DNA of 64,000 nt from Candidatus Chloroploca sp. Khr17. Its GTDB lineage: Bacteria; Chloroflexota; Chloroflexia; Chloroflexales; Chloroflexaceae. Under the pieces are notes generated by a model. That model was given only the letters and a program-made list of their open reading frames with translations. It was not told the origin of the DNA and ran no database searches. Shown here one piece after another: positions 1 through 64,000 of the stretch (position 1 is its first letter; every line of letters begins with the position of its first letter). Location: positions 1 to 64,000 of the forward strand of contig NZ_RYFF01000019.1 of the NCBI RefSeq assembly GCF_004138165.1, given 5' to 3'. The position numbers and the translations under genes were made by a program.

Positions 1-1
1 G

Positions 2-55
2 ATCGCCACCTTTGGTGATGAGGGCGGCGGCGAGTCGCGTGGCGGGGATGATTGA
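2..55 (+). CDS. Possible 3' end of a truncated gene
   Basis: Frame 2 is open from the window edge to a TGA at 53-55 and encodes 17 residues rich in Gly, Glu and Asp. The codons look like those of the neighbouring genes, but the stretch is too short to identify. It could equally be a chance open frame. Confidence 0.25.
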   Translation: MATFGDEGGGESRGGDD

Positions 56-91
56 GCCGCCAGCGCGGTGGGCAAGCTTCCTGGTCTGAGC

Positions 92-718
92 TTACGCCGC
101 GCCTAGAGAAGATTGCCACAAAGATCGCGTGATCCCATGCCACTCCTGTCGCCATTGGCGCATCTGGGCGATCTCAGATTCTTGCGCCGTGATGATCGCC
201 TGGGCGAGATCCTTCATCTCCTGGCGTTCCGCCTTCTGCAGGGCGTCGCGGGCCATCAAGATGGCACCTTCGTGGTGTGGGATCATCGCCTCGATAAACC
301 GCTGCTCGAAAGGTGTATTCCCCTCAGCGATGCTCATTGGCCCCATGTCCATCTGCATTCCCTTGGTTGGGGCAAGATCCGGGTACCAGGCGGATCGCCA
401 CGCACGCATCTGCGCAATCTCCGTCTGCTGCGCACGAATGATGGCCTCGGCTAGTTGGCGAATCTCTGTGCGTTCGGCCGCGTCAAGCGCCTGTTGCGCC
501 ATCGCAAGCGCGCCCTCGTGATGAACGATCATGCTATCGATGAACAGCGCATCGTAGGGGGTAGCGCTAGTATCCGACATCGTCGAGTGCTCCATTCCAG
601 CCATATCCGGCGCGGTGGTGGCAGAAGGTGCGTTGGTCGCTGGGATCACGCCGCACGCGATGAGCAACGCGGCAACGGCAACGAGCATCCCTGAGACCAG
701 AAGTGATGTGAGGCGCAT
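92..718 (-). CDS. DUF305 lipoprotein, duplicated His-His-Glu domain
   Basis: The 208-residue protein has a hydrophobic N-terminus ending in a lipobox (LLIAC, Cys22), so it is probably an exported lipoprotein. After a Met/His-containing linker come two copies of a DUF305 four-helix unit, each with a HHEGA signature (residues 66-70 and 148-152), followed by AQ..EI.QMR.WR repeats. A Met-rich linker (GMQMDMGPM, 120-128) separates them. Family members such as cyanobacterial CopM bind copper or silver in the periplasm; a metal-binding role here is inferred from the paired His and Met residues. It is divergent from the hydrolase gene at 791 and shares a 72-bp intergenic region with it. Confidence 0.88.
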   Translation of the reverse strand: MRLTSLLVSGMLVAVAALLIACGVIPATNAPSATTAPDMAGMEHSTMSDTSATPYDALFIDSMIVHHEGALAMAQQALDAAERTEIRQLAEAIIRAQQTEIAQMRAWRSAWYPDLAPTKGMQMDMGPMSIAEGNTPFEQRFIEAMIPHHEGAILMARDALQKAERQEMKDLAQAIITAQESEIAQMRQWRQEWHGITRSLWQSSLGAA

Positions 719-790
719 CGAAGAGTATCCTTTGCTTAAAATAAGGTAGTATTAGAGCAACATACACAAGCTCAAGATAAGGTACCATCT

Positions 791-2410
791 ATGCGCCACG
801 CAGTCACTCGTTTTCGTCCACTCTTGTTGGTGCTCATCCTGGCCCTGACCCTCGCCGCTTGCGCTGATGAGCCAGAGCTCGGCTCGGTCACACCCGCCAC
901 CGCTCCCGCTGTGTCCACAAATAGCCCCGCCGCACCTTCAGTGCCTGCCGCCCCTGAGCCACCCGCTGAAGACCTGGTTGACTATGCAGCCTACCTTGAA
1001 GAGACCGACTGTACGGAACTCCTGGGGCTACTTGACCTCGAGTTCGATCTCGACGAACTTGGTGTGTCCTGTGGCTACCTGATTGCCCCGGAAGAGCGCA
1101 GTGACCCAGAAAGTGCCGAGGTGTCCCTCGCGCTGGCGGTTATCCCCAGTCGCAGTGCAACGCCCCGGCCTGACCCCATCATCTATCTTGATGGTGGCCC
1201 CGGCGGCAGCGCCCTCTTCGGCATCGCCGACTGGATCGATAGCCCCTTGCGCGACGAGTACGAACTGATCCTTTTCGATCAACGCGGTACCGGCCTTTCG
1301 TGGCCGAGCCTCAACTGCCTTGAAATGGAAGAAGCTGAGGATGACGAGGCAAACTTTGTGGCCGCTCAAGCCTGCCGCGACCGCCTCATCGACGAGGGCG
1401 TGAACCTCAACGCCTACAATAGTAGGGCCAATGCCGCCGATGTGGCAGACTTGATCGCGCAACTTGGTTACGACGAAGTCAACCTGCTCGGCATCTCCTA
1501 TGGGACACGCCTCGCCATGACTGTGCTGCGCGACAATGCCGCTGGCGTGCGTAGCGTCATTCTCGACTCGTCCTATCCGCCTAACGTCAATGCCTACAAC
1601 GAGCAGGCGCTCAATGCCGGGCTCGCCATCCTGGCCATGCTACGTGGCTGTGCGGACGATCCTGATTGTGCCGATGCCTTCCCTGACCTGGAGCAGCGCT
1701 TCTATAGCTTGATCGATCTGCTTGACGAGGAGCCGATCCTGTTTGAGGTGGAGGACGAGGAGGGTGAACTGGTCGACGTGGAAGTCAGCGGTGCTGACCT
1801 GGTCAGCCACATCTCTGACTGGCTCTACATCACCGACCTGATCAGCTATATCCCGCTGATGATTGACGAACTTGACCGCAGCGAGACTGCCACGTTGCAA
1901 TTTCTCTACGAGGAGAGCGGCGCAGGCTTTGGCCGTCAAGACGCTGCTGAGGGTGACCTGAGTGATAGCGAAGCCATGTTCTACGCAGTCGAGTGCCGTG
2001 AAGAGGCCCCCTTCAGCACGCTAAACCAGGCCCGTGCCCAGGCCGCCGATCTGCCGACCCAATTAGACGAAGCGCTGCTTGGGAGCGTCGAGAACTTCTT
2101 CGAGCTCTGCCCAATCTGGGACGTAGCATCGGCCACAGCCCGCGAACGTGCGCCAGTAGCGAGCGCGATACCCACCTTGATTCTGGCCGGTGAGTATGAC
2201 CCGGTCACGCCACCGCATTGGGGCCTGCTTGCGGCTCAAGGCTTATCGAACAGCTACTTCTATGTGCTGCCCGGCGGAGGCCACGCCGTCATTGATGCCA
2301 GCGACTGCATGATGACGATCACCAAGGCCTTCCTGGACAACCCCACACGCGAACCTGATGCACGTTGCCTGAACGAACTGACACCTTTTTTTGCGTACGA
2401 ATTGCCGTGA
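791..2410 (+). CDS. TAP-like alpha/beta hydrolase, lipoprotein
   Basis: A 539-residue secreted hydrolase of the tripeptidyl-aminopeptidase/proline-iminopeptidase type. The signal peptide ends in a lipobox (LAAC, Cys24), followed by an Ala/Pro/Thr-rich linker to about residue 58. The alpha/beta-hydrolase core shows the oxyanion segment DGGPGGS (134-140), DQRGTGLS (163-170), the nucleophile elbow GISYG (Ser236), a candidate acid in EYDPVTPP (Asp470) and the catalytic His in GGGHAVI (His498). The C-terminal TAP-like domain holds the last two. Cys pairs suggest an extracytoplasmic protein. The substrate, a peptide or an ester, cannot be told from sequence. Confidence 0.88.
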   Translation: MRHAVTRFRPLLLVLILALTLAACADEPELGSVTPATAPAVSTNSPAAPSVPAAPEPPAEDLVDYAAYLEETDCTELLGLLDLEFDLDELGVSCGYLIAPEERSDPESAEVSLALAVIPSRSATPRPDPIIYLDGGPGGSALFGIADWIDSPLRDEYELILFDQRGTGLSWPSLNCLEMEEAEDDEANFVAAQACRDRLIDEGVNLNAYNSRANAADVADLIAQLGYDEVNLLGISYGTRLAMTVLRDNAAGVRSVILDSSYPPNVNAYNEQALNAGLAILAMLRGCADDPDCADAFPDLEQRFYSLIDLLDEEPILFEVEDEEGELVDVEVSGADLVSHISDWLYITDLISYIPLMIDELDRSETATLQFLYEESGAGFGRQDAAEGDLSDSEAMFYAVECREEAPFSTLNQARAQAADLPTQLDEALLGSVENFFELCPIWDVASATARERAPVASAIPTLILAGEYDPVTPPHWGLLAAQGLSNSYFYVLPGGGHAVIDASDCMMTITKAFLDNPTREPDARCLNELTPFFAYELP

Positions 2411-2646
2411 GGAGAGATGTGGCTAACGATCATTAATCGTTCCCGAAACAGGATACCGTGGTCTCACCCCCCAGACTTCGCAGGGCGAGAAGGGAATTGC
2501 GATAAACGATAGCTTGCCATAAATGCCGAACGTCCGCATTCACCGCCACCGCTGGCAGCATTGTAAACCAAGACGACCGTCGAGCGATACCGGCACGAGC
2601 AAACTGCGCGGGCTCGCCATGAATTGCTGGGTCTGGGTGCCGGCAA
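2411..2646. other. Intergenic stretch, likely decayed gene DNA
   Basis: No continuous reading frame spans this interval. The frame of the downstream membrane ORF is interrupted by a TGA at 2620-2622. No promoter or terminator stands out. It may be the decayed 5' part of the gene at 2647, but the homology is too weak to trace by eye. Confidence 0.35.
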
Positions 2647-2961
2647 GTGTTCATCGTCTATGAGGCCATCGCGATGCTTGTTGCGCTCGCACTGTATGGG
2701 CGTCTGGCCCTGACCCGGCGCCTGCCCGGTGCCTGGCTGATGGTCGGTGGGATCGTGCTCACCATTGTCGCGGCGGTTGTCCAGGCCACGCAACTGGTCA
2801 GCTTTACCTTGATCTGGCCGTTCGACCACAACGGCGTGTTCCATCTGATCCAGATCGTGGCCCTGCCCGTGCTCGCCGTCGGACTGCGGGCCGGCCTGTT
2901 CCCGCGTGACACCGCAGCGCCACTGCGAAGCTCATCATCCCAGGCAGGGGGGCGCATGTAA
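2647..2961 (+). pseudogene. Small membrane protein, probable 5'-truncated remnant
   Basis: The frame opens at a GTG with no convincing ribosome site and encodes 104 residues with three hydrophobic helices (about 1-20, 28-52 and 68-88). The segment WPFDHNGVFHLIQ resembles the C-terminal part of longer integral membrane proteins of Chloroflexota and cyanobacteria that I cannot name with certainty. A stop codon just upstream and the unusually short length suggest that only the 3' end of the gene survives. It could still be a genuine small membrane protein. Confidence 0.45.
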
Positions 2962-3035
2962 CCTGCCTTATACCAAGAGGTCTGGTTGAGCGGATTCTTT
3001 TCTTAAAAACCATCAGCCCAGCGGGCCGCGCCACG

Positions 3036-3320
3036 GTGCAAGAACATACGCCGCACCCCACGACGATCAGTATATTGCCCGTCGACATTTGCTATGGCAT
3101 ACTCACCACACGCAAGGGCGAAGCGAGAAGCGGAGAAAGCGTTAGCGTAGAGTCAAATTCACATGAACAGTTCGCGCAGCGATATCCTGATAGTCAGCAA
3201 TACGACCGTGCCGTAGCGGCGCTCAATATGCTGCTTGATACTGTGGGAACGGATGAGGAGCATCCGCTTTATGATCTCCTCGATACGCTTGGTACGCTTA
3301 TAGTGGAACAAATCAACTGA
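3036..3320 (+). pseudogene. HigA-like antitoxin fragment
   Basis: Residues about 43-94 (Y..AV.ALNMLLD.VGTDEEHPLYDLLDTLGTLI) resemble the N-terminal segment that precedes the helix-turn-helix in HigA-type antitoxins and related regulators. The frame stops before any HTH domain, and the first 40 residues look non-coding. No toxin gene is adjacent. I read this as a truncated remnant; the true start is not recognisable. Confidence 0.4.
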
Positions 3321-3444
3321 GGCCCGCATGACTCGTCGCCCAGCGGCCGCAAGCAGCGGGGCAAGCTCATCATTGTAGACGGCCACTGGGCTGCCTTCAT
3401 CGCTGTCCGACCAAGGTGGATCTACTTTTCTAAATCCGCGCTGG

Positions 3445-4869
3445 CTACCACGAGCCGCCGTCGCTGCTCGAGCTGCTCGAGGTGCTCGAGCCGTAGTCGG
3501 TCTGGTAGTCGCTGGAGCTGGAGCTGCCTGCGCTAGAGGCGAGGTAGCCAGCGCTCGACGCATCGGACGTGTACCCGCTGTTCTGTCGCGCCTGGCTTGC
3601 GGCTGCGCGTTGCTTCTGTCTGAGGTAGCCGGCGTGGGCCTTCGGGAAGGCAGACGCCCAGAGTGCGAGCAGCGCGGTCTCGAGACTCGCGTATCCATCG
3701 ATAAGTATGTTGAGCTGCGTCCCGAGCGCCGTATCGGTCAGCGCTTGCCCTAATGCGGCCCGCCGCTGGTCAAGCGCATCAAGCGTAGCGCTCAGATCAG
3801 TGAACTGGCGATACGCGACGGGGTCGCCCACCATCGCCCCAGGCTTCGGCGCGAAGCTCTTCCCGACCCGCCGCACCAACTCGGCGGCCTGCGCCGCCAC
3901 CGCCGCGCTGCGACGGTGAGCAGAGGCCCTGTCAGCCGCCAGCCGCTGGGCGTCGCGCACCAGCAGTTCGTAGCTCTGCGGCAGCGCCCGCAGCGCCGTG
4001 AGCAGAGCGGGGTCGTCGGATGGCGCATGGGCCGCACTGGCGCGGCTGGTCAGGTCGGCCCGTTGTGCCTCCAATGCCGCCCGTCGACGTTCCAAAGCCT
4101 CGTCGGCGATGGCGACGTGGGCGTACCGCTCCAGTGCGCGTTCTGCGCTGGTGGCGAGAACCTCTCGCACCATCGTAAGCTCCTGGCGGTAGCGCCAGCG
4201 CATCTGCCGACGACCGATCGGCGTCGTCGCCCAGAGCCGACCGGGGGGCGAGGTGGGCCAGGCGCGCTGCATGCGCCTCCACAGCCGCTCGACTGGCCCT
4301 GCCAACAGCAGCACGACGGGCACCGCAAAGCCGATAGCCAGCACGGCCCAGCCGATCAGGCGCTGGCGGGGGAGCGTGCGAGCAATCTCGGCCTCAAGGG
4401 CGGCGAGGGTCGCCGCTACGCCGTCGTCGGGATCCTCGACGCGCAGGGCGGGGTTGAGCCGCCCTTCCCGGATCGTTCGCAGCGTCACCGACGGCAGCAG
4501 GCCATTCCACTTGGAGCCGGCGCGCAGTTCGCTATAGCGCGGGCTATAGCTGATGTACACCACCAGCAGGGGCGGCGGGATATCGCCGTCCACGATCAGC
4601 CCCTCCGCAGCAAGTCGGCGGCTCAGATCCTCACCCCTGTCGTCGCCTTGCTCGGGGACGAACACGGCCACGCTGGCACCACGGGCAAGCAGCGGTGCCG
4701 CAGCGTCGGCGACGCGCTGCGGGTCGAGCAGTTGCCGCTCGTCGCGCACAATCAACGCAGGCGCGACGGGCTGACCACACGCGGCGAGGAGCAGGGCGGC
4801 GAGCACGAGCGCCCAGAGCAGGGCGAGTCCGCCAGGCAAGGATTGCTTCAAGCGTGCCAGGAGCAACAT
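3445..4869 (-). CDS. TPM/YgcG-like membrane-anchored lipoprotein
   Basis: A 474-residue protein with a lipobox (LLLAAC, Cys31), an N-terminal extracytoplasmic alpha/beta domain (35-165), one transmembrane helix (about 171-191), a long Ala/Arg-rich helical cytoplasmic region (205-440) and a Ser-rich tail ending in DGGSW. This plan, with a TPM-type domain outside, a membrane helix and a low-complexity Ser/Gly tail ending in SW, is shared with YgcG-like proteins. Some TPM domains have phosphatase activity or help photosystem II repair; no function can be assigned here. It is convergent with the antitoxin fragment, and its start lies about 100 bp from the ferredoxin gene in the same direction. 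Confidence 0.7.
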   Translation of the reverse strand: MLLLARLKQSLPGGLALLWALVLAALLLAACGQPVAPALIVRDERQLLDPQRVADAAAPLLARGASVAVFVPEQGDDRGEDLSRRLAAEGLIVDGDIPPPLLVVYISYSPRYSELRAGSKWNGLLPSVTLRTIREGRLNPALRVEDPDDGVAATLAALEAEIARTLPRQRLIGWAVLAIGFAVPVVLLLAGPVERLWRRMQRAWPTSPPGRLWATTPIGRRQMRWRYRQELTMVREVLATSAERALERYAHVAIADEALERRRAALEAQRADLTSRASAAHAPSDDPALLTALRALPQSYELLVRDAQRLAADRASAHRRSAAVAAQAAELVRRVGKSFAPKPGAMVGDPVAYRQFTDLSATLDALDQRRAALGQALTDTALGTQLNILIDGYASLETALLALWASAFPKAHAGYLRQKQRAAASQARQNSGYTSDASSAGYLASSAGSSSSSDYQTDYGSSTSSSSSSDGGSW

Positions 4870-4971
4870 ACGCCTCGATCCTCAAAACGGTACGCGCAGC
4901 ACGGCACAGATCTAGCAGACCTGTGCGGTCTCACCGGTGCCACGAAAGCGCCGGGCCGGGGGGCGGGTGCG

Positions 4972-5538
4972 CTACTCGTCCGCGGTAAGGCGGCGGCGCT
5001 CCAGGCGTTCGGTGCCGGTGCGCAGACGCTCGACGGTGCGCTGCAGATCGTCCAGGTAGCGGCCGCCGTCACGGATGAAGAGCAACGAGCGGCGCAGACC
5101 ATTGCGCTCGATCACTGCTGGCAGGCCGGTGGGCAGGGCGACGACCTGCTCGGAGACACGGTTCAGCAGGCGGGTGCCGAGGCCGAGCAGGTTGCTGACC
5201 GGGTCGGTGCCGCGGGGCGGGCTGATCACTGCCAGAGCCATGCGGCGCATCGTCTCGGCGAAGCTCTCGACGCGAATCTCACCCGTGCCACGGATGACTG
5301 TCTGGCAGGCCAGGCGCGTGCCGTCATCGAGTTGGGCCGGGGTGAGCCAGGCCAGTTCGATCTCGCTGGGCGGGTTGAGTTGATCGGCACCGGCGAGCAC
5401 TTGGCAGCGGCAGGTCTGGCAAAGGCCGTTGTTGTCGCAGACAAAGCCGATGTGCGCGGCATTGCGTCGGGCGACATTCAGCACCCGCTCACCGACCTTG
5501 GCCTCCATCGGGACATCGTTGATGATCACGGTGGTCAT
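4972..5538 (-). CDS. [2Fe-2S] ferredoxin with C-terminal extension, chlorosome-type
   Basis: The first 95 residues form a plant-type [2Fe-2S] domain with ligands Cys34, Cys40, Cys43 (Cx5CxxC) and Cys78 (RLACQT). The segment HIGFVCDNNGLCQTC followed by a Pro/Glu region and RLACQT closely resembles, from memory, the N-terminal domains of the green-bacterial chlorosome envelope proteins CsmI/J/X. Residues about 100-188 form a helical, Arg-rich extension with a moderately hydrophobic middle (LLGLGTRLLNRVSEQVVALP). That could associate with the chlorosome monolayer and pass electrons to quench bacteriochlorophyll c under oxidising conditions; this role is inferred. Cys45 is an additional cysteine. 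The gene is divergent from the B12 operon. Confidence 0.75.
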   Translation of the reverse strand: MTTVIINDVPMEAKVGERVLNVARRNAAHIGFVCDNNGLCQTCRCQVLAGADQLNPPSEIELAWLTPAQLDDGTRLACQTVIRGTGEIRVESFAETMRRMALAVISPPRGTDPVSNLLGLGTRLLNRVSEQVVALPTGLPAVIERNGLRRSLLFIRDGGRYLDDLQRTVERLRTGTERLERRRLTADE

Positions 5539-5624
5539 GGGGCGCCCCCTTTCACGTCTCTGCGATTTGCGATCATCTTACGCCCGCCGGCGGCGCATGT
5601 CAAGCGAGGGCCGGATCGTCGCAT

Positions 5625-5679
5625 GGCGATGGCATCTTCTTGCCGTTTACGGCAACGAACGGAAGAAGATGCCATCGCC
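5625..5679. repeat. 17-bp inverted repeat between divergent genes
   Basis: Arms 5625-5641 and 5663-5679 are perfect reverse complements (GGCGATGGCATCTTCTT on the left). The 21-base loop holds a smaller GCCGTTTACGGC hairpin. It lies between the divergent ferredoxin and B12 operons, upstream of the promoter at 5702. Confidence 0.85.
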
Positions 5680-5701
5680 CTAGGCAACCACGCATGCCAA
5701 G

Positions 5702-5730
5702 TTGACGCAGAGGTTATCCGGTGCTATAGT
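5702..5730 (+). promoter_or_regulatory. Sigma70-like promoter of the B12 operon
   Basis: TTGACG (5702-5707) and TATAGT (5725-5730) are separated by 17 bp. Transcription would start near 5737, about 65 bases ahead of the cobalamin aptamer. The -35 box belongs to a copy of the dispersed TTGACGCA(A/G)AGG repeat. Confidence 0.7.
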
Positions 5731-5800
5731 AGCACGGCGTTGCATATGCTTCACAAACGAGGTGCGACGCGGGACATTTTCCAATTGTATATTCCAGTCA

Positions 5801-5960
5801 GATAGCGGTTCCTCTGGTTTTATGATCAGGGTGAAAGCCGAAGCCGGTGTGAGTCCGGCACTGTCGCGCAACTGTAATGCCTCCCTCAAGGGAGGCAGAG
5901 TCAGGTCGAGCGCCGCTATCTTTGCTGACCTTTCCTTCGCGTAATCTGAGGAAGGCGGAC
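5801..5960 (+). ncRNA. Cobalamin riboswitch
   Basis: The conserved core is unmistakable: GGGTGAAAGCCGAAGCCGG, then GAGTCCGGCACTGTCGCGCA and ACTGTAATG, then a CCTCCCTCAAGGGAGG hairpin and the 3' box AGTCAGGTCGAGCGCC. The closing stem pairs GATAGCGG (5801-5808) with CCGCTATC (5913-5920). A hairpin at about 5928-5955 probably forms the partner of the kissing loop typical of B12 aptamers. It precedes a terminator and a five-gene uptake operon, so B12 should switch expression off by premature termination. Confidence 0.95.
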
Positions 5961-6023
5961 GAGTATGACTGACCCGTAGGAGAACCCACCGGTCCCGCGA
6001 TCGTGGCCCTGCCGGTACATGCA

Positions 6024-6066
6024 CAGCGACCGCCCGACACTTTTGTCGTGCGGTCGCTGTTTGTTT
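6024..6066 (+). terminator. Riboswitch-controlled intrinsic terminator
   Basis: CAGCGACCGC and CGACA pair with TGTCG and GCGGTCGCTG around a short loop, followed by TTTGTTT (6060-6066). The hairpin lies between the aptamer and the first start codon at 6088, as expected for transcriptional control. Confidence 0.88.
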
Positions 6067-6087
6067 GCAGTGTGAGGAGTGTAGGCA

Positions 6088-8421
6088 ATGCATCAGGTTC
6101 GTTTGTTCGTGCTGGCGTGTGGGTTGGCATGTTGTACGTTGCTTGGTTTTGTTGGTATTGCAGCAGCACGCGTTCCTTCTGTTGGGCCGGTGGCTGCACC
6201 GGCGGCTTTTGCGGTACCCCGGACGAGTTATCCCATTCTTGATACGACCCCGATTACCCGTGCGCTCGCCTATCTGGATGGTTCCCAGCGCAACGATGGC
6301 GGTTTTGTTGGCTTTACCCCCGGCCAGAGCGATGATTTTACGAGTGTCAGGGTGGCCTTTGCGCTTGGGGCAGCCCGCCTGCCTGGTGATTATCTGCTCA
6401 GTGACGAGGGCAAGAGCGTCCACGATTATTTGACCACTCGCGCCTATAGCTATACGCACGATCTCCAGGGGCGCCCGCTGCCCGGTCGCCTTGGCATGCT
6501 GATTGTCGCGGCGGTGGCGGGTGAAGCCAATCCGATGGCCTACGGGACTGATCCTGCCGCGCAGCCGCTTGATCTGGTAGCCGCGCTGACAGCAACCTAC
6601 CAGCCGGCGACGGGCGCGTATAGCAGCACCGCATCACTCGGTTTTTCGAGTGGTGCCGCCGGTCCGCTCAATCAGGCGTATGCGCTGCTCGGTCTGGCGG
6701 CAACACAGCAAGCTTTGCCTTCTGAACAAGCGCTGACCTATCTCATTGATCTGCAAGACGCTGATGGTAGCTGGGGCTTTGGGTTTGGGGGCGATGTTGA
6801 TACGACTGCTTTGATTGTCCAGGCGCTGCTTGCCAATGGCGTTGCCCCGACCGCGCCGGTGATCCAGGATGCGCTCGGCTTTCTCGTCGCGAGCCAGATC
6901 GATGACGGGAGCTGGGGCTTCGATGGGTCGCCGAATGCTGACTCGACGGCAGCCGTGATCCAGGCCGCCGCCGCTGCCGGTTTCTTCCCGGTGACCTTGA
7001 GTTGGCAAGCTGCCAATGGCACTCCACAGACGGCGCTGCTGGCCCTGCAACAAGTCGATGGTGGTTTTGGTAATGCCCTTGGCACGGCCAATGCGATCCC
7101 TGGGCTGGCCGAAGCGCCGTTGCCCATCTTTGGCAGCCGCCAGCGGGCCGAACGTGCGTTGGCCTGGTTGCAGACAACGCAGACGAGCAGTGGCGGTTGG
7201 GCGGCCTTTGGCACAACGCCCGACGTAGGGGCAACGCTCGATGTCATGCTAGCGTTTAGCGCGACAGGCTTTGCCCCCGACAGTGTGAGCCAGCCCGGTG
7301 GGGCGTCGGCGCTCGCCTTCTTGCGCAATCAGGTCTTGACCTATACCCGTGTGATCACCACCGCCGGCGATGTTAGCACCAATCTCTTCCCGGCTGCGAC
7401 GGGCAAAGCGCTGCTTGGCATTGTTGCGGCGGGCGAAGATCCAACCGCCTTCGTCGCCAGCCCCGGCGTCACGCTCAATCTCGTCACCGATCTTCAGGCA
7501 ACCCTCCAACCGACTGGTGCCTACAGTACGACAGCGGTACGCGGCTTTAGCAGCGGTGCGGCAACCCCGCTCAGTCAGGCTTTTGCGATCCTGGGCCTGC
7601 GTGCGGCTGACGAAGCTATTCCCGACGAGGCCGTTACATTCCTGCGCCAGCGCCAGAATGCCGAAGATGGCTCGTGGGGCAGTGTTGATACGACGGGCCT
7701 TGTGATCCAGGCGCTTGTTGCGGCCGGGGTCGCGCCCAATGATCCGGCGCTTGCAGCGGCGGTCGCCTTCCTACGCGCCCAGCAGGATGCGCTCGGTGGC
7801 TGGAGTAATCCCAACTCGACGGCCTACGCCATCCAGGGCCTGATCGCCGCTGGCGAAGATCTGCGCAGCGCCTGGCGCAAAGCTGGACGCAGCCCCTTCG
7901 ACGCGCTCGGTCTCTATCAGAAGCCCGATGGCCCGCTGACCTACACCTGGGAAGAGGGTTCGTTCTTTACGCCCGGGACGGTGAACGCCTTTGCGACCTG
8001 GCAGGCAGTGCCCGCGCTGCTCGCCCGCAGCTATCCGTTGCCAGCGGGAACCGATCTGACGCAGTATGTGCCCGTTCTGCGTGGCCCCAATCCCGATCGC
8101 CTGGTCGTGCGGCCAACCACGGGGCGCTGGGGCAACAGCATTGCCGTCAGCCTCCCCTTTGGCGGCGACCTCAATGGTGATGCTACCGCTGAACTCGCAT
8201 GGCGTGCCGCCGGGGCCACCGAATGGCTCACCGCGACCCTTACGCGGGCACCTGGCGTCTTTACCGCGACCCTGCCCGTAACGATGCCGCGGACCTACGA
8301 GCTACGCACGATCGTGAACGACAGCGATGGTGTGCAAGCAGGCACGACGCTAAGCGCGACCTTGACGGCAGTTACGACAGTAGAGCCATTCCGGGCGTAT
8401 GTGCCGCTTGTGTTAAGGTAA
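6088..8421 (+). CDS. Secreted alpha-toroid protein of B12 operon (transcobalamin alpha-domain-like)
   Basis: The 777-residue protein has a signal peptide (1-27) and then two homologous halves (about 45-345 and 350-640) built of squalene-cyclase/prenyltransferase-type repeats: QRNDGGF, DADGSWGF, DDGSWGF, QVDGGFG, SSGGWAAFG, AEDGSWG, ALGGWSNP. Each half contains a matching AYS.TA..GFSSGAA.PL.QA block. The DxDD catalytic motif of squalene-hopene cyclases is absent, so a binding role is more likely than catalysis. A C-terminal beta-rich domain (about 670-765) ends in YVPLVLR, a tail I associate with exported Chloroflexota proteins. A GAGGAG ribosome site (6074-6079) supports the start. Position directly behind a cobalamin riboswitch and ahead of a DUF4430 protein and an ECF transporter suggests extracellular corrinoid capture, as in animal transcobalamin, whose N-terminal domain is also an alpha6/alpha6 barrel. 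Confidence 0.85.
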   Translation: MHQVRLFVLACGLACCTLLGFVGIAAARVPSVGPVAAPAAFAVPRTSYPILDTTPITRALAYLDGSQRNDGGFVGFTPGQSDDFTSVRVAFALGAARLPGDYLLSDEGKSVHDYLTTRAYSYTHDLQGRPLPGRLGMLIVAAVAGEANPMAYGTDPAAQPLDLVAALTATYQPATGAYSSTASLGFSSGAAGPLNQAYALLGLAATQQALPSEQALTYLIDLQDADGSWGFGFGGDVDTTALIVQALLANGVAPTAPVIQDALGFLVASQIDDGSWGFDGSPNADSTAAVIQAAAAAGFFPVTLSWQAANGTPQTALLALQQVDGGFGNALGTANAIPGLAEAPLPIFGSRQRAERALAWLQTTQTSSGGWAAFGTTPDVGATLDVMLAFSATGFAPDSVSQPGGASALAFLRNQVLTYTRVITTAGDVSTNLFPAATGKALLGIVAAGEDPTAFVASPGVTLNLVTDLQATLQPTGAYSTTAVRGFSSGAATPLSQAFAILGLRAADEAIPDEAVTFLRQRQNAEDGSWGSVDTTGLVIQALVAAGVAPNDPALAAAVAFLRAQQDALGGWSNPNSTAYAIQGLIAAGEDLRSAWRKAGRSPFDALGLYQKPDGPLTYTWEEGSFFTPGTVNAFATWQAVPALLARSYPLPAGTDLTQYVPVLRGPNPDRLVVRPTTGRWGNSIAVSLPFGGDLNGDATAELAWRAAGATEWLTATLTRAPGVFTATLPVTMPRTYELRTIVNDSDGVQAGTTLSATLTAVTTVEPFRAYVPLVLR

Positions 8422-8816
8422 GGAGTGTGTGAACGATCTTTTGCCGACCACGAATGGGGCCACGAAGAAACGAATACCGCACCGCAACGCCCATATTCGT
8501 TTCTTCGTGATCAGTATTCGTGGTCGGCGGCGCTACCGGGAAACTTTTGTTACAGACTACTTATGGACTTTGAGAAATTAATTCGCTCCAGCCCACGAAG
8601 GTGGGCTTCGCATCCCATAGCCGAGGGCTTCAGCCCCACGGCATCGGGTTCATAGCGGATCATTTCCTGCAAAACCATCAGTCGGCTTCTGGCTCAGCCG
8701 GCTAAAGCCGGCACTCCCTTCGGCAGCATAGTAGGAAATTTCGTTGACACACACGCAAGCAAGTGGAGCCAAGCCTCCTCCATGGGCGCTCACGTAGGAG
8801 GCCAGAAGAAAAAACA
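8422..8816. other. 395-bp intergenic region packed with hairpin repeats
   Basis: No gene is apparent. The region holds a nested double hairpin (8443-8527), a reverse copy of the AGTCTGTAAC repeat (8541-8558), short Pro/Gly-like GC palindromes around 8590-8640 and a GCCGGCACTCCCTTCGGCAGCA-type block at 8707-8728 shared with 52811-52832. It separates the first two genes of the presumed B12 operon, so the downstream genes may be attenuated or need their own promoter. Confidence 0.6.
8443..8527. repeat. Nested inverted repeats
   Basis: GCCGACCACGAAT (8443-8455) pairs with its complement at 8515-8527. Inside it, CACGAAGAAACGAAT (8461-8475) pairs with 8495-8509. The structure follows the stop codon of the alpha-toroid gene by about 20 bp and has no T-tract. 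Confidence 0.85.
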
Positions 8817-10082
8817 ATGCGACACCTGTTAAAATCCGTCTTCTCTCTTCTTATGTTAAGCTGTCTTGTCTTCTTGAGCGGGCTTGTGCCTGCTGTTCCG
8901 GCGATTCTGGCGGCCCCGGTTGCGCAGAGCCCGGCGCAGGCGGGGCTGATCGTGCGTTTTGGCGATGGCAGCGTACGCACCGCATGCGTTGATCTTGGTG
9001 CGACGGGGCAGCTGACGGGGGAGCAGGCGTTGCGTGCGTCAGGCCTAACCACCATTGTTGCCTTTGAACCAGGGGCGGGGGCTGCCGTCTGCAAGATCGA
9101 ACAGGAGGGCTGCAATTATCCCGCCGAGGGCTGTTTCTGCCAGTGTACGCTTGCCCCAGGCCAGCAGTGTCGCTATTGGGCCTATTATCAATGGAACAAC
9201 AACAACTGGGTCTTTTCACAAGGGGGATCGAGCTCGCGCATTCTCCGCGATGGCGATGTTGACGGTTGGTCGTGGGGGCCAGGCGGCACTGGCTTCGGGG
9301 TAGAACCGCCTGCCGTGCCTTTCGAGCAGATCTGTGTGCCACCGGCAACGGCGACACCCACGGCGACCGCAACGCCAACCGCGACCGCGACACCAACCGC
9401 AACGTCCCTGCCAACCGCGACCGCCACCGCGACGGCAACACCTCAGCCAACCGATGCACCTGCTGCGCCACCGCCGCCCACCGATGCGCCGGTGATCATG
9501 CCCGTGGCAACCAGTACGCCGCAACCCTCGCCAACAACCGTGACCACCACGGCGCTACCTCCTGCCACGGCAACTACGCAATCCACGGCAACGCCGGTGC
9601 CTCCAACAGCGGCAGCAACGTCGGTGCCACCTTCGCCAACCGTCGCAAGCGAAGTAACGCCCGAACCTGGTCTCCCTGAAGTTCCCTCGATTGCTCCGCC
9701 AACGCCAGAGCGCGAGGCAGCAGCGATCTCGACCCAACCCGATCCTGCCTACGAGACCACGCCCGAAGAAGCCCCCGATCAGACGCTGGCGCTGGTGGCT
9801 ATGCTCACTCCTTCGCCCGCACCGGTCTGGTTGCCCATGGTGCAACAGACAGGTTCAGAGCCAACGGTGCAGCTGCCAACGATGGCGATCCAGGTACCAA
9901 CGATCATCCCGGTGGCAACGGCAACCCCTACCGCCACGCCTGAGCCGTCGCCAACGGCGGTGCCCACACCGACGCCCGCGCCAACCAGTCAGCGTCAGGG
10001 CCTGACCTGGTTTTTGGTGATGAGTGTCACCCTTGCCGGAGCCCTCGTGGTGGCACGTTCGCGCCGTGAGCAGGCAATGTGA
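8817..10082 (+). CDS. Membrane-anchored DUF4430-like protein with Thr/Pro stalk
   Basis: The 421-residue protein has a signal peptide (1-about 33), a Cys-rich domain (44-175), a 220-residue stalk of TATPTATP-type repeats, and a C-terminal transmembrane helix (about 398-415) followed by RSRREQ, a type I membrane anchor. The Cys-rich domain shows IVRFGDGSV, VCKIEQEGCNYP, CFCQC, CRYWAYYQW and DGDVDGWSWGPGG. This pattern fits DUF4430, the small beta-domain found at the C-terminus of transcobalamin and intrinsic factor. The start at ATG 8817 was chosen because it places the signal peptide at the N-terminus; a GTG at 8763 is also open. It probably forms the surface partner of the preceding protein in corrinoid binding. 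Confidence 0.82.
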   Translation: MRHLLKSVFSLLMLSCLVFLSGLVPAVPAILAAPVAQSPAQAGLIVRFGDGSVRTACVDLGATGQLTGEQALRASGLTTIVAFEPGAGAAVCKIEQEGCNYPAEGCFCQCTLAPGQQCRYWAYYQWNNNNWVFSQGGSSSRILRDGDVDGWSWGPGGTGFGVEPPAVPFEQICVPPATATPTATATPTATATPTATSLPTATATATATPQPTDAPAAPPPPTDAPVIMPVATSTPQPSPTTVTTTALPPATATTQSTATPVPPTAAATSVPPSPTVASEVTPEPGLPEVPSIAPPTPEREAAAISTQPDPAYETTPEEAPDQTLALVAMLTPSPAPVWLPMVQQTGSEPTVQLPTMAIQVPTIIPVATATPTATPEPSPTAVPTPTPAPTSQRQGLTWFLVMSVTLAGALVVARSRREQAM

Positions 10083-10138
10083 TATAGCACTCCACAGAGG
10101 CATTGCTGCCAGAGCGCATGGGAACGTCATGCACGCCA

Positions 10139-10162
10139 AAATCTGAAATCTGAAATCTGAAA
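10139..10162. repeat. AATCTGA short tandem repeat
   Basis: Three to four tandem AAATCTG heptamers lie just upstream of the ECF S-component start. A related block with CAGATTGTAGATTTTCGATT lies at about 33984-34003. Confidence 0.7.
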
Positions 10163-10171
10163 TGGTCTGAC

Positions 10172-10996
10172 ATGCGTGATCGGTTGATGAGCGGGATGAT
10201 CATTGGGCTGACGACGGTGATCGGGATCATTGCTTTTCTCTACCCGTTCTGGTTGCCGACAGTGGCGACGGGCGGAAGCGGAGGGGCGCACGCTGGGACA
10301 GCCCCGGTGATCCTGACGACCCTCGTGGGCCTGAGCTTTCTGGCACTCCTGTTGGAGGCGCAGCGCGCTGCCGAGCATGCGTTGCTCGTGGCGCTGCTCG
10401 GGGTGCTCGTCGCGATGAATGCGATCCTGCGCTTCATTGATGTTGCGTTACCGTTGCCCGGCGGCTTTTCACCGATCTTCGTCCTGATCATCCTCACGGG
10501 CTATCTCTTTGGCGGCTCGTTTGGCTTTTTGATGGGCACGATGACGCTGCTCGTTTCGGCACTGATTACCGGTGGGGTTGGCCCGTGGCTGCCCTTTCAG
10601 ATGCTGACGGCGGGCTGGGTCGGGCTGACGGCACCGCTTTGTCGGGGGCCAATTCAGCTACTCGGGGGCGTTGGGCGCTACCGCGAGGTGCTGGTGCTCG
10701 CTGTCTTTGGGGCGATCTGGGGGTTTGGGTATGGGGCGATCATGAACCTTTGGTTTTGGCCTTTTGCGAGCGGCCCGGTGGAGCAATACTGGCAGACGGG
10801 CATCGGCTTTATCGAGACGGTGCGCCGCTATCTGACCTTCTACCTTGCAACGTCGCTGCTCTGGGATGTTGCAGGCAGCCTCGGCAATGGCCTGCTCATT
10901 GCCGCCTTTGGCGGGCCCATTCTACGGGTCTTGCGCCGGTTCCAGCGCCGCTTTGCGTTTGTGTTGCGGCACGCACCGCTGAGCGAGGGCTTGTGA
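10172..10996 (+). CDS. cbrT: ECF transporter S component, probably cobalamin-specific
   Basis: A 274-residue integral membrane protein with about seven hydrophobic segments. The central GFSPIFVLIILTGYLFGGSFGFLMG...PWLPFQMLTAGWVGL segment is typical of substrate-binding (S) subunits of energy-coupling-factor vitamin importers. The cobalamin riboswitch upstream and the adjacent T and A subunits point to a corrinoid substrate, as shown for CbrT of lactobacilli. The ribosome site is weak; a start at Met6 or Met9 is possible. It overlaps the T-component start by four bases (GTGA). Confidence 0.85.
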   Translation: MRDRLMSGMIIGLTTVIGIIAFLYPFWLPTVATGGSGGAHAGTAPVILTTLVGLSFLALLLEAQRAAEHALLVALLGVLVAMNAILRFIDVALPLPGGFSPIFVLIILTGYLFGGSFGFLMGTMTLLVSALITGGVGPWLPFQMLTAGWVGLTAPLCRGPIQLLGGVGRYREVLVLAVFGAIWGFGYGAIMNLWFWPFASGPVEQYWQTGIGFIETVRRYLTFYLATSLLWDVAGSLGNGLLIAAFGGPILRVLRRFQRRFAFVLRHAPLSEGL

Positions 10997-12024
10997 CGCC
11001 GCGTTCGCTGCTGCTGGTGCATCCAGTCACCTGGACGATCTGGTTGGGCACGACGCTGCTGACGGTGTCGCTCACGCGGAATCCGCTCTATTTGCTGCTC
11101 TTGCTCTTTGGGTTAACCCTCGTAGCCGAAACCGAACGCCCGACCGGGCGGGCGACGCCCCTTGATCCGATCTTCTTTGCGGTGATCGCGGTTTCGTTTG
11201 GGGCGCTCTTTAATGCCGCGACGATCCGCTATGGCGATACGGTGCTGGTGGCGCTGCCTACGTCGTGGTGGCTGATCGGTGGGCCGATCACGCTCGAAGC
11301 CATCGTTTTTGGCATGATCAACGGCCTGGTGCTCAGTGCGCTGGTCGCCGGATTTGGCGCATTTGGCACCGCGATGCCGATCAGTGCGCTGATCAGCCTT
11401 GTGCCCCGCGCCTTTTACCCCCTGGCCGTCGTGATGAGCGTCGCCGTCACCTATGTCCCGCTGACCATCCGGCTCGCCGGGCAGGTCCGCGAAGCCCAGC
11501 AACTCCGCGGGCATCAGGTGCGCGTCTGGCGCGACGGGCTGCCGCTGCTCTTGCCGCTGCTCATCGGCGGGCTCGAACGAGCCTTGCAACTCGCCGAAGC
11601 GATGGCGGCGCGCGGTTTCGCCGCCGATCCGCCCTCCAATCAGGTCAGAATGATGCTCGTCGGCGGGCTGGCCGCGCTCTTTGCCGGGCTGCTCTTGCAG
11701 TTCGCCTGGGGGCAAGTCGTGGCGGCAAGCGTGACGTTGCTCATAGGCACCGCCCTGATCCTCTGGGCGCTGCGTGAGTCGGGCCAGCAAGCCCCGCGCA
11801 CGCGCTACCGCGTCTATCGCCGGGGCATCCGTGATATGATGGTGTTGCTTGGGGCTGGCCTGACCCTAGTCGCCGTACTGGCACCCTGGCCGGGGCGGGC
11901 GAGTCTGGCGTATACGCCCTATCCGACGTTGCAATTGCCGATCTTCGAGCCACTGCTCGCCTTCGCCCTGATGGGCCTGCTGATGCCTGTGGCGGTACGC
12001 CTGGGCGACCGTTATCTACCATGA
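10993..12024 (+). CDS. cbrV: ECF transporter T component with extra C-terminal helices
   Basis: The GTG at 10993 overlaps the S-component stop and opens a 343-residue membrane protein. It carries the EcfT hallmark: coupling-helix segments with Ala-Arg-Gly signatures (AMAARGFAADPPS near 210-225) after several membrane helices. A charged RVYRRGIRD loop is followed by two further hydrophobic helices (about 278-340) that ordinary EcfT proteins lack. Translational coupling on both sides (GTGA and ATGA overlaps) argues for a stoichiometric complex with the S and A subunits. The symbol follows the naming used for cobalamin ECF systems and is an inference. Confidence 0.85.
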   Translation: MTPRSLLLVHPVTWTIWLGTTLLTVSLTRNPLYLLLLLFGLTLVAETERPTGRATPLDPIFFAVIAVSFGALFNAATIRYGDTVLVALPTSWWLIGGPITLEAIVFGMINGLVLSALVAGFGAFGTAMPISALISLVPRAFYPLAVVMSVAVTYVPLTIRLAGQVREAQQLRGHQVRVWRDGLPLLLPLLIGGLERALQLAEAMAARGFAADPPSNQVRMMLVGGLAALFAGLLLQFAWGQVVAASVTLLIGTALILWALRESGQQAPRTRYRVYRRGIRDMMVLLGAGLTLVAVLAPWPGRASLAYTPYPTLQLPIFEPLLAFALMGLLMPVAVRLGDRYLP

Positions 12025-13664
12025 TTGAGTTTGCGCAGCTATCCTATCGCTACCCCGACCAGCCACAGGTCTGTCTCGACCAGGTGAGTCTGGCGCTGCC
12101 TGCCGGAAGCTTTACGCTGGTGATTGGCCCGTCGGGCAGCGGCAAATCAACGCTGCTCCGCTGTTTGAACGGGCTCGTGCCTCACTTCAGTGGCGGCGAG
12201 GTTGCGGGCAGCGTGCGGGTCGCCGCCTATGATCCCATTGCCCTCGGGCCACGGGTGATGAGTCGCCATGTCGGCATGGTCTTTCAAAGCCCCGAGGCGC
12301 AATTTGTGCTCGAGCGGGTTGAAGACGAGATCGCCTTTGCCCTGGAACATGCCGCCGTGCCACGCGAGCAACTGCGCATCAGGGTCGAAGAGGTGCTTGA
12401 CCTGCTCGATCTCGCACCATTACGTGACCGTTTATTGACGACGCTCTCGGGGGGCGAACGCCAGCGCGTGGCAATTGCCGCAACGCTCGCTTTGCAACCG
12501 ATGGTGCTGGTGCTCGATGAACCAACGAGCCAGCTTGACCCGCAATCGGCGGACGACGTCTTGCAGGCGCTGGTGCGGCTCAATCACGACCTGGGGCTAA
12601 CGATCGTGCTCGCCGAGCACCGCTCCGAGCGCGTTTTGCCGATCGTCGATCTGGTTGTGGCGCTTGATCGGGCCGGGCGCGTAGTCAGCGGCCCGCCGCG
12701 CGAAATCCTGGCGAATAGTCCGCTCTGCCCGCCGCTTGTCACCGTAGCGCGTGCTGCCGGGTGGCAGCCCCTGCCCCTGAGCATCAAAGAGGCGCGTCCC
12801 TTTGCCACGAGGCAAGGTTTGGCCCAACAGGATGCAATAGCTGTGGGGAAGACCGGGGAGGCGGGGCGGGCCAGTGAAACAGGCTCGCCCAGACCACCGC
12901 GACCCTACCTGGAAATACGGGGCCTCGAAGCAGGCTACGGCACCACACCGGTCTTGCGCAACCTGGATCTCACCATTGCGGCGGGCGAAATCACCCTGCT
13001 GATGGGGCGCAACGGCATCGGCAAAAGCACCCTACTCAAATGCATGATCGGCCTCGTGCGGCCACGGCGAGGCGAGATTCGCATTGCAGGGCGTTCGATT
13101 GCGGGGCGCGACATTGCCGCGATCAGCCGCGAGCTTGCCTGCCTCCCGCAGGAACCAGAAAGCATGCTCTTTGCCGACACCGTCGCCGACGAACTGCGCA
13201 CCACCCTGCGCAACCACCGCCTGCCGGTGAACGAAGCGCTCATTGACGAACTGCTTGCGCAACTCGGGCTCAGCGAACGGCGCGAGCGCTACCCACGCGA
13301 CCTGAGCATCGGCGAGCGCCAGCGGGTCGCCCTGGGGGCGATCAGCATCACGCGACCGGGAGGCTTGCTGCTTGACGAACCAACGCGGGGGCTCGACTAC
13401 GAAGCCAAAGCCATGCTCGGCGGCCTCTTGCGCCAATGGAGTCGAGAAGGCACCGCGATCATCGTCGTCTCGCATGATGTCGAATTTGTCGCCGAGATCG
13501 CCGACCGCGTGCTGATTCTCGGCCAAGGCGGCCTGATTGCCGACGGCACCCCGTGGAACGTGCTCGGCAACTCACCGCTCTTCGCCCCCCAGATCGCCCG
13601 CATCTTCCCCGGGCGCGGCTGGCTCACGGCGAGCGATGCTTTGCAGGGGCTGCAAGACAAATAA
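12021..13664 (+). CDS. cbrU: Fused double ATPase of the ECF B12 transporter
   Basis: The 547-residue protein contains two complete ABC ATPase domains. Domain 1 has Walker A GPSGSGKST (36-44), signature LSGGERQRV and Walker B VLVLDEP. Domain 2 (from about 295) has Walker A GRNGIGKST (about 329-337), signature LSIGERQRV and Walker B GLLLDEP. In many ECF systems these are separate EcfA and EcfA' subunits; here they are joined by a linker at about 250-295. The ATG overlaps the T-component stop (ATGA). It ends the B12 operon. Confidence 0.93.
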   Translation: MIEFAQLSYRYPDQPQVCLDQVSLALPAGSFTLVIGPSGSGKSTLLRCLNGLVPHFSGGEVAGSVRVAAYDPIALGPRVMSRHVGMVFQSPEAQFVLERVEDEIAFALEHAAVPREQLRIRVEEVLDLLDLAPLRDRLLTTLSGGERQRVAIAATLALQPMVLVLDEPTSQLDPQSADDVLQALVRLNHDLGLTIVLAEHRSERVLPIVDLVVALDRAGRVVSGPPREILANSPLCPPLVTVARAAGWQPLPLSIKEARPFATRQGLAQQDAIAVGKTGEAGRASETGSPRPPRPYLEIRGLEAGYGTTPVLRNLDLTIAAGEITLLMGRNGIGKSTLLKCMIGLVRPRRGEIRIAGRSIAGRDIAAISRELACLPQEPESMLFADTVADELRTTLRNHRLPVNEALIDELLAQLGLSERRERYPRDLSIGERQRVALGAISITRPGGLLLDEPTRGLDYEAKAMLGGLLRQWSREGTAIIVVSHDVEFVAEIADRVLILGQGGLIADGTPWNVLGNSPLFAPQIARIFPGRGWLTASDALQGLQDK

Positions 13665-13698
13665 CGCTGCAAACCAGACTAACAATACGCTAACTTCA

Positions 13699-14094
13699 TC
13701 AAGCTAGCCCTATAGCGGTCACAATCTCGTGCAACACATCTGCGAAGCTTGGTGACACTCCCTCAATAATGCCTTCAGGAGTATGTTTGTGATCGCGTGT
13801 TCCGAGATGAGGTCGGTGCAACGCATTGTCATACCGAAACCGCAATTGCTGGGCTTCGTCCTGATAATGATAGCTATACATCACGCGCTGTACATTCGAC
13901 CCAGAAACACTTAAGTACTCGCGCAAAAACAACACTGAGCCATCCTGGAAGGTGATTGAGCCAGAGAGATAGCCCTGGCCACCGGGGCGGGTTTCCATAT
14001 TGATCTGAGCATGCAACACGAGGCGAGTAGCGGCATATGGTTCAAGTATGGTTGTTATCTGATCATAATATGCCTGAATCACGGTACGTGACAC
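13699..14094 (-). CDS. tumE: TumE-like toxin (DUF6516 family)
   Basis: A 131-residue protein of the DUF6516 type: a beta-rich core with QINMETRPGGQGYLSGSITFQDGSVLFLREY, then YSYHYQDEAQQLRFRYDNA and H.PHLGTRDHKH. Family members are toxins of TumE/TumA modules; I recognise the family but not its biochemical activity here. The GTG at 14094 gives a 32-bp overlap with the antitoxin gene; a second GTG at 14082 is also possible. The base composition is more AT-rich than in the flanking operons, which suggests acquisition. Confidence 0.7.
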   Translation of the reverse strand: MSRTVIQAYYDQITTILEPYAATRLVLHAQINMETRPGGQGYLSGSITFQDGSVLFLREYLSVSGSNVQRVMYSYHYQDEAQQLRFRYDNALHRPHLGTRDHKHTPEGIIEGVSPSFADVLHEIVTAIGLA

Positions 14095-14371
14095 CTCGCA
14101 ATTGGTTGATTTTCATATGCAAATCTTGTACTAAAGCACATTCACCGGCCCACTGAATATACTCATCATCACCACCGGAAAGATCTTCGGCTGTCATAGA
14201 ACTCATAAAACGTTCGGATGAAACCCCATGCTTCTGCTCAAATGGAATCAAGCGCTGTTTAGCCAGGGTAAGAGCTAGTTCCAGGTGAGCAATTTCGCGC
14301 TTGATAGCTGCATCAACCAGGGAACGCACCTGAGTCGCATCATCACTTGTCTCCAGATAAATTGTTGTCAT
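14063..14371 (-). CDS. tumA: TumA-like antitoxin
   Basis: A 102-residue, mostly helical protein. It begins MTTIYLETSDDATQVRSLVDAAIKR and carries an acidic middle segment (ESMTAEDLSGGDDEYIQW-like, about 57-75), consistent with an antitoxin. It lies directly upstream of, and overlaps, the DUF6516 gene, the standard order for TumA-TumE. The assignment rests mainly on context. A lower GC content than the surroundings supports a mobile origin. Confidence 0.6.
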   Translation of the reverse strand: MTTIYLETSDDATQVRSLVDAAIKREIAHLELALTLAKQRLIPFEQKHGVSSERFMSSMTAEDLSGGDDEYIQWAGECALVQDLHMKINQLRGVTYRDSGIL

Positions 14372-14488
14372 AAAGATTACCTTATGTATCTACAAGTTCT
14401 CATATTGCCATATGTATTCCAGTTCTCATGTACACGGTGCTTCAATCAAGGGAGTGGTGGGAGAGCCGCGCCCTCCCACCGTATGGAG

Positions 14489-14815
14489 TTAGGCAACGAC
14501 CTCAAGCGGGCCGTGATCGTCGCAATGGTCACCATGGACGTGGTGTAGGCGCCCGTCGACGAGATAGTCAAAATGGTCGCCGTGGGGCACCAGCGGATGC
14601 CCACAGTCGACATGACCACATGCGCAAGCAATGGGGGCGCAGCCAGCGGGATTGGTGGCGCTCACCGCAATCACATGCTCATCGTAATGGCTCTCGTGGG
14701 TATGATGCAAATGCCCATCGTGCAGATAATCAACATGCCCCTCGTGGCGTACCCGAACATGGCCGCAATGCTCGCTATGCACATGCGGATGGTTCTCGTG
14801 TTGCGTACAACTCAT
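14489..14815 (-). CDS. His/Cys-rich metal-binding protein
   Basis: Of 108 residues, roughly a quarter are His. The protein contains two similar halves, HEGHVDYLHDGHLHHTHESH and HGDHFDYLVDGRLHHVHGDHC, joined by a segment with CAPIACACGHVDCGH. There is no signal peptide or membrane helix. The composition suggests a cytoplasmic zinc, nickel or cobalt buffer, but the metal is not determined. It is transcribed alone; the nearest genes give no transporter context, although the B12 operon lies 1 kb away. Confidence 0.75.
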   Translation of the reverse strand: MSCTQHENHPHVHSEHCGHVRVRHEGHVDYLHDGHLHHTHESHYDEHVIAVSATNPAGCAPIACACGHVDCGHPLVPHGDHFDYLVDGRLHHVHGDHCDDHGPLEVVA

Positions 14816-14947
14816 TGCGTTATCTCCTCATACAATGGGGTAAAACCGTGCTGGTTTCGGCGTCGGCTCGATACTCCTATGGTACCGTATCGTGATGGGC
14901 TGACAAGGCCTTGTAGATGAGATATCATCGCAGGAGCGAACGACGTT

Positions 14948-15304
14948 TTATTTGGTACGCACCCGCCGTTTCAGATCGAGCGACGGCTGGCGAAAGCCGA
15001 GCACATCAAGCGTGCCACGCGGATAGCTCTTGATAAACCGGGTCAGACCGTTTGGGTTGCGTCGCCAGAAGAGCGAGATCAGCATCGCGGTGACGAGCAA
15101 CGCAATGAAGACAACCATATTGAGATCAAAGCCAACAACCGAGGCGACGGCCAGATACGCAAAGGCAAGCAGCATCAGCAAGGCCTGCAGCGCGGGCAAC
15201 AACAACAGACGCTCGCCAATTTGGCGATACGCATACAAAAACGCGACCAGATACCAGACCTCAAACAGGATCACACCGATAATCAGATACGTCCAGACAC
15301 CCAC
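14948..15304 (-). CDS. Small membrane protein of unknown function
   Basis: A 118-residue protein with three to four hydrophobic helices (about 5-25, 33-55, 58-80) and a basic C-terminal tail (RNPNGLTRFIKSYPRG...RRVRTK). I do not recognise the family. The stand-alone gene is separated from the His-rich gene by 130 bp and divergent from the glycosyltransferase at 15467. Confidence 0.65.
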   Translation of the reverse strand: MGVWTYLIIGVILFEVWYLVAFLYAYRQIGERLLLLPALQALLMLLAFAYLAVASVVGFDLNMVVFIALLVTAMLISLFWRRNPNGLTRFIKSYPRGTLDVLGFRQPSLDLKRRVRTK

Positions 15305-15466
15305 ATTCGTTCCTCCTTGTCTATATCTATAGAGGCGTGTCGGCTTTAGCCGGCTAATTAGTGTGTAACAAACCCATCTTCTGAGGCTTCATCATAACAT
15401 ATCGTAGCGAGTACCTATGCTATAATCGCCGCGTGGCAAAAGCCCGCGAGTTTTAAGGATAGCAGC

Positions 15467-16228
15467 ATGACCGAGCGGCCCAGCATTACGGCTTTCTTTC
15501 CGGCTTTCAACGATGCAGGCACCATTGGCAGCATGGTGATCAGTGCCATCGAGACCTTAGAAGACCTGACTGATGATTACGAAGTGATCGTTGTCGAGAA
15601 TGGCAGCACGGATTATACCGTCCAGGTGCTCGAGTCGCTTGCCACCCACTACCCGCGCCTGCGAGTCTTTACCCATCGTCAACCTCTCGGCTATGGGGGG
15701 GCCTTGCGGGTCGGCTTTGCCAGTTCCACCAAGGATCTGATCTTCTACACCGACGGTGATGCCCAGTATGACCCCCGTGAACTGCGCCTGCTGGTTGCGG
15801 CTATGCATGACGAAATCGATATCGTCAATGGCTGGAAAATCGACCGTTCTGACCCCTTGCACCGCAAGATCATTGGGCGCGTCTACCATCATACGGTCAA
15901 GTTCCTCTTTGGCTTCAAGTTACGCGATGTTGACTGCGACTTCCGGCTGATCCGGCGTGACGTCTTTGATGTGGTCGAACTTGAGTCGGACAGTGGCACA
16001 ATTTGTCTGGAACTGGTCAAGAAGTTACAGGACGCGGGCTACCGCTTTGCCGAAGTGCCTGTGCATCACTACCACCGTACCTATGGGCAAAGCCAGTTCT
16101 TCAACTTTCCGCGCATCTGGCGTACCGGCGTGCAATTGATCCAGCTCTGGGGCAAATTGGTTGTCCGACGCCAGCATATGAAACAGATCGCTGCCCGTCG
16201 GCGTGAACTTGGCCTGCCTCAGCCGTAA
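15467..16228 (+). CDS. Family 2 glycosyltransferase, dolichol-phosphate-mannose-synthase type
   Basis: A 253-residue GT-A glycosyltransferase without membrane helices. Motifs include TAFFPAFNDAGTIGSM (nucleotide binding), VVENGSTDYT, the metal-binding DGDAQYDP (about 97-104), and the acceptor region DVDCDFRLIRRDV. It probably moves a sugar from a nucleotide donor to a polyprenyl phosphate or another lipid carrier at the membrane. An extended -10 (TGCTATAAT, ending at 15426) lies 40 bp upstream. The gene is followed by a copy of the TTGACGCAAAGG repeat. Confidence 0.88.
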   Translation: MTERPSITAFFPAFNDAGTIGSMVISAIETLEDLTDDYEVIVVENGSTDYTVQVLESLATHYPRLRVFTHRQPLGYGGALRVGFASSTKDLIFYTDGDAQYDPRELRLLVAAMHDEIDIVNGWKIDRSDPLHRKIIGRVYHHTVKFLFGFKLRDVDCDFRLIRRDVFDVVELESDSGTICLELVKKLQDAGYRFAEVPVHHYHRTYGQSQFFNFPRIWRTGVQLIQLWGKLVVRRQHMKQIAARRRELGLPQP

Positions 16229-16231
16229 AGG

Positions 16232-16250
16232 TTGACGCAAAGGCGCAAAG
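16232..16250 (+). repeat. TTGACGCAAAGGCGCAAAG dispersed element
   Basis: This is one of about eight copies or half-copies of the same motif in intergenic DNA of this window, here just after the glycosyltransferase stop. Confidence 0.8.
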
Positions 16251-16329
16251 CTCTGCTTGTTGCAACTATACATCACGCTTCACCGTCTCATTGACAAGTG
16301 AACGGAAGGTAGTGACGGAAGGAACAACA

Positions 16330-16812
16330 ATGAATACAACAGCCCGCTTGATGCGCAGTCGCAATGATCGGATGATCGCTGGCGTAGCCGCCGGGATCGC
16401 CCGTTATCTCAGCATAGATCCGGCCATTGTCCGCTTGATTTTCGTCTTGCTGGCCCTCAGTGGCCCGGCGATCCTGCTCTACCCTTTGCTCTGGCTGATT
16501 ATGCCGCAAGAACCAGCCGAGGGTGCCGGCGTAAGCCAGGTCTTTGTGGCAACAGGCAAGACGCAGCGTTTGCGTGTTGATGCTATGACTGGGGAGACGG
16601 GTGGGCCTGAACAAGAAGTGCCGATCAACAACGTCGGCGGCGGTAGATCCCGCCATGAGAGTCAGCCAGCCACCCAGGGCAACCGCATGCTTGGCTACGT
16701 GCTGCTGGGGCTAGGCATATTTATCATGCTGCAGATCATCTGGCCCGGCTTCACCTGGATTGTGTTTCCGGCGTCGCTGGTCGCGGTAGGGATCTATTTG
16801 CTCCGCAAGTAG
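16330..16812 (+). CDS. PspC-domain membrane protein
   Basis: A 160-residue protein whose first 65 residues form a PspC domain (LMRSRNDRMIAGVAAGIARYLSIDPAIVRLIFVLLALSGPAILLYPLLWLIMP). Two C-terminal hydrophobic segments follow (about 118-158). PspC domains sense or transmit envelope stress. The ATG at 16330 was chosen because a GGAAGGA ribosome site precedes it; an upstream ATG at 16291 would add 13 residues without a good site. The gene ends in front of a long bidirectional hairpin. Confidence 0.88.
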   Translation: MNTTARLMRSRNDRMIAGVAAGIARYLSIDPAIVRLIFVLLALSGPAILLYPLLWLIMPQEPAEGAGVSQVFVATGKTQRLRVDAMTGETGGPEQEVPINNVGGGRSRHESQPATQGNRMLGYVLLGLGIFIMLQIIWPGFTWIVFPASLVAVGIYLLRK

Positions 16813-16818
16813 AGGTAG

Positions 16819-16870
16819 TGCCTAAGATCGCGAAAGGCCAGCAAAAGCTGGCCTTTCGCGATCTTAGGCA
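16819..16870. terminator. Perfect 24-bp hairpin between convergent genes
   Basis: Arms 16819-16842 and 16847-16870 are exact reverse complements with an AAAA loop (core GCGAAAGGCCAGC). There is no long T-tract, but the position between convergent pspC-like and crp-like genes suggests bidirectional termination or 3'-end protection. Confidence 0.8.
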
Positions 16871-16883
16871 GACTTGATCTGCA

Positions 16884-17546
16884 TTAACTTTGCGAGAGTT
16901 CGCGGAGGCGTGAAAGATTCAGCAGCGTAATGCCCGAGCGATCAATATCGAGAAGGCGCGCATCACGAAACTGGTTGATCACTTTGGTGACGGTTTCGCG
17001 GTAGGCGTTGATCATCTCGGCGAGCTGCTGATGCGTGCGACGCGGCACACGTTGGCGCGGCTCGTTAGTTTCGGGCTGGTCGCCTGACATTTCAAGCAAG
17101 ACCGACGCGAGCCGAGCGGGAACCGATTTGAAGGCAACTTCATCAATGCGACGGCTGACCGCCATCCGGTGTTGTCCAAGCATATCAATCAAGGCGCTCG
17201 CCAGGCCCGGGGTTGTTGCCACCGCTTCGCGGAGCGTGGCAGACTGTACCGCAATGACACGTACGGGCAAGAGCGCCTGCGCATACGTATCATACGAACC
17301 GCTACCTTCGAGCGCACTATGCCCAAAAAACTGACCTGGCTCAACCACTTTGAGCGTCAAGACCCGGCCTTCATTGGACAATAGTTGCAAGCTAACCTGC
17401 CCACTCTGCACAAAGTAGAGCGCGTGAGCTGGTTGGCCTGGTGTATACACATAACTGTGGCGCCTAAAGCCCTGGACCTTTCCCAGATGCTCAACCGTGG
17501 TCTGCAGCACGTGCTGCACAGGGGCGTTACCCATCAAGGCGTCCAT
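16884..17546 (-). CDS. Crp/Fnr-family transcription regulator
   Basis: A 220-residue regulator with a cyclic-nucleotide-binding-like beta-roll (about 15-130, HALYFVQSGQVSLQLLSNEGRVLTL and PGQFFGHSAL) and a C-terminal winged HTH (about 150-215, RRTHQQLAEMINAYRETVTKVINQFRDARLL). No Fnr-type Cys cluster is present, so oxygen sensing through iron-sulfur is unlikely. The start at 17546 has a GGAGAAGA site; an in-frame extension to 17672 lacks one. The effector is unknown. Confidence 0.9.
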   Translation of the reverse strand: MDALMGNAPVQHVLQTTVEHLGKVQGFRRHSYVYTPGQPAHALYFVQSGQVSLQLLSNEGRVLTLKVVEPGQFFGHSALEGSGSYDTYAQALLPVRVIAVQSATLREAVATTPGLASALIDMLGQHRMAVSRRIDEVAFKSVPARLASVLLEMSGDQPETNEPRQRVPRRTHQQLAEMINAYRETVTKVINQFRDARLLDIDRSGITLLNLSRLRELSQS

Positions 17547-17643
17547 AGGCTCTTCTCCACCATATCGTGAACGTATGCGTTGTTCTAAGTATTGTATCAC
17601 AGACACCAGGATTTTGGGGTCTTTAGCCCCAAACCCCATCACT

Positions 17644-17663
17644 CCTCTGCGCCTCTGCGTCAA
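17644..17663 (-). repeat. TTGACGCAGAGGCGCAGAGG dispersed element
   Basis: A reverse-strand copy of the repeat family seen also at 16232, 28525, 30940, 31954 and 43808. It lies in the 150-bp gap between the crp-like and aminopeptidase genes. Confidence 0.8.
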
Positions 17664-17696
17664 ACAACCCAATCGCCAAGCACAAATCTGCCATCT

Positions 17697-18941
17697 TCAA
17701 GCGCACGAGACGGCAAACGCCCACTCACCCGAGCGCATCACTGGCTCGATGCTGCCATCGGCGTTGAGGCCATCAATATCGAGCTCGGCTGAGCCAAGCA
17801 TGAAGTCGACGTGGACAATGCTCAGGTTGCCCCCGACAGCGGCAAAGGCTTCGTCGGTGAGGTCGGAACCGCCCTCGACGCAGAAGCGATAGCCATTGCC
17901 GAAAGCGAGGTGGCTGGCAGCATTTTCATCAAAGAGGGTGTTGGCAAAAAGCAGGCCCGTGCGGGCAACCGGCGAACTAACGGGCACCAGGGCGATTTCA
18001 CCCAGGCGAGCGGCACCTTCATCAGTTGCCACCAGACGGCGCAGCGTCTCTTCACCGACAGCTGCACTGAGATCGGTCACACGCCCCTGCTCGAAACGCA
18101 GCGTGAAATCGTCAATCAGATTGCCGCCATAGTTGAGGGGGCGCGAGGAGCGCAACACACCTTCAACCCGCTGGGCGTGTGGCAACGAAAAGATCTCGTC
18201 GGTCGGCAAATTCGGGACAAAAGCTTGCCCACGCTCACTGACGGAACCACCGCCGGCCCAGAGATGCCCATCGGCCAACCCCACCGTCAGGTCAGTGCCA
18301 GGGCCACGGTAAACAAGCGCCTGGTAGCGACGCTCATTCATATAGGCGCTGCGCGCATCAAGTTCTTGCACATGGCGCTGCCAAGCGACAACCGGGTCGG
18401 GTGCATCAAGGCGACAGGCGGTGGCAATCGCCTGCCAAAGCTCCGCCATTTGCTGCTCAGGGGGAAGATCGGGGCAGACCTGGGCCGCCCAACCGGGGGT
18501 CGGAAACGCAACCACCGTCCATGCCGACGCATTGCGTTGGACAAGTTCACTGACTGGTTTCGAGGCGCGTGCATTGGCCCGCATCATCGTGCTAATCACT
18601 TCGGGATTCTGGCCCGCAAGCAAGGTTGGGGTCGCAGCATGGATGGAGAGCAAGGCATCCCCGGCTTCGAGATAGCCGACCATCGCCTGGGGCAGCCAGG
18701 TCGGTACTTCGTCAAAGGAATTGTGCGGGGCTTCCTGGGCGCGCACCAGCATCAACTGCTCATCGCCCCAAATCACATCAACGAGGCGCGCCCCGGCCTG
18801 ATAAGCACGACGAGCGACGGCGCGTACCAGCGCCACCGTCTGGAGATCGCCACGAATAATCAGGCGCTGCCCAGCCTGAAGGTTGAGGCCAACACGAACA
18901 ATCACATCAGCGTATTTGTCCAGATCTTGCATTATGGTCAT
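17697..18941 (-). CDS. M29-family aminopeptidase (AmpS/PepS-like)
   Basis: A 414-residue metallopeptidase of the thermophilic aminopeptidase family M29. Signatures include YADVIVRVGLNLQAGQRLIIRG, the GPGTDLTVGL..GHLWAGG segment and NLPTDEIFSLPHAQRVEG with the metal-ligand Glu. Later come HLAFGNGYRFCVEGG and SIVHVDFMLGS with His and Asp ligands. The family releases N-terminal residues from peptides using zinc or cobalt. The gene starts two bases after the response-regulator stop; ATG 18932 is an alternative start. It lies in the same direction as the two-component genes and is probably co-transcribed. Confidence 0.88.
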   Translation of the reverse strand: MTIMQDLDKYADVIVRVGLNLQAGQRLIIRGDLQTVALVRAVARRAYQAGARLVDVIWGDEQLMLVRAQEAPHNSFDEVPTWLPQAMVGYLEAGDALLSIHAATPTLLAGQNPEVISTMMRANARASKPVSELVQRNASAWTVVAFPTPGWAAQVCPDLPPEQQMAELWQAIATACRLDAPDPVVAWQRHVQELDARSAYMNERRYQALVYRGPGTDLTVGLADGHLWAGGGSVSERGQAFVPNLPTDEIFSLPHAQRVEGVLRSSRPLNYGGNLIDDFTLRFEQGRVTDLSAAVGEETLRRLVATDEGAARLGEIALVPVSSPVARTGLLFANTLFDENAASHLAFGNGYRFCVEGGSDLTDEAFAAVGGNLSIVHVDFMLGSAELDIDGLNADGSIEPVMRSGEWAFAVSCA

Positions 18942-18942
18942 C

Positions 18943-19659
18943 TTATTCAATCGGAGCGGGTTCATCTTCTGCATTATAGCCCATTTTGATCCAGCCCCGC
19001 TTGATCGCATAGATGACCGCCATCGTACGGTCATTCACCTGAAGCTTCGAAAGAATCGATGTAATATGATTCTTGACCGTCTGACTGCTGATATTCAATT
19101 CACTGGCAATCTCTTTATTAGAAAGACCGCGAGCGATGCAATCAAGAATCTCGATTTCACGACTCGTCAGAGGGGCAAAGAGCTCGCTTGTCTGTTCATC
19201 TTCGCTGCTCGCGAGTTCACGAAACTGATGCAGCACCCTACTTGCCACGACGGGCCGGGCGAGCACCACATCATTGATCAAATATTTGCCCAGGGCGACT
19301 TCACGGATATAAAGCCGCAGCTTTTCGGGATGCACATCTTTGGACGAATAGGCCGAAGCCCCCACCTTGATCGCCTGGAAGAGTTGGTCATCATCCTCAT
19401 AGACACTCAGCACGATAATGCCCATGCGTGGCGCACGGCGTTTGATCACACGGGCGACTTCGAGGCCATTGAGCCCGGGCAAATTAATATCAACCAGCAC
19501 CACATCAGGATGCAACAACTCCGTCAACTTCAAGGCTTCTTGCCCATTTTCAGCCTCACCAACGACCTCGATATCCTTGGCGTCCGAGAGACTCCAGCGG
19601 ATGCCCTGGCGAAAGAGGGGATGGTCATCAATAATCAGCACACGGATCGGATTTAACAT
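18943..19659 (-). CDS. NarL/DegU-family response regulator
   Basis: A 238-residue regulator with a receiver domain (1-125; acidic pocket Asp11/Asp12, phospho-acceptor Asp57 in VLVDINLPG) and a LuxR-type HTH (about 165-230, LTSREIEILDCIARGLSNKEIASELNISSQTVKNHITSILSKL). It follows the histidine kinase by two bases, so the two form a cognate pair. Its targets are unknown. The divergent neighbour on the other side of the kinase is bchYZ, which makes photosynthesis genes candidate targets. Confidence 0.95.
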   Translation of the reverse strand: MLNPIRVLIIDDHPLFRQGIRWSLSDAKDIEVVGEAENGQEALKLTELLHPDVVLVDINLPGLNGLEVARVIKRRAPRMGIIVLSVYEDDDQLFQAIKVGASAYSSKDVHPEKLRLYIREVALGKYLINDVVLARPVVASRVLHQFRELASSEDEQTSELFAPLTSREIEILDCIARGLSNKEIASELNISSQTVKNHITSILSKLQVNDRTMAVIYAIKRGWIKMGYNAEDEPAPIE

Positions 19660-19661
19660 AG

Positions 19662-20690
19662 CTATTTCACCATTGGCAAACTGACCGTCACCTCAGTGCC
19701 ATGCCCAGGGCGCGTTGTGACGACAAAATGGGCGCCGATCAATTCAGCGCGTTCACGCATGCTGGTCAGGCCCCAACTTTCACGACCGGCACGGCGGATC
19801 ACTTCACGAGGGTCAAAGCCCGGACCTTCGTCACGAATGCTCAACAGCAGTTTGCCCTGATGCAGATGCAAATGCACCGCAAGCGGGGCACCCGGAGCGT
19901 GTTTCCTGGCATTCTGGAGGGCTTCTTGTACCAAGCGATAGAGCACAATTTCGATTTCAGCAGGGAGGCGTGGCAGAGGATCGATGTCAACCTTCACCGA
20001 CGCATTGACGATCTCGTGGTAACGGCGAATATACTCGAGCAAGGCCCCACGCAAACCGTGTTCATCAAGTTTGGCCGGGCGTAACTCGGCAATAAAGCTG
20101 CGGACCTCACGCAACCCTTCGCGCGCATTCTCGCCCAGTTGATCAAGGACGACCCCGAGTTCCGCGAAGCGCTGGCTCGCCAAGAGCGTCTGGCAACGTT
20201 CGACCCCCATCAAGCCATTGGCAAGCACCTGCGCCGGGCCATCGTGGACTTCACGCGCCAGACGCTGACGTTCCTCTTCGCGCCCCATGATCACCTGCGC
20301 CCGCAGTGCCTGCGCCCATGGATCAGCCGGTTCACCCTCGCTACTCCCACTCAGCGTCGCGCTGCTCATCTCGATTTGGCGAATAAGCTGATCAAGTTGA
20401 CGCAGGGTATGGCGCAAGGTAGCATGTTCACTACTGAGCGCTTCATAATCCTTGCGCACCTGCTGCTCGCGCTGGGTGAGGCCTGGCGTAACTGGTTGAC
20501 CGCGTTCAACAAGAAAACGTCCCTGCATCACCAGTTCATCAAGCTGGCGTTCGGCCGCACGCAACTCAGACTCAAGACGGGTCAAACGCTGGTGGGCCGA
20601 CTGATGTAAGGTTCGCAAATGGGCAATTTGATCAGTAATGAGCGCCTGCGCAGCTTCAAGAAGCGCTGACGGTGCTGAACTCACAACCAT
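19662..20690 (-). CDS. DegS/NarX-type cytoplasmic histidine kinase
   Basis: A 342-residue kinase without membrane helices. The N-terminal 110 residues are a long coiled coil like the DegS sensor domain. A HisKA_3 dimerisation domain carries His149 in LAREVHDGPAQVL, and the ATPase domain shows the N box (VQEALQNARKHA) and G boxes (DEGPGFDP, GLTSMRERAELIGA). The start at 20690 has a strong AAGGGAG site and avoids a spurious N-terminal extension. A soluble signal, perhaps redox or light linked, is inferred from the lack of membrane segments. Confidence 0.93.
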   Translation of the reverse strand: MVVSSAPSALLEAAQALITDQIAHLRTLHQSAHQRLTRLESELRAAERQLDELVMQGRFLVERGQPVTPGLTQREQQVRKDYEALSSEHATLRHTLRQLDQLIRQIEMSSATLSGSSEGEPADPWAQALRAQVIMGREEERQRLAREVHDGPAQVLANGLMGVERCQTLLASQRFAELGVVLDQLGENAREGLREVRSFIAELRPAKLDEHGLRGALLEYIRRYHEIVNASVKVDIDPLPRLPAEIEIVLYRLVQEALQNARKHAPGAPLAVHLHLHQGKLLLSIRDEGPGFDPREVIRRAGRESWGLTSMRERAELIGAHFVVTTRPGHGTEVTVSLPMVK

Positions 20691-20717
20691 TTCTCCCTTG
20701 CAACAATGCTTGACGCT

Positions 20718-20747
20718 AGTATAGCACGGCGTTGCATGACCCGGCAA
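20718..20747 (-). promoter_or_regulatory. Candidate promoter of the kinase-regulator operon
   Basis: On the minus strand TTGCCG (20742-20747) and TATACT (20718-20723) are 18 bp apart, about 28 bp upstream of the kinase start. The spacer region includes TAGCACGGCGTTGCAT (20722-20737), also found next to the B12 promoter at 5730-5745. Confidence 0.5.
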
Positions 20748-20799
20748 GCAGCGGTGATTCTCTGTGAAAAAAGCTGCACATAAAGCAAGCAAGTGACGT

Positions 20800-20805
20800 T
20801 ATAAT
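20800..20805 (+). promoter_or_regulatory. Candidate -10 element for bchYZ
   Basis: A perfect TATAAT lies 45 bp upstream of bchY. No good -35 box is found at the usual spacing, so an activator may be required. Confidence 0.4.
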
Positions 20806-20850
20806 GGCGAGGAACAGACTGTTCGTGAACGAAACAAAGGTTACTGCTTC

Positions 20851-22164
20851 ATGGCTGAACTGATACCGTTGACTCCTGCCGGTGATGCGACTCCGCAGGA
20901 GCCATTCAAAGAAGGGACGTGCAAGCTTCATCCGCAGACGATGTGCCCTGCGTTTGGCGCTTTGCGGGTGCTCTCGCGGATCGAGGGTGCACAACCAGCG
21001 ATGATTACCGATACCGGATGCCTCTATGGGTTGACCTTTGTGACCCATTTTTATGCCTCGCGCAAGAGCATTATTGCGCCCGCCCTCGGTACTGCCGAGC
21101 TTTCAGGTGGCTTGGTGCAAGAGGCCGCGCTTGCCGCGATCACGGAGGCCGCGAAAGAGCAGCATGTCTCGGTTATTCCGGTGCTTTCGCTCTGTGTCGC
21201 CGAGACCGCCGGGCTCGCCGAGGAGTTGCTGCCAACCGAGATTGATGGCAAGCCCGTCGTGCTGGTGCGGGTGCCAGCCTATGCGATCCATTCCCACCCC
21301 GAGGCCAAGGATATTGCGCTGGCTGCGGTAATGCGCCGCTTTCTCGATCAGAGTGCCGAGACCGAGCCGGGCACGCTGGCCTTGCTTGGCGAGGTCTTTC
21401 CCGCTGATCCGCTGCTCATCGATGGCGTGCTGCGCAAGATGGGCGGGCGTTTGATGACAACTTTGCCTGGTCGCCACGTTGACGAGTTGAAACTGGCCGG
21501 TCGCGCTGCGGCCGTGGCTGCCGTTCATCCCTTCTACCGCGAAACCGTGAGCCTGATGCGTGAGCGAGGGGTCGGGGTCGTTGCGGGTGCGCCCGTTGGG
21601 GCCGAAGGAAGTGTGGCCTGGCTGCGGGCCGTTGGCGCGGCGCTCGATCTCGATGAAGATCTCGTCGAACGGGTGGCCGAGGAAGAGGTCGCGGTGATCA
21701 AGGGCTTCCTCGCCAGTCAGCCGCTCAAAGGCGCCACGATTATGCTCTCGGGGTACGAGGGCAACGAGATGCTCTATGCGCGTCTGCTGGTGGAGGGGGG
21801 GGCCCACGTGCCCTACATCAGTACCAGCATCGGCCCGAGCATGCTCACTGCCGCTGATGAAGCCTGGCTCAAAGCCCGTGGCACCGAGGCCATTGTCTAT
21901 CGCAAGGCGATCGAGGACGATAAGGCGGCAATGGAGCACTGGACGTTTGACCTGGTCATTGGCACGACCACGCTCGCCGCGCACGCCAAAGAACTTGCGC
22001 TTCCGGCGGTCTACTATACCAATATCCTGAGTGTCCGCCCCCTCTTCCTTGCCGCCGGAGTGATGGGCTCGCTCACCTTTGTGCGTGATTTAATGAATCG
22101 CCAGCCGCTCTACCAGCGCATGGTCGATTTCTTTGCCCCGCATGCCTCTGAGGAGCAAGTTTAG
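20851..22164 (+). CDS. bchY: Chlorophyllide a reductase subunit Y
   Basis: A 437-residue subunit of the dark-operative chlorophyllide a reductase (BchXYZ), which reduces ring B of chlorophyllide a on the way to bacteriochlorophyll a. The diagnostic stretch is CKLHPQTMCPAFGALRVLSRIEGAQPAMITDTGCLYGLTFVTHFY (split here only for description), with probable iron-sulfur ligands Cys24, Cys32 and Cys57. The remaining nitrogenase-like fold is well conserved to GSLTFVRDLMNRQ. It precedes bchZ by three bases, and the two form the catalytic heterotetramer. The reductase component BchX is not in this window. Confidence 0.96.
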   Translation: MAELIPLTPAGDATPQEPFKEGTCKLHPQTMCPAFGALRVLSRIEGAQPAMITDTGCLYGLTFVTHFYASRKSIIAPALGTAELSGGLVQEAALAAITEAAKEQHVSVIPVLSLCVAETAGLAEELLPTEIDGKPVVLVRVPAYAIHSHPEAKDIALAAVMRRFLDQSAETEPGTLALLGEVFPADPLLIDGVLRKMGGRLMTTLPGRHVDELKLAGRAAAVAAVHPFYRETVSLMRERGVGVVAGAPVGAEGSVAWLRAVGAALDLDEDLVERVAEEEVAVIKGFLASQPLKGATIMLSGYEGNEMLYARLLVEGGAHVPYISTSIGPSMLTAADEAWLKARGTEAIVYRKAIEDDKAAMEHWTFDLVIGTTTLAAHAKELALPAVYYTNILSVRPLFLAAGVMGSLTFVRDLMNRQPLYQRMVDFFAPHASEEQV

Positions 22165-22167
22165 CAT

Positions 22168-23688
22168 ATGACTATTCAGTTGATCAGAGATATTTCTGAT
22201 TCGTCGTCCTACTGGGGCGCTTCCTGGGTCTTTGGCTGTTTTCCTGATATCCATATTGTCTGCGATGCCCCGATCGGATGTTATAACCTGCTGGGCATGG
22301 CTGTCACCGACTATACCGATGCCCTGCCTCATATGGAGAATCTGACGCCCACGTCGATCCGCGAAGAGGATGTGATCAATGGCACCGCCAAGGCCCTGAT
22401 CCGAACGATTGATGACCTCCGGACGATCGGCAGTCTCGAAGGGAAACGCTTGGTAGTGGTCTCGACCGCCGAGAGCGAGATGATCAGCGCGGATCACGGG
22501 CGTCTGGTGGCGCAGATCGATCCCGAAGCCCGTTTTTTCTGGAGCCAGTCGCTCGAGCAGGATGAGTGGACCGGGCGGGATCGGGCGTTGCTCTTTGCCT
22601 GGGAGGAGTATGGGCGGCCTTTTGTCACCCCTGGTGCACCACCGCGTTCGCCCAAGCTTGTCAATATTGTTGGCCCATCGCTCGGATGCTTCAATGCACC
22701 TGCCGATTTGCACGAAGTGCGTCGGCTCATCACCGGCATTGGCGGCGAGATCAATCTGGTCTATCCGTATGAGGGGAGCATTGCGGCGACACCACACCTG
22801 GCTGACGCAGCGGTGAATGTCGTGCTCTACCGCGAGTTTGGCGAACCGCTGGCGCAGGCGCTTGAGCGACCCTATCTCTTTGCGCCCTTTGGCGTCTTTG
22901 GCACCACCGCGTTCCTACGCGAACTCGGTGCCCTGCTCGGCACGCCGACCGCCGAGGTAGAAGCCTTCATCGAACGCGAAAAACGCACGACGCTCCAGGC
23001 CGTCTGGGATCTCTGGCGTGGCCCGCAGAGCGACTGGTTTGCGACGGTAGACTGCGCCATTGTCGGCGGGCGGAGCTATGTCGAAGGATTGCGGCAACTG
23101 CTTGGCGAAGAACTCGGCATGAAGATCGCGTGGAGTTCGGGGCGTCCGCGGCGCGAAGACGAACCCGACAATATCGAGATCCGCAAACGGCTGCACACCA
23201 AAGCCCCCGCCTTTGTCTTTGGCAGCATCAACGAAAAGATCTACCTGGCCGAGGCAAATGCGCGGGCGACCCACTATATCCCCTCAACGTTCCCAGGGCC
23301 AGTCGTACGGCGCACCACCGGCACGCCCTTTATGGGCTATGCTGGTGCCGCCAATATTATGCAAGAACTGGTCAACCGTTTTTACGACATGGTCTTCAAC
23401 TTCCTGCCGGTCGAGACGATCAAACCACCGAGCGGCCCGGGCGGGCCACCGCAAGGGCCACCGCCGGGGCCACCGCCAACCGACGCGGACAAAGAGTCGG
23501 CCAGCCGCACCATGCCGTGGAGCAAAGAGGCCACCGAGCGGCTCAACGCCGCCATTGAACAGGTGCCCTTCCTGGCTCGCATCAGCGCGAGCCGGTCATT
23601 GCGCCAGGCCGCCGAAAGCATCGCCCGCACCCGTGGGCTCGCCGAAGTGGCGCTGCCGATCATCGAAGAGGCGATCCGCCAGGGGTAA
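22168..23688 (+). CDS. bchZ: Chlorophyllide a reductase subunit Z
   Basis: A 506-residue nitrogenase-like subunit partnering BchY. Recognisable parts are YWGASWVFGCFPDIHIVCDAPIGCYNL, YTDALPHMENL and NIVGPSLGCFN, and a C-terminal PCP-reductase-type domain beginning PWSKEATERLNAAIEQVPFLAR and ending AEVALPIIEEA. Between the catalytic core and this tail (about residues 419-437) is an insertion made almost only of Pro and Gly, a flexible linker that I do not remember from proteobacterial BchZ. The ATG follows the bchY stop by three bases. Confidence 0.96.
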   Translation: MTIQLIRDISDSSSYWGASWVFGCFPDIHIVCDAPIGCYNLLGMAVTDYTDALPHMENLTPTSIREEDVINGTAKALIRTIDDLRTIGSLEGKRLVVVSTAESEMISADHGRLVAQIDPEARFFWSQSLEQDEWTGRDRALLFAWEEYGRPFVTPGAPPRSPKLVNIVGPSLGCFNAPADLHEVRRLITGIGGEINLVYPYEGSIAATPHLADAAVNVVLYREFGEPLAQALERPYLFAPFGVFGTTAFLRELGALLGTPTAEVEAFIEREKRTTLQAVWDLWRGPQSDWFATVDCAIVGGRSYVEGLRQLLGEELGMKIAWSSGRPRREDEPDNIEIRKRLHTKAPAFVFGSINEKIYLAEANARATHYIPSTFPGPVVRRTTGTPFMGYAGAANIMQELVNRFYDMVFNFLPVETIKPPSGPGGPPQGPPPGPPPTDADKESASRTMPWSKEATERLNAAIEQVPFLARISASRSLRQAAESIARTRGLAEVALPIIEEAIRQG

Positions 23689-23696
23689 CGACCACG

Positions 23697-23880
23697 CCTT
23701 GTGGGGCGGGGCGCGGTGCGGCGCAACGCCAACCCGCCCTACCAACACCTCATCTTGTAGGGCGCGGCGCAACCTCAACCCGCCCTACCAACACCTCATC
23801 TTGTAGGGCGCGGCGCAACCTCAACCCGCCCTACCAACACATCACCTTGTAGGGCGCGGCGGCTTCGCCGCCGCGCCCCA
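23697..23880. repeat. 46-bp tandem repeat behind bchZ
   Basis: Units start at 23754, 23800 and 23846, with a degenerate first unit at about 23697. Each contains GTAGGGCGCGGCGCAACC and CAACCCGCCCTACCAACAC, so each unit can itself fold as a GTAGGGCG/CGCCCTAC hairpin. The array ends in a GC hairpin with a TTC loop (23852-23876). It could terminate bchYZ transcription. Confidence 0.85.
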
Positions 23881-23982
23881 CAAGAATTAAACCTCTACCT
23901 TAGATCATTGCATCACAACAGGTCTGGTGTTACGATCAAGGTTGCAGATTGTGCGACCTTGACGCACTGGAGCGCAGATCTT

Positions 23983-25836
23983 ATGTCTTCGTCATTAAAA
24001 CGGCTGTTACTGGGCAAACCGATTCCAACTGAGTCGGAAAACCGCGACCGATTGCGGAAACATACCGCTCTCGCAGTCTTTTCGTCAGATGCCCTCTCAT
24101 CAGTCGCCTATGCGACCGAGGCGATCCTGGCCGTCTTGATCATCGGGAGCACGTTTGCCCTCGGGCTCTCCCTGCCGATCAGCCTGGCGATCACGGCGTT
24201 GCTGGTGATCGTTGGCTTTTCGTACCGCCAGACGATCCACGCCTATCCGGGTGGAGGTGGGGCCTATATTGTGGCCCGCGAAAACCTGGGGGTTGTGCCG
24301 GGGCTTGTGGCGGCGGGGGCGCTACTCGTTGACTATGTGCTGACAGTAGCGGTAAGCATCTCGGCCGGGGTGGCAGCGATCACCTCGCTTGCGGGGGCCC
24401 TTGGCTATCCAGGGTTACGCGAGTATGGGGTAGGGCTAGCGCTCATTTTCATTGCGACGATCACGTTGCTCAACCTGCGCGGCATTCGCGATAAAGGGTT
24501 CCTCTTCTCGCTGCCCACCTATATTTTTGTGCTCAGCATTTTAGGCATGATCGCATATGCCTTGATCCGGTATTTCATCGTTGGAGCACCCGATCTTGTC
24601 CCACCGGCCAGTATCGATCCGCCGGTCAACGCCGAATTGATCAGTGTCTGGCTGATTCTGCGGGCCTTTGCCGCAGGCTGCACAGCGCTTACCGGGATCG
24701 AAGCGATCAGTGATAATGTCCAGGATTTCAAACCACCGGCAGCACGCAATGCCGCCAATACGCTGACGGTGATGATCGTGCTGTTGGTGACCATGTTTCT
24801 TGGGATCACCTATCTGGCGAACCTCTACGGGGTGACGCCAAATAGTGTCACGAATGAGACGGTGCTTTCGCAACTGGCTCGGGGCGTCTTTGGGATCGGC
24901 CCGATCTACGTCCTGCTCCAGGTTGCGACGGCGTTGATCCTCGTGCTTGCGGCGAATACAGGCTATGCCGATTTTCCCCGGCTGGCCTTCTTCCTGGCGC
25001 GTGATCGTTTTTTGCCTCGCCAGCTTGCCAACCGTGGTGAGCGTCTGGTCTTTTCGAATGGCATTGTGGTGCTTGGCGTTGCGGCTGCGCTGCTGGTGAT
25101 CATCTTTCAAGCCAATCCGATTGCGCTGCTGCCCCTGTATACGCTCGGCGTCTTTACCTCGTTTACCCTTTCCCAACTCGGGATGGTGCGCCGCAATCTG
25201 CGTACGCAGACCAACCGCAGCGAACGGGCGGCGTTGCTCAGTGGGATCGGGGCGTTGCTTAGCGGTGTGGTGCTGGTGATGCTTGTGCTCACCAAGTTTG
25301 TCCACGGGGCCTGGATCGTGATCCTGGTGATACCAATCCTGGTGCTGGGCTTTCAGGTGATCGCCCGTCATTATACCCGCGTGGCCGAACAACTCTCGTT
25401 GACCACGGCCGTCCGTCCGCAACCGATTCGCCGCCTGACGGCGGTCGTCCTGGTCAGCGGGGTTCACAAGGGGATGCTGCCGGCACTAGAACTGGGGCGG
25501 GCGCTTGCCCCAGACAATGTAACCGCTGTTTATGTCAACCTTGAGCCAGACCAGGGCATGCGGATCAGAGCACGCTGGGAGGAATGGGGCTGCGATGTGC
25601 CGCTGGTCGTGCTCGACTCACCCTATCGTTCGCTGGTAACCCCCGTGCTCAAATATGTCCAGGAGATCGAGGGGCGTTATCGTGATGACCAGGTGATGGT
25701 GATTTTGCCCGAGTTTATCCCATCACGCTGGTGGGAACATTTGCTGCATAATCAGACGGGATTTTTGTTGCGTGCCGCGCTGATGTTCCGTGCAGGCAAA
25801 ACCGTGATCAGTGTGCCGTATAAACTCGAACGCTAA
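23983..25836 (+). CDS. APC-superfamily transporter (KimA-like)
   Basis: A 617-residue protein with about 12 membrane helices up to residue 465, then a cytoplasmic alpha/beta tail of some 150 residues. The start of the core, SDALSSVAYATEAIL..., and AYPGGGGAYIVARENLG are typical of the APC branch that includes the potassium importer KimA and amino-acid permeases. The soluble tail with a nucleotide-binding-like fold also occurs in KimA, where it binds c-di-AMP. The substrate, potassium or an amino acid, is inferred. ATG 23983 is preferred because the preceding 25 residues look non-coding. Confidence 0.82.
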   Translation: MSSSLKRLLLGKPIPTESENRDRLRKHTALAVFSSDALSSVAYATEAILAVLIIGSTFALGLSLPISLAITALLVIVGFSYRQTIHAYPGGGGAYIVARENLGVVPGLVAAGALLVDYVLTVAVSISAGVAAITSLAGALGYPGLREYGVGLALIFIATITLLNLRGIRDKGFLFSLPTYIFVLSILGMIAYALIRYFIVGAPDLVPPASIDPPVNAELISVWLILRAFAAGCTALTGIEAISDNVQDFKPPAARNAANTLTVMIVLLVTMFLGITYLANLYGVTPNSVTNETVLSQLARGVFGIGPIYVLLQVATALILVLAANTGYADFPRLAFFLARDRFLPRQLANRGERLVFSNGIVVLGVAAALLVIIFQANPIALLPLYTLGVFTSFTLSQLGMVRRNLRTQTNRSERAALLSGIGALLSGVVLVMLVLTKFVHGAWIVILVIPILVLGFQVIARHYTRVAEQLSLTTAVRPQPIRRLTAVVLVSGVHKGMLPALELGRALAPDNVTAVYVNLEPDQGMRIRARWEEWGCDVPLVVLDSPYRSLVTPVLKYVQEIEGRYRDDQVMVILPEFIPSRWWEHLLHNQTGFLLRAALMFRAGKTVISVPYKLER

Positions 25837-25845
25837 GGCTTGACC

Positions 25846-26259
25846 TTATGGATTGAGCAAAGTTAGCGCGGCTTGCAGCACAGCCCGTACCCGTGGACGG
25901 CCAATGCGCTTGAGGGCGCGTGAGACCTCGAACCAGCGAACCGCTTCGATTCCTTCTTGTTTGCCAGGGCGAAGTGTGCCGGTTGGCTGTACAATAAGAT
26001 AATAGGCGACAACTTTGCGCCGCCGCCGACCAGCTTTCACCACGCGGTAAAAAGCCTGTGACACTGGTTCACCAACCTCGCCATGCAGCCCCGTCTCTTC
26101 GTACAGTTCACGGCGAAGCGCGTCATCGTCGCTTTCACCTGGCATGACCCGGCCTTTCGGAAGTGTCCACATACCACCACGCTTTTTGATGAGCAAGACT
26201 TCGATGTGCCCGGTGGACGTGCCACGCAAGGCCACGGCACCTACCGCACGAATAGACAT
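25846..26259 (-). CDS. NUDIX hydrolase
   Basis: A 137-residue NUDIX protein with the box G(x5)E(x7)REUxEExGU realised as GRVMPGESDD...RRELYEETGL (about 36-58). The preceding WTLPKG segment fits the Ap4A hydrolase/ADP-ribose group. It hydrolyses a nucleoside diphosphate linked to another group; the exact substrate is not visible. It is convergent with the transporter gene, ten bases away. Confidence 0.92.
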   Translation of the reverse strand: MSIRAVGAVALRGTSTGHIEVLLIKKRGGMWTLPKGRVMPGESDDDALRRELYEETGLHGEVGEPVSQAFYRVVKAGRRRRKVVAYYLIVQPTGTLRPGKQEGIEAVRWFEVSRALKRIGRPRVRAVLQAALTLLNP

Positions 26260-26328
26260 AGGTCCGGCCTTTCCATGTATATCCTTTTAGTATACCAAGT
26301 TGGATCAAGTCTGTTTGCCAGGCTCAAG

Positions 26329-26371
26329 ATGGCGCGGCTTTTGGCGGCTAGGCCGCCAAAAGCCGCGCCAT
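26329..26371. repeat. Perfect 20-bp hairpin with three-base loop
   Basis: Arms 26329-26348 and 26352-26371 are exact reverse complements around TAG (core GGCGCGGCTTTTGGCGGC). It lies between the divergent NUDIX and DUF4129 genes, only 24 bp ahead of the proposed GTG start of the latter. Confidence 0.88.
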
Positions 26372-26394
26372 GTTTCCGTAAATTAGGGTTTGGG

Positions 26395-27375
26395 GTGCAA
26401 GCCCAACGCCTTTGCCGCAGACCTGAGGGTTGGGGGCTGATCGTAAGCCTCTTGATGGTGTTGATGCTGTTGATGCTGCCCACGCTGGCGCATGCCCAGG
26501 CGCAACCGCTCGATCTCGCAAGCTACGAGCGGCTTTTGCGTGAGGGGCGGGCGGCGGCACTGCGCGGGGATCGCCTGGATGTGGAACAGATCGCCCAACT
26601 CCTCGCGGGAAACTCAGAAGTGGTGATGCCCGACGGGACGCTGGCACCCGTTGAGACAACCTGGTTGACGGAGGAACTGGCCCGTGCGAACCCGGATCTG
26701 CCGTTGATTGCCGGGCGTATGGGGGCGCTGCTTGATGCGCTCGCGGCACCGCTTGAGGTGGAACCGGCTGATGCGCTCGAGCGCCTGGAACCGATTCTGG
26801 CCGCGCCGCCCTTTGCCGACCGTGAACAAGCCCCGCGTGAACCCGGCTGGTTTGATCAGTTTCTCACATGGCTCTTTGAACAACTTGGGCGTTTTGCCCA
26901 ACCTGTGGCCGACACAGCCTCGGGGCCGGCCGGCACGTTGACCTCCTGGCTCTTGACGGCGGCAGGGGCGGCGCTCCTTATTGTGGTACTTGTCCTCTGG
27001 TTACGGGGTCTGCGACGAACCCTGCAGGTCGAGGCTGAACTGGCGAGTCCCGCCGAACGGGCGGCCCGCGATACGGCTGATGCCCGTGCCCAGGCCGCGA
27101 CCCTGGCCAAAGCCGGCGACTATCGCGGCGCGGCCCGGATGCTCGCGCTTGCCTCGCTGCTCTGGCTTGATGAGCGTGGCCGCCTGCGCTATGATCCGCA
27201 CCAGACTAACCGCGAACACCTGCAACGCCTGCGCGAAGAACCGGTTGCGCAGGAGCATCTCGCCCCGGTGGTCGAGCTTACTGATCGCGTCTGGTACGGC
27301 CAGATGCCCCTTGATGCGCACGGGTATGCCGAGGTCGAACAGCAGGTCGAGGCGTTGCGCAAGGCAGTGGAGTAA
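26395..27375 (+). CDS. DUF4129-domain membrane protein
   Basis: From GTG 26395 the protein has a clean signal peptide (LIVSLLMVLMLLMLPTLAHAQA), an extracytoplasmic helical region, a transmembrane helix (about residues 185-205) and a C-terminal DUF4129 domain. The last carries AKAGDYRGAARMLALASLLWLDERGRLRYDPHQTNREHLQRL. DUF4129 proteins usually sit beside a MoxR AAA ATPase, DUF58 and transglutaminase-like proteins; only the DUF4350 gene accompanies it here. The open frame continues upstream to 26083 but there overlaps the NUDIX gene and a hairpin. Confidence 0.75.
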   Translation: MQAQRLCRRPEGWGLIVSLLMVLMLLMLPTLAHAQAQPLDLASYERLLREGRAAALRGDRLDVEQIAQLLAGNSEVVMPDGTLAPVETTWLTEELARANPDLPLIAGRMGALLDALAAPLEVEPADALERLEPILAAPPFADREQAPREPGWFDQFLTWLFEQLGRFAQPVADTASGPAGTLTSWLLTAAGAALLIVVLVLWLRGLRRTLQVEAELASPAERAARDTADARAQAATLAKAGDYRGAARMLALASLLWLDERGRLRYDPHQTNREHLQRLREEPVAQEHLAPVVELTDRVWYGQMPLDAHGYAEVEQQVEALRKAVE

Positions 27376-27382
27376 CTAGGTT

Positions 27383-28528
27383 ATGGTACGACGCGATCTC
27401 ATTCTGCTGGTCGTGCTCTTTGCTGGCCTCGTGGCCCTGATTGGCTTTGGGCCTGGCCGCAGCGCAGGCTTGCCAGGCGGCAATGGCAGCAGTCGTTCCT
27501 CTGAGTCTGGTGGGACGCTCGCGCTCTATTGGTGGTTCGAGAGCCTGGGGTATCGGGTGGAGCGGCTCGAATATCGGGCCTTTGAAGTCGATCCACGCGC
27601 CGATCTCGTGGTGGTCTTCAATCCACGTGAGCGCTACAACCGCGAGGATGCCGCGGCTGTTGCGGCCTGGGTTGAGGCTGGTGGCACCTTGCTGATTGCC
27701 GAGCCACGTGCTGGGCTCAATGCCCCTGCGGCTCCGTTGCTGGCAGCCTTTGAGCTGCAAGTTGCGCCGCTGCCCGACGCAAGCACCTTGGAGTACGTAC
27801 CAATCCTGCAACCGGCGCTCGGCGCACCTGCCGCCACGCAACTCAATGTGCAGACCCGCAGCATGATCACGAGTGAACGAGCGGATCTCGCGCTTCTCGC
27901 CGGCAGCAATGCGACCCCGGTGATGGTTGGCGTGCAACACGGTGAGGGTTATGTCTTTGCCCTCACGAGCGCGCAACCCTTCGCAAACCGAGGGCTGCGT
28001 GAGCGCGATCATGCTGCGGTCGTTGTCAATATCTTGCGCCGTATCCCGCCGGGCGGAACGATCGTCTTTGATGAGATCCACCACGGCTTTGTTGTGCAAC
28101 CAAGCATGCGCACGCTGCTGCTTGGTACTCCGTGGGGGTGGGCGACCCTCTACCTCGGCGGCATTGTCGCCGGCTACCTTGTGCTGACCGGACGCCGTTT
28201 TGGGCAGCCGATCCCGTTACGGGCCGAGGCCGATCGGCGCAGCAGTGCCGAATACCTCGCAAGCATGGCGGGCCTGTTGCGGCGGGCCGGCAAACGCGAT
28301 TACTTGCGCGACCACTACCGCGCTACGCTACGACGCCACCTGACCCATACCTATGGCCTGAGTCCCGATTGCGATGATGCGACCTTGCTGGCGACGATCA
28401 AAGCGGTGCATCCAGCGCGTGCCGAAAGCGTGCGCGACCTGTTGAACAAGCTCAACGACCCCGCCACCGATGAAGCGACGTTGCTACGGATCGTCGCCGC
28501 GATCGATGGGGTGCGTAACACGGGTTGA
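27383..28528 (+). CDS. DUF4350-domain membrane protein
   Basis: A 381-residue protein with an N-terminal membrane helix (5-25), an extracytoplasmic flavodoxin-like DUF4350 domain (GGTLALYWWFESLGYRVERLE..., DLVVVFNPRERYNREDAAAVAAWVEAGGTLLIAE) and a second helix near residue 255. A helical cytoplasmic tail follows. It follows the DUF4129 gene by seven bases and is almost certainly co-transcribed. The stop codon TGA is supplied by a copy of the TTGACGCAAAGG repeat that forms one arm of the next hairpin. Confidence 0.85.
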   Translation: MVRRDLILLVVLFAGLVALIGFGPGRSAGLPGGNGSSRSSESGGTLALYWWFESLGYRVERLEYRAFEVDPRADLVVVFNPRERYNREDAAAVAAWVEAGGTLLIAEPRAGLNAPAAPLLAAFELQVAPLPDASTLEYVPILQPALGAPAATQLNVQTRSMITSERADLALLAGSNATPVMVGVQHGEGYVFALTSAQPFANRGLRERDHAAVVVNILRRIPPGGTIVFDEIHHGFVVQPSMRTLLLGTPWGWATLYLGGIVAGYLVLTGRRFGQPIPLRAEADRRSSAEYLASMAGLLRRAGKRDYLRDHYRATLRRHLTHTYGLSPDCDDATLLATIKAVHPARAESVRDLLNKLNDPATDEATLLRIVAAIDGVRNTG

Positions 28529-28601
28529 CGCAAAGGCGCAAAGGCGCGAAGGTTTGATGCATCTCTTTGCATGACTTCGCGCCTTTGCGCCTTTGCGTCA
28601 A
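28525..28601. terminator. 27-bp hairpin made of two repeat copies
   Basis: TTGACGCAAAGGCGCAAAGG and seven more bases (28525-28551) pair perfectly with 28575-28601. The hairpin sits between the convergent DUF4350 and thiamine-transporter genes and overlaps the DUF4350 stop codon. Confidence 0.85.
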
Positions 28602-28631
28602 ATTTCCTTGCTTCCTTGGTATAGCAATGTA

Positions 28632-29630
28632 TTACGGCAAGAAGGCGTTGGTGAAGGCCTCTTCGGGGTCGATCATGGTGCTCAGCAGGTCGCGCTCGAC
28701 CATCCATTGGGCATAGTCGCGCCAGACTTCGACGCGCTGTTCGCCCCAGCGCGGTGCGTTGCCCTGATATTCGTTGGCGAGATAGACCTGGCTCTGCGTA
28801 ACGAGTTCGGCATCGAGTTCAGGTACGGCTTCCAGGAGGAGCGCCGCCGCTGCGTCCGGCTCTTCAATCGCATACTGATACCCCGCACTGGTGGCGGCCA
28901 TAAAACGCCTGAGCAGATCCGGTTGCGTGGCAATCAGCTCTTCGCTGGTGATGAGCACGGGTGTATAGTAATCGGGAATGCAGTTCAGATCGCGAATCAT
29001 GACAATATTCAGATCAATGCCACGCTGCGCAGCCTCGACGCCGGTCCAACCGGCAAAGATCCAGGCAAAGTCAATCGCATCACGTTCGGTGGCAACAAAA
29101 AAGTCACTTGAGCCAATATCAACAAATTGTACCTGGCTGGCATCGGCACCGACACACTCCATCAAGCCGGCGATCACCGCCTGTTCAACCGGCGAACCCC
29201 AAGCGCCATAACGATGCCCAGCAAAGTCAGCCGGCGTGGTGATACCCTTCGCGGCACGACTGGCAAAACCACTCGTATTGCTCTGGATAATCGCCGCCAC
29301 CGCGACAATCGGCAGGCCAACAACCCGCGCCTCGGTCACCGCCTCTTGATATGAAATGCCAAGATCGAGCCGCCCGGTCGCCACCAACTGCTCGACCGTG
29401 CCGCCCTCCTGGGCCTGCAAAATCTCCACCTCAAGCCCCTGCTCACGATAGAACCCACGGTCACGGGCGACATAGAGCCCGGTATGATTGGTATTGGGTG
29501 TCCAGTCGAGACCAACGCGCAACCGGACAGGTTCAGGATCGGTTGGGGTGGGTGAAAGTCCGCCCGCACCATTCCCACCACAGGCGCTCAGCCCGAGCAC
29601 CAACAGGATCACAAGCATCAACCAGCGCAT
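28632..29630 (-). CDS. thiY: THI5/NMT1-like substrate-binding lipoprotein
   Basis: A 332-residue solute-binding protein with a lipobox (LSACGG, Cys about 17) and an NMT1/THI5 fold: VRLRVGLDWTPNTNHTGLYVARDRGFYREQGLEVE, then LDLGISYQEAV and the GIDLNIVMIRDL region. Family members bind the thiamine precursor HMP or related pyrimidines and deliver them to an ABC importer. The operon is governed by a TPP riboswitch, which supports this. ATG 29630 overlaps the permease stop; a GTG directly before it would add one residue. Confidence 0.88.
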   Translation of the reverse strand: MRWLMLVILLVLGLSACGGNGAGGLSPTPTDPEPVRLRVGLDWTPNTNHTGLYVARDRGFYREQGLEVEILQAQEGGTVEQLVATGRLDLGISYQEAVTEARVVGLPIVAVAAIIQSNTSGFASRAAKGITTPADFAGHRYGAWGSPVEQAVIAGLMECVGADASQVQFVDIGSSDFFVATERDAIDFAWIFAGWTGVEAAQRGIDLNIVMIRDLNCIPDYYTPVLITSEELIATQPDLLRRFMAATSAGYQYAIEEPDAAAALLLEAVPELDAELVTQSQVYLANEYQGNAPRWGEQRVEVWRDYAQWMVERDLLSTMIDPEEAFTNAFLP

Positions 29631-30412
29631 CACTCAGTTCCTTTCCAAGCAAGCAAACGACGTTCGAGCACAACGATCAGCGCAAAGAGGATCAGGGTCA
29701 AGAGCGACGTGACGAGGGCCGCAACAAAGACCTGATCGGTGCGGAAGGCGCGCAGCGAACGGGCAATATAGACCCCGAGGCCCGCCTCGGCCCCGATCCA
29801 TTCGGCAATCACAGCGGCAATGACGCTATAGGTCACCGCGATGCGCAAGCCACGAAAAAACGAAGGCAACGCGGCGGGCCAACGCAGCAGGCGCAGGGTC
29901 TGCCAATAACTGGCATCCATCGCCTGAAAGAGCCGCACCATCTCACGGTCAGCATCGCGCAGCCCACCGGCGAGACTAACCGTAATTGGAAAAAACGTAA
30001 CCAGCGCCACGACCAGCACCTTGGGGAGCAGGCCGAAACCGAGGCCGATCACGAGCAACGGGGCAATCGCAACAATCGGCACCGTCTGCGAAACGACGAG
30101 CAACGGATAGACCGCCCGCCGGATCAGGGGCACCGCATCAAGCGCCAGGGCAAGCCCGATCCCCGTGACGAGCGCCAGACCCGCCCCGAGCGCTGTCACC
30201 CGCAGCGTCGCGACCACGTGCCCCCCAAGGATCGGCAGGCTCTCGACAAACGTCTGGCCCACCCGCGAAGGCGCGGGCAAGAGCCAGACCGGCACAGCCA
30301 AGAGGCGCACCAACACCTCCCACGCCACCAGCAGACTGGTCAGGAGGATCGCCGGAGGCAGCCACTGGTAAAGCACCTGGCGCATCAGGGCCAAACGGCG
30401 ACTAGCCGCCAT
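29630..30412 (-). CDS. thiX: ABC transporter permease for thiamine precursor
   Basis: A roughly 260-residue inner-membrane permease with about six helices and the EAA-like loop (MDASYWQTLRLLRWPAALPSFFRGLRIA). It is of the SsuC/TauC type usually paired with NMT1-like binding proteins. ATG 30412 overlaps the preceding thiamine-binding gene by 11 bases; ATG 30385 is an alternative. No ATPase gene is found next to it, so the energising subunit must be encoded elsewhere or shared. Confidence 0.87.
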   Translation of the reverse strand: MAASRRLALMRQVLYQWLPPAILLTSLLVAWEVLVRLLAVPVWLLPAPSRVGQTFVESLPILGGHVVATLRVTALGAGLALVTGIGLALALDAVPLIRRAVYPLLVVSQTVPIVAIAPLLVIGLGFGLLPKVLVVALVTFFPITVSLAGGLRDADREMVRLFQAMDASYWQTLRLLRWPAALPSFFRGLRIAVTYSVIAAVIAEWIGAEAGLGVYIARSLRAFRTDQVFVAALVTSLLTLILFALIVVLERRLLAWKGTE

Positions 30413-30698
30413 ACTTGGCCAGCTTCTCCTCGATCGACGAGCCAAGTGGATCATAATCAACCTTGATCAACGTAAAGACCCGCGCAGCCCCGGCCTGCAA
30501 CACCGCCTCTTGCGCCGCCTTGATCACCGCCATCACCGCATCGTACTCACCCTCAAGCGTCGTCTCCATCGACGACACGCGATAGGACAAACCACTGGCG
30601 GCCACCACCGCAATCGCCGCATCAACGGCGGCATAGGTTGCCGCCTTATCCGCGAGACCACCGGGCAACACCTGAAAACTCACGGCAATCGGTGCCAT
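30402..30698 (-). CDS. Thiamine-binding protein (MTH1187/YkoF family)
   Basis: A 98-residue ferredoxin-fold protein. It starts MAPIAVSFQVLPGG and continues with YRVSSMETTLEGEYDAVMAVIKAAQEAV and VFTLIKVDYDPLGSSIEEKLAKYGG. MTH1187/YkoF-like proteins bind thiamine or its pyrimidine moiety in the cytoplasm. It is the first gene after the TPP riboswitch and has a GAGAGGAG ribosome site just beyond the terminator. Confidence 0.9.
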   Translation of the reverse strand: MAPIAVSFQVLPGGLADKAATYAAVDAAIAVVAASGLSYRVSSMETTLEGEYDAVMAVIKAAQEAVLQAGAARVFTLIKVDYDPLGSSIEEKLAKYGG

Positions 30699-30713
30699 AC
30701 CTGCTCCTCTCGA

Positions 30714-30756
30714 CAAAACAAAACGGCCATTGCCCCAACGAAGGAGCAACGGCCGT
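30714..30756 (-). terminator. TPP-riboswitch terminator
   Basis: On the minus strand ACGGCCGTTGC (30746-30756) pairs with GCAATGGCCGT (30723-30733), followed by TTTTGTTTT. It separates the TPP aptamer from the thiamine-binding gene, so TPP should cause premature termination. Confidence 0.88.
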
Positions 30757-30768
30757 CAACACGCCGTA

Positions 30769-30866
30769 GATGCTTCCCTCCGCTGGCACTACCCAGGTCA
30801 GGTTCGAAGGGTTAGCGGCATTATGGGCCACACTCTCAGCCAGGCTCACCTGGCCCCCCCAGCATG
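30769..30866 (-). ncRNA. TPP (THI-element) riboswitch
   Basis: The reverse complement contains CTGGGGGGGCC, GGCTGAGAGTG, ACCCTTCGAACCTGACCTGG and GTAGTGCCAGCGGAGGGAAG, the standard conserved blocks of a bacterial TPP aptamer. ATGCT and AGCAT close the outer stem. It controls the three thiamine-uptake genes at 28632-30698. Confidence 0.96.
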
Positions 30867-30902
30867 TGCGCTTGCTGGCGCACATCATTGATTGTTGTGG
30901 GT

Positions 30903-30908
30903 ATTATA
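30903..30908 (-). promoter_or_regulatory. Candidate -10 of the TPP-controlled operon
   Basis: A minus-strand TATAAT lies about 37 bases ahead of the aptamer. A matching -35 is not evident. Confidence 0.4.
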
Positions 30909-30939
30909 CGCTATTTTGGTGGGCTTGGGGGCCATATTT

Positions 30940-30959
30940 TTGACGCAAAGGCGCAGAGG
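30940..30959 (+). repeat. TTGACGCAAAGGCGCAGAGG dispersed element
   Basis: A plus-strand copy of the repeat family, in the gap between the divergent thiamine operon and the HNH pair. Confidence 0.8.
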
Positions 30960-31052
30960 CGCAGAGAGCTGAGGTGTGGCACCTGGGATACTATTATGGG
31001 CCAGACATGGTAGAATCAGCGAAGTACCATGGCATAAGGTGAGGACAGGCCC

Positions 31053-31451
31053 ATGAGCACAATCCCGATTGAGATCTCAACAGAGCAGCTGCTACGAGCA
31101 GTCGAGCGGCTTCCAGCCAATGAGCTCGAGACCTTTGTGGCCCAAGTCATCGCGCTTCGTACCCGCCGTGAGGGAGGACAGTTGGACGCTAATGAGACGG
31201 CGCTCCTGCTCACCATCAATGCAGCCTACCTCGATCCAGCCCAACAGGCTCGTTTCGATGCGCTCGTGGCAAAGCGCCAGGCAGAAACGATCACGCCGAC
31301 GGAACTGCAGGAGCTCATCGCGATGACCGACGTGATCGAACAGCGCGACACCGAGCGGCTGGAGGCATTGCAGGAGCTTGCCCGGGTGCGGCAGACGACG
31401 GTTGGTATACTCATGGACGCGCTTGGCATCAGGACTCCAGCATATGGTTGA
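31053..31451 (+). CDS. Unknown helical protein paired with HNH nuclease
   Basis: A 132-residue, almost entirely helical protein. It begins IEISTEQLLRAVERLPANELETFVAQVIALRTRR, contains LLLTINAAYLDPAQQARFDALVAKR, and has TITPTELQELIAMTDVIEQRDTERLEALQELARVRQTTV near the end. I do not recognise a named domain. The gene overlaps the HNH gene by eight bases, so the two are translationally coupled. The pair may act as regulator or antitoxin plus nuclease, but nothing in the sequence proves it. Confidence 0.75.
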   Translation: MSTIPIEISTEQLLRAVERLPANELETFVAQVIALRTRREGGQLDANETALLLTINAAYLDPAQQARFDALVAKRQAETITPTELQELIAMTDVIEQRDTERLEALQELARVRQTTVGILMDALGIRTPAYG

Positions 31452-31884
31452 AACGCCCCGCATCAACGCGGAACTGTGGGCGCTGGTGGTCGAGCGCGCA
31501 CGTGACCGCTGCGAATACTGCCTGAGTCCTGCGCGCTACGCGACCCAACGCCTTTCAGTCGAGCATGTGCTCCCGCGTGCAAAGGGTGGCCAGACGGCGT
31601 TTGAGAACCTCGCGCTGGCCTGCCAGGGCTGCAACAACCACAAGTACAACCACACTGAGGCATTTGACCCGGTGAGCAGGTTGATCGCCCCACTGTATAA
31701 CCCGCGCCGTGATCGCTGGAGCGACCACTTTGCCTGGAGCGCTGATCTGCTGATCATGGTCGGCCTCACCCCGACTGGCCGTGCGACGGTTGTTAACCTG
31801 CTGCTGAATCGGGCTGGCGTCGTGAATCTGCGCCGTCTGCTGCTTGGCGTCGGCGAACATCCCCCCACCGTCCCAGAGTTGTAG
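31444..31884 (+). CDS. HNH endonuclease
   Basis: A 146-residue HNH nuclease with the zinc-binding pair CEYC (about 22-25) and CQGCNNHK (about 60-67) and the catalytic segment SVEHVLPRAKGG. The C-terminal region (RDRWSDHFAWSADLLIMVGLTPTGRATV) is typical of small stand-alone HNH proteins. ATG 31444 was selected because the conserved domain begins directly after it; the frame is open further upstream within the partner gene. The target is unknown. Confidence 0.9.
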   Translation: MVETPRINAELWALVVERARDRCEYCLSPARYATQRLSVEHVLPRAKGGQTAFENLALACQGCNNHKYNHTEAFDPVSRLIAPLYNPRRDRWSDHFAWSADLLIMVGLTPTGRATVVNLLLNRAGVVNLRRLLLGVGEHPPTVPEL

Positions 31885-31953
31885 CAGCCGAGCGTGACAC
31901 GATCACGCTCGAACCCACAGGTCGTCAAGCGCAAGATTTGGCGGCAATCGTCT

Positions 31954-31973
31954 TTGACGCAAAGGCGCAAAGG
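31954..31973 (+). repeat. TTGACGCAAAGGCGCAAAGG dispersed element
   Basis: A consensus copy of the repeat family in the 208-bp gap before the methyltransferase gene. No other feature is clear in that gap. Confidence 0.85.
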
Positions 31974-32092
31974 CAGCGATCCATTGGCATGGTACAATCA
32001 GAGGCGCACTCACGAACCTCGGCACCTCGGCGTTACGCAACAAGGCCTATCACTGGTACGATAGCCAGGGTTACAAGAAGGAGCTAGTCCAC

Positions 32093-32893
32093 GTGATCTC
32101 GCCAACAGATTCATTGCCAACACCGTCATCTGACCTACGCCAGATGTATTTGGAACTGCTCAAGCGCTGTCTGCTAGGCATGATCTACGAAGACGCACCG
32201 ACCTCCGCCCCGGCCATTGGCGGCTACAAGACCGAACTGTATATCGCCCAGTTTCGTGAGATGGGGCGCGATATTCCCAGCCAGGCGCATTCGATGATCG
32301 GTCTGCGCCGCATGAACAACCTGCAAGCCTGTATCGAGCAGGTGCTGGCCGACGGTGTGCCCGGTGATCTGATCGAGACCGGGGTGTGGCGCGGTGGGGC
32401 GACGATCTTGATGCGTGGCGTGCTCAAGGCGTATGGCGTGACCGACCGGACAGTCTGGGTGGCCGATTCGTTTGAGGGATTGCCGACACCGGATGTTGAG
32501 CAGCATCCAGCAGATACATTTTGGGTGTCGTTAGCGTTAGCCGGATGGCTCACTGTTGATCTTGAGACCGTGCGTCGCAACTTTGCGAGCTACGGGTTGC
32601 TCGATGATCATGTGCGTTTCCTCAAAGGCTGGTTCAAAGACACGCTTCCAGATGCCCCGATCACCAGGCTGGCGGTGCTGCGTCTTGACGGCGACCTCTA
32701 TGAGTCCACCTGGGATGCGCTCACGCATCTCTATCCAAAGTTAAGCCAAGGAGGTTTTCTCATCGTCGACGATTACTTCTATGAATCCTGCCGTCAGGCT
32801 GTTCATGACTACCGCGCAAGGCACGGCATCCATGAGCCGATCCAAGACATTGATGGTTTGAGCGTGTACTGGCGCAAACAGAACGGTGGGTGA
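32093..32893 (+). CDS. TylF/MycF-type O-methyltransferase
   Basis: A 266-residue SAM-dependent enzyme of the macrocin O-methyltransferase family. Signatures include MIGLRRMNNLQACIEQVLADGVPGDLIETGVWRGGATILMRG, VWVADSFEGLP and the metal-binding LRLDGDLYESTWDAL...GGFLIVDDYF. The GTG start is preceded by AAGGAG at nine bases. Family members methylate sugar hydroxyls of natural products. It lies next to the lasso-peptide operon and converges on its glycosyltransferase, so it may modify an attached sugar; this is inferred. Confidence 0.9.
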   Translation: MISPTDSLPTPSSDLRQMYLELLKRCLLGMIYEDAPTSAPAIGGYKTELYIAQFREMGRDIPSQAHSMIGLRRMNNLQACIEQVLADGVPGDLIETGVWRGGATILMRGVLKAYGVTDRTVWVADSFEGLPTPDVEQHPADTFWVSLALAGWLTVDLETVRRNFASYGLLDDHVRFLKGWFKDTLPDAPITRLAVLRLDGDLYESTWDALTHLYPKLSQGGFLIVDDYFYESCRQAVHDYRARHGIHEPIQDIDGLSVYWRKQNGG

Positions 32894-32918
32894 AGCGCAG
32901 GCAGTGGCGATGCAGCGA

Positions 32919-33968
32919 TTAGGTATACGCATCACGACGATGTTGCGCACGCAAGGTACTCCAGGTCTGCGGTCGTTTCCAGAGGTGGGGATCGAGTTCG
33001 AGGGCACGCTCGAGCAGGGCGCGACTTGTGAGCCGCTGCTGACGCCGATGTGTCCAGGCGAGCATCAAGAGGCGGCGAGCACACTCAGCCGTGATCGCCT
33101 CAGCAGTCGCCGGATCGGGCTCTTCGACAGCGAGATAACGCTCTCGGATTGTCATCAGCAGATCGGCAACACGCAGGAGGGTGGCAGCATCATCCAATTG
33201 CATCCCGCGCACGCCGTGGTAGAGCAGGCCGATGTCGTTGAGCGGTGGCCGCAGGCCCAGACGCTCAGCCAGCATGCGGTAGATGAGCAGCCAGACTTCG
33301 CCCTGCTGCGGTGTTGCGGTCGTGCTTGATGTTTGTTGCGCGTGACGGCGATACGAGACCAGCGTCTCGGCAAGGTTTCTGATCCGCGTTCGATTGATCA
33401 AGGTTGCCCATAGCGAATAATCATTCGCGTATTTCCATTGAACTGAATAGCCGCCAATCTCATCCAGCAGGGCGCGACGCATCATCGCCGCAGAATGCAA
33501 CACCGGCGTGCCAAAGAGAATAGCCCAACGCGCCAGCCCCCACGACGTTGGGAACGTCATTGCCTTGCAGATGCGACCATCGTCATCGATCTGGTTCACC
33601 TGCGCACCGACCACCCCTACATCCGGATGGCTCGTCAGGAACGTGACCTGCCGGGCCAGGCGCTCGGGGTGGGCCAGATCATCGGCGTCGAGGATGGCAA
33701 CAAATTCGCCGCGTGCGTGGGGCAACGCCGCGTTGAGAGCGTGGCTGTGGTTGATACTGAATGGCTTGTGAAGCGGGAAGATGCGTGTGTCGACAGCGGC
33801 GTAACGTGCGATGATCTCTGCGGAACCATCGGTGGAGGCATCATCCAGCAACAAGTATTCGAAGTTCGTAAAATGTTGCGCCAGGATGCTCTCGATAGCC
33901 GCAGCCAGAAAGCGTTCGCCATTATGCACAGAGGTAATCACGGAGACACGTGGGGCGTCAACAGGCAT
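32919..33968 (-). CDS. Family 2 glycosyltransferase of the lasso cluster
   Basis: A 349-residue GT-A enzyme with VSVITSVHNGERFLAAAIESILAQ, the DDASTDGS motif, the metal-binding DADDLAHPERLARQ (about 93-106), and a helical C-terminal region. There are no membrane helices. It is the last gene of the minus-strand run B1-precursor-kinase-glycosyltransferase, 78 bp after the kinase. It could glycosylate the peptide or its phosphate; alternatively it belongs to surface polysaccharide synthesis. Confidence 0.87.
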   Translation of the reverse strand: MPVDAPRVSVITSVHNGERFLAAAIESILAQHFTNFEYLLLDDASTDGSAEIIARYAAVDTRIFPLHKPFSINHSHALNAALPHARGEFVAILDADDLAHPERLARQVTFLTSHPDVGVVGAQVNQIDDDGRICKAMTFPTSWGLARWAILFGTPVLHSAAMMRRALLDEIGGYSVQWKYANDYSLWATLINRTRIRNLAETLVSYRRHAQQTSSTTATPQQGEVWLLIYRMLAERLGLRPPLNDIGLLYHGVRGMQLDDAATLLRVADLLMTIRERYLAVEEPDPATAEAITAECARRLLMLAWTHRRQQRLTSRALLERALELDPHLWKRPQTWSTLRAQHRRDAYT

Positions 33969-34046
33969 GCGCGTACCATTTCAGATTGTAGATTTTCGAT
34001 TGCAGATTGCCGCGCATGGCGTTCCTATCAGCGCTGGCCGCAATGC

Positions 34047-35051
34047 CTATACGGATGACTCAATGCCAATTGGCATAAGATCCCGGCAGATTGCATCAAC
34101 AACACCTGGCAGTGTCGCTAGCCCGTGAGGACGGTGCAACAGGTACACAGGCGTCTGCTGGGCAAGCGCCGCCAATGCCATCATGGTCTCAGCCGGATGG
34201 GAGGGCCAGAGGGGGCGCATACAAAAGCGTTGGTTCATCAGCGCATTCAGGGCCGCAGCAGGCGATAACTTTTCGATGGTGACACTCGTGCGTGCCAGGT
34301 CACGCGGTGCCAGCACATAGATCGCCGCCAGTGGCAGAGGGGCGACACAATGGGCAGGCGTAGCTTCGACGGAGTGCTTGCCGTCTGCATCCGTCCAGAG
34401 CTCGGGGATTGGTTGACCGGCTTCAAACACAGGCAGGCTGGTTGGCCACAGGCGTAGCCGGGGCGGGCCGGGCAGTGCAGCGTAACCATGCACATCCTGC
34501 TTCACCACCAGATGATCGTCAGCGAGCATAGCGTGACCGGCGGCAACAAACGCAGCGGCCAGGGTCGACTTGCCCGCCCCCGAAACGCCAAGCAGCCCCA
34601 CCGCACGACCAGTGACGGCAACGACGCTGCCGTGCAGCGTCGGCACCCCCCGAACACACATCGCGTAGCCCAACACGCTGCCCAGAAGCCATCCGGAAAG
34701 CTCTTGCCAGAACTGCTCGGTCTCTGCCCGTGGCGAACGCCAGGCGACCACAATCCGCTCGGCACCACGCCCAAAAATTACGCTGGCCTCATCATCGTGT
34801 CGCCGCGTATCGAGGCGTAGCACCGCCTCGCTTCCGGCAGGCGCGGTAGACAATGCAAGAGACCAGCCCAGGCCTGTTTGCTCGTGGATGCTCGTCCAAG
34901 AGGCGTTTGTCCAGACCGGCAGTAATGCGCCGGTCTGGGCAAACGAAAGCACGATGTCAGGTAGATCGCCGCTGTCGGGCACAACCGGCGCAACATGCCC
35001 CAGAGAACGTGGTGACTCGAGCAGCAGCGAATAGAGGCGATAGAAAGGCAT
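34047..35051 (-). CDS. HPr-kinase-like lasso peptide kinase
   Basis: A 334-residue protein related to the catalytic domain of HPr kinase. Its Walker A is GVSGAGKST (about residues 154-162), preceded by LHGSVVAVTGRAVGLL, with the catalytic-site segment MLADDHLVV following. The HPr family capture signature is otherwise weak. Homologues in lasso-peptide clusters (for example in paeninodin biosynthesis) phosphorylate the precursor C-terminus. It starts six bases after the precursor gene, which supports action on that peptide. Confidence 0.85.
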   Translation of the reverse strand: MPFYRLYSLLLESPRSLGHVAPVVPDSGDLPDIVLSFAQTGALLPVWTNASWTSIHEQTGLGWSLALSTAPAGSEAVLRLDTRRHDDEASVIFGRGAERIVVAWRSPRAETEQFWQELSGWLLGSVLGYAMCVRGVPTLHGSVVAVTGRAVGLLGVSGAGKSTLAAAFVAAGHAMLADDHLVVKQDVHGYAALPGPPRLRLWPTSLPVFEAGQPIPELWTDADGKHSVEATPAHCVAPLPLAAIYVLAPRDLARTSVTIEKLSPAAALNALMNQRFCMRPLWPSHPAETMMALAALAQQTPVYLLHRPHGLATLPGVVDAICRDLMPIGIESSV

Positions 35052-35057
35052 CAGTGA

Positions 35058-35252
35058 TTAAGGGGCTGTTGAGGTGTAACCGAGCGCTAAATCAGACTCA
35101 AAACTACCTGTATAAGAGGCACTACGCGTGAGTTCATTCACAGCACCGTAGTCTTCCATGCGTGGCGTGTGGTAGGGCTTGCGCGGTTTGGCTGCGTGCT
35201 GGGCATCGGGCGAACTGGATGATGATGGTTTGTTTGACGCTACGTTGTTCAT
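35058..35252 (-). CDS. Lasso peptide precursor
   Basis: A 64-residue peptide. The leader (1-43) ends with KPYHTPRMEDYGAVNELTR, a good match to the RRE-recognised pattern YxxPxLxxxGxxxxxT with Met replacing Leu, and with Thr at the -2 position. Cleavage after Arg43 gives a 21-residue core starting SASYTGSFE and ending GYTSTAP. Glu9 of this core is the only acidic residue in the allowed 7-9 window, so a nine-residue Ser1-Glu9 macrolactam ring is predicted. A GGAGG site precedes ATG 35252. It lies between the RRE protein and kinase genes. Confidence 0.85.
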   Translation of the reverse strand: MNNVASNKPSSSSSPDAQHAAKPRKPYHTPRMEDYGAVNELTRSASYTGSFESDLALGYTSTAP

Positions 35253-35352
35253 GCTTGCCTCCTGGTGTAAACAATATCGTGAATGCGAATGATCCGCGAC
35301 GAAAACCGCTCCATCAATGGTGGCACATGGAGCCGCGTGGTACACCACGCTC

Positions 35353-35625
35353 CTACGGTGCAATACGCGTGATCAACCCCCGCTGCTCCATCTCTGCAAC
35401 CAGTGCGGCAAAGTCTTGGCGCAGCGTGGCCTCCTCAACGTCATACTCAGCCAGCATCGCCCGGATCACCGCCTCGCCGTCACCATGCTCCATCAGCAAT
35501 TGCCACATACGCGTCGCTACATCGTCTAACCCGTAGTAGTGGTTGTCGGCGATGTTGAGCAACACCGCCTCGTCGGCGACGGTCTGAAAGAGCACCTCAT
35601 CGGCAATTTGCAAGCGGGTGGACAT
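35353..35625 (-). CDS. PqqD-like RRE protein (lasso B1)
   Basis: A 90-residue winged-helix PqqD-fold protein. It runs RLQIADEVLFQTVADEAVLLNIADNHYYGLDDVATRMWQLL, then an EATLRQDFAALVAEMEQRGLI tail. Stand-alone RRE proteins bind the precursor leader and deliver it to the protease and cyclase. It heads the minus-strand operon behind a good promoter. No fused or adjacent transglutaminase-like B2 protease is present. Confidence 0.9.
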   Translation of the reverse strand: MSTRLQIADEVLFQTVADEAVLLNIADNHYYGLDDVATRMWQLLMEHGDGEAVIRAMLAEYDVEEATLRQDFAALVAEMEQRGLITRIAP

Positions 35626-35685
35626 ACCGGGTTTCCTTCATGCAAGATGCTTTGTTTGCGTGGATTGTGGGCTGAGATGATGCGA

Positions 35686-35714
35686 ATTGTAGCCTACTTA
35701 CGTCATATGTGCAA
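35686..35714 (-). promoter_or_regulatory. Promoter of the lasso B1-A-kinase operon
   Basis: TTGCAC (35709-35714) and TACAAT (35686-35691) are 17 bp apart on the minus strand, about 60 bp upstream of the B1 start. The same hexamer pair and spacing occur at 45815-45843 ahead of glgC. Confidence 0.7.
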
Positions 35715-35719
35715 ATAGC

Positions 35720-35776
35720 AAAAGCGTTGGTGTGCTTGCTCGTGGCTACGCCACGAGCAAGCACACCAACGCTTTT
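35720..35776. repeat. Perfect 27-bp hairpin in divergent lasso promoter region
   Basis: Arms 35720-35746 and 35750-35776 are exact reverse complements around TAC (left arm begins AAAAGCGTTGGTGTGC). It lies between the divergent B1 and cyclase promoters, where it could insulate the two or bind a regulator. Confidence 0.9.
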
Positions 35777-35799
35777 ACATATCCGTTAGGGTTGCTCTA

Positions 35800-35808
35800 T
35801 GCTACAAT
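35800..35808 (+). promoter_or_regulatory. Extended -10 for the cyclase gene
   Basis: TGCTACAAT forms an extended -10 box 42 bp upstream of the cyclase start. No strong -35 is seen, as is common with extended -10 promoters. Confidence 0.5.
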
Positions 35809-35850
35809 CCTGAGCATCGAAAGCTCTGCTCTACTCCAAAGAAGGCGATC

Positions 35851-37824
35851 ATGAGTGCTCTGTTTGGGCTTGTTCATTTCGATGACACGCTGGCTGACGA
35901 TGCCGATCTGGCGCGCATGGATGCTGCACTGGTGCATCACGGGGCCGACGGCGGCGGAATCTGGCGCGAGGGCGGTGCCGGTCTTGGCCAGCGGTTGAAG
36001 TGCTTCACGCCGCAGGATGCGTGGGAACGCCAGCCACTCTGTAGCGAAGACGGTACCTGCCTCCTGGTGAGCGACGCCCGGCTTGATCATCGAGCCGAGT
36101 TGATCCAGCATTGGCACGGATCACCTGGTGAGGCACAGGCGTCGAGCACCACGAGCCACCTGCCTGACAGTGCGCTGATCCTACACGCCTACCGCACCTG
36201 GGGCGTGGAATGTGTGCGCCACCTACGCGGCGTCTTTGCGTTTGCTGTGTGGGACACGCGCACGCAGACCCTCTTTGCGGCGCGTTCGCCGATTGCGGCG
36301 CCCACGCTGTTCTACACCGCCACCGAACGCTACATTGCGTTTGCCACCATGCCCAGTGGCCTGTATGCCCTGCCTTTCGTCCCGCGTGCGCTCGATGAGA
36401 CCGGGCTGGTACGCCTGCTAACAGGACTGGGGGGCGATGCCACTACCACGCTCTACCGCAGCATCCGCCGCCTGCCTAGTGGGCACCGGCTGATCGCCGA
36501 TCGCAGCGGCGTGCGCACCGACAACTACTGGCAACCCGACCTGACGCATACGTTGCATCTGGGCAGCGACGAGGCGTATCTGGACGCCTTTCACGATCTC
36601 TTCACCCGCATCGTTGCTGATCATCTCGTCAGCACAACGCCGGTTGCGCTCCAATTGAGCGGCGGGCTAGACTCGTCGGCAATTGCTGCGGTGAGTGCGC
36701 CGCTGCTGGCGGCCCGTGGCGAGCGCCTCACGGCTTTCACTGAAGTGCCTCAGAAAGGCTTTACTGGCGCGCAACCGCGAGGCTTCTACGCCGACGAAAC
36801 ACCCCTGGTGCAAGCCATCGCCACGATGACGCCCAATCTAGATTTGCAGCTGATCCATACCGACGGGCAGACCTTTCTCGAAGATCTAGACGCCCTCTTT
36901 GCAACGCTCGAGATGCCCTTCCAGAATACGTCGAACCGGGTCTGGATCGAAGCGATTCTGGCCGAAGCAAGCCGACGCGGGAGGCGCGTTGTGCTCGACG
37001 GCATGCAAGGCAACATCACCCTGAGTTGGCCCGGCGGTGGTTGGCTGAGGGAGTTGATCGGTGCTGGGCAGTGGGGGATAGCGGTGCAACAGGTGCAGGC
37101 GCTGTTGCAGGTACGGGGCAGCCGGGCGGCCCTGCGGTCGATTATCAGCCAGGGGCTCGTGCCGCTGCTGCCTGCCCCAGCGTGGCTGGCGCTGCAACGG
37201 CTCCGCGACGTGCGTCAGGCCACGCCCGACGCCTGGCAGACAAACACCGTGATCAACCCAGAGTTTGCCGCGCAGCACGGCGTGCCGGAACTGGCGCATC
37301 ACCACGACGACCGCCTCTGGCAACGCTTCAGTCGTGATCCGCGCCGCGTGCGCTACGAGGCCCTGGTCGCCCAAGACTTCGGGTCGTACATCAGCGCCTA
37401 CCGGGCCCGCTTTGGCGTTGATATGCGGTCGCCCACCGCCGATGTGCGGCTCGCCGAATTCTGTCTGGCGCTGCCAGAGACCCAGTTCTGGCGCAACGGC
37501 GAGTCACGCAGCCTGGTGCGCCGCGCCTTTGCAGGGCAACTGCCCTCCTCGGTGCTACGCAATCGTCTGCGCGGGATGCAGGCCGCCGACTGGTTTGAAC
37601 GGCTGATCGGCGCACGTGAAGAGTTCCATGTCGAACTGGCACGGCTCGAACGAAGCGACCTGGCACGCCAAGTGCTTGACCTGACCAGGATGCGGCAATT
37701 GCTCGAACGTCTACCAGCAAGCGCCGGGGCAACTCGGGCAGATTACATCACCTATCAAAACGTTCTCCAGCGCGGGTTCATGATCGGCGCATTTCTTTGC
37801 TGGTTCGAGGCTGGTGTGTTGTAA
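35851..37824 (+). CDS. Asparagine-synthetase-like lasso cyclase
   Basis: A 657-residue protein with an N-terminal glutamine-amidotransferase-like domain and a C-terminal synthetase domain. The PP-loop motif SGGLDSSAIAAVSAPL (about residues 270-285) would adenylate an Asp or Glu side chain. Residue 2 is Ser rather than the catalytic Cys of true asparagine synthetases, so glutaminase activity should be absent, as expected for macrolactam-forming lasso cyclases. It is divergent from the B1-precursor-kinase operon. An ordinary amidotransferase is less likely given this context. Confidence 0.88.
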   Translation: MSALFGLVHFDDTLADDADLARMDAALVHHGADGGGIWREGGAGLGQRLKCFTPQDAWERQPLCSEDGTCLLVSDARLDHRAELIQHWHGSPGEAQASSTTSHLPDSALILHAYRTWGVECVRHLRGVFAFAVWDTRTQTLFAARSPIAAPTLFYTATERYIAFATMPSGLYALPFVPRALDETGLVRLLTGLGGDATTTLYRSIRRLPSGHRLIADRSGVRTDNYWQPDLTHTLHLGSDEAYLDAFHDLFTRIVADHLVSTTPVALQLSGGLDSSAIAAVSAPLLAARGERLTAFTEVPQKGFTGAQPRGFYADETPLVQAIATMTPNLDLQLIHTDGQTFLEDLDALFATLEMPFQNTSNRVWIEAILAEASRRGRRVVLDGMQGNITLSWPGGGWLRELIGAGQWGIAVQQVQALLQVRGSRAALRSIISQGLVPLLPAPAWLALQRLRDVRQATPDAWQTNTVINPEFAAQHGVPELAHHHDDRLWQRFSRDPRRVRYEALVAQDFGSYISAYRARFGVDMRSPTADVRLAEFCLALPETQFWRNGESRSLVRRAFAGQLPSSVLRNRLRGMQAADWFERLIGAREEFHVELARLERSDLARQVLDLTRMRQLLERLPASAGATRADYITYQNVLQRGFMIGAFLCWFEAGVL

Positions 37825-37881
37825 CGCAGCGACGGAGAGGCGGGGCAGGGCGATTACATCTTCCGTGTATGCACCCCACCA

Positions 37882-37946
37882 GGGCACCCGCAAGGGGTGC
37901 CCCTACACCATGCCCGGCCCGGTAGGGGCACCCCTTGCGGGCACCC
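37882..37946. repeat. 25-bp inverted repeat
   Basis: GGGCACCCGCAAGGGGTGCC and five more bases (37882-37906) pair perfectly with 37922-37946 around a 15-base loop. A GGGTGCCCGC direct repeat follows. It lies downstream of the cyclase and may terminate it. Confidence 0.85.
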
Positions 37947-38106
37947 GCGGGTGCCCGCGGGTGCCCCGTTGTTGCCGGGTGCCGCCGTGTGCGCCGCTGG
38001 TTGCATGCACATGCACCCCAACGTAAGCTTGATTACAGTCGCCCCCCAACTGCTCTGGTATACTCAGCGTGCCAGAATGGGCAAGCGTAACACAAGAGGG
38101 TACTAC

Positions 38107-38715
38107 ATGATTGATAAAGCGCTACGCGAACCAAAAGAGAGCCTACTGAGCCCGCTGGTGCGAGGGCCGTTGCGTCGGATTCACCCGACGGGTGTCACGG
38201 TGGTTGCCGCAATTGTTGGCATTGCCGCAGCGGTTGCGGCGTGGCAAGGACTCTATGTCGCCGCGTTGATCCTCTGGGTGGTCAATCGGCTTCTGGATGG
38301 GTTGGATGGCACGCTGGCACGCCTGACTGATCAGCAGAGCGATCTGGGGGCGTATCTGGATATTCTGCTTGATCATCTTGTCTATGCGGCTATTCCGATG
38401 GGCCTGGCGCTGGCAGTCAATACACCGGCGGGGTATCTTGCCTTAGCCGCCTTGCTCGCCAGTTTTTATCTCAACGGGGCCAGTTGGATGTACCTGGCCG
38501 CCCTGCTCGAAAAACGGCAGGCCGGCGCACGCAAACAAGGTGAGTTAACGACCGTCACGATGCCGGGTGGCCTGATCGAAGGGGCCGAGACCGTTGTCTT
38601 CTACACCCTCTTTTTGTTGCTGCCGGGGGCAATCGTACCGCTCTTTAGCTTGATGGCCGTGCTCGTCGTGATCACTGCCGGTCAGCGCCTGATCTGGGCC
38701 TTACGCAATCTCTGA
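38107..38715 (+). CDS. CDP-alcohol phosphatidyltransferase
   Basis: A 202-residue integral membrane enzyme with the complete family motif D(x2)DG(x2)AR(x8)G(x3)D(x3)D, read as DGLDGTLAR...GAYLDILLD (about 61-83). It transfers a phosphoalcohol from a CDP carrier to a second alcohol during phospholipid synthesis. The acceptor, such as glycerol phosphate or inositol phosphate, is not clear. The ATG at 38107 was selected because the conserved N-terminus starts there. It is followed by the VTT protein after nine bases. Confidence 0.9.
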   Translation: MIDKALREPKESLLSPLVRGPLRRIHPTGVTVVAAIVGIAAAVAAWQGLYVAALILWVVNRLLDGLDGTLARLTDQQSDLGAYLDILLDHLVYAAIPMGLALAVNTPAGYLALAALLASFYLNGASWMYLAALLEKRQAGARKQGELTTVTMPGGLIEGAETVVFYTLFLLLPGAIVPLFSLMAVLVVITAGQRLIWALRNL

Positions 38716-38723
38716 GGAAACGC

Positions 38724-39458
38724 ATGGTAGATACATCACGTAGCGTGCCTGAGCACACGCCGTTCTGGGCGCGGCACTGGCAAAAAGGCCTCGCCGCCCT
38801 CATCTGGCTCACTCTGGTTGGAACATTTCTCGGCTATAGTCTGATCACCGGGCGATCGCCAACCGACACGCTCTACGACCTGATCGACCTGTTGCGGACC
38901 CCGCTTGGTCCATTGCTCTATATCCTGATCTACACCTTACGGCCACTCGCCTTCTTTTCGGCGATTGTTGTTACGTTGATCGGTGGTGCCATCTGGGGGC
39001 CGTTCTGGGGAACAATCTTTGTCATCATCGGCTCGAATATGTCGGCAACCCTGGCCTACGGGTTTGGGCGTGTCTTTGGGCAAGGGGTCTTGCCCGAGGG
39101 CAACGAGGGCGCCACGGGCAACCTTATGAACCGATACGCCGAGCGACTGCGGCGGAACGCCTTTAGCACGATCCTGGTGATGCGGTTGATCTACCTGCCG
39201 TACGACCTGGTCAACTATATGGCAGGGTTCTTGCGGGTACCGTACCGGCCCTACATTCTCGCCAGCATCCTCGGCTCGTTACCAGGCACGCTCACCTTTG
39301 TCCTTGCTGGCGCTTCACTGAACATTGACGACATCTTTGCCGGCAACTTCAGCATCTCAGCGATCAACCCGTGGACGCTCGTTCTCTCGGTGGTACTCTT
39401 TTTCAGCGGTCTACTCATCTCGCGGTTCTTGCGGCAGAAAGAGAACCAGGGGGCATAA
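38724..39458 (+). CDS. VTT-domain (TVP38/DedA-like) membrane protein
   Basis: A 244-residue membrane protein with about five to six helices. The VTT core contains GAIWGPFWGTIFVIIGSNMSATLAYGFGRVFG, a loop with RRNAFSTILVMRLIYLPYDLVNYMAGFLRVPYRPYILASILGSLPGTL, and a C-terminal helix. Family members help lipid scrambling or polyprenyl-phosphate recycling. Adjacency to the CDP-alcohol transferase fits a role in lipid handling. Confidence 0.9.
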   Translation: MVDTSRSVPEHTPFWARHWQKGLAALIWLTLVGTFLGYSLITGRSPTDTLYDLIDLLRTPLGPLLYILIYTLRPLAFFSAIVVTLIGGAIWGPFWGTIFVIIGSNMSATLAYGFGRVFGQGVLPEGNEGATGNLMNRYAERLRRNAFSTILVMRLIYLPYDLVNYMAGFLRVPYRPYILASILGSLPGTLTFVLAGASLNIDDIFAGNFSISAINPWTLVLSVVLFFSGLLISRFLRQKENQGA

Positions 39459-39464
39459 AAGAGT

Positions 39465-39511
39465 GCTGATGCAGAACGATCCGAGCTTTGCTCGGATCGT
39501 TCTGCATCAGC
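39465..39511. terminator. Perfect 22-bp hairpin between convergent genes
   Basis: Arms 39465-39486 and 39490-39511 are exact complements around TTT (core GATGCAGAACGATCCGAGC). It sits between the convergent VTT and HD-domain genes. Confidence 0.85.
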
Positions 39512-39530
39512 GTCGGCTTTGAGGGCGAAC

Positions 39531-40067
39531 CTATTGCGAAAGCGCCTGACGGCCCTCGCGGCGCCAGAGTAGGGTGATCAACTGGCGGCGACGGCGGCGC
39601 GACTGGCGAACCGCATAAAACGGATCAGATGCGCACAACTGCCGCCGTAACTGAATGCTCTGCCCAGTAAAAAGACCGCTGACAAAGGTGGTCAGATCGG
39701 TTAGCGACGCAATCTTATCGGCCACGGCAAGCACCCAGCCTTCGCGGGTCGTTGGGCGAGGCCCCAGAGGGTACATATGGCTCACAATCGCCTCCGACAC
39801 CTCTTCGCCCTCACCAAGTTCAGCGGCCACACGCGCTGCGATCGCCCCGTGGGTTGTCAGCGTCCCAAGGCGCGAATCGAGATCATGGAGAATTGCCGCC
39901 CGCGTTGCCGTCCGTTGATCGGCACCCATCAACGGCGCCAGTGCATACGAATAGCGCGCAACGCGCAGCATATGGTCATGCTTCGAGACACTGTGGTGCA
40001 AATGGTGACGAGTTTCCACAACCCGCGGATGCGCAAGCAAATCGGCAATCAGGGCAGCATGATTCAT
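39531..40067 (-). CDS. HD-domain hydrolase
   Basis: A 178-residue HD-superfamily protein. The metal ligands are provided by HHLHHSVSKHDHMLRVARYS and the AAILHDLDSR signature (about 58-67), with DK in VLAVADKIASL near the end of the fold. The basic tail (RQSRRRRRQL) is unusual. HD proteins of this size act as phosphohydrolases on nucleotides; the substrate is unknown. It is transcribed alone. Confidence 0.88.
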   Translation of the reverse strand: MNHAALIADLLAHPRVVETRHHLHHSVSKHDHMLRVARYSYALAPLMGADQRTATRAAILHDLDSRLGTLTTHGAIAARVAAELGEGEEVSEAIVSHMYPLGPRPTTREGWVLAVADKIASLTDLTTFVSGLFTGQSIQLRRQLCASDPFYAVRQSRRRRRQLITLLWRREGRQALSQ

Positions 40068-40338
40068 GGGATCTTATTCCCTCCTCAGGGAACTGGAAGT
40101 CGCTCCAGTACATTGCAACGGGTAACTACCCACCAACACACACGTCTACCCGCTTCCTCAACTGGAGGAACTTATCAGCGGGAGCACAATACTCTTCTCG
40201 GACTGAGTACTGCGATCCTCATTGATCGCCCACGACTCGGTACCACTATAAGTACGTTATACACGATCAAATAGTTGCATGGCAATTCTACCATAAGTCC
40301 TGTTTTCATGTACCCATCCATCCGGGGGGTAGGGCTTG
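40068..40338. other. 271-bp intergenic region
   Basis: No ORF, terminator or known RNA motif was recognised between the HD-domain gene start and the ftsW-like stop. It is less GC-rich than the surroundings and contains a GGAACTGGAAG/CAACTGGAGG-like imperfect repeat. It may include the HD gene promoter. Confidence 0.5.
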
Positions 40339-41736
40339 CTACTGTTGGGCAGCAGCCGAGATGCGCATCAATAAGCCAACGATGATGAAGTTGATCAGCA
40401 CCGATGAGCCGCCATACGAAATGAAGGGCAGGGTAATCCCGGTGAGCGGAATGAGGCGGAGATTGCCCCCGATAATAATGAGGGTCTGCACCGCAATAAT
40501 CGTGGTGAGGCCAATCGCAAGCAATTGCTCGAAACCGCGAAAACGACCGGGGATGCGCAGCGCAATATGGTAGCCACGAAAAATCAGCAGGATATAGGCA
40601 ATCAGCACCGCTAGCGTCCCGATCAAGCCCATCTCTTCACCAATCGCCGTAAAGATGAAATCGGTGTGGATTGCCGGAACAACGGCCGGCACGCCCATGC
40701 CGAGACCCTGGCCGAAGACGCCGCCAGAGGCCATCGCATAGATCGCCTGAACAATCTGATAGCCCCGCGTCTGCGCCTGGGCCCATGGATCAAGCCAGAT
40801 CTGGACGCGCAGCGAAACAATTGGCAGCAACTGGTAGAGCACATAGGCTCCGATACCAAAGGCAAGCATTCCAGCCAGGACATACCAGGCTCGTCCGGTC
40901 GCAATATAGAGCATCGCCAGAAAGACGCCATAGAGCAAGAGGGCCGCCCCAAGATCGCGCTGAAAGACAATCGTGCCCATCGCAATGCCCCACATCCCAA
41001 GGAGCGGCACCAGATAGGGCAACGGCGGCAACGTCAGCGGCCCGAGGCGATAGCCAGCGGCAACCACCTCGCGATGCTGGTTGAGGTAAGACGCCAGAAA
41101 GATCACCAGAATAATCTTGAGCAACTCGGACGGTTGAAAGAAAAACAAGCCAAAATTGAACCAGACCTTGACGCCACTATCATTCGGGTCAACCCCAAAC
41201 AGAAATGTGGCAAAGACCAGAACAAGCCCGATTGTTAACCAGAGATAGCGGTAGTTATCGAGCACATCGAGTAACGAGAGCTTGAGCCAGCGGATCAGGA
41301 TGCGATCCCAAGGCACAAAGAGCATCGCCGCGAGACCGACGACCCCCAGCGTCACCCAGAGTGACTGTTTGCTTGCGATGCCTTCATAACAGGGAAAGAC
41401 TTCACCCCCGGCCGCAGTACACAAGTAGCGCAGATTGAGACTCGGCTCGAGGCGGGCGGTCAGCATCAGGCTCAACCCGGCGAGCAACGCAACCAGGGGC
41501 AACAGCACCTGATCGGCGGGCGGACTCTTGAAGCCCAGGCCAATCGACACGGCAATAAAGAGAAGCAACGGCACCGCCGAGGGCCAGAGGATCGCCAGCA
41601 GACCGGGCAGCGTGGCGACAAACTCCCGCTGACGGGTCGCCAGCATCACCAGCGTATAACCTGCCGCAAAAAAGAGCAGCACCGTGAAGAGCAATTGAAA
41701 CTCTACTCCACGAAATTGCCGCAGACGTGTGAACAT
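40339..41736 (-). CDS. FtsW/RodA/SpoVE-family glycosyltransferase
   Basis: A 465-residue SEDS protein with about 12 hydrophobic helices. Conserved parts are FFFQPSELLKI, the GYQIVQAIYAMASGGVFGQGLGMG loop, and HTDFIFTAIGEEMGLIG and TLPFISYGGSSVL towards the C-terminus. SEDS enzymes polymerise lipid II for septal or lateral wall growth with a class B PBP. No PBP gene is adjacent, so FtsW and RodA cannot be told apart. A hairpin lies just upstream of its start. Confidence 0.93.
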   Translation of the reverse strand: MFTRLRQFRGVEFQLLFTVLLFFAAGYTLVMLATRQREFVATLPGLLAILWPSAVPLLLFIAVSIGLGFKSPPADQVLLPLVALLAGLSLMLTARLEPSLNLRYLCTAAGGEVFPCYEGIASKQSLWVTLGVVGLAAMLFVPWDRILIRWLKLSLLDVLDNYRYLWLTIGLVLVFATFLFGVDPNDSGVKVWFNFGLFFFQPSELLKIILVIFLASYLNQHREVVAAGYRLGPLTLPPLPYLVPLLGMWGIAMGTIVFQRDLGAALLLYGVFLAMLYIATGRAWYVLAGMLAFGIGAYVLYQLLPIVSLRVQIWLDPWAQAQTRGYQIVQAIYAMASGGVFGQGLGMGVPAVVPAIHTDFIFTAIGEEMGLIGTLAVLIAYILLIFRGYHIALRIPGRFRGFEQLLAIGLTTIIAVQTLIIIGGNLRLIPLTGITLPFISYGGSSVLINFIIVGLLMRISAAAQQ

Positions 41737-41752
41737 GGTGAACAGTTACCTT

Positions 41753-41799
41753 TTGCGCTGGAACAACAGCCAGCTACGCTGACTGTTGTTCCAGCGCAA
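41753..41799. repeat. 22-bp hairpin between tandem genes
   Basis: Arms 41753-41774 and 41778-41799 pair with one mismatch around a TAC loop (core GCGCTGGAACAACAG). It lies between the threonine ammonia-lyase stop and the ftsW-like start, which are both on the minus strand. Confidence 0.85.
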
Positions 41800-41803
41800 G
41801 AAA

Positions 41804-43042
41804 TTAAACCGGCCACGATCCGAGCCCCCCGCGTTCGCAACTGTACCCGTGGTGCGTCAGATGATCAAGCACAGCCTGAGCGTGCTCTTCATCACGCACT
41901 TCAAGCACAAGTTCGACGCCAGCACGATCAATCGGGACACGCCACATGGCGCGGCGATGAAAGAGGTCAAGCACACTGGCGCCGACTTCGGCAACACGAT
42001 TCACGAGCCCTGCCAGACCACCGGGACGATCATCAACACTCGTGCGCACCAGCAGGTAGCGCCCCTGGCGCACCAACGCCGTCTCGAGCGCCCTGGTGAG
42101 CAGGTTGCTATCAATATTACCCCCACACAAAATCGTCGCCACAACCTCGCCTGGTTGCAGTGCCACCTTGCCCGCAAGTAGCGCGGCGACCCCAGCGGCC
42201 CCGGCCCCCTCAACGACCAGACGGCTGTTTTGCACCACATGGGCAATGCCAAAGACAATCTCGTCTTCGTCAACCGTAACCACATCGTCAACGAGTTCGG
42301 CAATGATCGGCAAGGTCAATTCACCCGGAGATTTAACGGCGATGCCGTCGGCAATTGTACGTGCGGTGGCAAGCCTGATCGGGCAACCGGCGGCGAGCGA
42401 GTCGGGCACAGGGGCACAGCCAGCGGCCTGCACCCCAACAATGCGTACCATGGGCAAAAGCGCCTTGAGCGCAATGGCGATCCCGCTGATCAGCCCGCCG
42501 CCGCCAATCGGCACGACGAGGGTTTGCAAATCGGGCAATGCCTCGGCGAGTTCAAAGCCAATCGTACCCTGACCAGCAATAACCCGTGGATGATCAAAGG
42601 CATGTACATAGGTATAGCCGTGCTGCTCTTGCAGCATCTGTGCGTGGGCGACCGCCTCATCAAAGCCCGCACCAGCCAGCACCACCTCGGCCCCGAGGCG
42701 TCGCGTCGCGACAACCTTGGTCAGCGGGGCACGTTCAGGCATCACGATCACGGCCTGCACCCCGCAGAGTTGGGCCGCCATCGCAACCCCCTGGGCATGA
42801 TTGCCGGCTGAGGGAGCAATGACCCCACGCGCCTTCTCTTCGCGGCTCAAGTGACTGATCGTATTGTAGGCCCCACGGATCTTGAATGAGCCGCTATGCT
42901 GCGTATTTTCCGCCTTATAATAGACTGAGGCCCCCAACTCGGACGAAAGACGGGCAGCCGGAATAACAGGCGTCGCCAGAATCACATCGCGCAGCGTTCG
43001 CCGCGCCGACTGAATATCAGCCAGGCTCACCGTGGTGCCCAT
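41804..43042 (-). CDS. ilvA: Threonine ammonia-lyase with ACT domain
   Basis: A 412-residue PLP enzyme that deaminates L-threonine to 2-oxobutanoate for isoleucine synthesis or threonine breakdown. PLP binds Lys54 in SGSFKIRGAYN, with the phosphate loop GGGGLISG and SAGNHAQG substrate loop. A single C-terminal ACT domain (about 328-405) makes it like the TdcB-length two-domain form rather than E. coli IlvA with its double regulatory domain. It follows the small ORF at 43049 by six bases. Confidence 0.92.
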   Translation of the reverse strand: MGTTVSLADIQSARRTLRDVILATPVIPAARLSSELGASVYYKAENTQHSGSFKIRGAYNTISHLSREEKARGVIAPSAGNHAQGVAMAAQLCGVQAVIVMPERAPLTKVVATRRLGAEVVLAGAGFDEAVAHAQMLQEQHGYTYVHAFDHPRVIAGQGTIGFELAEALPDLQTLVVPIGGGGLISGIAIALKALLPMVRIVGVQAAGCAPVPDSLAAGCPIRLATARTIADGIAVKSPGELTLPIIAELVDDVVTVDEDEIVFGIAHVVQNSRLVVEGAGAAGVAALLAGKVALQPGEVVATILCGGNIDSNLLTRALETALVRQGRYLLVRTSVDDRPGGLAGLVNRVAEVGASVLDLFHRRAMWRVPIDRAGVELVLEVRDEEHAQAVLDHLTHHGYSCERGGLGSWPV

Positions 43043-43048
43043 ACCACC

Positions 43049-43264
43049 TCAATCCTCACCCTGGAGGCCTTCACGCCGATTGGCAGCATGGGAAGCCAGG
43101 ACGCGCAAGCGCATCCCTGTCTCTTGATCACCAGCCTCCTGGGCCGCTTCGATCAACACACCGAGGGCCAGTTGCAAACGACGCAACCCTTCCTGATCAT
43201 TCGCCAGAAAACGTGCCGCAAGCGTCCGTTCACAGTAGGCAATAATTTGTTCAACCGTTACCAT
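43049..43264 (-). CDS. Small helical protein upstream of ilvA
   Basis: A 71-residue helical protein (VTVEQIIAYCERTLAARFLANDQEGLRRLQLALGVLIEAAQEAGDQETGMRLRVLASHAANR) with a strong GGAGGT site before ATG 43264. I do not recognise the family. Six-base spacing to ilvA indicates one transcript. Confidence 0.75.
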   Translation of the reverse strand: MVTVEQIIAYCERTLAARFLANDQEGLRRLQLALGVLIEAAQEAGDQETGMRLRVLASHAANRREGLQGED

Positions 43265-43294
43265 AGCAATACCTCCTTAATGTAGGGATATTGT

Positions 43295-43406
43295 ACCATG
43301 ATTGGGGCTTGGCCCCAATCATGGTTCTGGTGTGGAGCGGCTTCGCCGCTCGATGAGAGTTTTTGGTTCGTTGTGGCGGCGAAGCCACCACAACGAACCA
43401 AAAACT
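43295..43406. repeat. Three consecutive hairpins
   Basis: First, a perfect 14-bp stem (43295-43308/43312-43325, loop TTG). Second, GAGCGGC-TTC-GCCGCTC at about 43335-43351. Third, a perfect 19-bp stem (43358-43376/43388-43406) whose interior forms a short GGC-GAA-GCC stem. The third ends 15 bp ahead of the MazG-like start codon. Confidence 0.88.
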
Positions 43407-43421
43407 GAGGAAGGAAGATCA

Positions 43422-43718
43422 ATGACTATTGACGAACTTACCAGGGTCATCAATCAATTTGTGACCGCGAAGGGATGGTACGCTGACGATACAAAGTTTC
43501 CGCAAACCCCGCGCAATATTGCGACGTCAGTGGTAATTGAGGCGTCCGAGTTACTGGAGCATTTTCAGTTTGGTGATGAGCCTGCCGATAAGGCGGCCCT
43601 GGCGGGCGAGTTGGCTGATGTGGCGAATTATCTTTTTCAACTCGCCTATCTGCTCGACATTGATCTGACCCAGGCTATCCTTGACAAACTGAAGGTGAAT
43701 TATGACCGTACCTGGTGA
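43422..43718 (+). CDS. MazG-like nucleotide pyrophosphohydrolase
   Basis: A 98-residue all-alpha NTP pyrophosphatase of the MazG/dCTPase type. It has the EASELLEHFQ and GELADVANYLFQLAYLLDIDL metal-binding ExxE...ExxD motifs. It removes pyrophosphate from non-canonical or surplus nucleotides. The start has a GAGGAAGGAAG ribosome site; an upstream extension of the frame would run through a hairpin. Confidence 0.9.
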   Translation: MTIDELTRVINQFVTAKGWYADDTKFPQTPRNIATSVVIEASELLEHFQFGDEPADKAALAGELADVANYLFQLAYLLDIDLTQAILDKLKVNYDRTW

Positions 43719-43807
43719 TCGGTTTCACATAAATCCTTACTCTTCGCGCAAAAGCAGACGCTCTGTGGTCAGGGTATAATAAGACAAGCATGGTCGGTTC
43801 AGACCCC

Positions 43808-43826
43808 CTTTGCGTCTTTGCGTCAA
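43808..43826 (-). repeat. TTGACGCAAAGACGCAAAG dispersed element
   Basis: A reverse-strand copy of the repeat family, immediately followed by a reverse copy of the AGTCTGTAAC repeat (43832-43853). Confidence 0.75.
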
Positions 43827-43880
43827 ATCATCAGAAACCTTACGTTACAGACTGCCTAACAAAGAGTACGAGCATTCCGT

Positions 43881-44933
43881 ATGTCACGTCATCAAAGTAA
43901 ATCCTGGTCGTCCCATGAGCTTGCGGGTTGGCAACGTGCCGCCCCCACGGTTGACGACGATCCCGCCGCACGCATTGTGCTCGTTGGGCCTGAGCTCGCT
44001 TTTGCCGATGCGAGTGAACTGATTCCGTCGTGGGCCGCTGATACGCCTGAGCAAAGTTGGGTTGAGGTGCAACTCGAGGTGACAGCAGCGCATGAGCCGC
44101 CCTCACAGTATCGCATAGGCCGCTGGGATCACGCACGCGAAGCCTCGCAACGCACCAGTTTTGCGGCCCAACGTACCCCCGTTGCTTCCGTTGCGACCGA
44201 CACCTTGGTCATCACCGCCCCCTCAGTGACCGTGCGCCCGCGGATCGTGCTCGGTGGCAAGCCCGGGGCCGATATGCCCGACCTCGAGGCTCTGACGCTC
44301 TGTGTGACCGCGACCGCACCGCCGCCTTCGTCGCTTCCCGAGGCGCTGCCCGAGACTGCGCTGTCGATGCCGTTGCGTTTGCCGCAGTACGCCTACATCG
44401 GCGGCGAAGGCTGGTGTAGCCCGGTTGCCCTCGCGATGGCCCTAGCGTATTGGCGCGAACAAACCGGCAACCCGCGCCTTGCACCCTTCCGCGACCCGGC
44501 CTGTGTCCCCGAGTTGGTGGTGCCAATGGTCGACGATCCCGCCTGGCAGGGTACCGGCAATTGGGCGTTCAATACCGCTTTTGCCGCCTCACGCGGCTTG
44601 ACGGCCTACATCACTCGCCTCGACAGCCTATCACAACTTGCGCGCTGGATCACAGCAGGTGTCCCGGTAATCGTCAGTCTCGGCTGGCACGAGGGCGAGC
44701 TCGAAGGCGCTCTCGTGCCGAGTAGCGGGCATCTCACGCTCGTACGCGGTTTTGCCCATGGGCGTGTCTTGACCGCTGAACCAGCGAGTTATGAAGAAGG
44801 GCAAGTCTTGCGTTCCTACCGCGCCGACCAGTTCTTTACCTGCTGGCAACGGGCTTCAGCGGGAACCGTCTATCTTATCTATCCGCCAGGGTGGCCGCGC
44901 CCCGAGCCTGCGGCGAGCGATGCCTGGGTATAA
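43881..44933 (+). CDS. C39-like cysteine peptidase domain protein
   Basis: A 350-residue protein with no signal peptide. The C-terminal half is a papain-fold C39-like domain: GGEGWCSPVALAMAL supplies the nucleophile (Cys179) and SSGHLTLVRGF the His (His284). The acid position, usually Asp or Asn in a V.DP context, reads TAEP, so activity may be altered. The N-terminal half (about 1-150) is predicted beta-rich and of unknown role. The substrate is unknown; it is not clearly connected to the lasso cluster 6 kb away. Confidence 0.85.
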   Translation: MSRHQSKSWSSHELAGWQRAAPTVDDDPAARIVLVGPELAFADASELIPSWAADTPEQSWVEVQLEVTAAHEPPSQYRIGRWDHAREASQRTSFAAQRTPVASVATDTLVITAPSVTVRPRIVLGGKPGADMPDLEALTLCVTATAPPPSSLPEALPETALSMPLRLPQYAYIGGEGWCSPVALAMALAYWREQTGNPRLAPFRDPACVPELVVPMVDDPAWQGTGNWAFNTAFAASRGLTAYITRLDSLSQLARWITAGVPVIVSLGWHEGELEGALVPSSGHLTLVRGFAHGRVLTAEPASYEEGQVLRSYRADQFFTCWQRASAGTVYLIYPPGWPRPEPAASDAWV

Positions 44934-44938
44934 GATCT

Positions 44939-45808
44939 GTGAAGCAAGAGTCACCTGATAAAATTATCGAACTGGCTCGTCAGCGCATTGCCGAACGCGA
45001 ACGCATCGAGCAACAGCAGGCCCGGCATGCTCGTATCGAACGCATCCAGGCGGGGGAGCGTTTCTGGCAGGCACTTTTTCTGGTCATGATTGCCATGCTC
45101 CTGCTCGTACTCTTCTTTTGGCCGGGCGCAACGCTCGAGCGGAAACTCTATGCGACAGTGCATGGCCTGGTTGCCCAGAAGCATACGATCGTCATTGACG
45201 GGCGTGAACTGCCCGTCTGTGCCCGCAATCTTGGCATCTACAGTGCCTACCTCATCTCGCTCGCGTACCTCTTTGGCCGTGGTCTCGGGCGCGCCGCCGC
45301 CCTGCCCTCACGCCCGATCTTGCTCATCCTGGGCTTCTTTATGTTGACCATGGTCGGCGATGGCCTCAACTCGCTGCTCGAAGATACCGGACGCGTCTAT
45401 TTCTACCCCCCACGCAATGACTTGCGCACGATCACGGGGGCAGTGTTTGGGTTGGCCCTGACGCCGATCATTCTCTTTGTCTTCAACCGGGTCTTGCGTG
45501 CCAATGCTGAACCAACGCGTCCTGTCCTCAGTTGGGTTGATCTCATCGCTCTGCTTGGCCTCAACGGGATCTTTGTTGTCGCGGCCCACAGCGGGCTCAG
45601 TTGGCTCTTCTGGCCGCTCGCGTTCCTTGGCGTCATCGGCATCCTCAGCGAACTCTTTACGATGCACTTGCTGGTGGCTGCCAGTGTGATGGGCTATCGC
45701 AATGCGATCACGCGGCTCACGCAGCTTGCCCGCCCGGCCTGCGTCGCCCTGATCACCACGGGGTTGTTTACTGGCGGTCTGGCCTGGCTTCGTTTTGCCG
45801 GGGGCTAG
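44939..45808 (+). CDS. DUF2085 membrane protein
   Basis: A 289-residue membrane protein with an N-terminal charged helix (RQRIAERERIEQQQARHARIERIQ), a membrane helix (about 45-65) and the DUF2085 core CARNLGIYSAYLISLAYLFG...LGFFMLTMVGDGLNSLLEDTG. Three more helices follow. The GTG at 44939 follows the C39-like gene by five bases; the frame also opens upstream within that gene. The function of the family is unknown. Confidence 0.85.
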   Translation: MKQESPDKIIELARQRIAERERIEQQQARHARIERIQAGERFWQALFLVMIAMLLLVLFFWPGATLERKLYATVHGLVAQKHTIVIDGRELPVCARNLGIYSAYLISLAYLFGRGLGRAAALPSRPILLILGFFMLTMVGDGLNSLLEDTGRVYFYPPRNDLRTITGAVFGLALTPIILFVFNRVLRANAEPTRPVLSWVDLIALLGLNGIFVVAAHSGLSWLFWPLAFLGVIGILSELFTMHLLVAASVMGYRNAITRLTQLARPACVALITTGLFTGGLAWLRFAGG

Positions 45809-45814
45809 GCACAA

Positions 45815-45843
45815 TTGCACCATCAGACAATTGCGGGTACAAT
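45815..45843 (+). promoter_or_regulatory. Promoter of the glycogen gene cluster
   Basis: TTGCAC (45815-45820) and TACAAT (45838-45843) are 17 bp apart. A long leader of about 130 bases precedes glgC. The same hexamers and spacing occur in the lasso operon promoter. Confidence 0.65.
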
Positions 45844-45978
45844 CAGCATAGCCCTGAAGAACCATCGGCGGAATGAGCCACTTCACAGCGGCAGTGGTCG
45901 CAGGTCACTCCCGGTTGGCCTGGCATCCGTCGGCAGCATGGTGGCAGATCACTGGTGTGTCACAATGGAAGGGAAGTT

Positions 45979-47232
45979 ATGCGCGTCGTTGCGATGATCA
46001 TGGCTGGCGGGGAAGGCACCCGGCTCAGTGTGCTTTCTGAGAAACGTGCCAAACCATCAGTCCCCTTTGCTGGCAAGTATCGGATCATTGATTTCACCCT
46101 CTCGAACTGTGTCAATTCGGGCATTTTTGATGTTGGCGTCTTGACCCAGTATCGCCCGCACTCGCTCAACGACCATATCGGGATCGGCAAACCCTGGGAT
46201 CTCGACCGCGCCCGCGGGGGTGTCCGTCTGCTTCAACCCTACCAGGGACGCAATGAGCAGAGTTGGTACCGCGGAACGTCGGACGCGATCTATCAGAATC
46301 TGAACTTCATTACCGAGTGCCGCGCTGATCTGGTGCTTATCCTGTCGGGCGACCATATCTACAAGATGGACTACAATGCGATTCTTGAAACGCACCGGCG
46401 TCATCGCGCCGATCTGACCGTTGGGGTCATGGATGTGCCCCTCGAAGAGACGGATCGTTTTGGCATTATGACCGTGGATGAAGAGGGTTGCATTGTTGAG
46501 TTTAGTGAAAAACCCAAAGACCGCGATAAGGGCACCCTCGCCTCGATGGGCATCTATGTCTTCAATGCCGATGTCTTGATCAGTCGCCTCTCCGAAGGCC
46601 AAGAGAATCAGCCTCGCATTGATTTTGGCAAAAATGTCATCCCTGCGATGCTGGCCGAGGATCGCGTCTATGCCCATCGCTTCGATGGCTATTGGGTTGA
46701 TGTCGGTACCATTCAGTCGTATTGGGAGACGAGTCTGCAATTGCTTGATCCCGCCCTCGATTTCGATCTCTACGATCTCGACTGGTTGATCCGTACCCGC
46801 AGCGAAGAACGCCCTCCCGCCAAAATTGGGCCACAGGCCCAGGTCAATCAAGCCATTATCTGCAATGGGTGTACCATCCGCGGGACGGTGGAACGCTCGG
46901 TGCTCTCGCCAGGGGTCTATGTGTCGCCAGGCGCAATTGTGCGCGATAGCGTCGTGATGAATGACACCTGGATTGGCCCCGGTGCCGTGCTTGACCGCGT
47001 GATTGTTGATAAGCAGGTCGTCGTGGGGGCCGGGGTGCATCTCGGCAGCGGGGACGATCTGACGGTGCCAAACCGCGCCCAACCCGATAAGATCAATACG
47101 GGCATTACCGTGGTTGGCAAGTCGTCCCATATTCCCCCAGGGACGATCGTCGGGCGCAATGTGGTGATCAATGCCGATCGCGACGAGGCCCACTTCCCCG
47201 GGCGCGAGGTGGCATCCGGCGAAACGATTTAG
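45979..47232 (+). CDS. glgC: Glucose-1-phosphate adenylyltransferase
   Basis: A 417-residue ADP-glucose synthase, the committed step of glycogen formation. The ATP-binding loop [26 protein letters not shown] is intact, with the glucose-1-phosphate site in EFSEKPKD and the DFGKNVIP segment, and a C-terminal left-handed beta-helix. The ATG at 45979 was chosen over an upstream ATG at 45955 because a GGAAGGGAAG ribosome site precedes it and the conserved N-terminus begins there. It is followed closely by a second GlgC-like gene. Confidence 0.95.
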
Positions 47233-47242
47233 GAGGAACTCT

Positions 47243-48484
47243 ATGCTGCGCACACTCGCGCTGATCCTCGCTGGCGGTGACTCGCCCGCGCTTTCGATCT
47301 TGACCGCTGAGCGCACCGAGGCTGCGGTGCCGTTCGCGGGCAAGTATCGCATTATTGATTTTACGCTCTCGAATTGTATCAATTCGAATATCTATAATGT
47401 CGGGGTGCTCACTCAGTATCGCCCCCGTTCACTCCACGCTCACCTCGGCGTTGGACGCCCGTGGGATCTCGACCGCGCCCACGGCGGGCTCCGTGTGCTC
47501 CATCCTTCCCCTACCCCCGATGGCGGTGGTTGGCAACGTGGCACAGCTGATGCCGTTCGTTATAATCTCGATCTGATTGAAGATCAACAGGTTGATGCGG
47601 TGCTCTTGCTCGCCGGCGATCATATCTACAAGATGGATTACCGTCCGTTGCTCGATCTCCACAAAGAGCGTGAGGCCGATGTGACGATGGCTGTCCGTGG
47701 TGTCAGTCCGCACGAGGCCCGTCGTTATGGCATTGTCGCCGTCGGGGGCGATGGTCGCGTCGATCGCTTTGAGGAAAAGCCCCGCCGCGCGCAGTCAAAC
47801 CTCGCTTCGATGGGCATCTATGTCTTCCGTAAGCAGTTTCTGCTCGATCTACTCAAGAATAGCCGTGATAATGATTTTGGGCGCCATATTTTGCCCAACA
47901 TTGTCACTCGCTGCAATGCCTATGCCTACCATTTCCAGGGTTACTGGGCTGATGTCGGCACGCTCCAGGCTTTCTATGAGGCGAATATGGCCCTGCTCGC
48001 CGAGTCGCCCGCGCTCGATCTCTATGATCCCGAGTGGGTCATCCATACCGCCAGTACCTATCGCCCCGGCGTCGAATTGGGCGCAACCGCGCAGGTCGAA
48101 AATGCCCTTTTGAGTGACGGCGCCCGTGTCTATGGCACTGTCGTGCGTTCGGTGCTGTCGCCTGGCGTCTATGTCGCCCCCGGTGCGGTGGTGCGCGACT
48201 CGGTCATTATGGGCGATGCCTGGATCGGCGAAGGAGCGGTGGTCGATCGCTGCATTATTGATGAGGAGGTTCGGATCGGCAAGGGCACGGTTGTTGGTGA
48301 AGGCAATGCGACGACGCCGAATCAACATGCCCCCGAACGGTTGAATACGGGCCTGACGTTGATTGGTAACCATACGCACGTCCCCGCAGGTCTGACGATT
48401 GGACGCAATGTCGCGATCAGCCCGCGCTTGGCTGCGCAGGCGTTTCCCAAAAACGGCACGGTGCCCAGTGGCGCGACCCTCTGA
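47243..48484 (+). CDS. glgD: GlgC paralogue with degenerate catalytic loop (GlgD-like)
   Basis: A 413-residue protein aligned with the preceding GlgC along its length, including [24 protein letters not shown], the EKPRR site and the beta-helix. The nucleotide loop reads AGGDSPALSILTAERTEAAVP: Gly-Thr-Arg-Leu is lost and the RAKPxVP Lys is Glu or Ala. This matches regulatory GlgD subunits, which join GlgC in Bacillus-type heterotetramers. A perfect AGGAGG site lies ten bases after the glgC stop. The symbol reflects this inference. Confidence 0.85.
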   Translation: MLRTLALILAGGDSPALSILTAERTEAAVPFAGKYRIIDFTLSNCINSNIYNVGVLTQYRPRSLHAHLGVGRPWDLDRAHGGLRVLHPSPTPDGGGWQRGTADAVRYNLDLIEDQQVDAVLLLAGDHIYKMDYRPLLDLHKEREADVTMAVRGVSPHEARRYGIVAVGGDGRVDRFEEKPRRAQSNLASMGIYVFRKQFLLDLLKNSRDNDFGRHILPNIVTRCNAYAYHFQGYWADVGTLQAFYEANMALLAESPALDLYDPEWVIHTASTYRPGVELGATAQVENALLSDGARVYGTVVRSVLSPGVYVAPGAVVRDSVIMGDAWIGEGAVVDRCIIDEEVRIGKGTVVGEGNATTPNQHAPERLNTGLTLIGNHTHVPAGLTIGRNVAISPRLAAQAFPKNGTVPSGATL

Positions 48485-48485
48485 G

Positions 48486-49694
48486 ATGAATCTACCTGAG
48501 GTTACGGTTGAGGCAAGCCTGCGGGGCCGCCTCGCCCAGGGGCATCCCTGGGTCTATCGCAATCATGTGCGCGGCGGCGACCGCTTGCCTTCGGGTACCT
48601 GGGTGCAGGTACGCTGTGGCAATCTGTTGGCCTATGGCCTCTGGGATGCGCAGAGCGCGATTGCTCTGCGCATCTTTAGCCTCGCGGCTTGCCCCGATGC
48701 CGCATGGATCGCCGATCGCGTCTGGGACGCCTGGGCGTTGCGTGCGCCGCTCCGCGAACAGAGCGCAACCACCGCCTATCGCTGGATCTATGGCGAAGGC
48801 GATGGCTTGCCCGGCCTCGTCGCCGATCGCTATGGCGATTATGTCGTGCTCCAAACCTATGCCGAAAGTGTCCAGACGGTTGTTCCGTTCGTCGTGGCGG
48901 CCCTGCTCACGTGTGATCGTGACCTGCGTGGCATTGTGTTACGTGAACGCGTGCCAGAGGATGGCACTGATGAGCCATCCTCGGTTCCCGATCAACCCCA
49001 TCGAGTACGCCTGCTCTGGGGCGAGATGCCACCAGAGGAACTGGTGGTGCAAGAACACGGCCTCTTTCTCTACGCCAATCTCTTGCGTGGGCAGAAGACC
49101 GGGCTCTTTCTCGATCATCGCGAAAATCGCCGTCTGGTCGAGACCCTCGCGAGTGGGCGCGAGGTCTTGAACTGTTTTGCCTATACCGGGGCCTTCTCAC
49201 TCTATGCGCTGCGTGGTGGGGCCGCCAGGGTCGTCAGTGCCGATAGTGGACACGGCCTCGCCGAGGCCGCCGAGGCCAATCTCGCCCTCAATGGGATGGC
49301 ATCCTCAAACCATCATTTTGTTACCGAAGATTGTTTTGCCCTCCTCGATCGCTATGCCAAAACGCGCCAGTTGTTCCAGGTGCTTATTCTTGACCCTCCG
49401 AGTTTCGCCCGCCAGAAGAGTAGTGTACACGCAGCCTCACGAGCCTATACGCGCCTCAATAGTCTGGCCCTCCGCTGCCTTGAACCCGGAGGCTTGCTGG
49501 TCTCAGCCAGTTGTACCAGCCAGATGAGCCCTGAACATTTCCGGAACATGCTCGCCGAAGCGGCGATGCAAACCCGAACACGCCTGCAAATCCTCTACGA
49601 GACCGGCCAACCACTCGACCATCCCGTCCCGGCTGGGTTCCCAGAAGGGCGTTACCTGAAGTTTGTCGTGGCTCGCGCCTTGCCTATATCCTGA
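48486..49694 (+). CDS. RlmI-like class I rRNA methyltransferase
   Basis: A 402-residue PUA plus Rossmann-fold methyltransferase. The N-terminal PUA-like part starts LRGRLAQGHPWVYRNHV. The EEFF-like middle domain has ADRYGDYVVLQTYAE, then LLRGQKTGLFLDHRENRRLVE and VLNCFAYTGAFSLYALRGGA lead to the SAM site. The DPPSFARQKSSV motif is the catalytic NPPY-like loop. Enzymes of this group methylate C5 of a cytosine in 23S rRNA. It starts one base after the glgD-like stop, so it is probably co-transcribed although unrelated to glycogen. Confidence 0.92.
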   Translation: MNLPEVTVEASLRGRLAQGHPWVYRNHVRGGDRLPSGTWVQVRCGNLLAYGLWDAQSAIALRIFSLAACPDAAWIADRVWDAWALRAPLREQSATTAYRWIYGEGDGLPGLVADRYGDYVVLQTYAESVQTVVPFVVAALLTCDRDLRGIVLRERVPEDGTDEPSSVPDQPHRVRLLWGEMPPEELVVQEHGLFLYANLLRGQKTGLFLDHRENRRLVETLASGREVLNCFAYTGAFSLYALRGGAARVVSADSGHGLAEAAEANLALNGMASSNHHFVTEDCFALLDRYAKTRQLFQVLILDPPSFARQKSSVHAASRAYTRLNSLALRCLEPGGLLVSASCTSQMSPEHFRNMLAEAAMQTRTRLQILYETGQPLDHPVPAGFPEGRYLKFVVARALPIS

Positions 49695-49711
49695 AAAGGT
49701 TCGCTCACGCC

Positions 49712-49740
49712 TTGTGATACCGACACAAGGGTGCTATAAT
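49712..49740 (+). promoter_or_regulatory. Promoter yielding a nearly leaderless mRNA
   Basis: TTGTGA (49712-49717), 17 bp, then TATAAT (49735-49740) with TGC ahead of it (extended -10). The ATG of the next gene starts at 49751, so the transcript leader would be only about four bases long. Confidence 0.7.
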
Positions 49741-49750
49741 TCCCTATGCT

Positions 49751-50965
49751 ATGCACGTGCTCCAGATTGCGTGGGAGTATCCTCCCTATATCATTGGCGG
49801 CCTCGGGCGCCACGTCGCTGAACTCGTACCTGCCCTTGCCGCTCATGGGGTTCAGGTCACGGTGCTTGCCCCACGGTTGAGTGGGGGGTCACTCAACGAG
49901 ACAGATCAGGGGATTATCATTCATCGGGTTGAGGTTCCCGAGATGCCGCGGGCTGATTTCCCTGGCTTTGTCGCCCATACCAATCAGTTGCTGATCAAGG
50001 CGGCGCTCGCGTTGCAGCCCTCCGCCGGACGCTTTGATCTCATCCATGCTCACGATTGGTTGGCCGCCGACGTCGGGACAGTCCTCAAACATCACTGGAA
50101 GATCCCCCTTGTCGCCACGATTCACGCGACGGAACGAGGTCGTGGGCGTGGCGGCCTCCATAGCCTCGCGGCCCATCGGATCAATGACCTGGAATGGCAC
50201 CTCTCGTACGAGGCATGGCGGCTCATTGTCTGTTCCCATTTTATGGCCCGTCAGGTGCAAGACTATTTTCAGACCCCTGCCGATAAAATTGATATTGTGC
50301 CCAATGGGGTAAATATCGGTCGTTCTCCGTTTAATGATGCGGAACACTGGCTTGAGTTTCGTCGTCGCTATGTTGCCGATAATGAACGAATGGTGTTTCA
50401 TGTCGGGCGCATTGTCTTTGAAAAGGGGCTCCATACGCTGCTTGATGCCTGGCCCACTATTAGCCGTCGCCTTTTGGCGCGACTGGTCATTGCAGGTACG
50501 GGTGATTATCTTGAAGCGTTGAAGGCCCGTGCCGCCGCCCTCGGCATCGGATCGACCGTGCGCTTTGCTGGGTTTATTACGAATGAAGATCGCGACCGGC
50601 TCTATCATGCAGCCGATCTGGCGATCTTTCCGTCACTCTATGAACCGTTTGGGATTGTGGCGCTTGAGGCCCTCGCCAATGCCTGTCCGCTGATTGTCAG
50701 TGATGCAGGTGGCCTCGCCGAAGTGGTACAACACGGCATTACCGGCCTGATTGTGCCCGCTGACAACCCCGGTGCGCTGGCTGATGCGGTGATTGCGACC
50801 CTCGATCGACCTGAGATCGCACGTGCGCGTGCGGGGGCTGCACTCAATGAGATCCGCGACTTTTATACCTGGTCACGCATTGCATGGCTGACCTTTGCGG
50901 TCTATCGGCAGGTTTTGAACGAATGGGATACAACGTCATGGGGAAAGGAGTTGCCTATGACGTAA
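49751..50965 (+). CDS. GT4 glycosyltransferase, glycogen-synthase-like
   Basis: A 404-residue GT-B enzyme. Recognisable parts are the N-terminal WEYPPYIIGGLGRHVAELVPALAAHG, IHAHDWLAADVG, IHATERGRGRGGLHS (donor-side loop), and C-terminal VGRIVFEKGLHTLLDAWP and SLYEPFGIVALEALANACPLI (EX7E motif). It resembles GlgM/Kdx-type synthases that elongate alpha-glucan or make maltose-1-phosphate. Its placement directly after glgC/glgD/methyltransferase genes supports a role in glycogen synthesis. Translation may begin without a ribosome site. Confidence 0.9.
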   Translation: MHVLQIAWEYPPYIIGGLGRHVAELVPALAAHGVQVTVLAPRLSGGSLNETDQGIIIHRVEVPEMPRADFPGFVAHTNQLLIKAALALQPSAGRFDLIHAHDWLAADVGTVLKHHWKIPLVATIHATERGRGRGGLHSLAAHRINDLEWHLSYEAWRLIVCSHFMARQVQDYFQTPADKIDIVPNGVNIGRSPFNDAEHWLEFRRRYVADNERMVFHVGRIVFEKGLHTLLDAWPTISRRLLARLVIAGTGDYLEALKARAAALGIGSTVRFAGFITNEDRDRLYHAADLAIFPSLYEPFGIVALEALANACPLIVSDAGGLAEVVQHGITGLIVPADNPGALADAVIATLDRPEIARARAGAALNEIRDFYTWSRIAWLTFAVYRQVLNEWDTTSWGKELPMT

Positions 50966-50978
50966 AGGATATTGTGCA

Positions 50979-52754
50979 ATGAAGCATACTGAACTCCTCG
51001 CGCAGGCCATCCTGGCTGCCCACGACGGCCAGATCGATGAAGCGAAAACACGCTTCCTCACCCTGCTTGAGACCGATGAACAGAACGAACAGGCATGGCT
51101 CTGGCTCGCGAAACTGGTTGATGAACCTGAAGAACGCCGGATTTGCCTCGAAAATGTCTTGATGATCAATCCAGCCAATGCCTATGCCCAGCGCAATCTG
51201 GCCGCTCTCCAGGGCAAGACGGCCCTTCCCCCTTGGATTGAAGCTGAACCAGATACCGCCTCGGCTCAATGGCTTGATCTCATGCTCTCTGATGTCAATC
51301 AGCGCTTGCCTGATTGGCTTGTTGACCAGAAGCTTGCGCCTCAGTCAGTTCAGGTTGATCAGGGGCCACGCCTTCCCAGCGCTCGGGTCGAGGAGCCGTC
51401 ACACCCCAGAGAGGCCCGCCCTCTATCTCACCCCGACCACGATGAGACGCAGCCTTTTCAGCCTGACCGTGAGTTGCTCGAGGTGTTCCCCGCTTGGTTG
51501 ACGAGCGAGCAACTTACGACAACACCAATGGGTCAACGAACGACCCGTGATCATTCAGCACCCTTGGCCAGCCAGCAAGAACAACTCGCCGCATGGCTAG
51601 AGACCCTTGTCCCTGAGCCGCAAGGCCCCGTTGCAACTGATCCAGAACCCGAGCCTACGCCGCAGGCCCAGGCACTTCGCGCACCAAAGACGCCCGCTGG
51701 AGCAGATCCATTTGCCCCACGTCTAAGGAACGGTCACGTCGACGATATCTTTGTCTCTACTCCGGTCTCGTCCGAACATCCGCCAGCCGCTGCCTCTCCG
51801 GTGACGAATGATAATCGCCCGATTGTGCTGCTACCAGCACCATCTTCGTTCTTGAGCATCCCCTCTAGACAGACTGCGATGGAAGAAAAAGATGCTGAAG
51901 AACCATGTCCTTTTTGTGGGGCTACTACCCGACTTACCGATCGCGCCTGTCCATCATGCAACACAAACCTCATGATTCGGGAACGGCCCGAGACACGACG
52001 CTCAGTGGCGCTCAATTTTTTGATTGCAATGTATAGTGTTAATACCTTGCTTGTGATTGGTCAGGCCGTTTTGACGATGCTCTCAATTCTGATCATTGTG
52101 CTGCAGGCAGGCTTGGCTGAACAGGAACTTCCGGTTATCAATACGATCCCAATGGTTGCCAGGTTTCTCTTTACTGCGCTTACCCTTGGGATCATGATCG
52201 GGTTGTGGCGCAAACGCGCCTGGGCCTATCTGTTGCATGTGGTTGGTACCGGCCTGGTTATTGCGAGCATCCTCGGCATGCTCGTCAGCACCAAGATGAG
52301 CTTTATGAGCGATGTTCTGCCACTCCTTGGGCTGGCACATGCTGAGGTAGCCGGATCGTTCGGCGGGCTTGGCTTCATTGTGACGCTCGTGGCGCTGACG
52401 CTCATCAGTTATGGCAATTTTTTTGGACGGCGTGTACGCATGACCACCACAGGTTTGATGACGAGTAGCGATGCCTATAACCTCGGTCTGCTCTATCGTG
52501 ATAATGGCATGTGGTTTATGGCGGCCCACGCCTGGGAACGTGCTGTGATGCAGAACCCCCGCGATCCAGAGGTGCGCCGTGCACTCGGCCTTGCCTATGC
52601 CCAAATTAAGCTTTATGATGCAGCTATTGATATCCTCAAAACAGCCATTGCGCTTGATCCAGAGAATAAACAGGTACGTGGCGATCTTGATCTGGTGACG
52701 CGTCTGGCGAACAAGGCGAAGCATGAACCTTTCAGCATGACCAGACCGCAATGA
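50979..52754 (+). CDS. TPR/zinc-ribbon membrane protein, paralogue 1
   Basis: A 591-residue protein with an N-terminal helical repeat (AILAAHDGQIDEAKTRFLTLLETDEQNEQAWLWLAKLVDEPEERR...) and a disordered Pro-rich middle containing LPDWLVDQ and PAWLTSEQ motifs. A zinc ribbon follows (CPFCGATTRLTDRACPSCNTNL, about 308-330). Four to five membrane helices (about 355-490) and a C-terminal TPR (YRDNGMWFMAAHAWERAVMQNPRDPEVRRALG) close it. It starts after the GT4 gene, so the two may be linked. It likely assembles a complex at the membrane; the function is unknown. Confidence 0.85.
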   Translation: MKHTELLAQAILAAHDGQIDEAKTRFLTLLETDEQNEQAWLWLAKLVDEPEERRICLENVLMINPANAYAQRNLAALQGKTALPPWIEAEPDTASAQWLDLMLSDVNQRLPDWLVDQKLAPQSVQVDQGPRLPSARVEEPSHPREARPLSHPDHDETQPFQPDRELLEVFPAWLTSEQLTTTPMGQRTTRDHSAPLASQQEQLAAWLETLVPEPQGPVATDPEPEPTPQAQALRAPKTPAGADPFAPRLRNGHVDDIFVSTPVSSEHPPAAASPVTNDNRPIVLLPAPSSFLSIPSRQTAMEEKDAEEPCPFCGATTRLTDRACPSCNTNLMIRERPETRRSVALNFLIAMYSVNTLLVIGQAVLTMLSILIIVLQAGLAEQELPVINTIPMVARFLFTALTLGIMIGLWRKRAWAYLLHVVGTGLVIASILGMLVSTKMSFMSDVLPLLGLAHAEVAGSFGGLGFIVTLVALTLISYGNFFGRRVRMTTTGLMTSSDAYNLGLLYRDNGMWFMAAHAWERAVMQNPRDPEVRRALGLAYAQIKLYDAAIDILKTAIALDPENKQVRGDLDLVTRLANKAKHEPFSMTRPQ

Positions 52755-52756
52755 GT

Positions 52757-52857
52757 AGTCTGTAACCTAAGTTTTCTGGTCTTCTGGAGTGCCGACTTTA
52801 GCCGACTGAAGCCGGCACTCCCTTCGGCAGCAAAACAGAAAACTTAAGTTACAGACC
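52757..52857. repeat. Inverted-repeat element AGTCTGTAAC...GTTACAGACT
   Basis: AGTCTGTAACCTAAG-type outer arms (52757-52778 and 52836-52857) enclose a block with GCCGACTTTAGCCGACTGAA and GCCGGCACTCCCTTCGG that matches the block at 8707. Outer and inner parts occur separately elsewhere in the window, so this looks like a small non-coding repetitive element. Confidence 0.75.
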
Positions 52858-52922
52858 AATGAGGGCGGAAAACTTCGTTCACCCCCTCTGAAGTAGGTAT
52901 CAATAGATGAGGAAGTGCCTCA

Positions 52923-57266
<4,344 letters not shown>

Positions 57267-57300
57267 TTATTGGTATAGCACTGCTAGCTGGGTTGTAAAC

Positions 57301-57338
57301 AGGAGTGCTGGCTTTAGCCGGCTAAAGCCAGCACTCCT
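57301..57338. repeat. Perfect 38-bp palindrome
   Basis: AGGAGTGCTGGCTTTAGCC (57301-57319) is followed directly by its exact reverse complement (57320-57338). It lies between the divergent ligA and CPBP protease genes. Confidence 0.9.
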
Positions 57339-57510
57339 CAGCCGCACATTGTCTAGGACTGCTCTATTATAGTGCGAAAGCTCTACTAGTCTACACCAAA
57401 ACCTATACCCCGGATGGGGATAAACTGGTGCGTAAGACTGATGCCATTGTTCGTCTGCATGATCTATGATACATCTAGTCTGAACTGAAAGTGAAGGGAC
57501 ACTCTACCTC

Positions 57511-58470
57511 ATGCAAACCGCAAAATACCCGCTTGATCTGAAAGGGATCGTGAGCTTTCTTCTGCTCGCCAACGGCCTCGGCTGGCTTGTGGTCAGCCCG
57601 CTCTGGCTCAGTGGACAAGGCTTGCAGCATCCGCTCGTTGGGCTCATCCTGCCGGCTCTGATGTTCACGCCGGCCCTTGCGACGTTGATTGTTACCAGGT
57701 GGATCAGCCGCCCCCCTGAGGGCATGCGGACTGCCACTGGTCTGCGCCTGGGCAAAGGCTACCGCTGGGGCTGGTATTGGCTCTTTGCATGGGTTGGCAT
57801 TACTCTGATGATCTTTGCCAGCCCTTTTGTCGCTGCACTCTTTGGCGTCTATCAACTCGATGTACAGACATTTTCCGGGTTTGCCGCCAATGTTGAGCAG
57901 GCCGGCGGGCTACCCGCAGGCATGTCGATCCAGACGATCGTGCTGATCCAGCTTGCGACCGTATTGATTGCGCCGATCCTCAACGGGCTCTTCACCTTTG
58001 GCGAAGAATGGGGCTGGCGCGGCTATCTGCTCCCCCAACTCTTGCCCCTCGGCCAGTGGCCTGCCCTGCTGATCAGCGGGGTGATCTGGGGACTCTGGCA
58101 TGCCCCGGTCATCCTGCTTGGCTACAACTACCCCGATCATCTCGCCACCGGCTGGCTCATGATGGTCGCGATGACGACGGTCTGGGGCATTCTGCTTGGC
58201 TGGACACGCCTGGCAACGGGGAGCGTCTGGCCTGCGGTGATTGGACACGGTGCGCTCAACGGGGCAGCTGGCATTGTCTTCTTGCTGCACGCCGAAGGGA
58301 CAACCTTTGATACCGCCCTCGTTGGCGTCACCGGGGTCACTGGCTGGATCATCCCCCTGCTCTTCATCGGGGTGCTGATCCTGACCAAACAACTGCCGGT
58401 ACGCCATGCGCCCGATGAGGCACGTATGACAGCAGAACCAGCACTCACGGTGACTCAGGCAGCCGCATAG
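57511..58470 (+). CDS. CPBP-family intramembrane protease
   Basis: A 319-residue membrane protein with about eight helices. The CPBP/Abi motifs are EEWGWRGYLLPQL (about 165-177), GLWHAPVILLGYN and the terminal GHGALNGAAG, providing the Glu and His residues used in intramembrane proteolysis by Rce1-like enzymes. The target is unknown. The end of the gene overlaps the convergent glycosyltransferase gene by 16 bases. Confidence 0.9.
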   Translation: MQTAKYPLDLKGIVSFLLLANGLGWLVVSPLWLSGQGLQHPLVGLILPALMFTPALATLIVTRWISRPPEGMRTATGLRLGKGYRWGWYWLFAWVGITLMIFASPFVAALFGVYQLDVQTFSGFAANVEQAGGLPAGMSIQTIVLIQLATVLIAPILNGLFTFGEEWGWRGYLLPQLLPLGQWPALLISGVIWGLWHAPVILLGYNYPDHLATGWLMMVAMTTVWGILLGWTRLATGSVWPAVIGHGALNGAAGIVFLLHAEGTTFDTALVGVTGVTGWIIPLLFIGVLILTKQLPVRHAPDEARMTAEPALTVTQAAA

Positions 58471-59615
58471 ATCGCATCGTGCTGGGCGGCAATGGTTGAC
58501 CAGTCGAAACTGGTTGCCAGCTGCCGCCCTGCCGCAGCCAGGCTGGCCTGTAAGGGCGCATCGCTTGCCAGGCGACGCAACGCTTCAGCGAGCGCCGGCG
58601 CATCGCCAGGCGGCACAAAGAGCACCGCTTCGCGCAGCAGGGTCGCCGTCGCTGCGTCGGCTGGGGTCGTCGTAATGACAGGGCAGCCATGCGTAAGCGC
58701 CGCCAGCAGGCTTCCCCGGCGGAACGAGGCCCCATCGGCAAAAGGCAGCGCCATGCAATCAGCACTCAACAGGTGCGCCGAGACAAACTCGTTGGTGACA
58801 TGACCGGTAAGAATAGTTCGCCGCGCAAACTCTTTCTGACTCACCCGTGTGCGCAGCGCCGAAGCATAGGTCACATCCTGGGGCGCCGTCGCCGCGCCGC
58901 CAATCATGATCAAGCGCCAGGGCAGTTCAGATCCTTCGAGGGCATCGAGGATGAGATGCGCCCCTTTGGTGGGTGAGAGCAACCCAAAAAAGGCGACGAC
59001 AAATTCATCAGGCCTGATGCCCAGCATCGCACGCCACTCTTCACGCAAGAAAGCCTGCGGCGGCGCAACCGCCATATTCGAGCCAAGCGGAATATGCGCT
59101 GCCCGATAGCGGGCCAGCGCCTGCGCATCGGCACTGGTGGTCGCAATGACTGTGTCGGCATCAGCCGCGAGCCGATGATGCACCCAATCGCGCAACGGGC
59201 CAGCTTTGGGCAGCAGGTAGGGGCGCAAGAGATCGTGAAAGGTGACCGCAACGCGCAACCGGGGGCGCAGCCCCCGCAGACGCCAGGGCAACAGATTGAT
59301 GCCGGCTTGCATCCCATAGGCCCCCGTCTGATACTGAATATGCAGCCAGTCGGGGCGCAGCACATCAAGCGCCGCAATGAGGGCAGGCCAGCAGCGGGCC
59401 GACCAGTCGAGCCCTGTTCCCGCCGCCGTCAGGACTTCGCGCTGATGGCCCTCCGCGACCCGATAGAGCACGAGCAAGCCCCCTTCAATGGTCAGCACCG
59501 TGACGGTATAGCCACGGGCATCAAGGGCCTGCGCAAGGCACCGGGTATAATCACCAACGCCCCCCGGTACCGGTGGATACTCGCCAGTCAACAAGAGAAT
59601 GCTGCGCGCCTGCAT
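58455..59615 (-). CDS. GT4 glycosyltransferase
   Basis: A 386-residue GT-B glycosyltransferase with an N-terminal GEYPPVPGGVGDYTRCLAQALDARGY and a C-terminal domain containing FGLLSPTKGAHLILDALEG. DCMALPFADGASFRRGSLLAALTHGCPVITT holds the EX7E-region equivalent. No membrane segment is present. ATG 59615 has a GAGAGGAC site; the frame is open to 59693 without a better start. The substrate is unknown. Confidence 0.88.
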   Translation of the reverse strand: MQARSILLLTGEYPPVPGGVGDYTRCLAQALDARGYTVTVLTIEGGLLVLYRVAEGHQREVLTAAGTGLDWSARCWPALIAALDVLRPDWLHIQYQTGAYGMQAGINLLPWRLRGLRPRLRVAVTFHDLLRPYLLPKAGPLRDWVHHRLAADADTVIATTSADAQALARYRAAHIPLGSNMAVAPPQAFLREEWRAMLGIRPDEFVVAFFGLLSPTKGAHLILDALEGSELPWRLIMIGGAATAPQDVTYASALRTRVSQKEFARRTILTGHVTNEFVSAHLLSADCMALPFADGASFRRGSLLAALTHGCPVITTTPADAATATLLREAVLFVPPGDAPALAEALRRLASDAPLQASLAAAGRQLATSFDWSTIAAQHDAIYAAA

Positions 59616-59713
59616 AGCTATCGTCCTCTCAATGTGCCATTCATCCAGCCATACGCTTAACGGCGTCGCCAACGACGCACCTTCATTAAACAAAGTTTTC
59701 TGATACCACCGGG

Positions 59714-59825
59714 GGCTTCGACAGGCTCAGGCTTCGACAGGCTCAGGCTTCGACAGGCTCAGGCTTCGACAGGCTCAGGCTTCGACAGGCTCAGGCTTCG
59801 ACAGGCTCAGGCTTCGACAGGCTCA
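59714..59825. repeat. 16-bp minisatellite, seven units
   Basis: Seven perfect tandem copies of GGCTTCGACAGGCTCA begin at 59714, 59730, 59746, 59762, 59778, 59794 and 59810. A near-complement TGAGCTTGTCGAAGCC lies 40 bp further on, so the array can fold into alternative hairpins. Confidence 0.95.
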
Positions 59826-59963
59826 GGCTCCGTCCGTTCGCAACGCCCATCGCCCGCGGTTGGCTGAGCTTGTCGAAGCCAATCCCTATGCCAGGAAACG
59901 TACGTTACACACCAATGAGTAGTCTGTAACGTACGTTTTCTGATGTTGTATGATCCTCATGTT

Positions 59964-60040
59964 GCCCCCTCCCCAGCCCTCCCCCGCTGGGGGAGGGAGC
60001 CGGAGGCCTCCCCCCAGCGGGGGGAGGTTGGGAGGGGGGC
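59964..60040. repeat. GC-rich imperfect inverted repeat
   Basis: The left side has CCCTCCCCAGCCCTCCCCC and the right side its near complement with GGGGGAGGTTGGGAGGGGGG. The C- and G-rich tracts could also form quadruplex structures. It ends about 30 bp before the polyprenyl synthase stop codon. Confidence 0.75.
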
Positions 60041-60071
60041 GGAATGTCAGACAACGCCGTTGAGAGACTAC

Positions 60072-61100
60072 TCATGCCTGGCGTCCGATCAAGCCCTCGG
60101 CAAGGGCACGCAAATGGGCCTGGGCTGCTTCAGCGGGTGTTCCTGCGACTGGTTCGATCTGCGCGAGGGCCGCAAAGGCGGCGGCGTGATGTTCACGGGC
60201 CTGCGCCGCACAGAAGGCTTGCGCATCAACTCCATCAAGAATCGCCAGCGCCTGCGCAACCGCAGCGTCGTCCATAGCTTCACCACGATAGATCCGCGCC
60301 AGTTCATCGCGGTGCGGGCTATGCGCCAGCGCATACACGACCGGCAGACTGACCTTCTTCCTGACCAGATCCGCCGCCAGCGGCTTGCCGGTCAACACTG
60401 GTGCGCCCCAGATCCCCAGGATATCGTCTTCGATCTGGAAGGCGAGGCCGACACTCCGCCCAAAATCACGCAGCGCGGCGACGGTAGTCGGCGAGGCCCC
60501 CGCCACGATCGCCCCGAGCTCACACGCACCGGCAACCAAAATCGCCGTCTTGCGCGCAATCATCATCAAATACGCTTCGGGATCAATACTCAGATCACCT
60601 TCGAAGCTCAGATCAAGAAACTGACCTTCGCAGATCTGCAAAATAACTTCATCAAAGCGATGCAACACCGCAAGCACACGCTCGGGGGGCACCCCGGTCG
60701 TGGTCAGGCCATGGATCGCCAGGTGCGCCAGAACAAACATCCCGTCACCGGCATTGATCCCCTGAGCGAGCCCCCACAACGACCAGAGCGTAGGGCGGCC
60801 ACGGCGAGTCGCACTGTCGTCCTCGATATCATCGTGGATCAGCGTAAAGTCGTGCAGCAACTGAATCCCGGCGGCGAGCGGCAAGGCCTGCGTCGGATCA
60901 CCACCCGCCGCCTGGCATGCCAGCAAAACGAGTTGCGGACGGATCAGCTTGCCAGGATCAGACTCGGTGAGGGCCAGTTGCTCATCGCGCCAACCAAGGT
61001 GATACTCCTGCATCTGATAAAAGCGGGCCAACCGGGCCTCGACCGATGGAAAGACGGCACGCATTGCCGCCTGAATAGCTCCTCGTGTATCAGGTTGCAT
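60072..61100 (-). CDS. Polyprenyl diphosphate synthase
   Basis: A 342-residue trans-isoprenyl diphosphate synthase. The first Asp-rich motif is DFTLIHDDIEDDS (about 83-95), the second FQIEDDILGIWG (about 220-231), with GKLIRPQLVLL near the N-terminus. It condenses isopentenyl diphosphate onto an allylic primer, giving farnesyl- to geranylgeranyl-length or longer chains. Chain length cannot be read reliably by eye. Geranylgeranyl diphosphate for bacteriochlorophyll or carotenoids is a possible product in this phototroph. Confidence 0.92.
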   Translation of the reverse strand: MQPDTRGAIQAAMRAVFPSVEARLARFYQMQEYHLGWRDEQLALTESDPGKLIRPQLVLLACQAAGGDPTQALPLAAGIQLLHDFTLIHDDIEDDSATRRGRPTLWSLWGLAQGINAGDGMFVLAHLAIHGLTTTGVPPERVLAVLHRFDEVILQICEGQFLDLSFEGDLSIDPEAYLMMIARKTAILVAGACELGAIVAGASPTTVAALRDFGRSVGLAFQIEDDILGIWGAPVLTGKPLAADLVRKKVSLPVVYALAHSPHRDELARIYRGEAMDDAAVAQALAILDGVDAQAFCAAQAREHHAAAFAALAQIEPVAGTPAEAAQAHLRALAEGLIGRQA

Positions 61101-61391
61101 CAGGTTTCTCTCAGCTAAAGCCCTTACAGGCTACCGTTTTCTATAGTACGAGTAACGCTAGTAAATACCGCATTCTAATGCATTGGATAACCCGTACCGA
61201 CCGCGACAACGATCATGGGTAACTGTAACCTCTACGTAATCCTGATGCATTGTTTGAGACGAGAGCGACTAGTACACTGCATCATATGTAAGGCGGTAGG
61301 AGCACGGGCCAACAGATCAAACGTGTGAATGTTGACCCCAGGATCGCCAGCCTTGAGCCACAGATTCTGCTCTAGGGAAAGGATTACGTCC
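61101..61391. other. 291-bp intergenic region upstream of the blaI-like gene
   Basis: No ORF is convincing. It is AT-richer than its neighbours. It holds TACA...TGTA half-sites (61273-61290) that could be read as a BlaI-type operator, but the spacing is not canonical. An AAAGGA ribosome site lies near 61377. Confidence 0.45.
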
Positions 61392-61811
61392 ATGCCACTG
61401 AATATGCGCTTTCGTTTCAGCCCGGCCAAAGATGGCCTCGTCAAAGTCCTCGGCCCGCTTGAGACTGACATTATGCAAATTGTCTGGCAAGAAGATCGTA
61501 GCACCGTCAAACATGTTCATCGGAGCCTGTCACAGAGCCGCGAGATTGCCTATACAACGGTGATGACCACGATGAGCCGCCTCGCTGAAAAAGGGGTGCT
61601 CAACCGCAATCGTGAAGGCTTGGCCTATGTCTACTCGCCAGCGATCACTGAAGATGATTTTGTGCAGATGGTCGTCCATCAGGTACTCGATGGCCTGATG
61701 GACGAGTATAGCGATACCGCCATTGACTATATGGTTGACTATCTTGCGCGCAACAATCCTGCCGAACTCGAGCGCCTGCACCAGACCATCAGAGCACGTA
61801 CCAATATCTAA
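61392..61811 (+). CDS. BlaI/MecI-family repressor
   Basis: A 139-residue winged-helix repressor with LGPLETDIMQIVWQEDRSTVKHVHRSLSQSREIAYTTVMTTMSRLAEKGVLNRNREGLAYVYSPA and a C-terminal dimerisation helix (YMVDYLARNNPAELERLHQTI). BlaI/MecI proteins are usually encoded with a BlaR1-type sensor protease; none is present here. ATG 61392 has an AAAGGA site. Targets may be elsewhere in the genome. Confidence 0.9.
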   Translation: MPLNMRFRFSPAKDGLVKVLGPLETDIMQIVWQEDRSTVKHVHRSLSQSREIAYTTVMTTMSRLAEKGVLNRNREGLAYVYSPAITEDDFVQMVVHQVLDGLMDEYSDTAIDYMVDYLARNNPAELERLHQTIRARTNI

Positions 61812-61839
61812 CTGTTCGCTCCACCTCACTGCCCTCTCC

Positions 61840-61888
61840 CTTTGCTAGCAGCATAGGCCAGTCGCCCTGGCCTATGCTGCCAGCAAAG
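61840..61888. terminator. 22-bp hairpin between convergent genes
   Basis: Arms 61840-61861 and 61867-61888 pair with one mismatch around TCGCC (core GCAGCATAGGCCAG). It lies between the convergent blaI-like and rimO genes. Confidence 0.85.
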
Positions 61889-61930
61889 GATGGGCAAGCA
61901 GGGGCGTGCATGGGCAACCCGTGCTTACCC

Positions 61931-63307
61931 CTACCCCTTTACCTCCCCCCAGAGATCGTATGCCGTTGCTTGCGTGACCTGAACCCGAGCAAACGCGCCA
62001 ATTGGCGGGTTACCCCACACAAAGACCTGACCATCAACTTCGGGCGCATCACGGAACGAGCGGCCCACCGCAAGGGAGCGACCATCATCGCTCGTGCCGT
62101 GCCCTTCAATCAAGACCGGGAGCGTACGGCCGATCCAGCGGGTCATGCGCTGCTGTGAAATACCCTGTTGCAACTGCATCAGCGTATGCCAGCGTCGCTC
62201 GATCACCTGTGGGCGCACCTGATCAGGCAGCGTCGCGGCATGGGTTCCGGGTTCTTGCGAATAACGAAACGCCCCAACGCGGTCAAGTTGCATCGTTTCG
62301 AGGAACGTAAGCAGCGCGCGAAACTCTTCAGGGGTCTCACCAGGAAACCCGACAATAAAGGTCGAGCGCAGCGCCAGATCCGGCATCGCGGCACGCATCG
62401 TCGTCAACAACGCCATCGTTCGTTCAGTATCGGGGGGGCGTCGCATCCGGCGCAGCGTCGCGGGATGGGCATGCTGCAGTGGCATGTCGAGGTATTTGAC
62501 AATCTGCGGGTGGTCAGCCATCACCTGAATGAGGCGCTCGGAAATCCCGTGAGGATACGCATACATCAACCGGATCCAAGTCGTTTCAGGCACCACCTGG
62601 CAAAGTTCCTCGAGCAAAGTCGCGAGGCCATCGCGCAGCCCGAGATCACGGCCATAATCAGTCAAATGCTGAGCGACCAACACCAATTCACGAACGCCGT
62701 GTTGCACCAATTCACGCGCCTCGGCGAGCACGGCCCCGACTGGTTTCGAGGCCATATCACCCTTGAAACTTGGGATGGTACAGAAGGCGCACCGCAAATT
62801 GCAGCCATCAGAGATCTTGAGGTAGGCAGAAGGTGTTTGACGGACACGTCGGATCTGAGCCGTGCGCCAATCGGCGTAGCCCGACAAGGGTGGTGCCGCG
62901 GCCACTGGCGCAGCAACCGGTTGAAGACTGAGCACCGGGATGGCCTGACCCTGTTTTGTCGTACGCTCGGTCGCGCCCCCAACCAGATCGGCAATCCGCA
63001 TCCATTGCTGCGTCGAAAGCGTCTGATCGACCCCCGGCACTGCCGCCACCAGTTCACCGTGCGACTGGGCCATACAACCCGCTGCAATCAACTGCTGACC
63101 TTCGCGCTTGCCCCTGGCGAGTTCATGCAGCACCCCAAGCGTCTCTTCGCGAGCCGCAGCAATGAAGCTACACGTATTGACAATAATCACATCGGCTTCA
63201 TCCGCCGTGGTTGCCTGCGTATGGCCTGCCTCAGTGAGCAAGCCGTCCATCCCCTCGCTATCAACGGCATTCTTGGGACAACCCAGGGTAACAAGATGAT
63301 ATTTCAC
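61931..63307 (-). CDS. rimO: Ribosomal protein S12 methylthiotransferase
   Basis: A 458-residue radical-SAM methylthiotransferase. The N-terminal UPF0004 domain binds one cluster through Cys10, Cys46 and Cys78. The radical-SAM cluster uses Cys169, Cys173 and Cys176 (DGCNLRCAFC), and a TRAM domain ends the protein. The VTLGCPKNAVDSEGM signature identifies RimO rather than MiaB. It adds a methylthio group to an Asp of ribosomal protein S12. A 30-residue Ala/Pro-rich insert (about 125-145) precedes the SAM domain. It lies 14 bp downstream of yajQ. Confidence 0.95.
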   Translation of the reverse strand: MKYHLVTLGCPKNAVDSEGMDGLLTEAGHTQATTADEADVIIVNTCSFIAAAREETLGVLHELARGKREGQQLIAAGCMAQSHGELVAAVPGVDQTLSTQQWMRIADLVGGATERTTKQGQAIPVLSLQPVAAPVAAAPPLSGYADWRTAQIRRVRQTPSAYLKISDGCNLRCAFCTIPSFKGDMASKPVGAVLAEARELVQHGVRELVLVAQHLTDYGRDLGLRDGLATLLEELCQVVPETTWIRLMYAYPHGISERLIQVMADHPQIVKYLDMPLQHAHPATLRRMRRPPDTERTMALLTTMRAAMPDLALRSTFIVGFPGETPEEFRALLTFLETMQLDRVGAFRYSQEPGTHAATLPDQVRPQVIERRWHTLMQLQQGISQQRMTRWIGRTLPVLIEGHGTSDDGRSLAVGRSFRDAPEVDGQVFVWGNPPIGAFARVQVTQATAYDLWGEVKG

Positions 63308-63321
63308 AGTAGATCTTTACT

Positions 63322-63819
63322 CTAGCGATAGTTGGTAAACTGAAGGGGAACCTCAATCGTATCCTGAGCGTCACGGAGGAACTGAATAATCGCTTGCAAC
63401 TCATCACGGCTTTTCGACGTAACGCGCAGAGTCTCGCCCTGAATGCGTGGTTGAACCTTGGGAAAGGCATCACGGATCATTTTGGCAAGCTTCTTCGCAA
63501 GATCGCTATTGATCCCCTTGCGCAGGGTCGCTGTCTGCGCGACCCTTCCCCCACTGACATCCTGCATCTTGGCATAGTCAAGAATCTTAAGGGACAACTG
63601 ACGCCGCAGCATTTTGGTCTCAAGGATATCACGCACACTCCGCAGGCTCAGTTCATTATCAGTCGTGATCACCAACTCAGTCTTGCTCAACTCAAGCGTC
63701 GTACGGGTGTCCTTGAGATCATAGCGCGTATTGATCTCGCGGAGCGCCTGATCGACCGCATTGACCAGTTCCTGGTGATCAAAATCAGAGACAACATCGA
63801 AGCTATTTTCTGCAGCCAT
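63322..63819 (-). CDS. yajQ: YajQ-family nucleotide-binding protein
   Basis: A 165-residue protein of the YajQ/UPF0234 family. It has NSFDVVSDFDHQELVNAVDQALREINTRYDLKDTRTTLEL, the QTATLRKGINSDLAKKLAKMIRDAFPKVQPRIQGETLRVTSKSRDELQAII region and a terminal VPLQFTNYR. Members bind c-di-GMP or nucleotides and RNA. It lies in the run RodZ-like, yajQ, rimO. Confidence 0.95.
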   Translation of the reverse strand: MAAENSFDVVSDFDHQELVNAVDQALREINTRYDLKDTRTTLELSKTELVITTDNELSLRSVRDILETKMLRRQLSLKILDYAKMQDVSGGRVAQTATLRKGINSDLAKKLAKMIRDAFPKVQPRIQGETLRVTSKSRDELQAIIQFLRDAQDTIEVPLQFTNYR

Positions 63820-63843
63820 ACCTCTACCTTATAAGATCACAGC

Positions 63844-64000
63844 TTAATTCGACGGCCAGGCCCAGTTGACTGGTTGACCGGCAACCTGCCCGAGCGGGCC
63901 CTGTTGCAGACCATTGACCGTCACGAGCACATCAGGGGGATTGCCCGCCCGCACGATCACGCGGCGCTGAGCACTAAAACTCAGACGCTCGCCGGCGCGC
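63844..64000 (-). CDS. RodZ-like protein, C-terminal DUF4115 part
   Basis: The window ends inside this gene. The readable C-terminal 51 residues contain GERLSFSAQRRVIVRAGNPPDVLVTVNG and end VNWAWPSN, typical of the DUF4115 beta-domain at the extracytoplasmic end of RodZ-type cell-shape proteins. Its order with yajQ and rimO is consistent with rodZ-rimO linkage in other bacteria. Confidence 0.75.
   Translation of the reverse strand, partial: RAGERLSFSAQRRVIVRAGNPPDVLVTVNGLQQGPLGQVAGQPVNWAWPSN

Follow-up and report, generated by a model that had tools for sequence, protein, structure and literature searches.

Transcobalamin-type folds and an ECF transporter behind a cobalamin riboswitch in Candidatus Chloroploca sp. 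Khr17: a probable operon for vitamin B12 capture and import

What purpose do the two folds of an animal vitamin B12 carrier serve when a bacterium encodes them as separate proteins beside a membrane transporter? Here, we describe an operon of Candidatus Chloroploca sp. Khr17 in which a cobalamin riboswitch and a terminator are followed by five genes, encoding a toroid protein, a beta-grasp protein and the S, T and AA components of an ECF transporter (Table 1). The window is the whole 64,000-nt stretch of contig NZ_RYFF01000019.1 that was analyzed (forward strand), and all coordinates are positions within it. The operon is very probably repressed by cobalamin and dedicated to the capture and import of ready-made vitamin B12.

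Table 1. Features of the operon, with strand and supporting evidence
Feature	Position	Strand	Evidence
Promoter-like site, TTGACG-17 nt-TATAGT, TG before the -10	5702..5730	+	consensus scan
Cobalamin riboswitch aptamer, RF00174	5789..5931	+	cmscan, 49.9 bits (gathering cut-off 31.5)
Intrinsic terminator, hairpin 6024-6059 then TTTGTTTG	6024..6067	+	RNA fold
Gene 1, secreted protein with two alpha/alpha toroids and a C-terminal region ending YVPLVLR	6088..8421	+	Pfam, NCBIfam
Gene 2, beta-grasp domain (~8946-9341), long Pro/Thr-rich linker, C-terminal membrane anchor	8817..10082	+	AlphaFold, hhalign, hydropathy
Gene 3, ECF S component related to CbrT	10172..10996	+	Pfam ECF_trnsprt, E 1.2e-8
Gene 4, ECF T component, CbiQ family	10993..12024	+	Pfam CbiQ, E 1.1e-7
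Gene 5, fused ECF A-A' ATPase	12021..13664	+	TIGR04520, 329.6 bits (cut-off 315)

The riboswitch is the sole cobalamin riboswitch detected in the genome. Downstream of the aptamer, the region 6019-6070 folds at -29.9 kcal/mol (z -6.8; no shuffled sequence was equally stable), and its terminator hairpin, which is absent from the list of a simple terminator scan, is likely the expression platform of the riboswitch. The position of the promoter-like site fits a riboswitch leader, with about one such site expected by chance in the consensus scan, and its role as a promoter is suggestive only. At low intracellular cobalamin, the leader would be predicted to read through the terminator.

The first gene encodes a 777-aa product with a signal peptide and SQHop toroid repeats (Pfam SQHop_cyclase_C, E 5.5e-19), whose two toroids arose by internal duplication, the halves being 38% identical (E 6e-42). 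Pfam and the modelled toroids of a relative (Z 20-26) place it among the alpha/alpha toroids of the terpenoid cyclase superfamily; the modelled toroids match squalene-hopene cyclases at Z 26 and intrinsic factor at Z 20, and the 50 best matches listed for the relative's toroid include intrinsic factor and not transcobalamin.

For the second gene, an ATG start at 8817 behind AGGAGG is better than the GTG at 8763 of the listed open reading frame, and gives a 421-aa product that bears a signal peptide and, by hydropathy, a single hydrophobic segment at its C terminus. Its beta-grasp domain was modelled with high confidence (AlphaFold, pLDDT 92.9), and the structural matches of the model at Z 10.4-11.9 are confined to transcobalamin, haptocorrin, intrinsic factor and a single bacterial DUF4430-like structure, unrelated folds staying at Z 5.6 or below. 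The transcobalamin-type SLBB clade is defined by a five-stranded beta-grasp with a beta-hairpin inserted after the helix (PMC1796856), and the model has this hairpin (strands 49-54 and 58-64), which follows helix 38-44 and precedes strand 88-97. The hairpin columns of alignment A1 hold no single conserved aromatic that would mark a ligand contact. Profile-profile comparison by hhalign of the beta domain with canonical DUF4430, represented by 16 Chloroflexota DUF4430 domains, gave 94.2% (E 1.2e-7), compared with 0.5% and 0.1% for negative controls. Sequence searches of Pfam and PDB with the domain returned nothing useful, the top PDB matches being antibodies at E 0.02 or worse, and Pfam DUF4430 (PF14478) matched neither protein 2 nor anything else in the genome, nor any of 37 family members. 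The label of a membrane-anchored DUF4430-type protein given by the first-pass annotation is thus borne out by structure and by profile-profile comparison, but not as a Pfam match; residues 44-175, which it assigned to DUF4430, match the beta domain of transcobalamin and intrinsic factor by the structural scores.

Genes 3 to 5 overlap by 4 bp at each junction and together supply the S, T and A/A' components of an ECF transporter with a dedicated module, the gene 5 product matching ABC_tran in two stretches. The S-subunit profile (A4) has ECF-CbrT as its best PDB match (6fnp_A, E 1.7e-9), followed by FolT at 0.002, and the S subunit has no Pfam match to CbiM. CbrT is a proven carrier of cobalamin and cobinamide (PMC5997447), and by sequence kinship the S component is a putative B12 carrier of CbrT type. 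The riboswitch with its own terminator ahead of five genes, the secreted double alpha-toroid protein and the ECF S-T-AA transporter of the first-pass annotation were all recovered by these profile, folding and duplication analyses.

The host uses B12, appears to be unable to make it and seems to depend on an external supply. The genome encodes MetH and 11 B12-binding domains over the cut-off, and neither CbiC nor CobS was found when the draft assembly was checked by family. No intact BtuC-type (FecCD) permease was found in the draft genome either; FecCD matches comprise a gene split over two frames (C22) and weaker ones, of which those on C82 are metal-ABC-permease-like, with a BtuF-like metal-receptor protein about 3 kb away.

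Riboswitch RF00174 recurs in 41 of the 50 other loci scanned in Chloroflexota, mostly less than 200 bp from the gene 1 homologue, and the remaining 9 had no riboswitch match. A T-component homologue is present in 32 of 40 loci of a first set, and a search seeded with the S subunit found both partner proteins in 43 of 80 loci and the beta protein in 8 more. In some relatives, the pair or the beta protein occurs without a nearby ECF module (L035, L037, L043, L057-L060), which, like the 9 loci lacking a riboswitch match, weighs against a B12-import operon. Ten proteins are natural fusions of toroid and beta-grasp, in either order (alpha-alpha-beta, as in relatives L073 and L131, or beta-alpha-alpha). 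One single-sequence search found the family in 59 of 301 sampled Chloroflexota genomes, and counterparts also occur in Acidimicrobiia. Homologues thus lie mostly in B12-regulated loci, which, together with the structural match of the beta domain, supports the earlier interpretation of the operon as a B12-capture system. The natural fusions, the kinship of the S subunit with CbrT, the B12-using host lacking biosynthesis markers, and CobC and CobS as operon partners in relative L038 add to this support, whereas a model of a fusion protein, described below, did not show the clamp.

On the reading that we prefer, protein 1 with its two toroids is predicted from its sequence to be exported, and protein 2 to be anchored in the membrane, a long and flexible stalk carrying its transcobalamin-type beta-grasp domain. 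The two proteins most likely hold cobalamin jointly, between the toroid cavity and the beta-grasp face, in the way that transcobalamin of animals holds it between its alpha and beta domains. Capture would raise the local concentration of B12, which may then be passed to the CbrT-like S component; we infer corrinoid binding, clamp and hand-over alike. Import would be powered by ATP through the operon's own T subunit and fused AA subunit, as is established for the T and A subunits of ECF transporters. To our knowledge, an extracellular binding protein is generally held to be unnecessary for ECF transporters. A bolder and tentative proposal, which we regard as possible rather than probable, is that the pair forms a split cell-surface transcobalamin acting as a dedicated extracellular receptor, with toroid and beta-grasp assembling around cobalamin and docking on the CbrT-like S component, and that this family, fused either way in relatives, is a bacterial lineage of the animal transcobalamin/intrinsic factor module.

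The pair could instead capture B12 in some way other than the sandwich of transcobalamin, with one component (beta protein or toroids) binding alone and the other serving as scaffold, receptor or wall attachment. Consistent with this, four loci (L074, L081, L083 and L084) have the beta protein behind a riboswitch without a recognised toroid partner, and the title of PDB entry 5np4 describes the isolated human transcobalamin beta domain crystallised with cyanocobalamin. The model of the L131 fusion also offers no fixed docking: both domains match transcobalamin and their relative pose does not (Foldseek rmsd ~24 A across both domains, linker pLDDT 30-40), the beta domain is not confidently docked on the toroid, and the clamp geometry is not reproduced. 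Against binding by a single component stand the strong co-occurrence of the two folds and their repeated fusion in both orders, and we consider this arrangement rather unlikely.

Other readings change the cargo or the function of the operon. Protein 1 might be a secreted enzyme akin to terpene cyclases that has no connection with B12 beyond sharing the operon, given that squalene-hopene cyclases are what the toroid matches best both in Pfam and by structure; its signal peptide, its recurrent association with the riboswitch and the beta protein, and the replacement of the cyclase motif DXDD by DVDTT in toroid 1 make such an enzyme very improbable. A CbiMNQO-type importer of cobalt or nickel under cobalamin control, with secreted proteins that bind metal or something else, would account for the CbiQ family of the T subunit, and cobalamin regulation is frequent among cobalt importers. 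This was rejected on the kinship of the S subunit, which is nearest to CbrT and has no CbiM match, and on the absence of corrin-synthesis marker genes; the transcobalamin-type domain speaks against it as well, and we give it hardly any credence. More probable than either of these, if still quite unlikely, is the import of incomplete corrinoids (cobinamide) or of several cobamides for remodelling, with cobalamin not the main cargo. CobC and CobS follow the toroid/beta pair in one relative (L038), and CbrT carries cobinamide too (PMC5997447), but the host has no CobS match and could therefore not finish cobinamide along the known route.

The preferred reading, capture and import of ready-made B12, has a precedent. 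Burroughs et al. (2007) described bacterial toroid and transcobalamin-type modules beside CbiO/CbiQ genes, usually in hosts without B12 synthesis, and predicted B12 scavenging and transfer of bacterial transcobalamins to animals (PMC1796856). Their set was mainly from low-GC Gram-positives, planctomycetes and euryarchaea, and a riboswitch was unmentioned (PMC1796856). Toroid and transcobalamin-type beta-grasp fused either way, signal peptides and CbiO/CbiQ-like operon genes are common to both sets, whereas the present family is missed by Pfam DUF4430, usually consists of two polypeptides and comes with a CbrT-like S subunit, and protein 1 of the window has a duplicated toroid. The basic idea was published in 2007, and the divergent split version is previously uncatalogued as such.

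Both folds are shared with animal transcobalamin, intrinsic factor and haptocorrin, with the structural scores given above for the beta domain and for the relative's toroids against intrinsic factor. The animal carriers have one toroid followed by the beta domain in one chain and are taken up by receptor-mediated endocytosis, whereas here separate genes encode two proteins, one membrane-anchored, with two toroids, ~9-14% identity to the animal carriers and an ECF pump. BtuG, a surface lipoprotein of Bacteroides, has a beta-propeller fold and the outer-membrane protein BtuB as its partner. Cell-surface B12 capture (PMC6143338) is the feature that it shares with the present system. ECF-CbrT of Lactobacillus delbrueckii (PDB 6FNP) has a related S subunit and ECF T and A subunits; its module is common to other S subunits and its reconstituted B12 transport proceeds without a capture partner (PMC5997447), in contrast to the dedicated module and adjoining capture proteins here. 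Partial matches to the Streptomyces coelicolor NCBIfam families SCO2321_fam (protein 1, 99.3 bits, cut-off 300) and SCO2322_fam (protein 2, 29.9 bits, cut-off 85) leave both proteins outside these families. In the open-licence literature, we found no paper mentioning SCO2322 and no experiments on any bacterial protein of DUF4430/CbrTUV/SCO2322 type.

The operon brings both folds of the human B12 carriers together with a riboswitch and an importer of CbrT type, in a bacterium that seems to depend on external B12. With this link, the prediction made in 2007, that transcobalamins exist in bacteria and were transferred to animals, can be put to a direct test on defined proteins. The analysis further brings to light a widespread Chloroflexota family that is invisible to the Pfam DUF4430 model, and suggests dedicated extracellular capture proteins for some ECF transporters.

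The cobalamin riboswitch with its own terminator and the five genes behind it, among them those for an ECF S-T-AA transporter, were found as the first-pass annotation had described them, and likely form one transcription unit (coordinates in the table). The S, T and AA genes overlap by 4 bp. Genes 1 and 2 are spaced by 395 bp with no assigned gene; at locus L031 of Candidatus Chloroploca mongolica the beta-grasp gene is tandemly duplicated, with a much shorter first copy, and the window has a single copy and this gap where L031 has its duplicate. The 6.4-Mb assembly yielded no further cobalamin riboswitch among the 150 candidates scored out of 282 from the initial pass, so weak ones may have been missed. 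The S-subunit profile matched ECF-CbrT first (6FNP; E 1.7e-9), with FolT far behind (0.002), and cobalamin and cobinamide transport has been demonstrated for ECF-CbrT (PMC5997447). The most novel possibility is that a transcobalamin split over two proteins and dedicated to this ECF transporter supplies it with its substrate.

Features of the operon, its surroundings and related loci
Feature	Position	Strand	Details
2Fe-2S ferredoxin-domain protein, divergently oriented neighbor	window 4972-5538	-	Fer2, E 8.5e-11; C-terminal extension
Operon	window 5702-13664	+	
Promoter-like site	window 5702-5730, 5' of riboswitch	+	sequence scan
Cobalamin riboswitch RF00174	window 5789-5931	+	49.9 bits
Strong terminator hairpin, leader end	window 6024-6059	+	TTTGTTTG tail after hairpin
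Protein 1, double toroid	window 6088-8421	+	777 aa
Protein 2, beta-grasp	window 8817-10082	+	421 aa counted from ATG 8817
ECF S	window 10172-10996	+	
ECF T	window 10993-12024	+	
ECF AA, fused	window 12021-13664	+	
NMT1/THI5-like binding-protein gene	window 28632-29633	-	
Permease	window 29630-30460	-	
TPP riboswitch	window 30758-30870	-	67.9 bits
Beta-grasp gene, first copy	L031 9296-9856		187 aa
Beta-grasp gene, second copy	L031 10012-11268		
FecCD/BtuC-type permease broken over two frames, with nearby BtuF-like metal receptor	L107 5271-6151 and 9576-10406		host contig C22

Protein 2 had been called DUF4430-type; neither it nor any of 36 homologous domains reached a match to Pfam DUF4430, nor was one found in the host genome, but model structure and profile comparison upheld the relationship. 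The AlphaFold model of its beta domain, for which 37 sequences were aligned (column identity averaging 41%; C62, C76, W91 and W101 invariant), has a pLDDT of 92.9. Its top sixteen Foldseek matches were transcobalamin, haptocorrin, intrinsic factor and the Ruminococcus gnavus domain 3u7z, realigned at Z 10.4-11.9 versus 5.6 for the next unrelated fold. The model shows a beta-hairpin between the helix and the third strand, the defining trait of the transcobalamin-type clade (PMC1796856). True DUF4430 domains from other Chloroflexota aligned in register with the protein 2 family in a profile comparison (94.2%, E 1.2e-7; controls, 0.5% for a membrane-protein profile and 0.1% for a reversed profile). 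AlphaFold's training structures include transcobalamin, and the profile comparison is independent of that training. Structure match, hairpin and profile comparison place protein 2 in the transcobalamin-type beta-grasp clade, outside the curated Pfam family. In another Chloroflexota class, canonical DUF4430 domains stand behind toroid-like sequence in one frame of 655-661 aa (L222, L232, L233), so that the phylum apparently also holds toroid-DUF4430 fusions of the classic kind.

Protein 1 fits its description as a secreted double alpha-toroid protein, with two repeats sharing 38% identity, a likely signal peptide and, on sequence inspection, no C-terminal anchor. Its Pfam matches are of squalene-hopene-cyclase type. 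The modeled toroids of a relative fold with confidence and resemble numerous alpha6/alpha6 proteins, with squalene-hopene cyclase at Z 26 and intrinsic factor at Z 20.3; the toroid fold by itself therefore says little on B12, and the evidence lies in its partners. Proteins 1 and 2 match NCBIfam SCO2321 and SCO2322 below cut-off, and these families probably represent their actinobacterial relatives. That the two folds occur fused in either order argues strongly for their working together: toroid-toroid-beta chains are encoded in L073 and L131, and beta-toroid-toroid chains in eight loci (L036, L115, L118, L119, L121, L123, L124, L127). The L073 fusion gene comes immediately after a riboswitch scoring 61.7 bits, and the S, T and AA genes come after it. 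For a model of the L131 fusion (pLDDT 87.6, linker below 50), the top Foldseek match was transcobalamin, aligned across the two domains at an rmsd near 24 A, so a transcobalamin-like clamp is a hypothetical arrangement here.

Relatives of protein 2 turned up in 59 of 301 sampled Chloroflexota genomes when a single sequence was used as query, and the operon occurs in the same-genus genomes of Candidatus Chloroploca asiatica and Ca. Chloroploca mongolica. Homologues proved to lie mainly in B12-regulated loci, with RF00174 in 41 of the 50 loci scanned for RNAs; where both were measured, the riboswitch almost invariably precedes gene 1 by no more than about 200 bp. RF00174 is also present in 8 of a further 13 loci, chosen because most of them lie outside Chloroflexota. 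Given a handful of riboswitches per genome, we estimate a random RF00174 match in an 18-kb stretch at a few per cent. A T component shares the stretch in 32 of 40 first-set loci, and at L038, genes for alpha-ribazole phosphatase (CobC), cobalamin synthase (CobS) and a T component come after the pair. With the S subunit as query, both partners turned up in 43 of 80 named genome loci, including Acidimicrobiia-type Actinobacteria, and the beta protein in 8 more; many loci lacking partners are truncated by contig ends. At L074, L081, L083 and L084 the riboswitch is directly followed by the beta-grasp gene and ECF genes, with no recognized toroid gene.

The host genome encodes a methionine synthase activation domain within a 1204-residue frame and eleven B12-binding domains above Pfam cut-off; CbiC and CobS were not found in the draft assembly. 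The one FecCD-type permease clearly recognized in it is broken into two frames and lacks about 80 profile positions; a BtuF-like helical-backbone metal receptor is encoded nearby, and the two may be what is left of a BtuFCD-type importer. The TPP riboswitch in the window lies upstream of the permease and binding-protein genes, which look, from their sequences, like an ordinary thiamin-precursor ABC importer. The simplest reading, based on single markers in a draft assembly and short of proof, is that the host is a B12 user obliged to import complete cobalamin.

The core of the B12-capture idea is already covered by Burroughs et al. (PMC1796856), who reported beta-grasp domains of the transcobalamin type in bacteria, joined to toroids at either the N- or the C-terminus. 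They pointed to CbiO- and CbiQ-like genes in the operons and to hosts that mostly cannot make B12, predicted that the proteins scavenge B12, and suggested that animals acquired them by transfer. We found no experimental work on such predicted systems in the searched literature. In contrast to that set, the family here is divergent, invisible to Pfam DUF4430 and usually split over two proteins; our analysis adds the cobalamin riboswitch at most loci, an S subunit related to CbrT, and a distribution in Chloroflexota and Acidimicrobiia. Along with the transcobalamin-type fold, the riboswitch association and the CbrT-related S subunit make the proposed role of this operon in capturing and importing B12 well supported by sequence and model.
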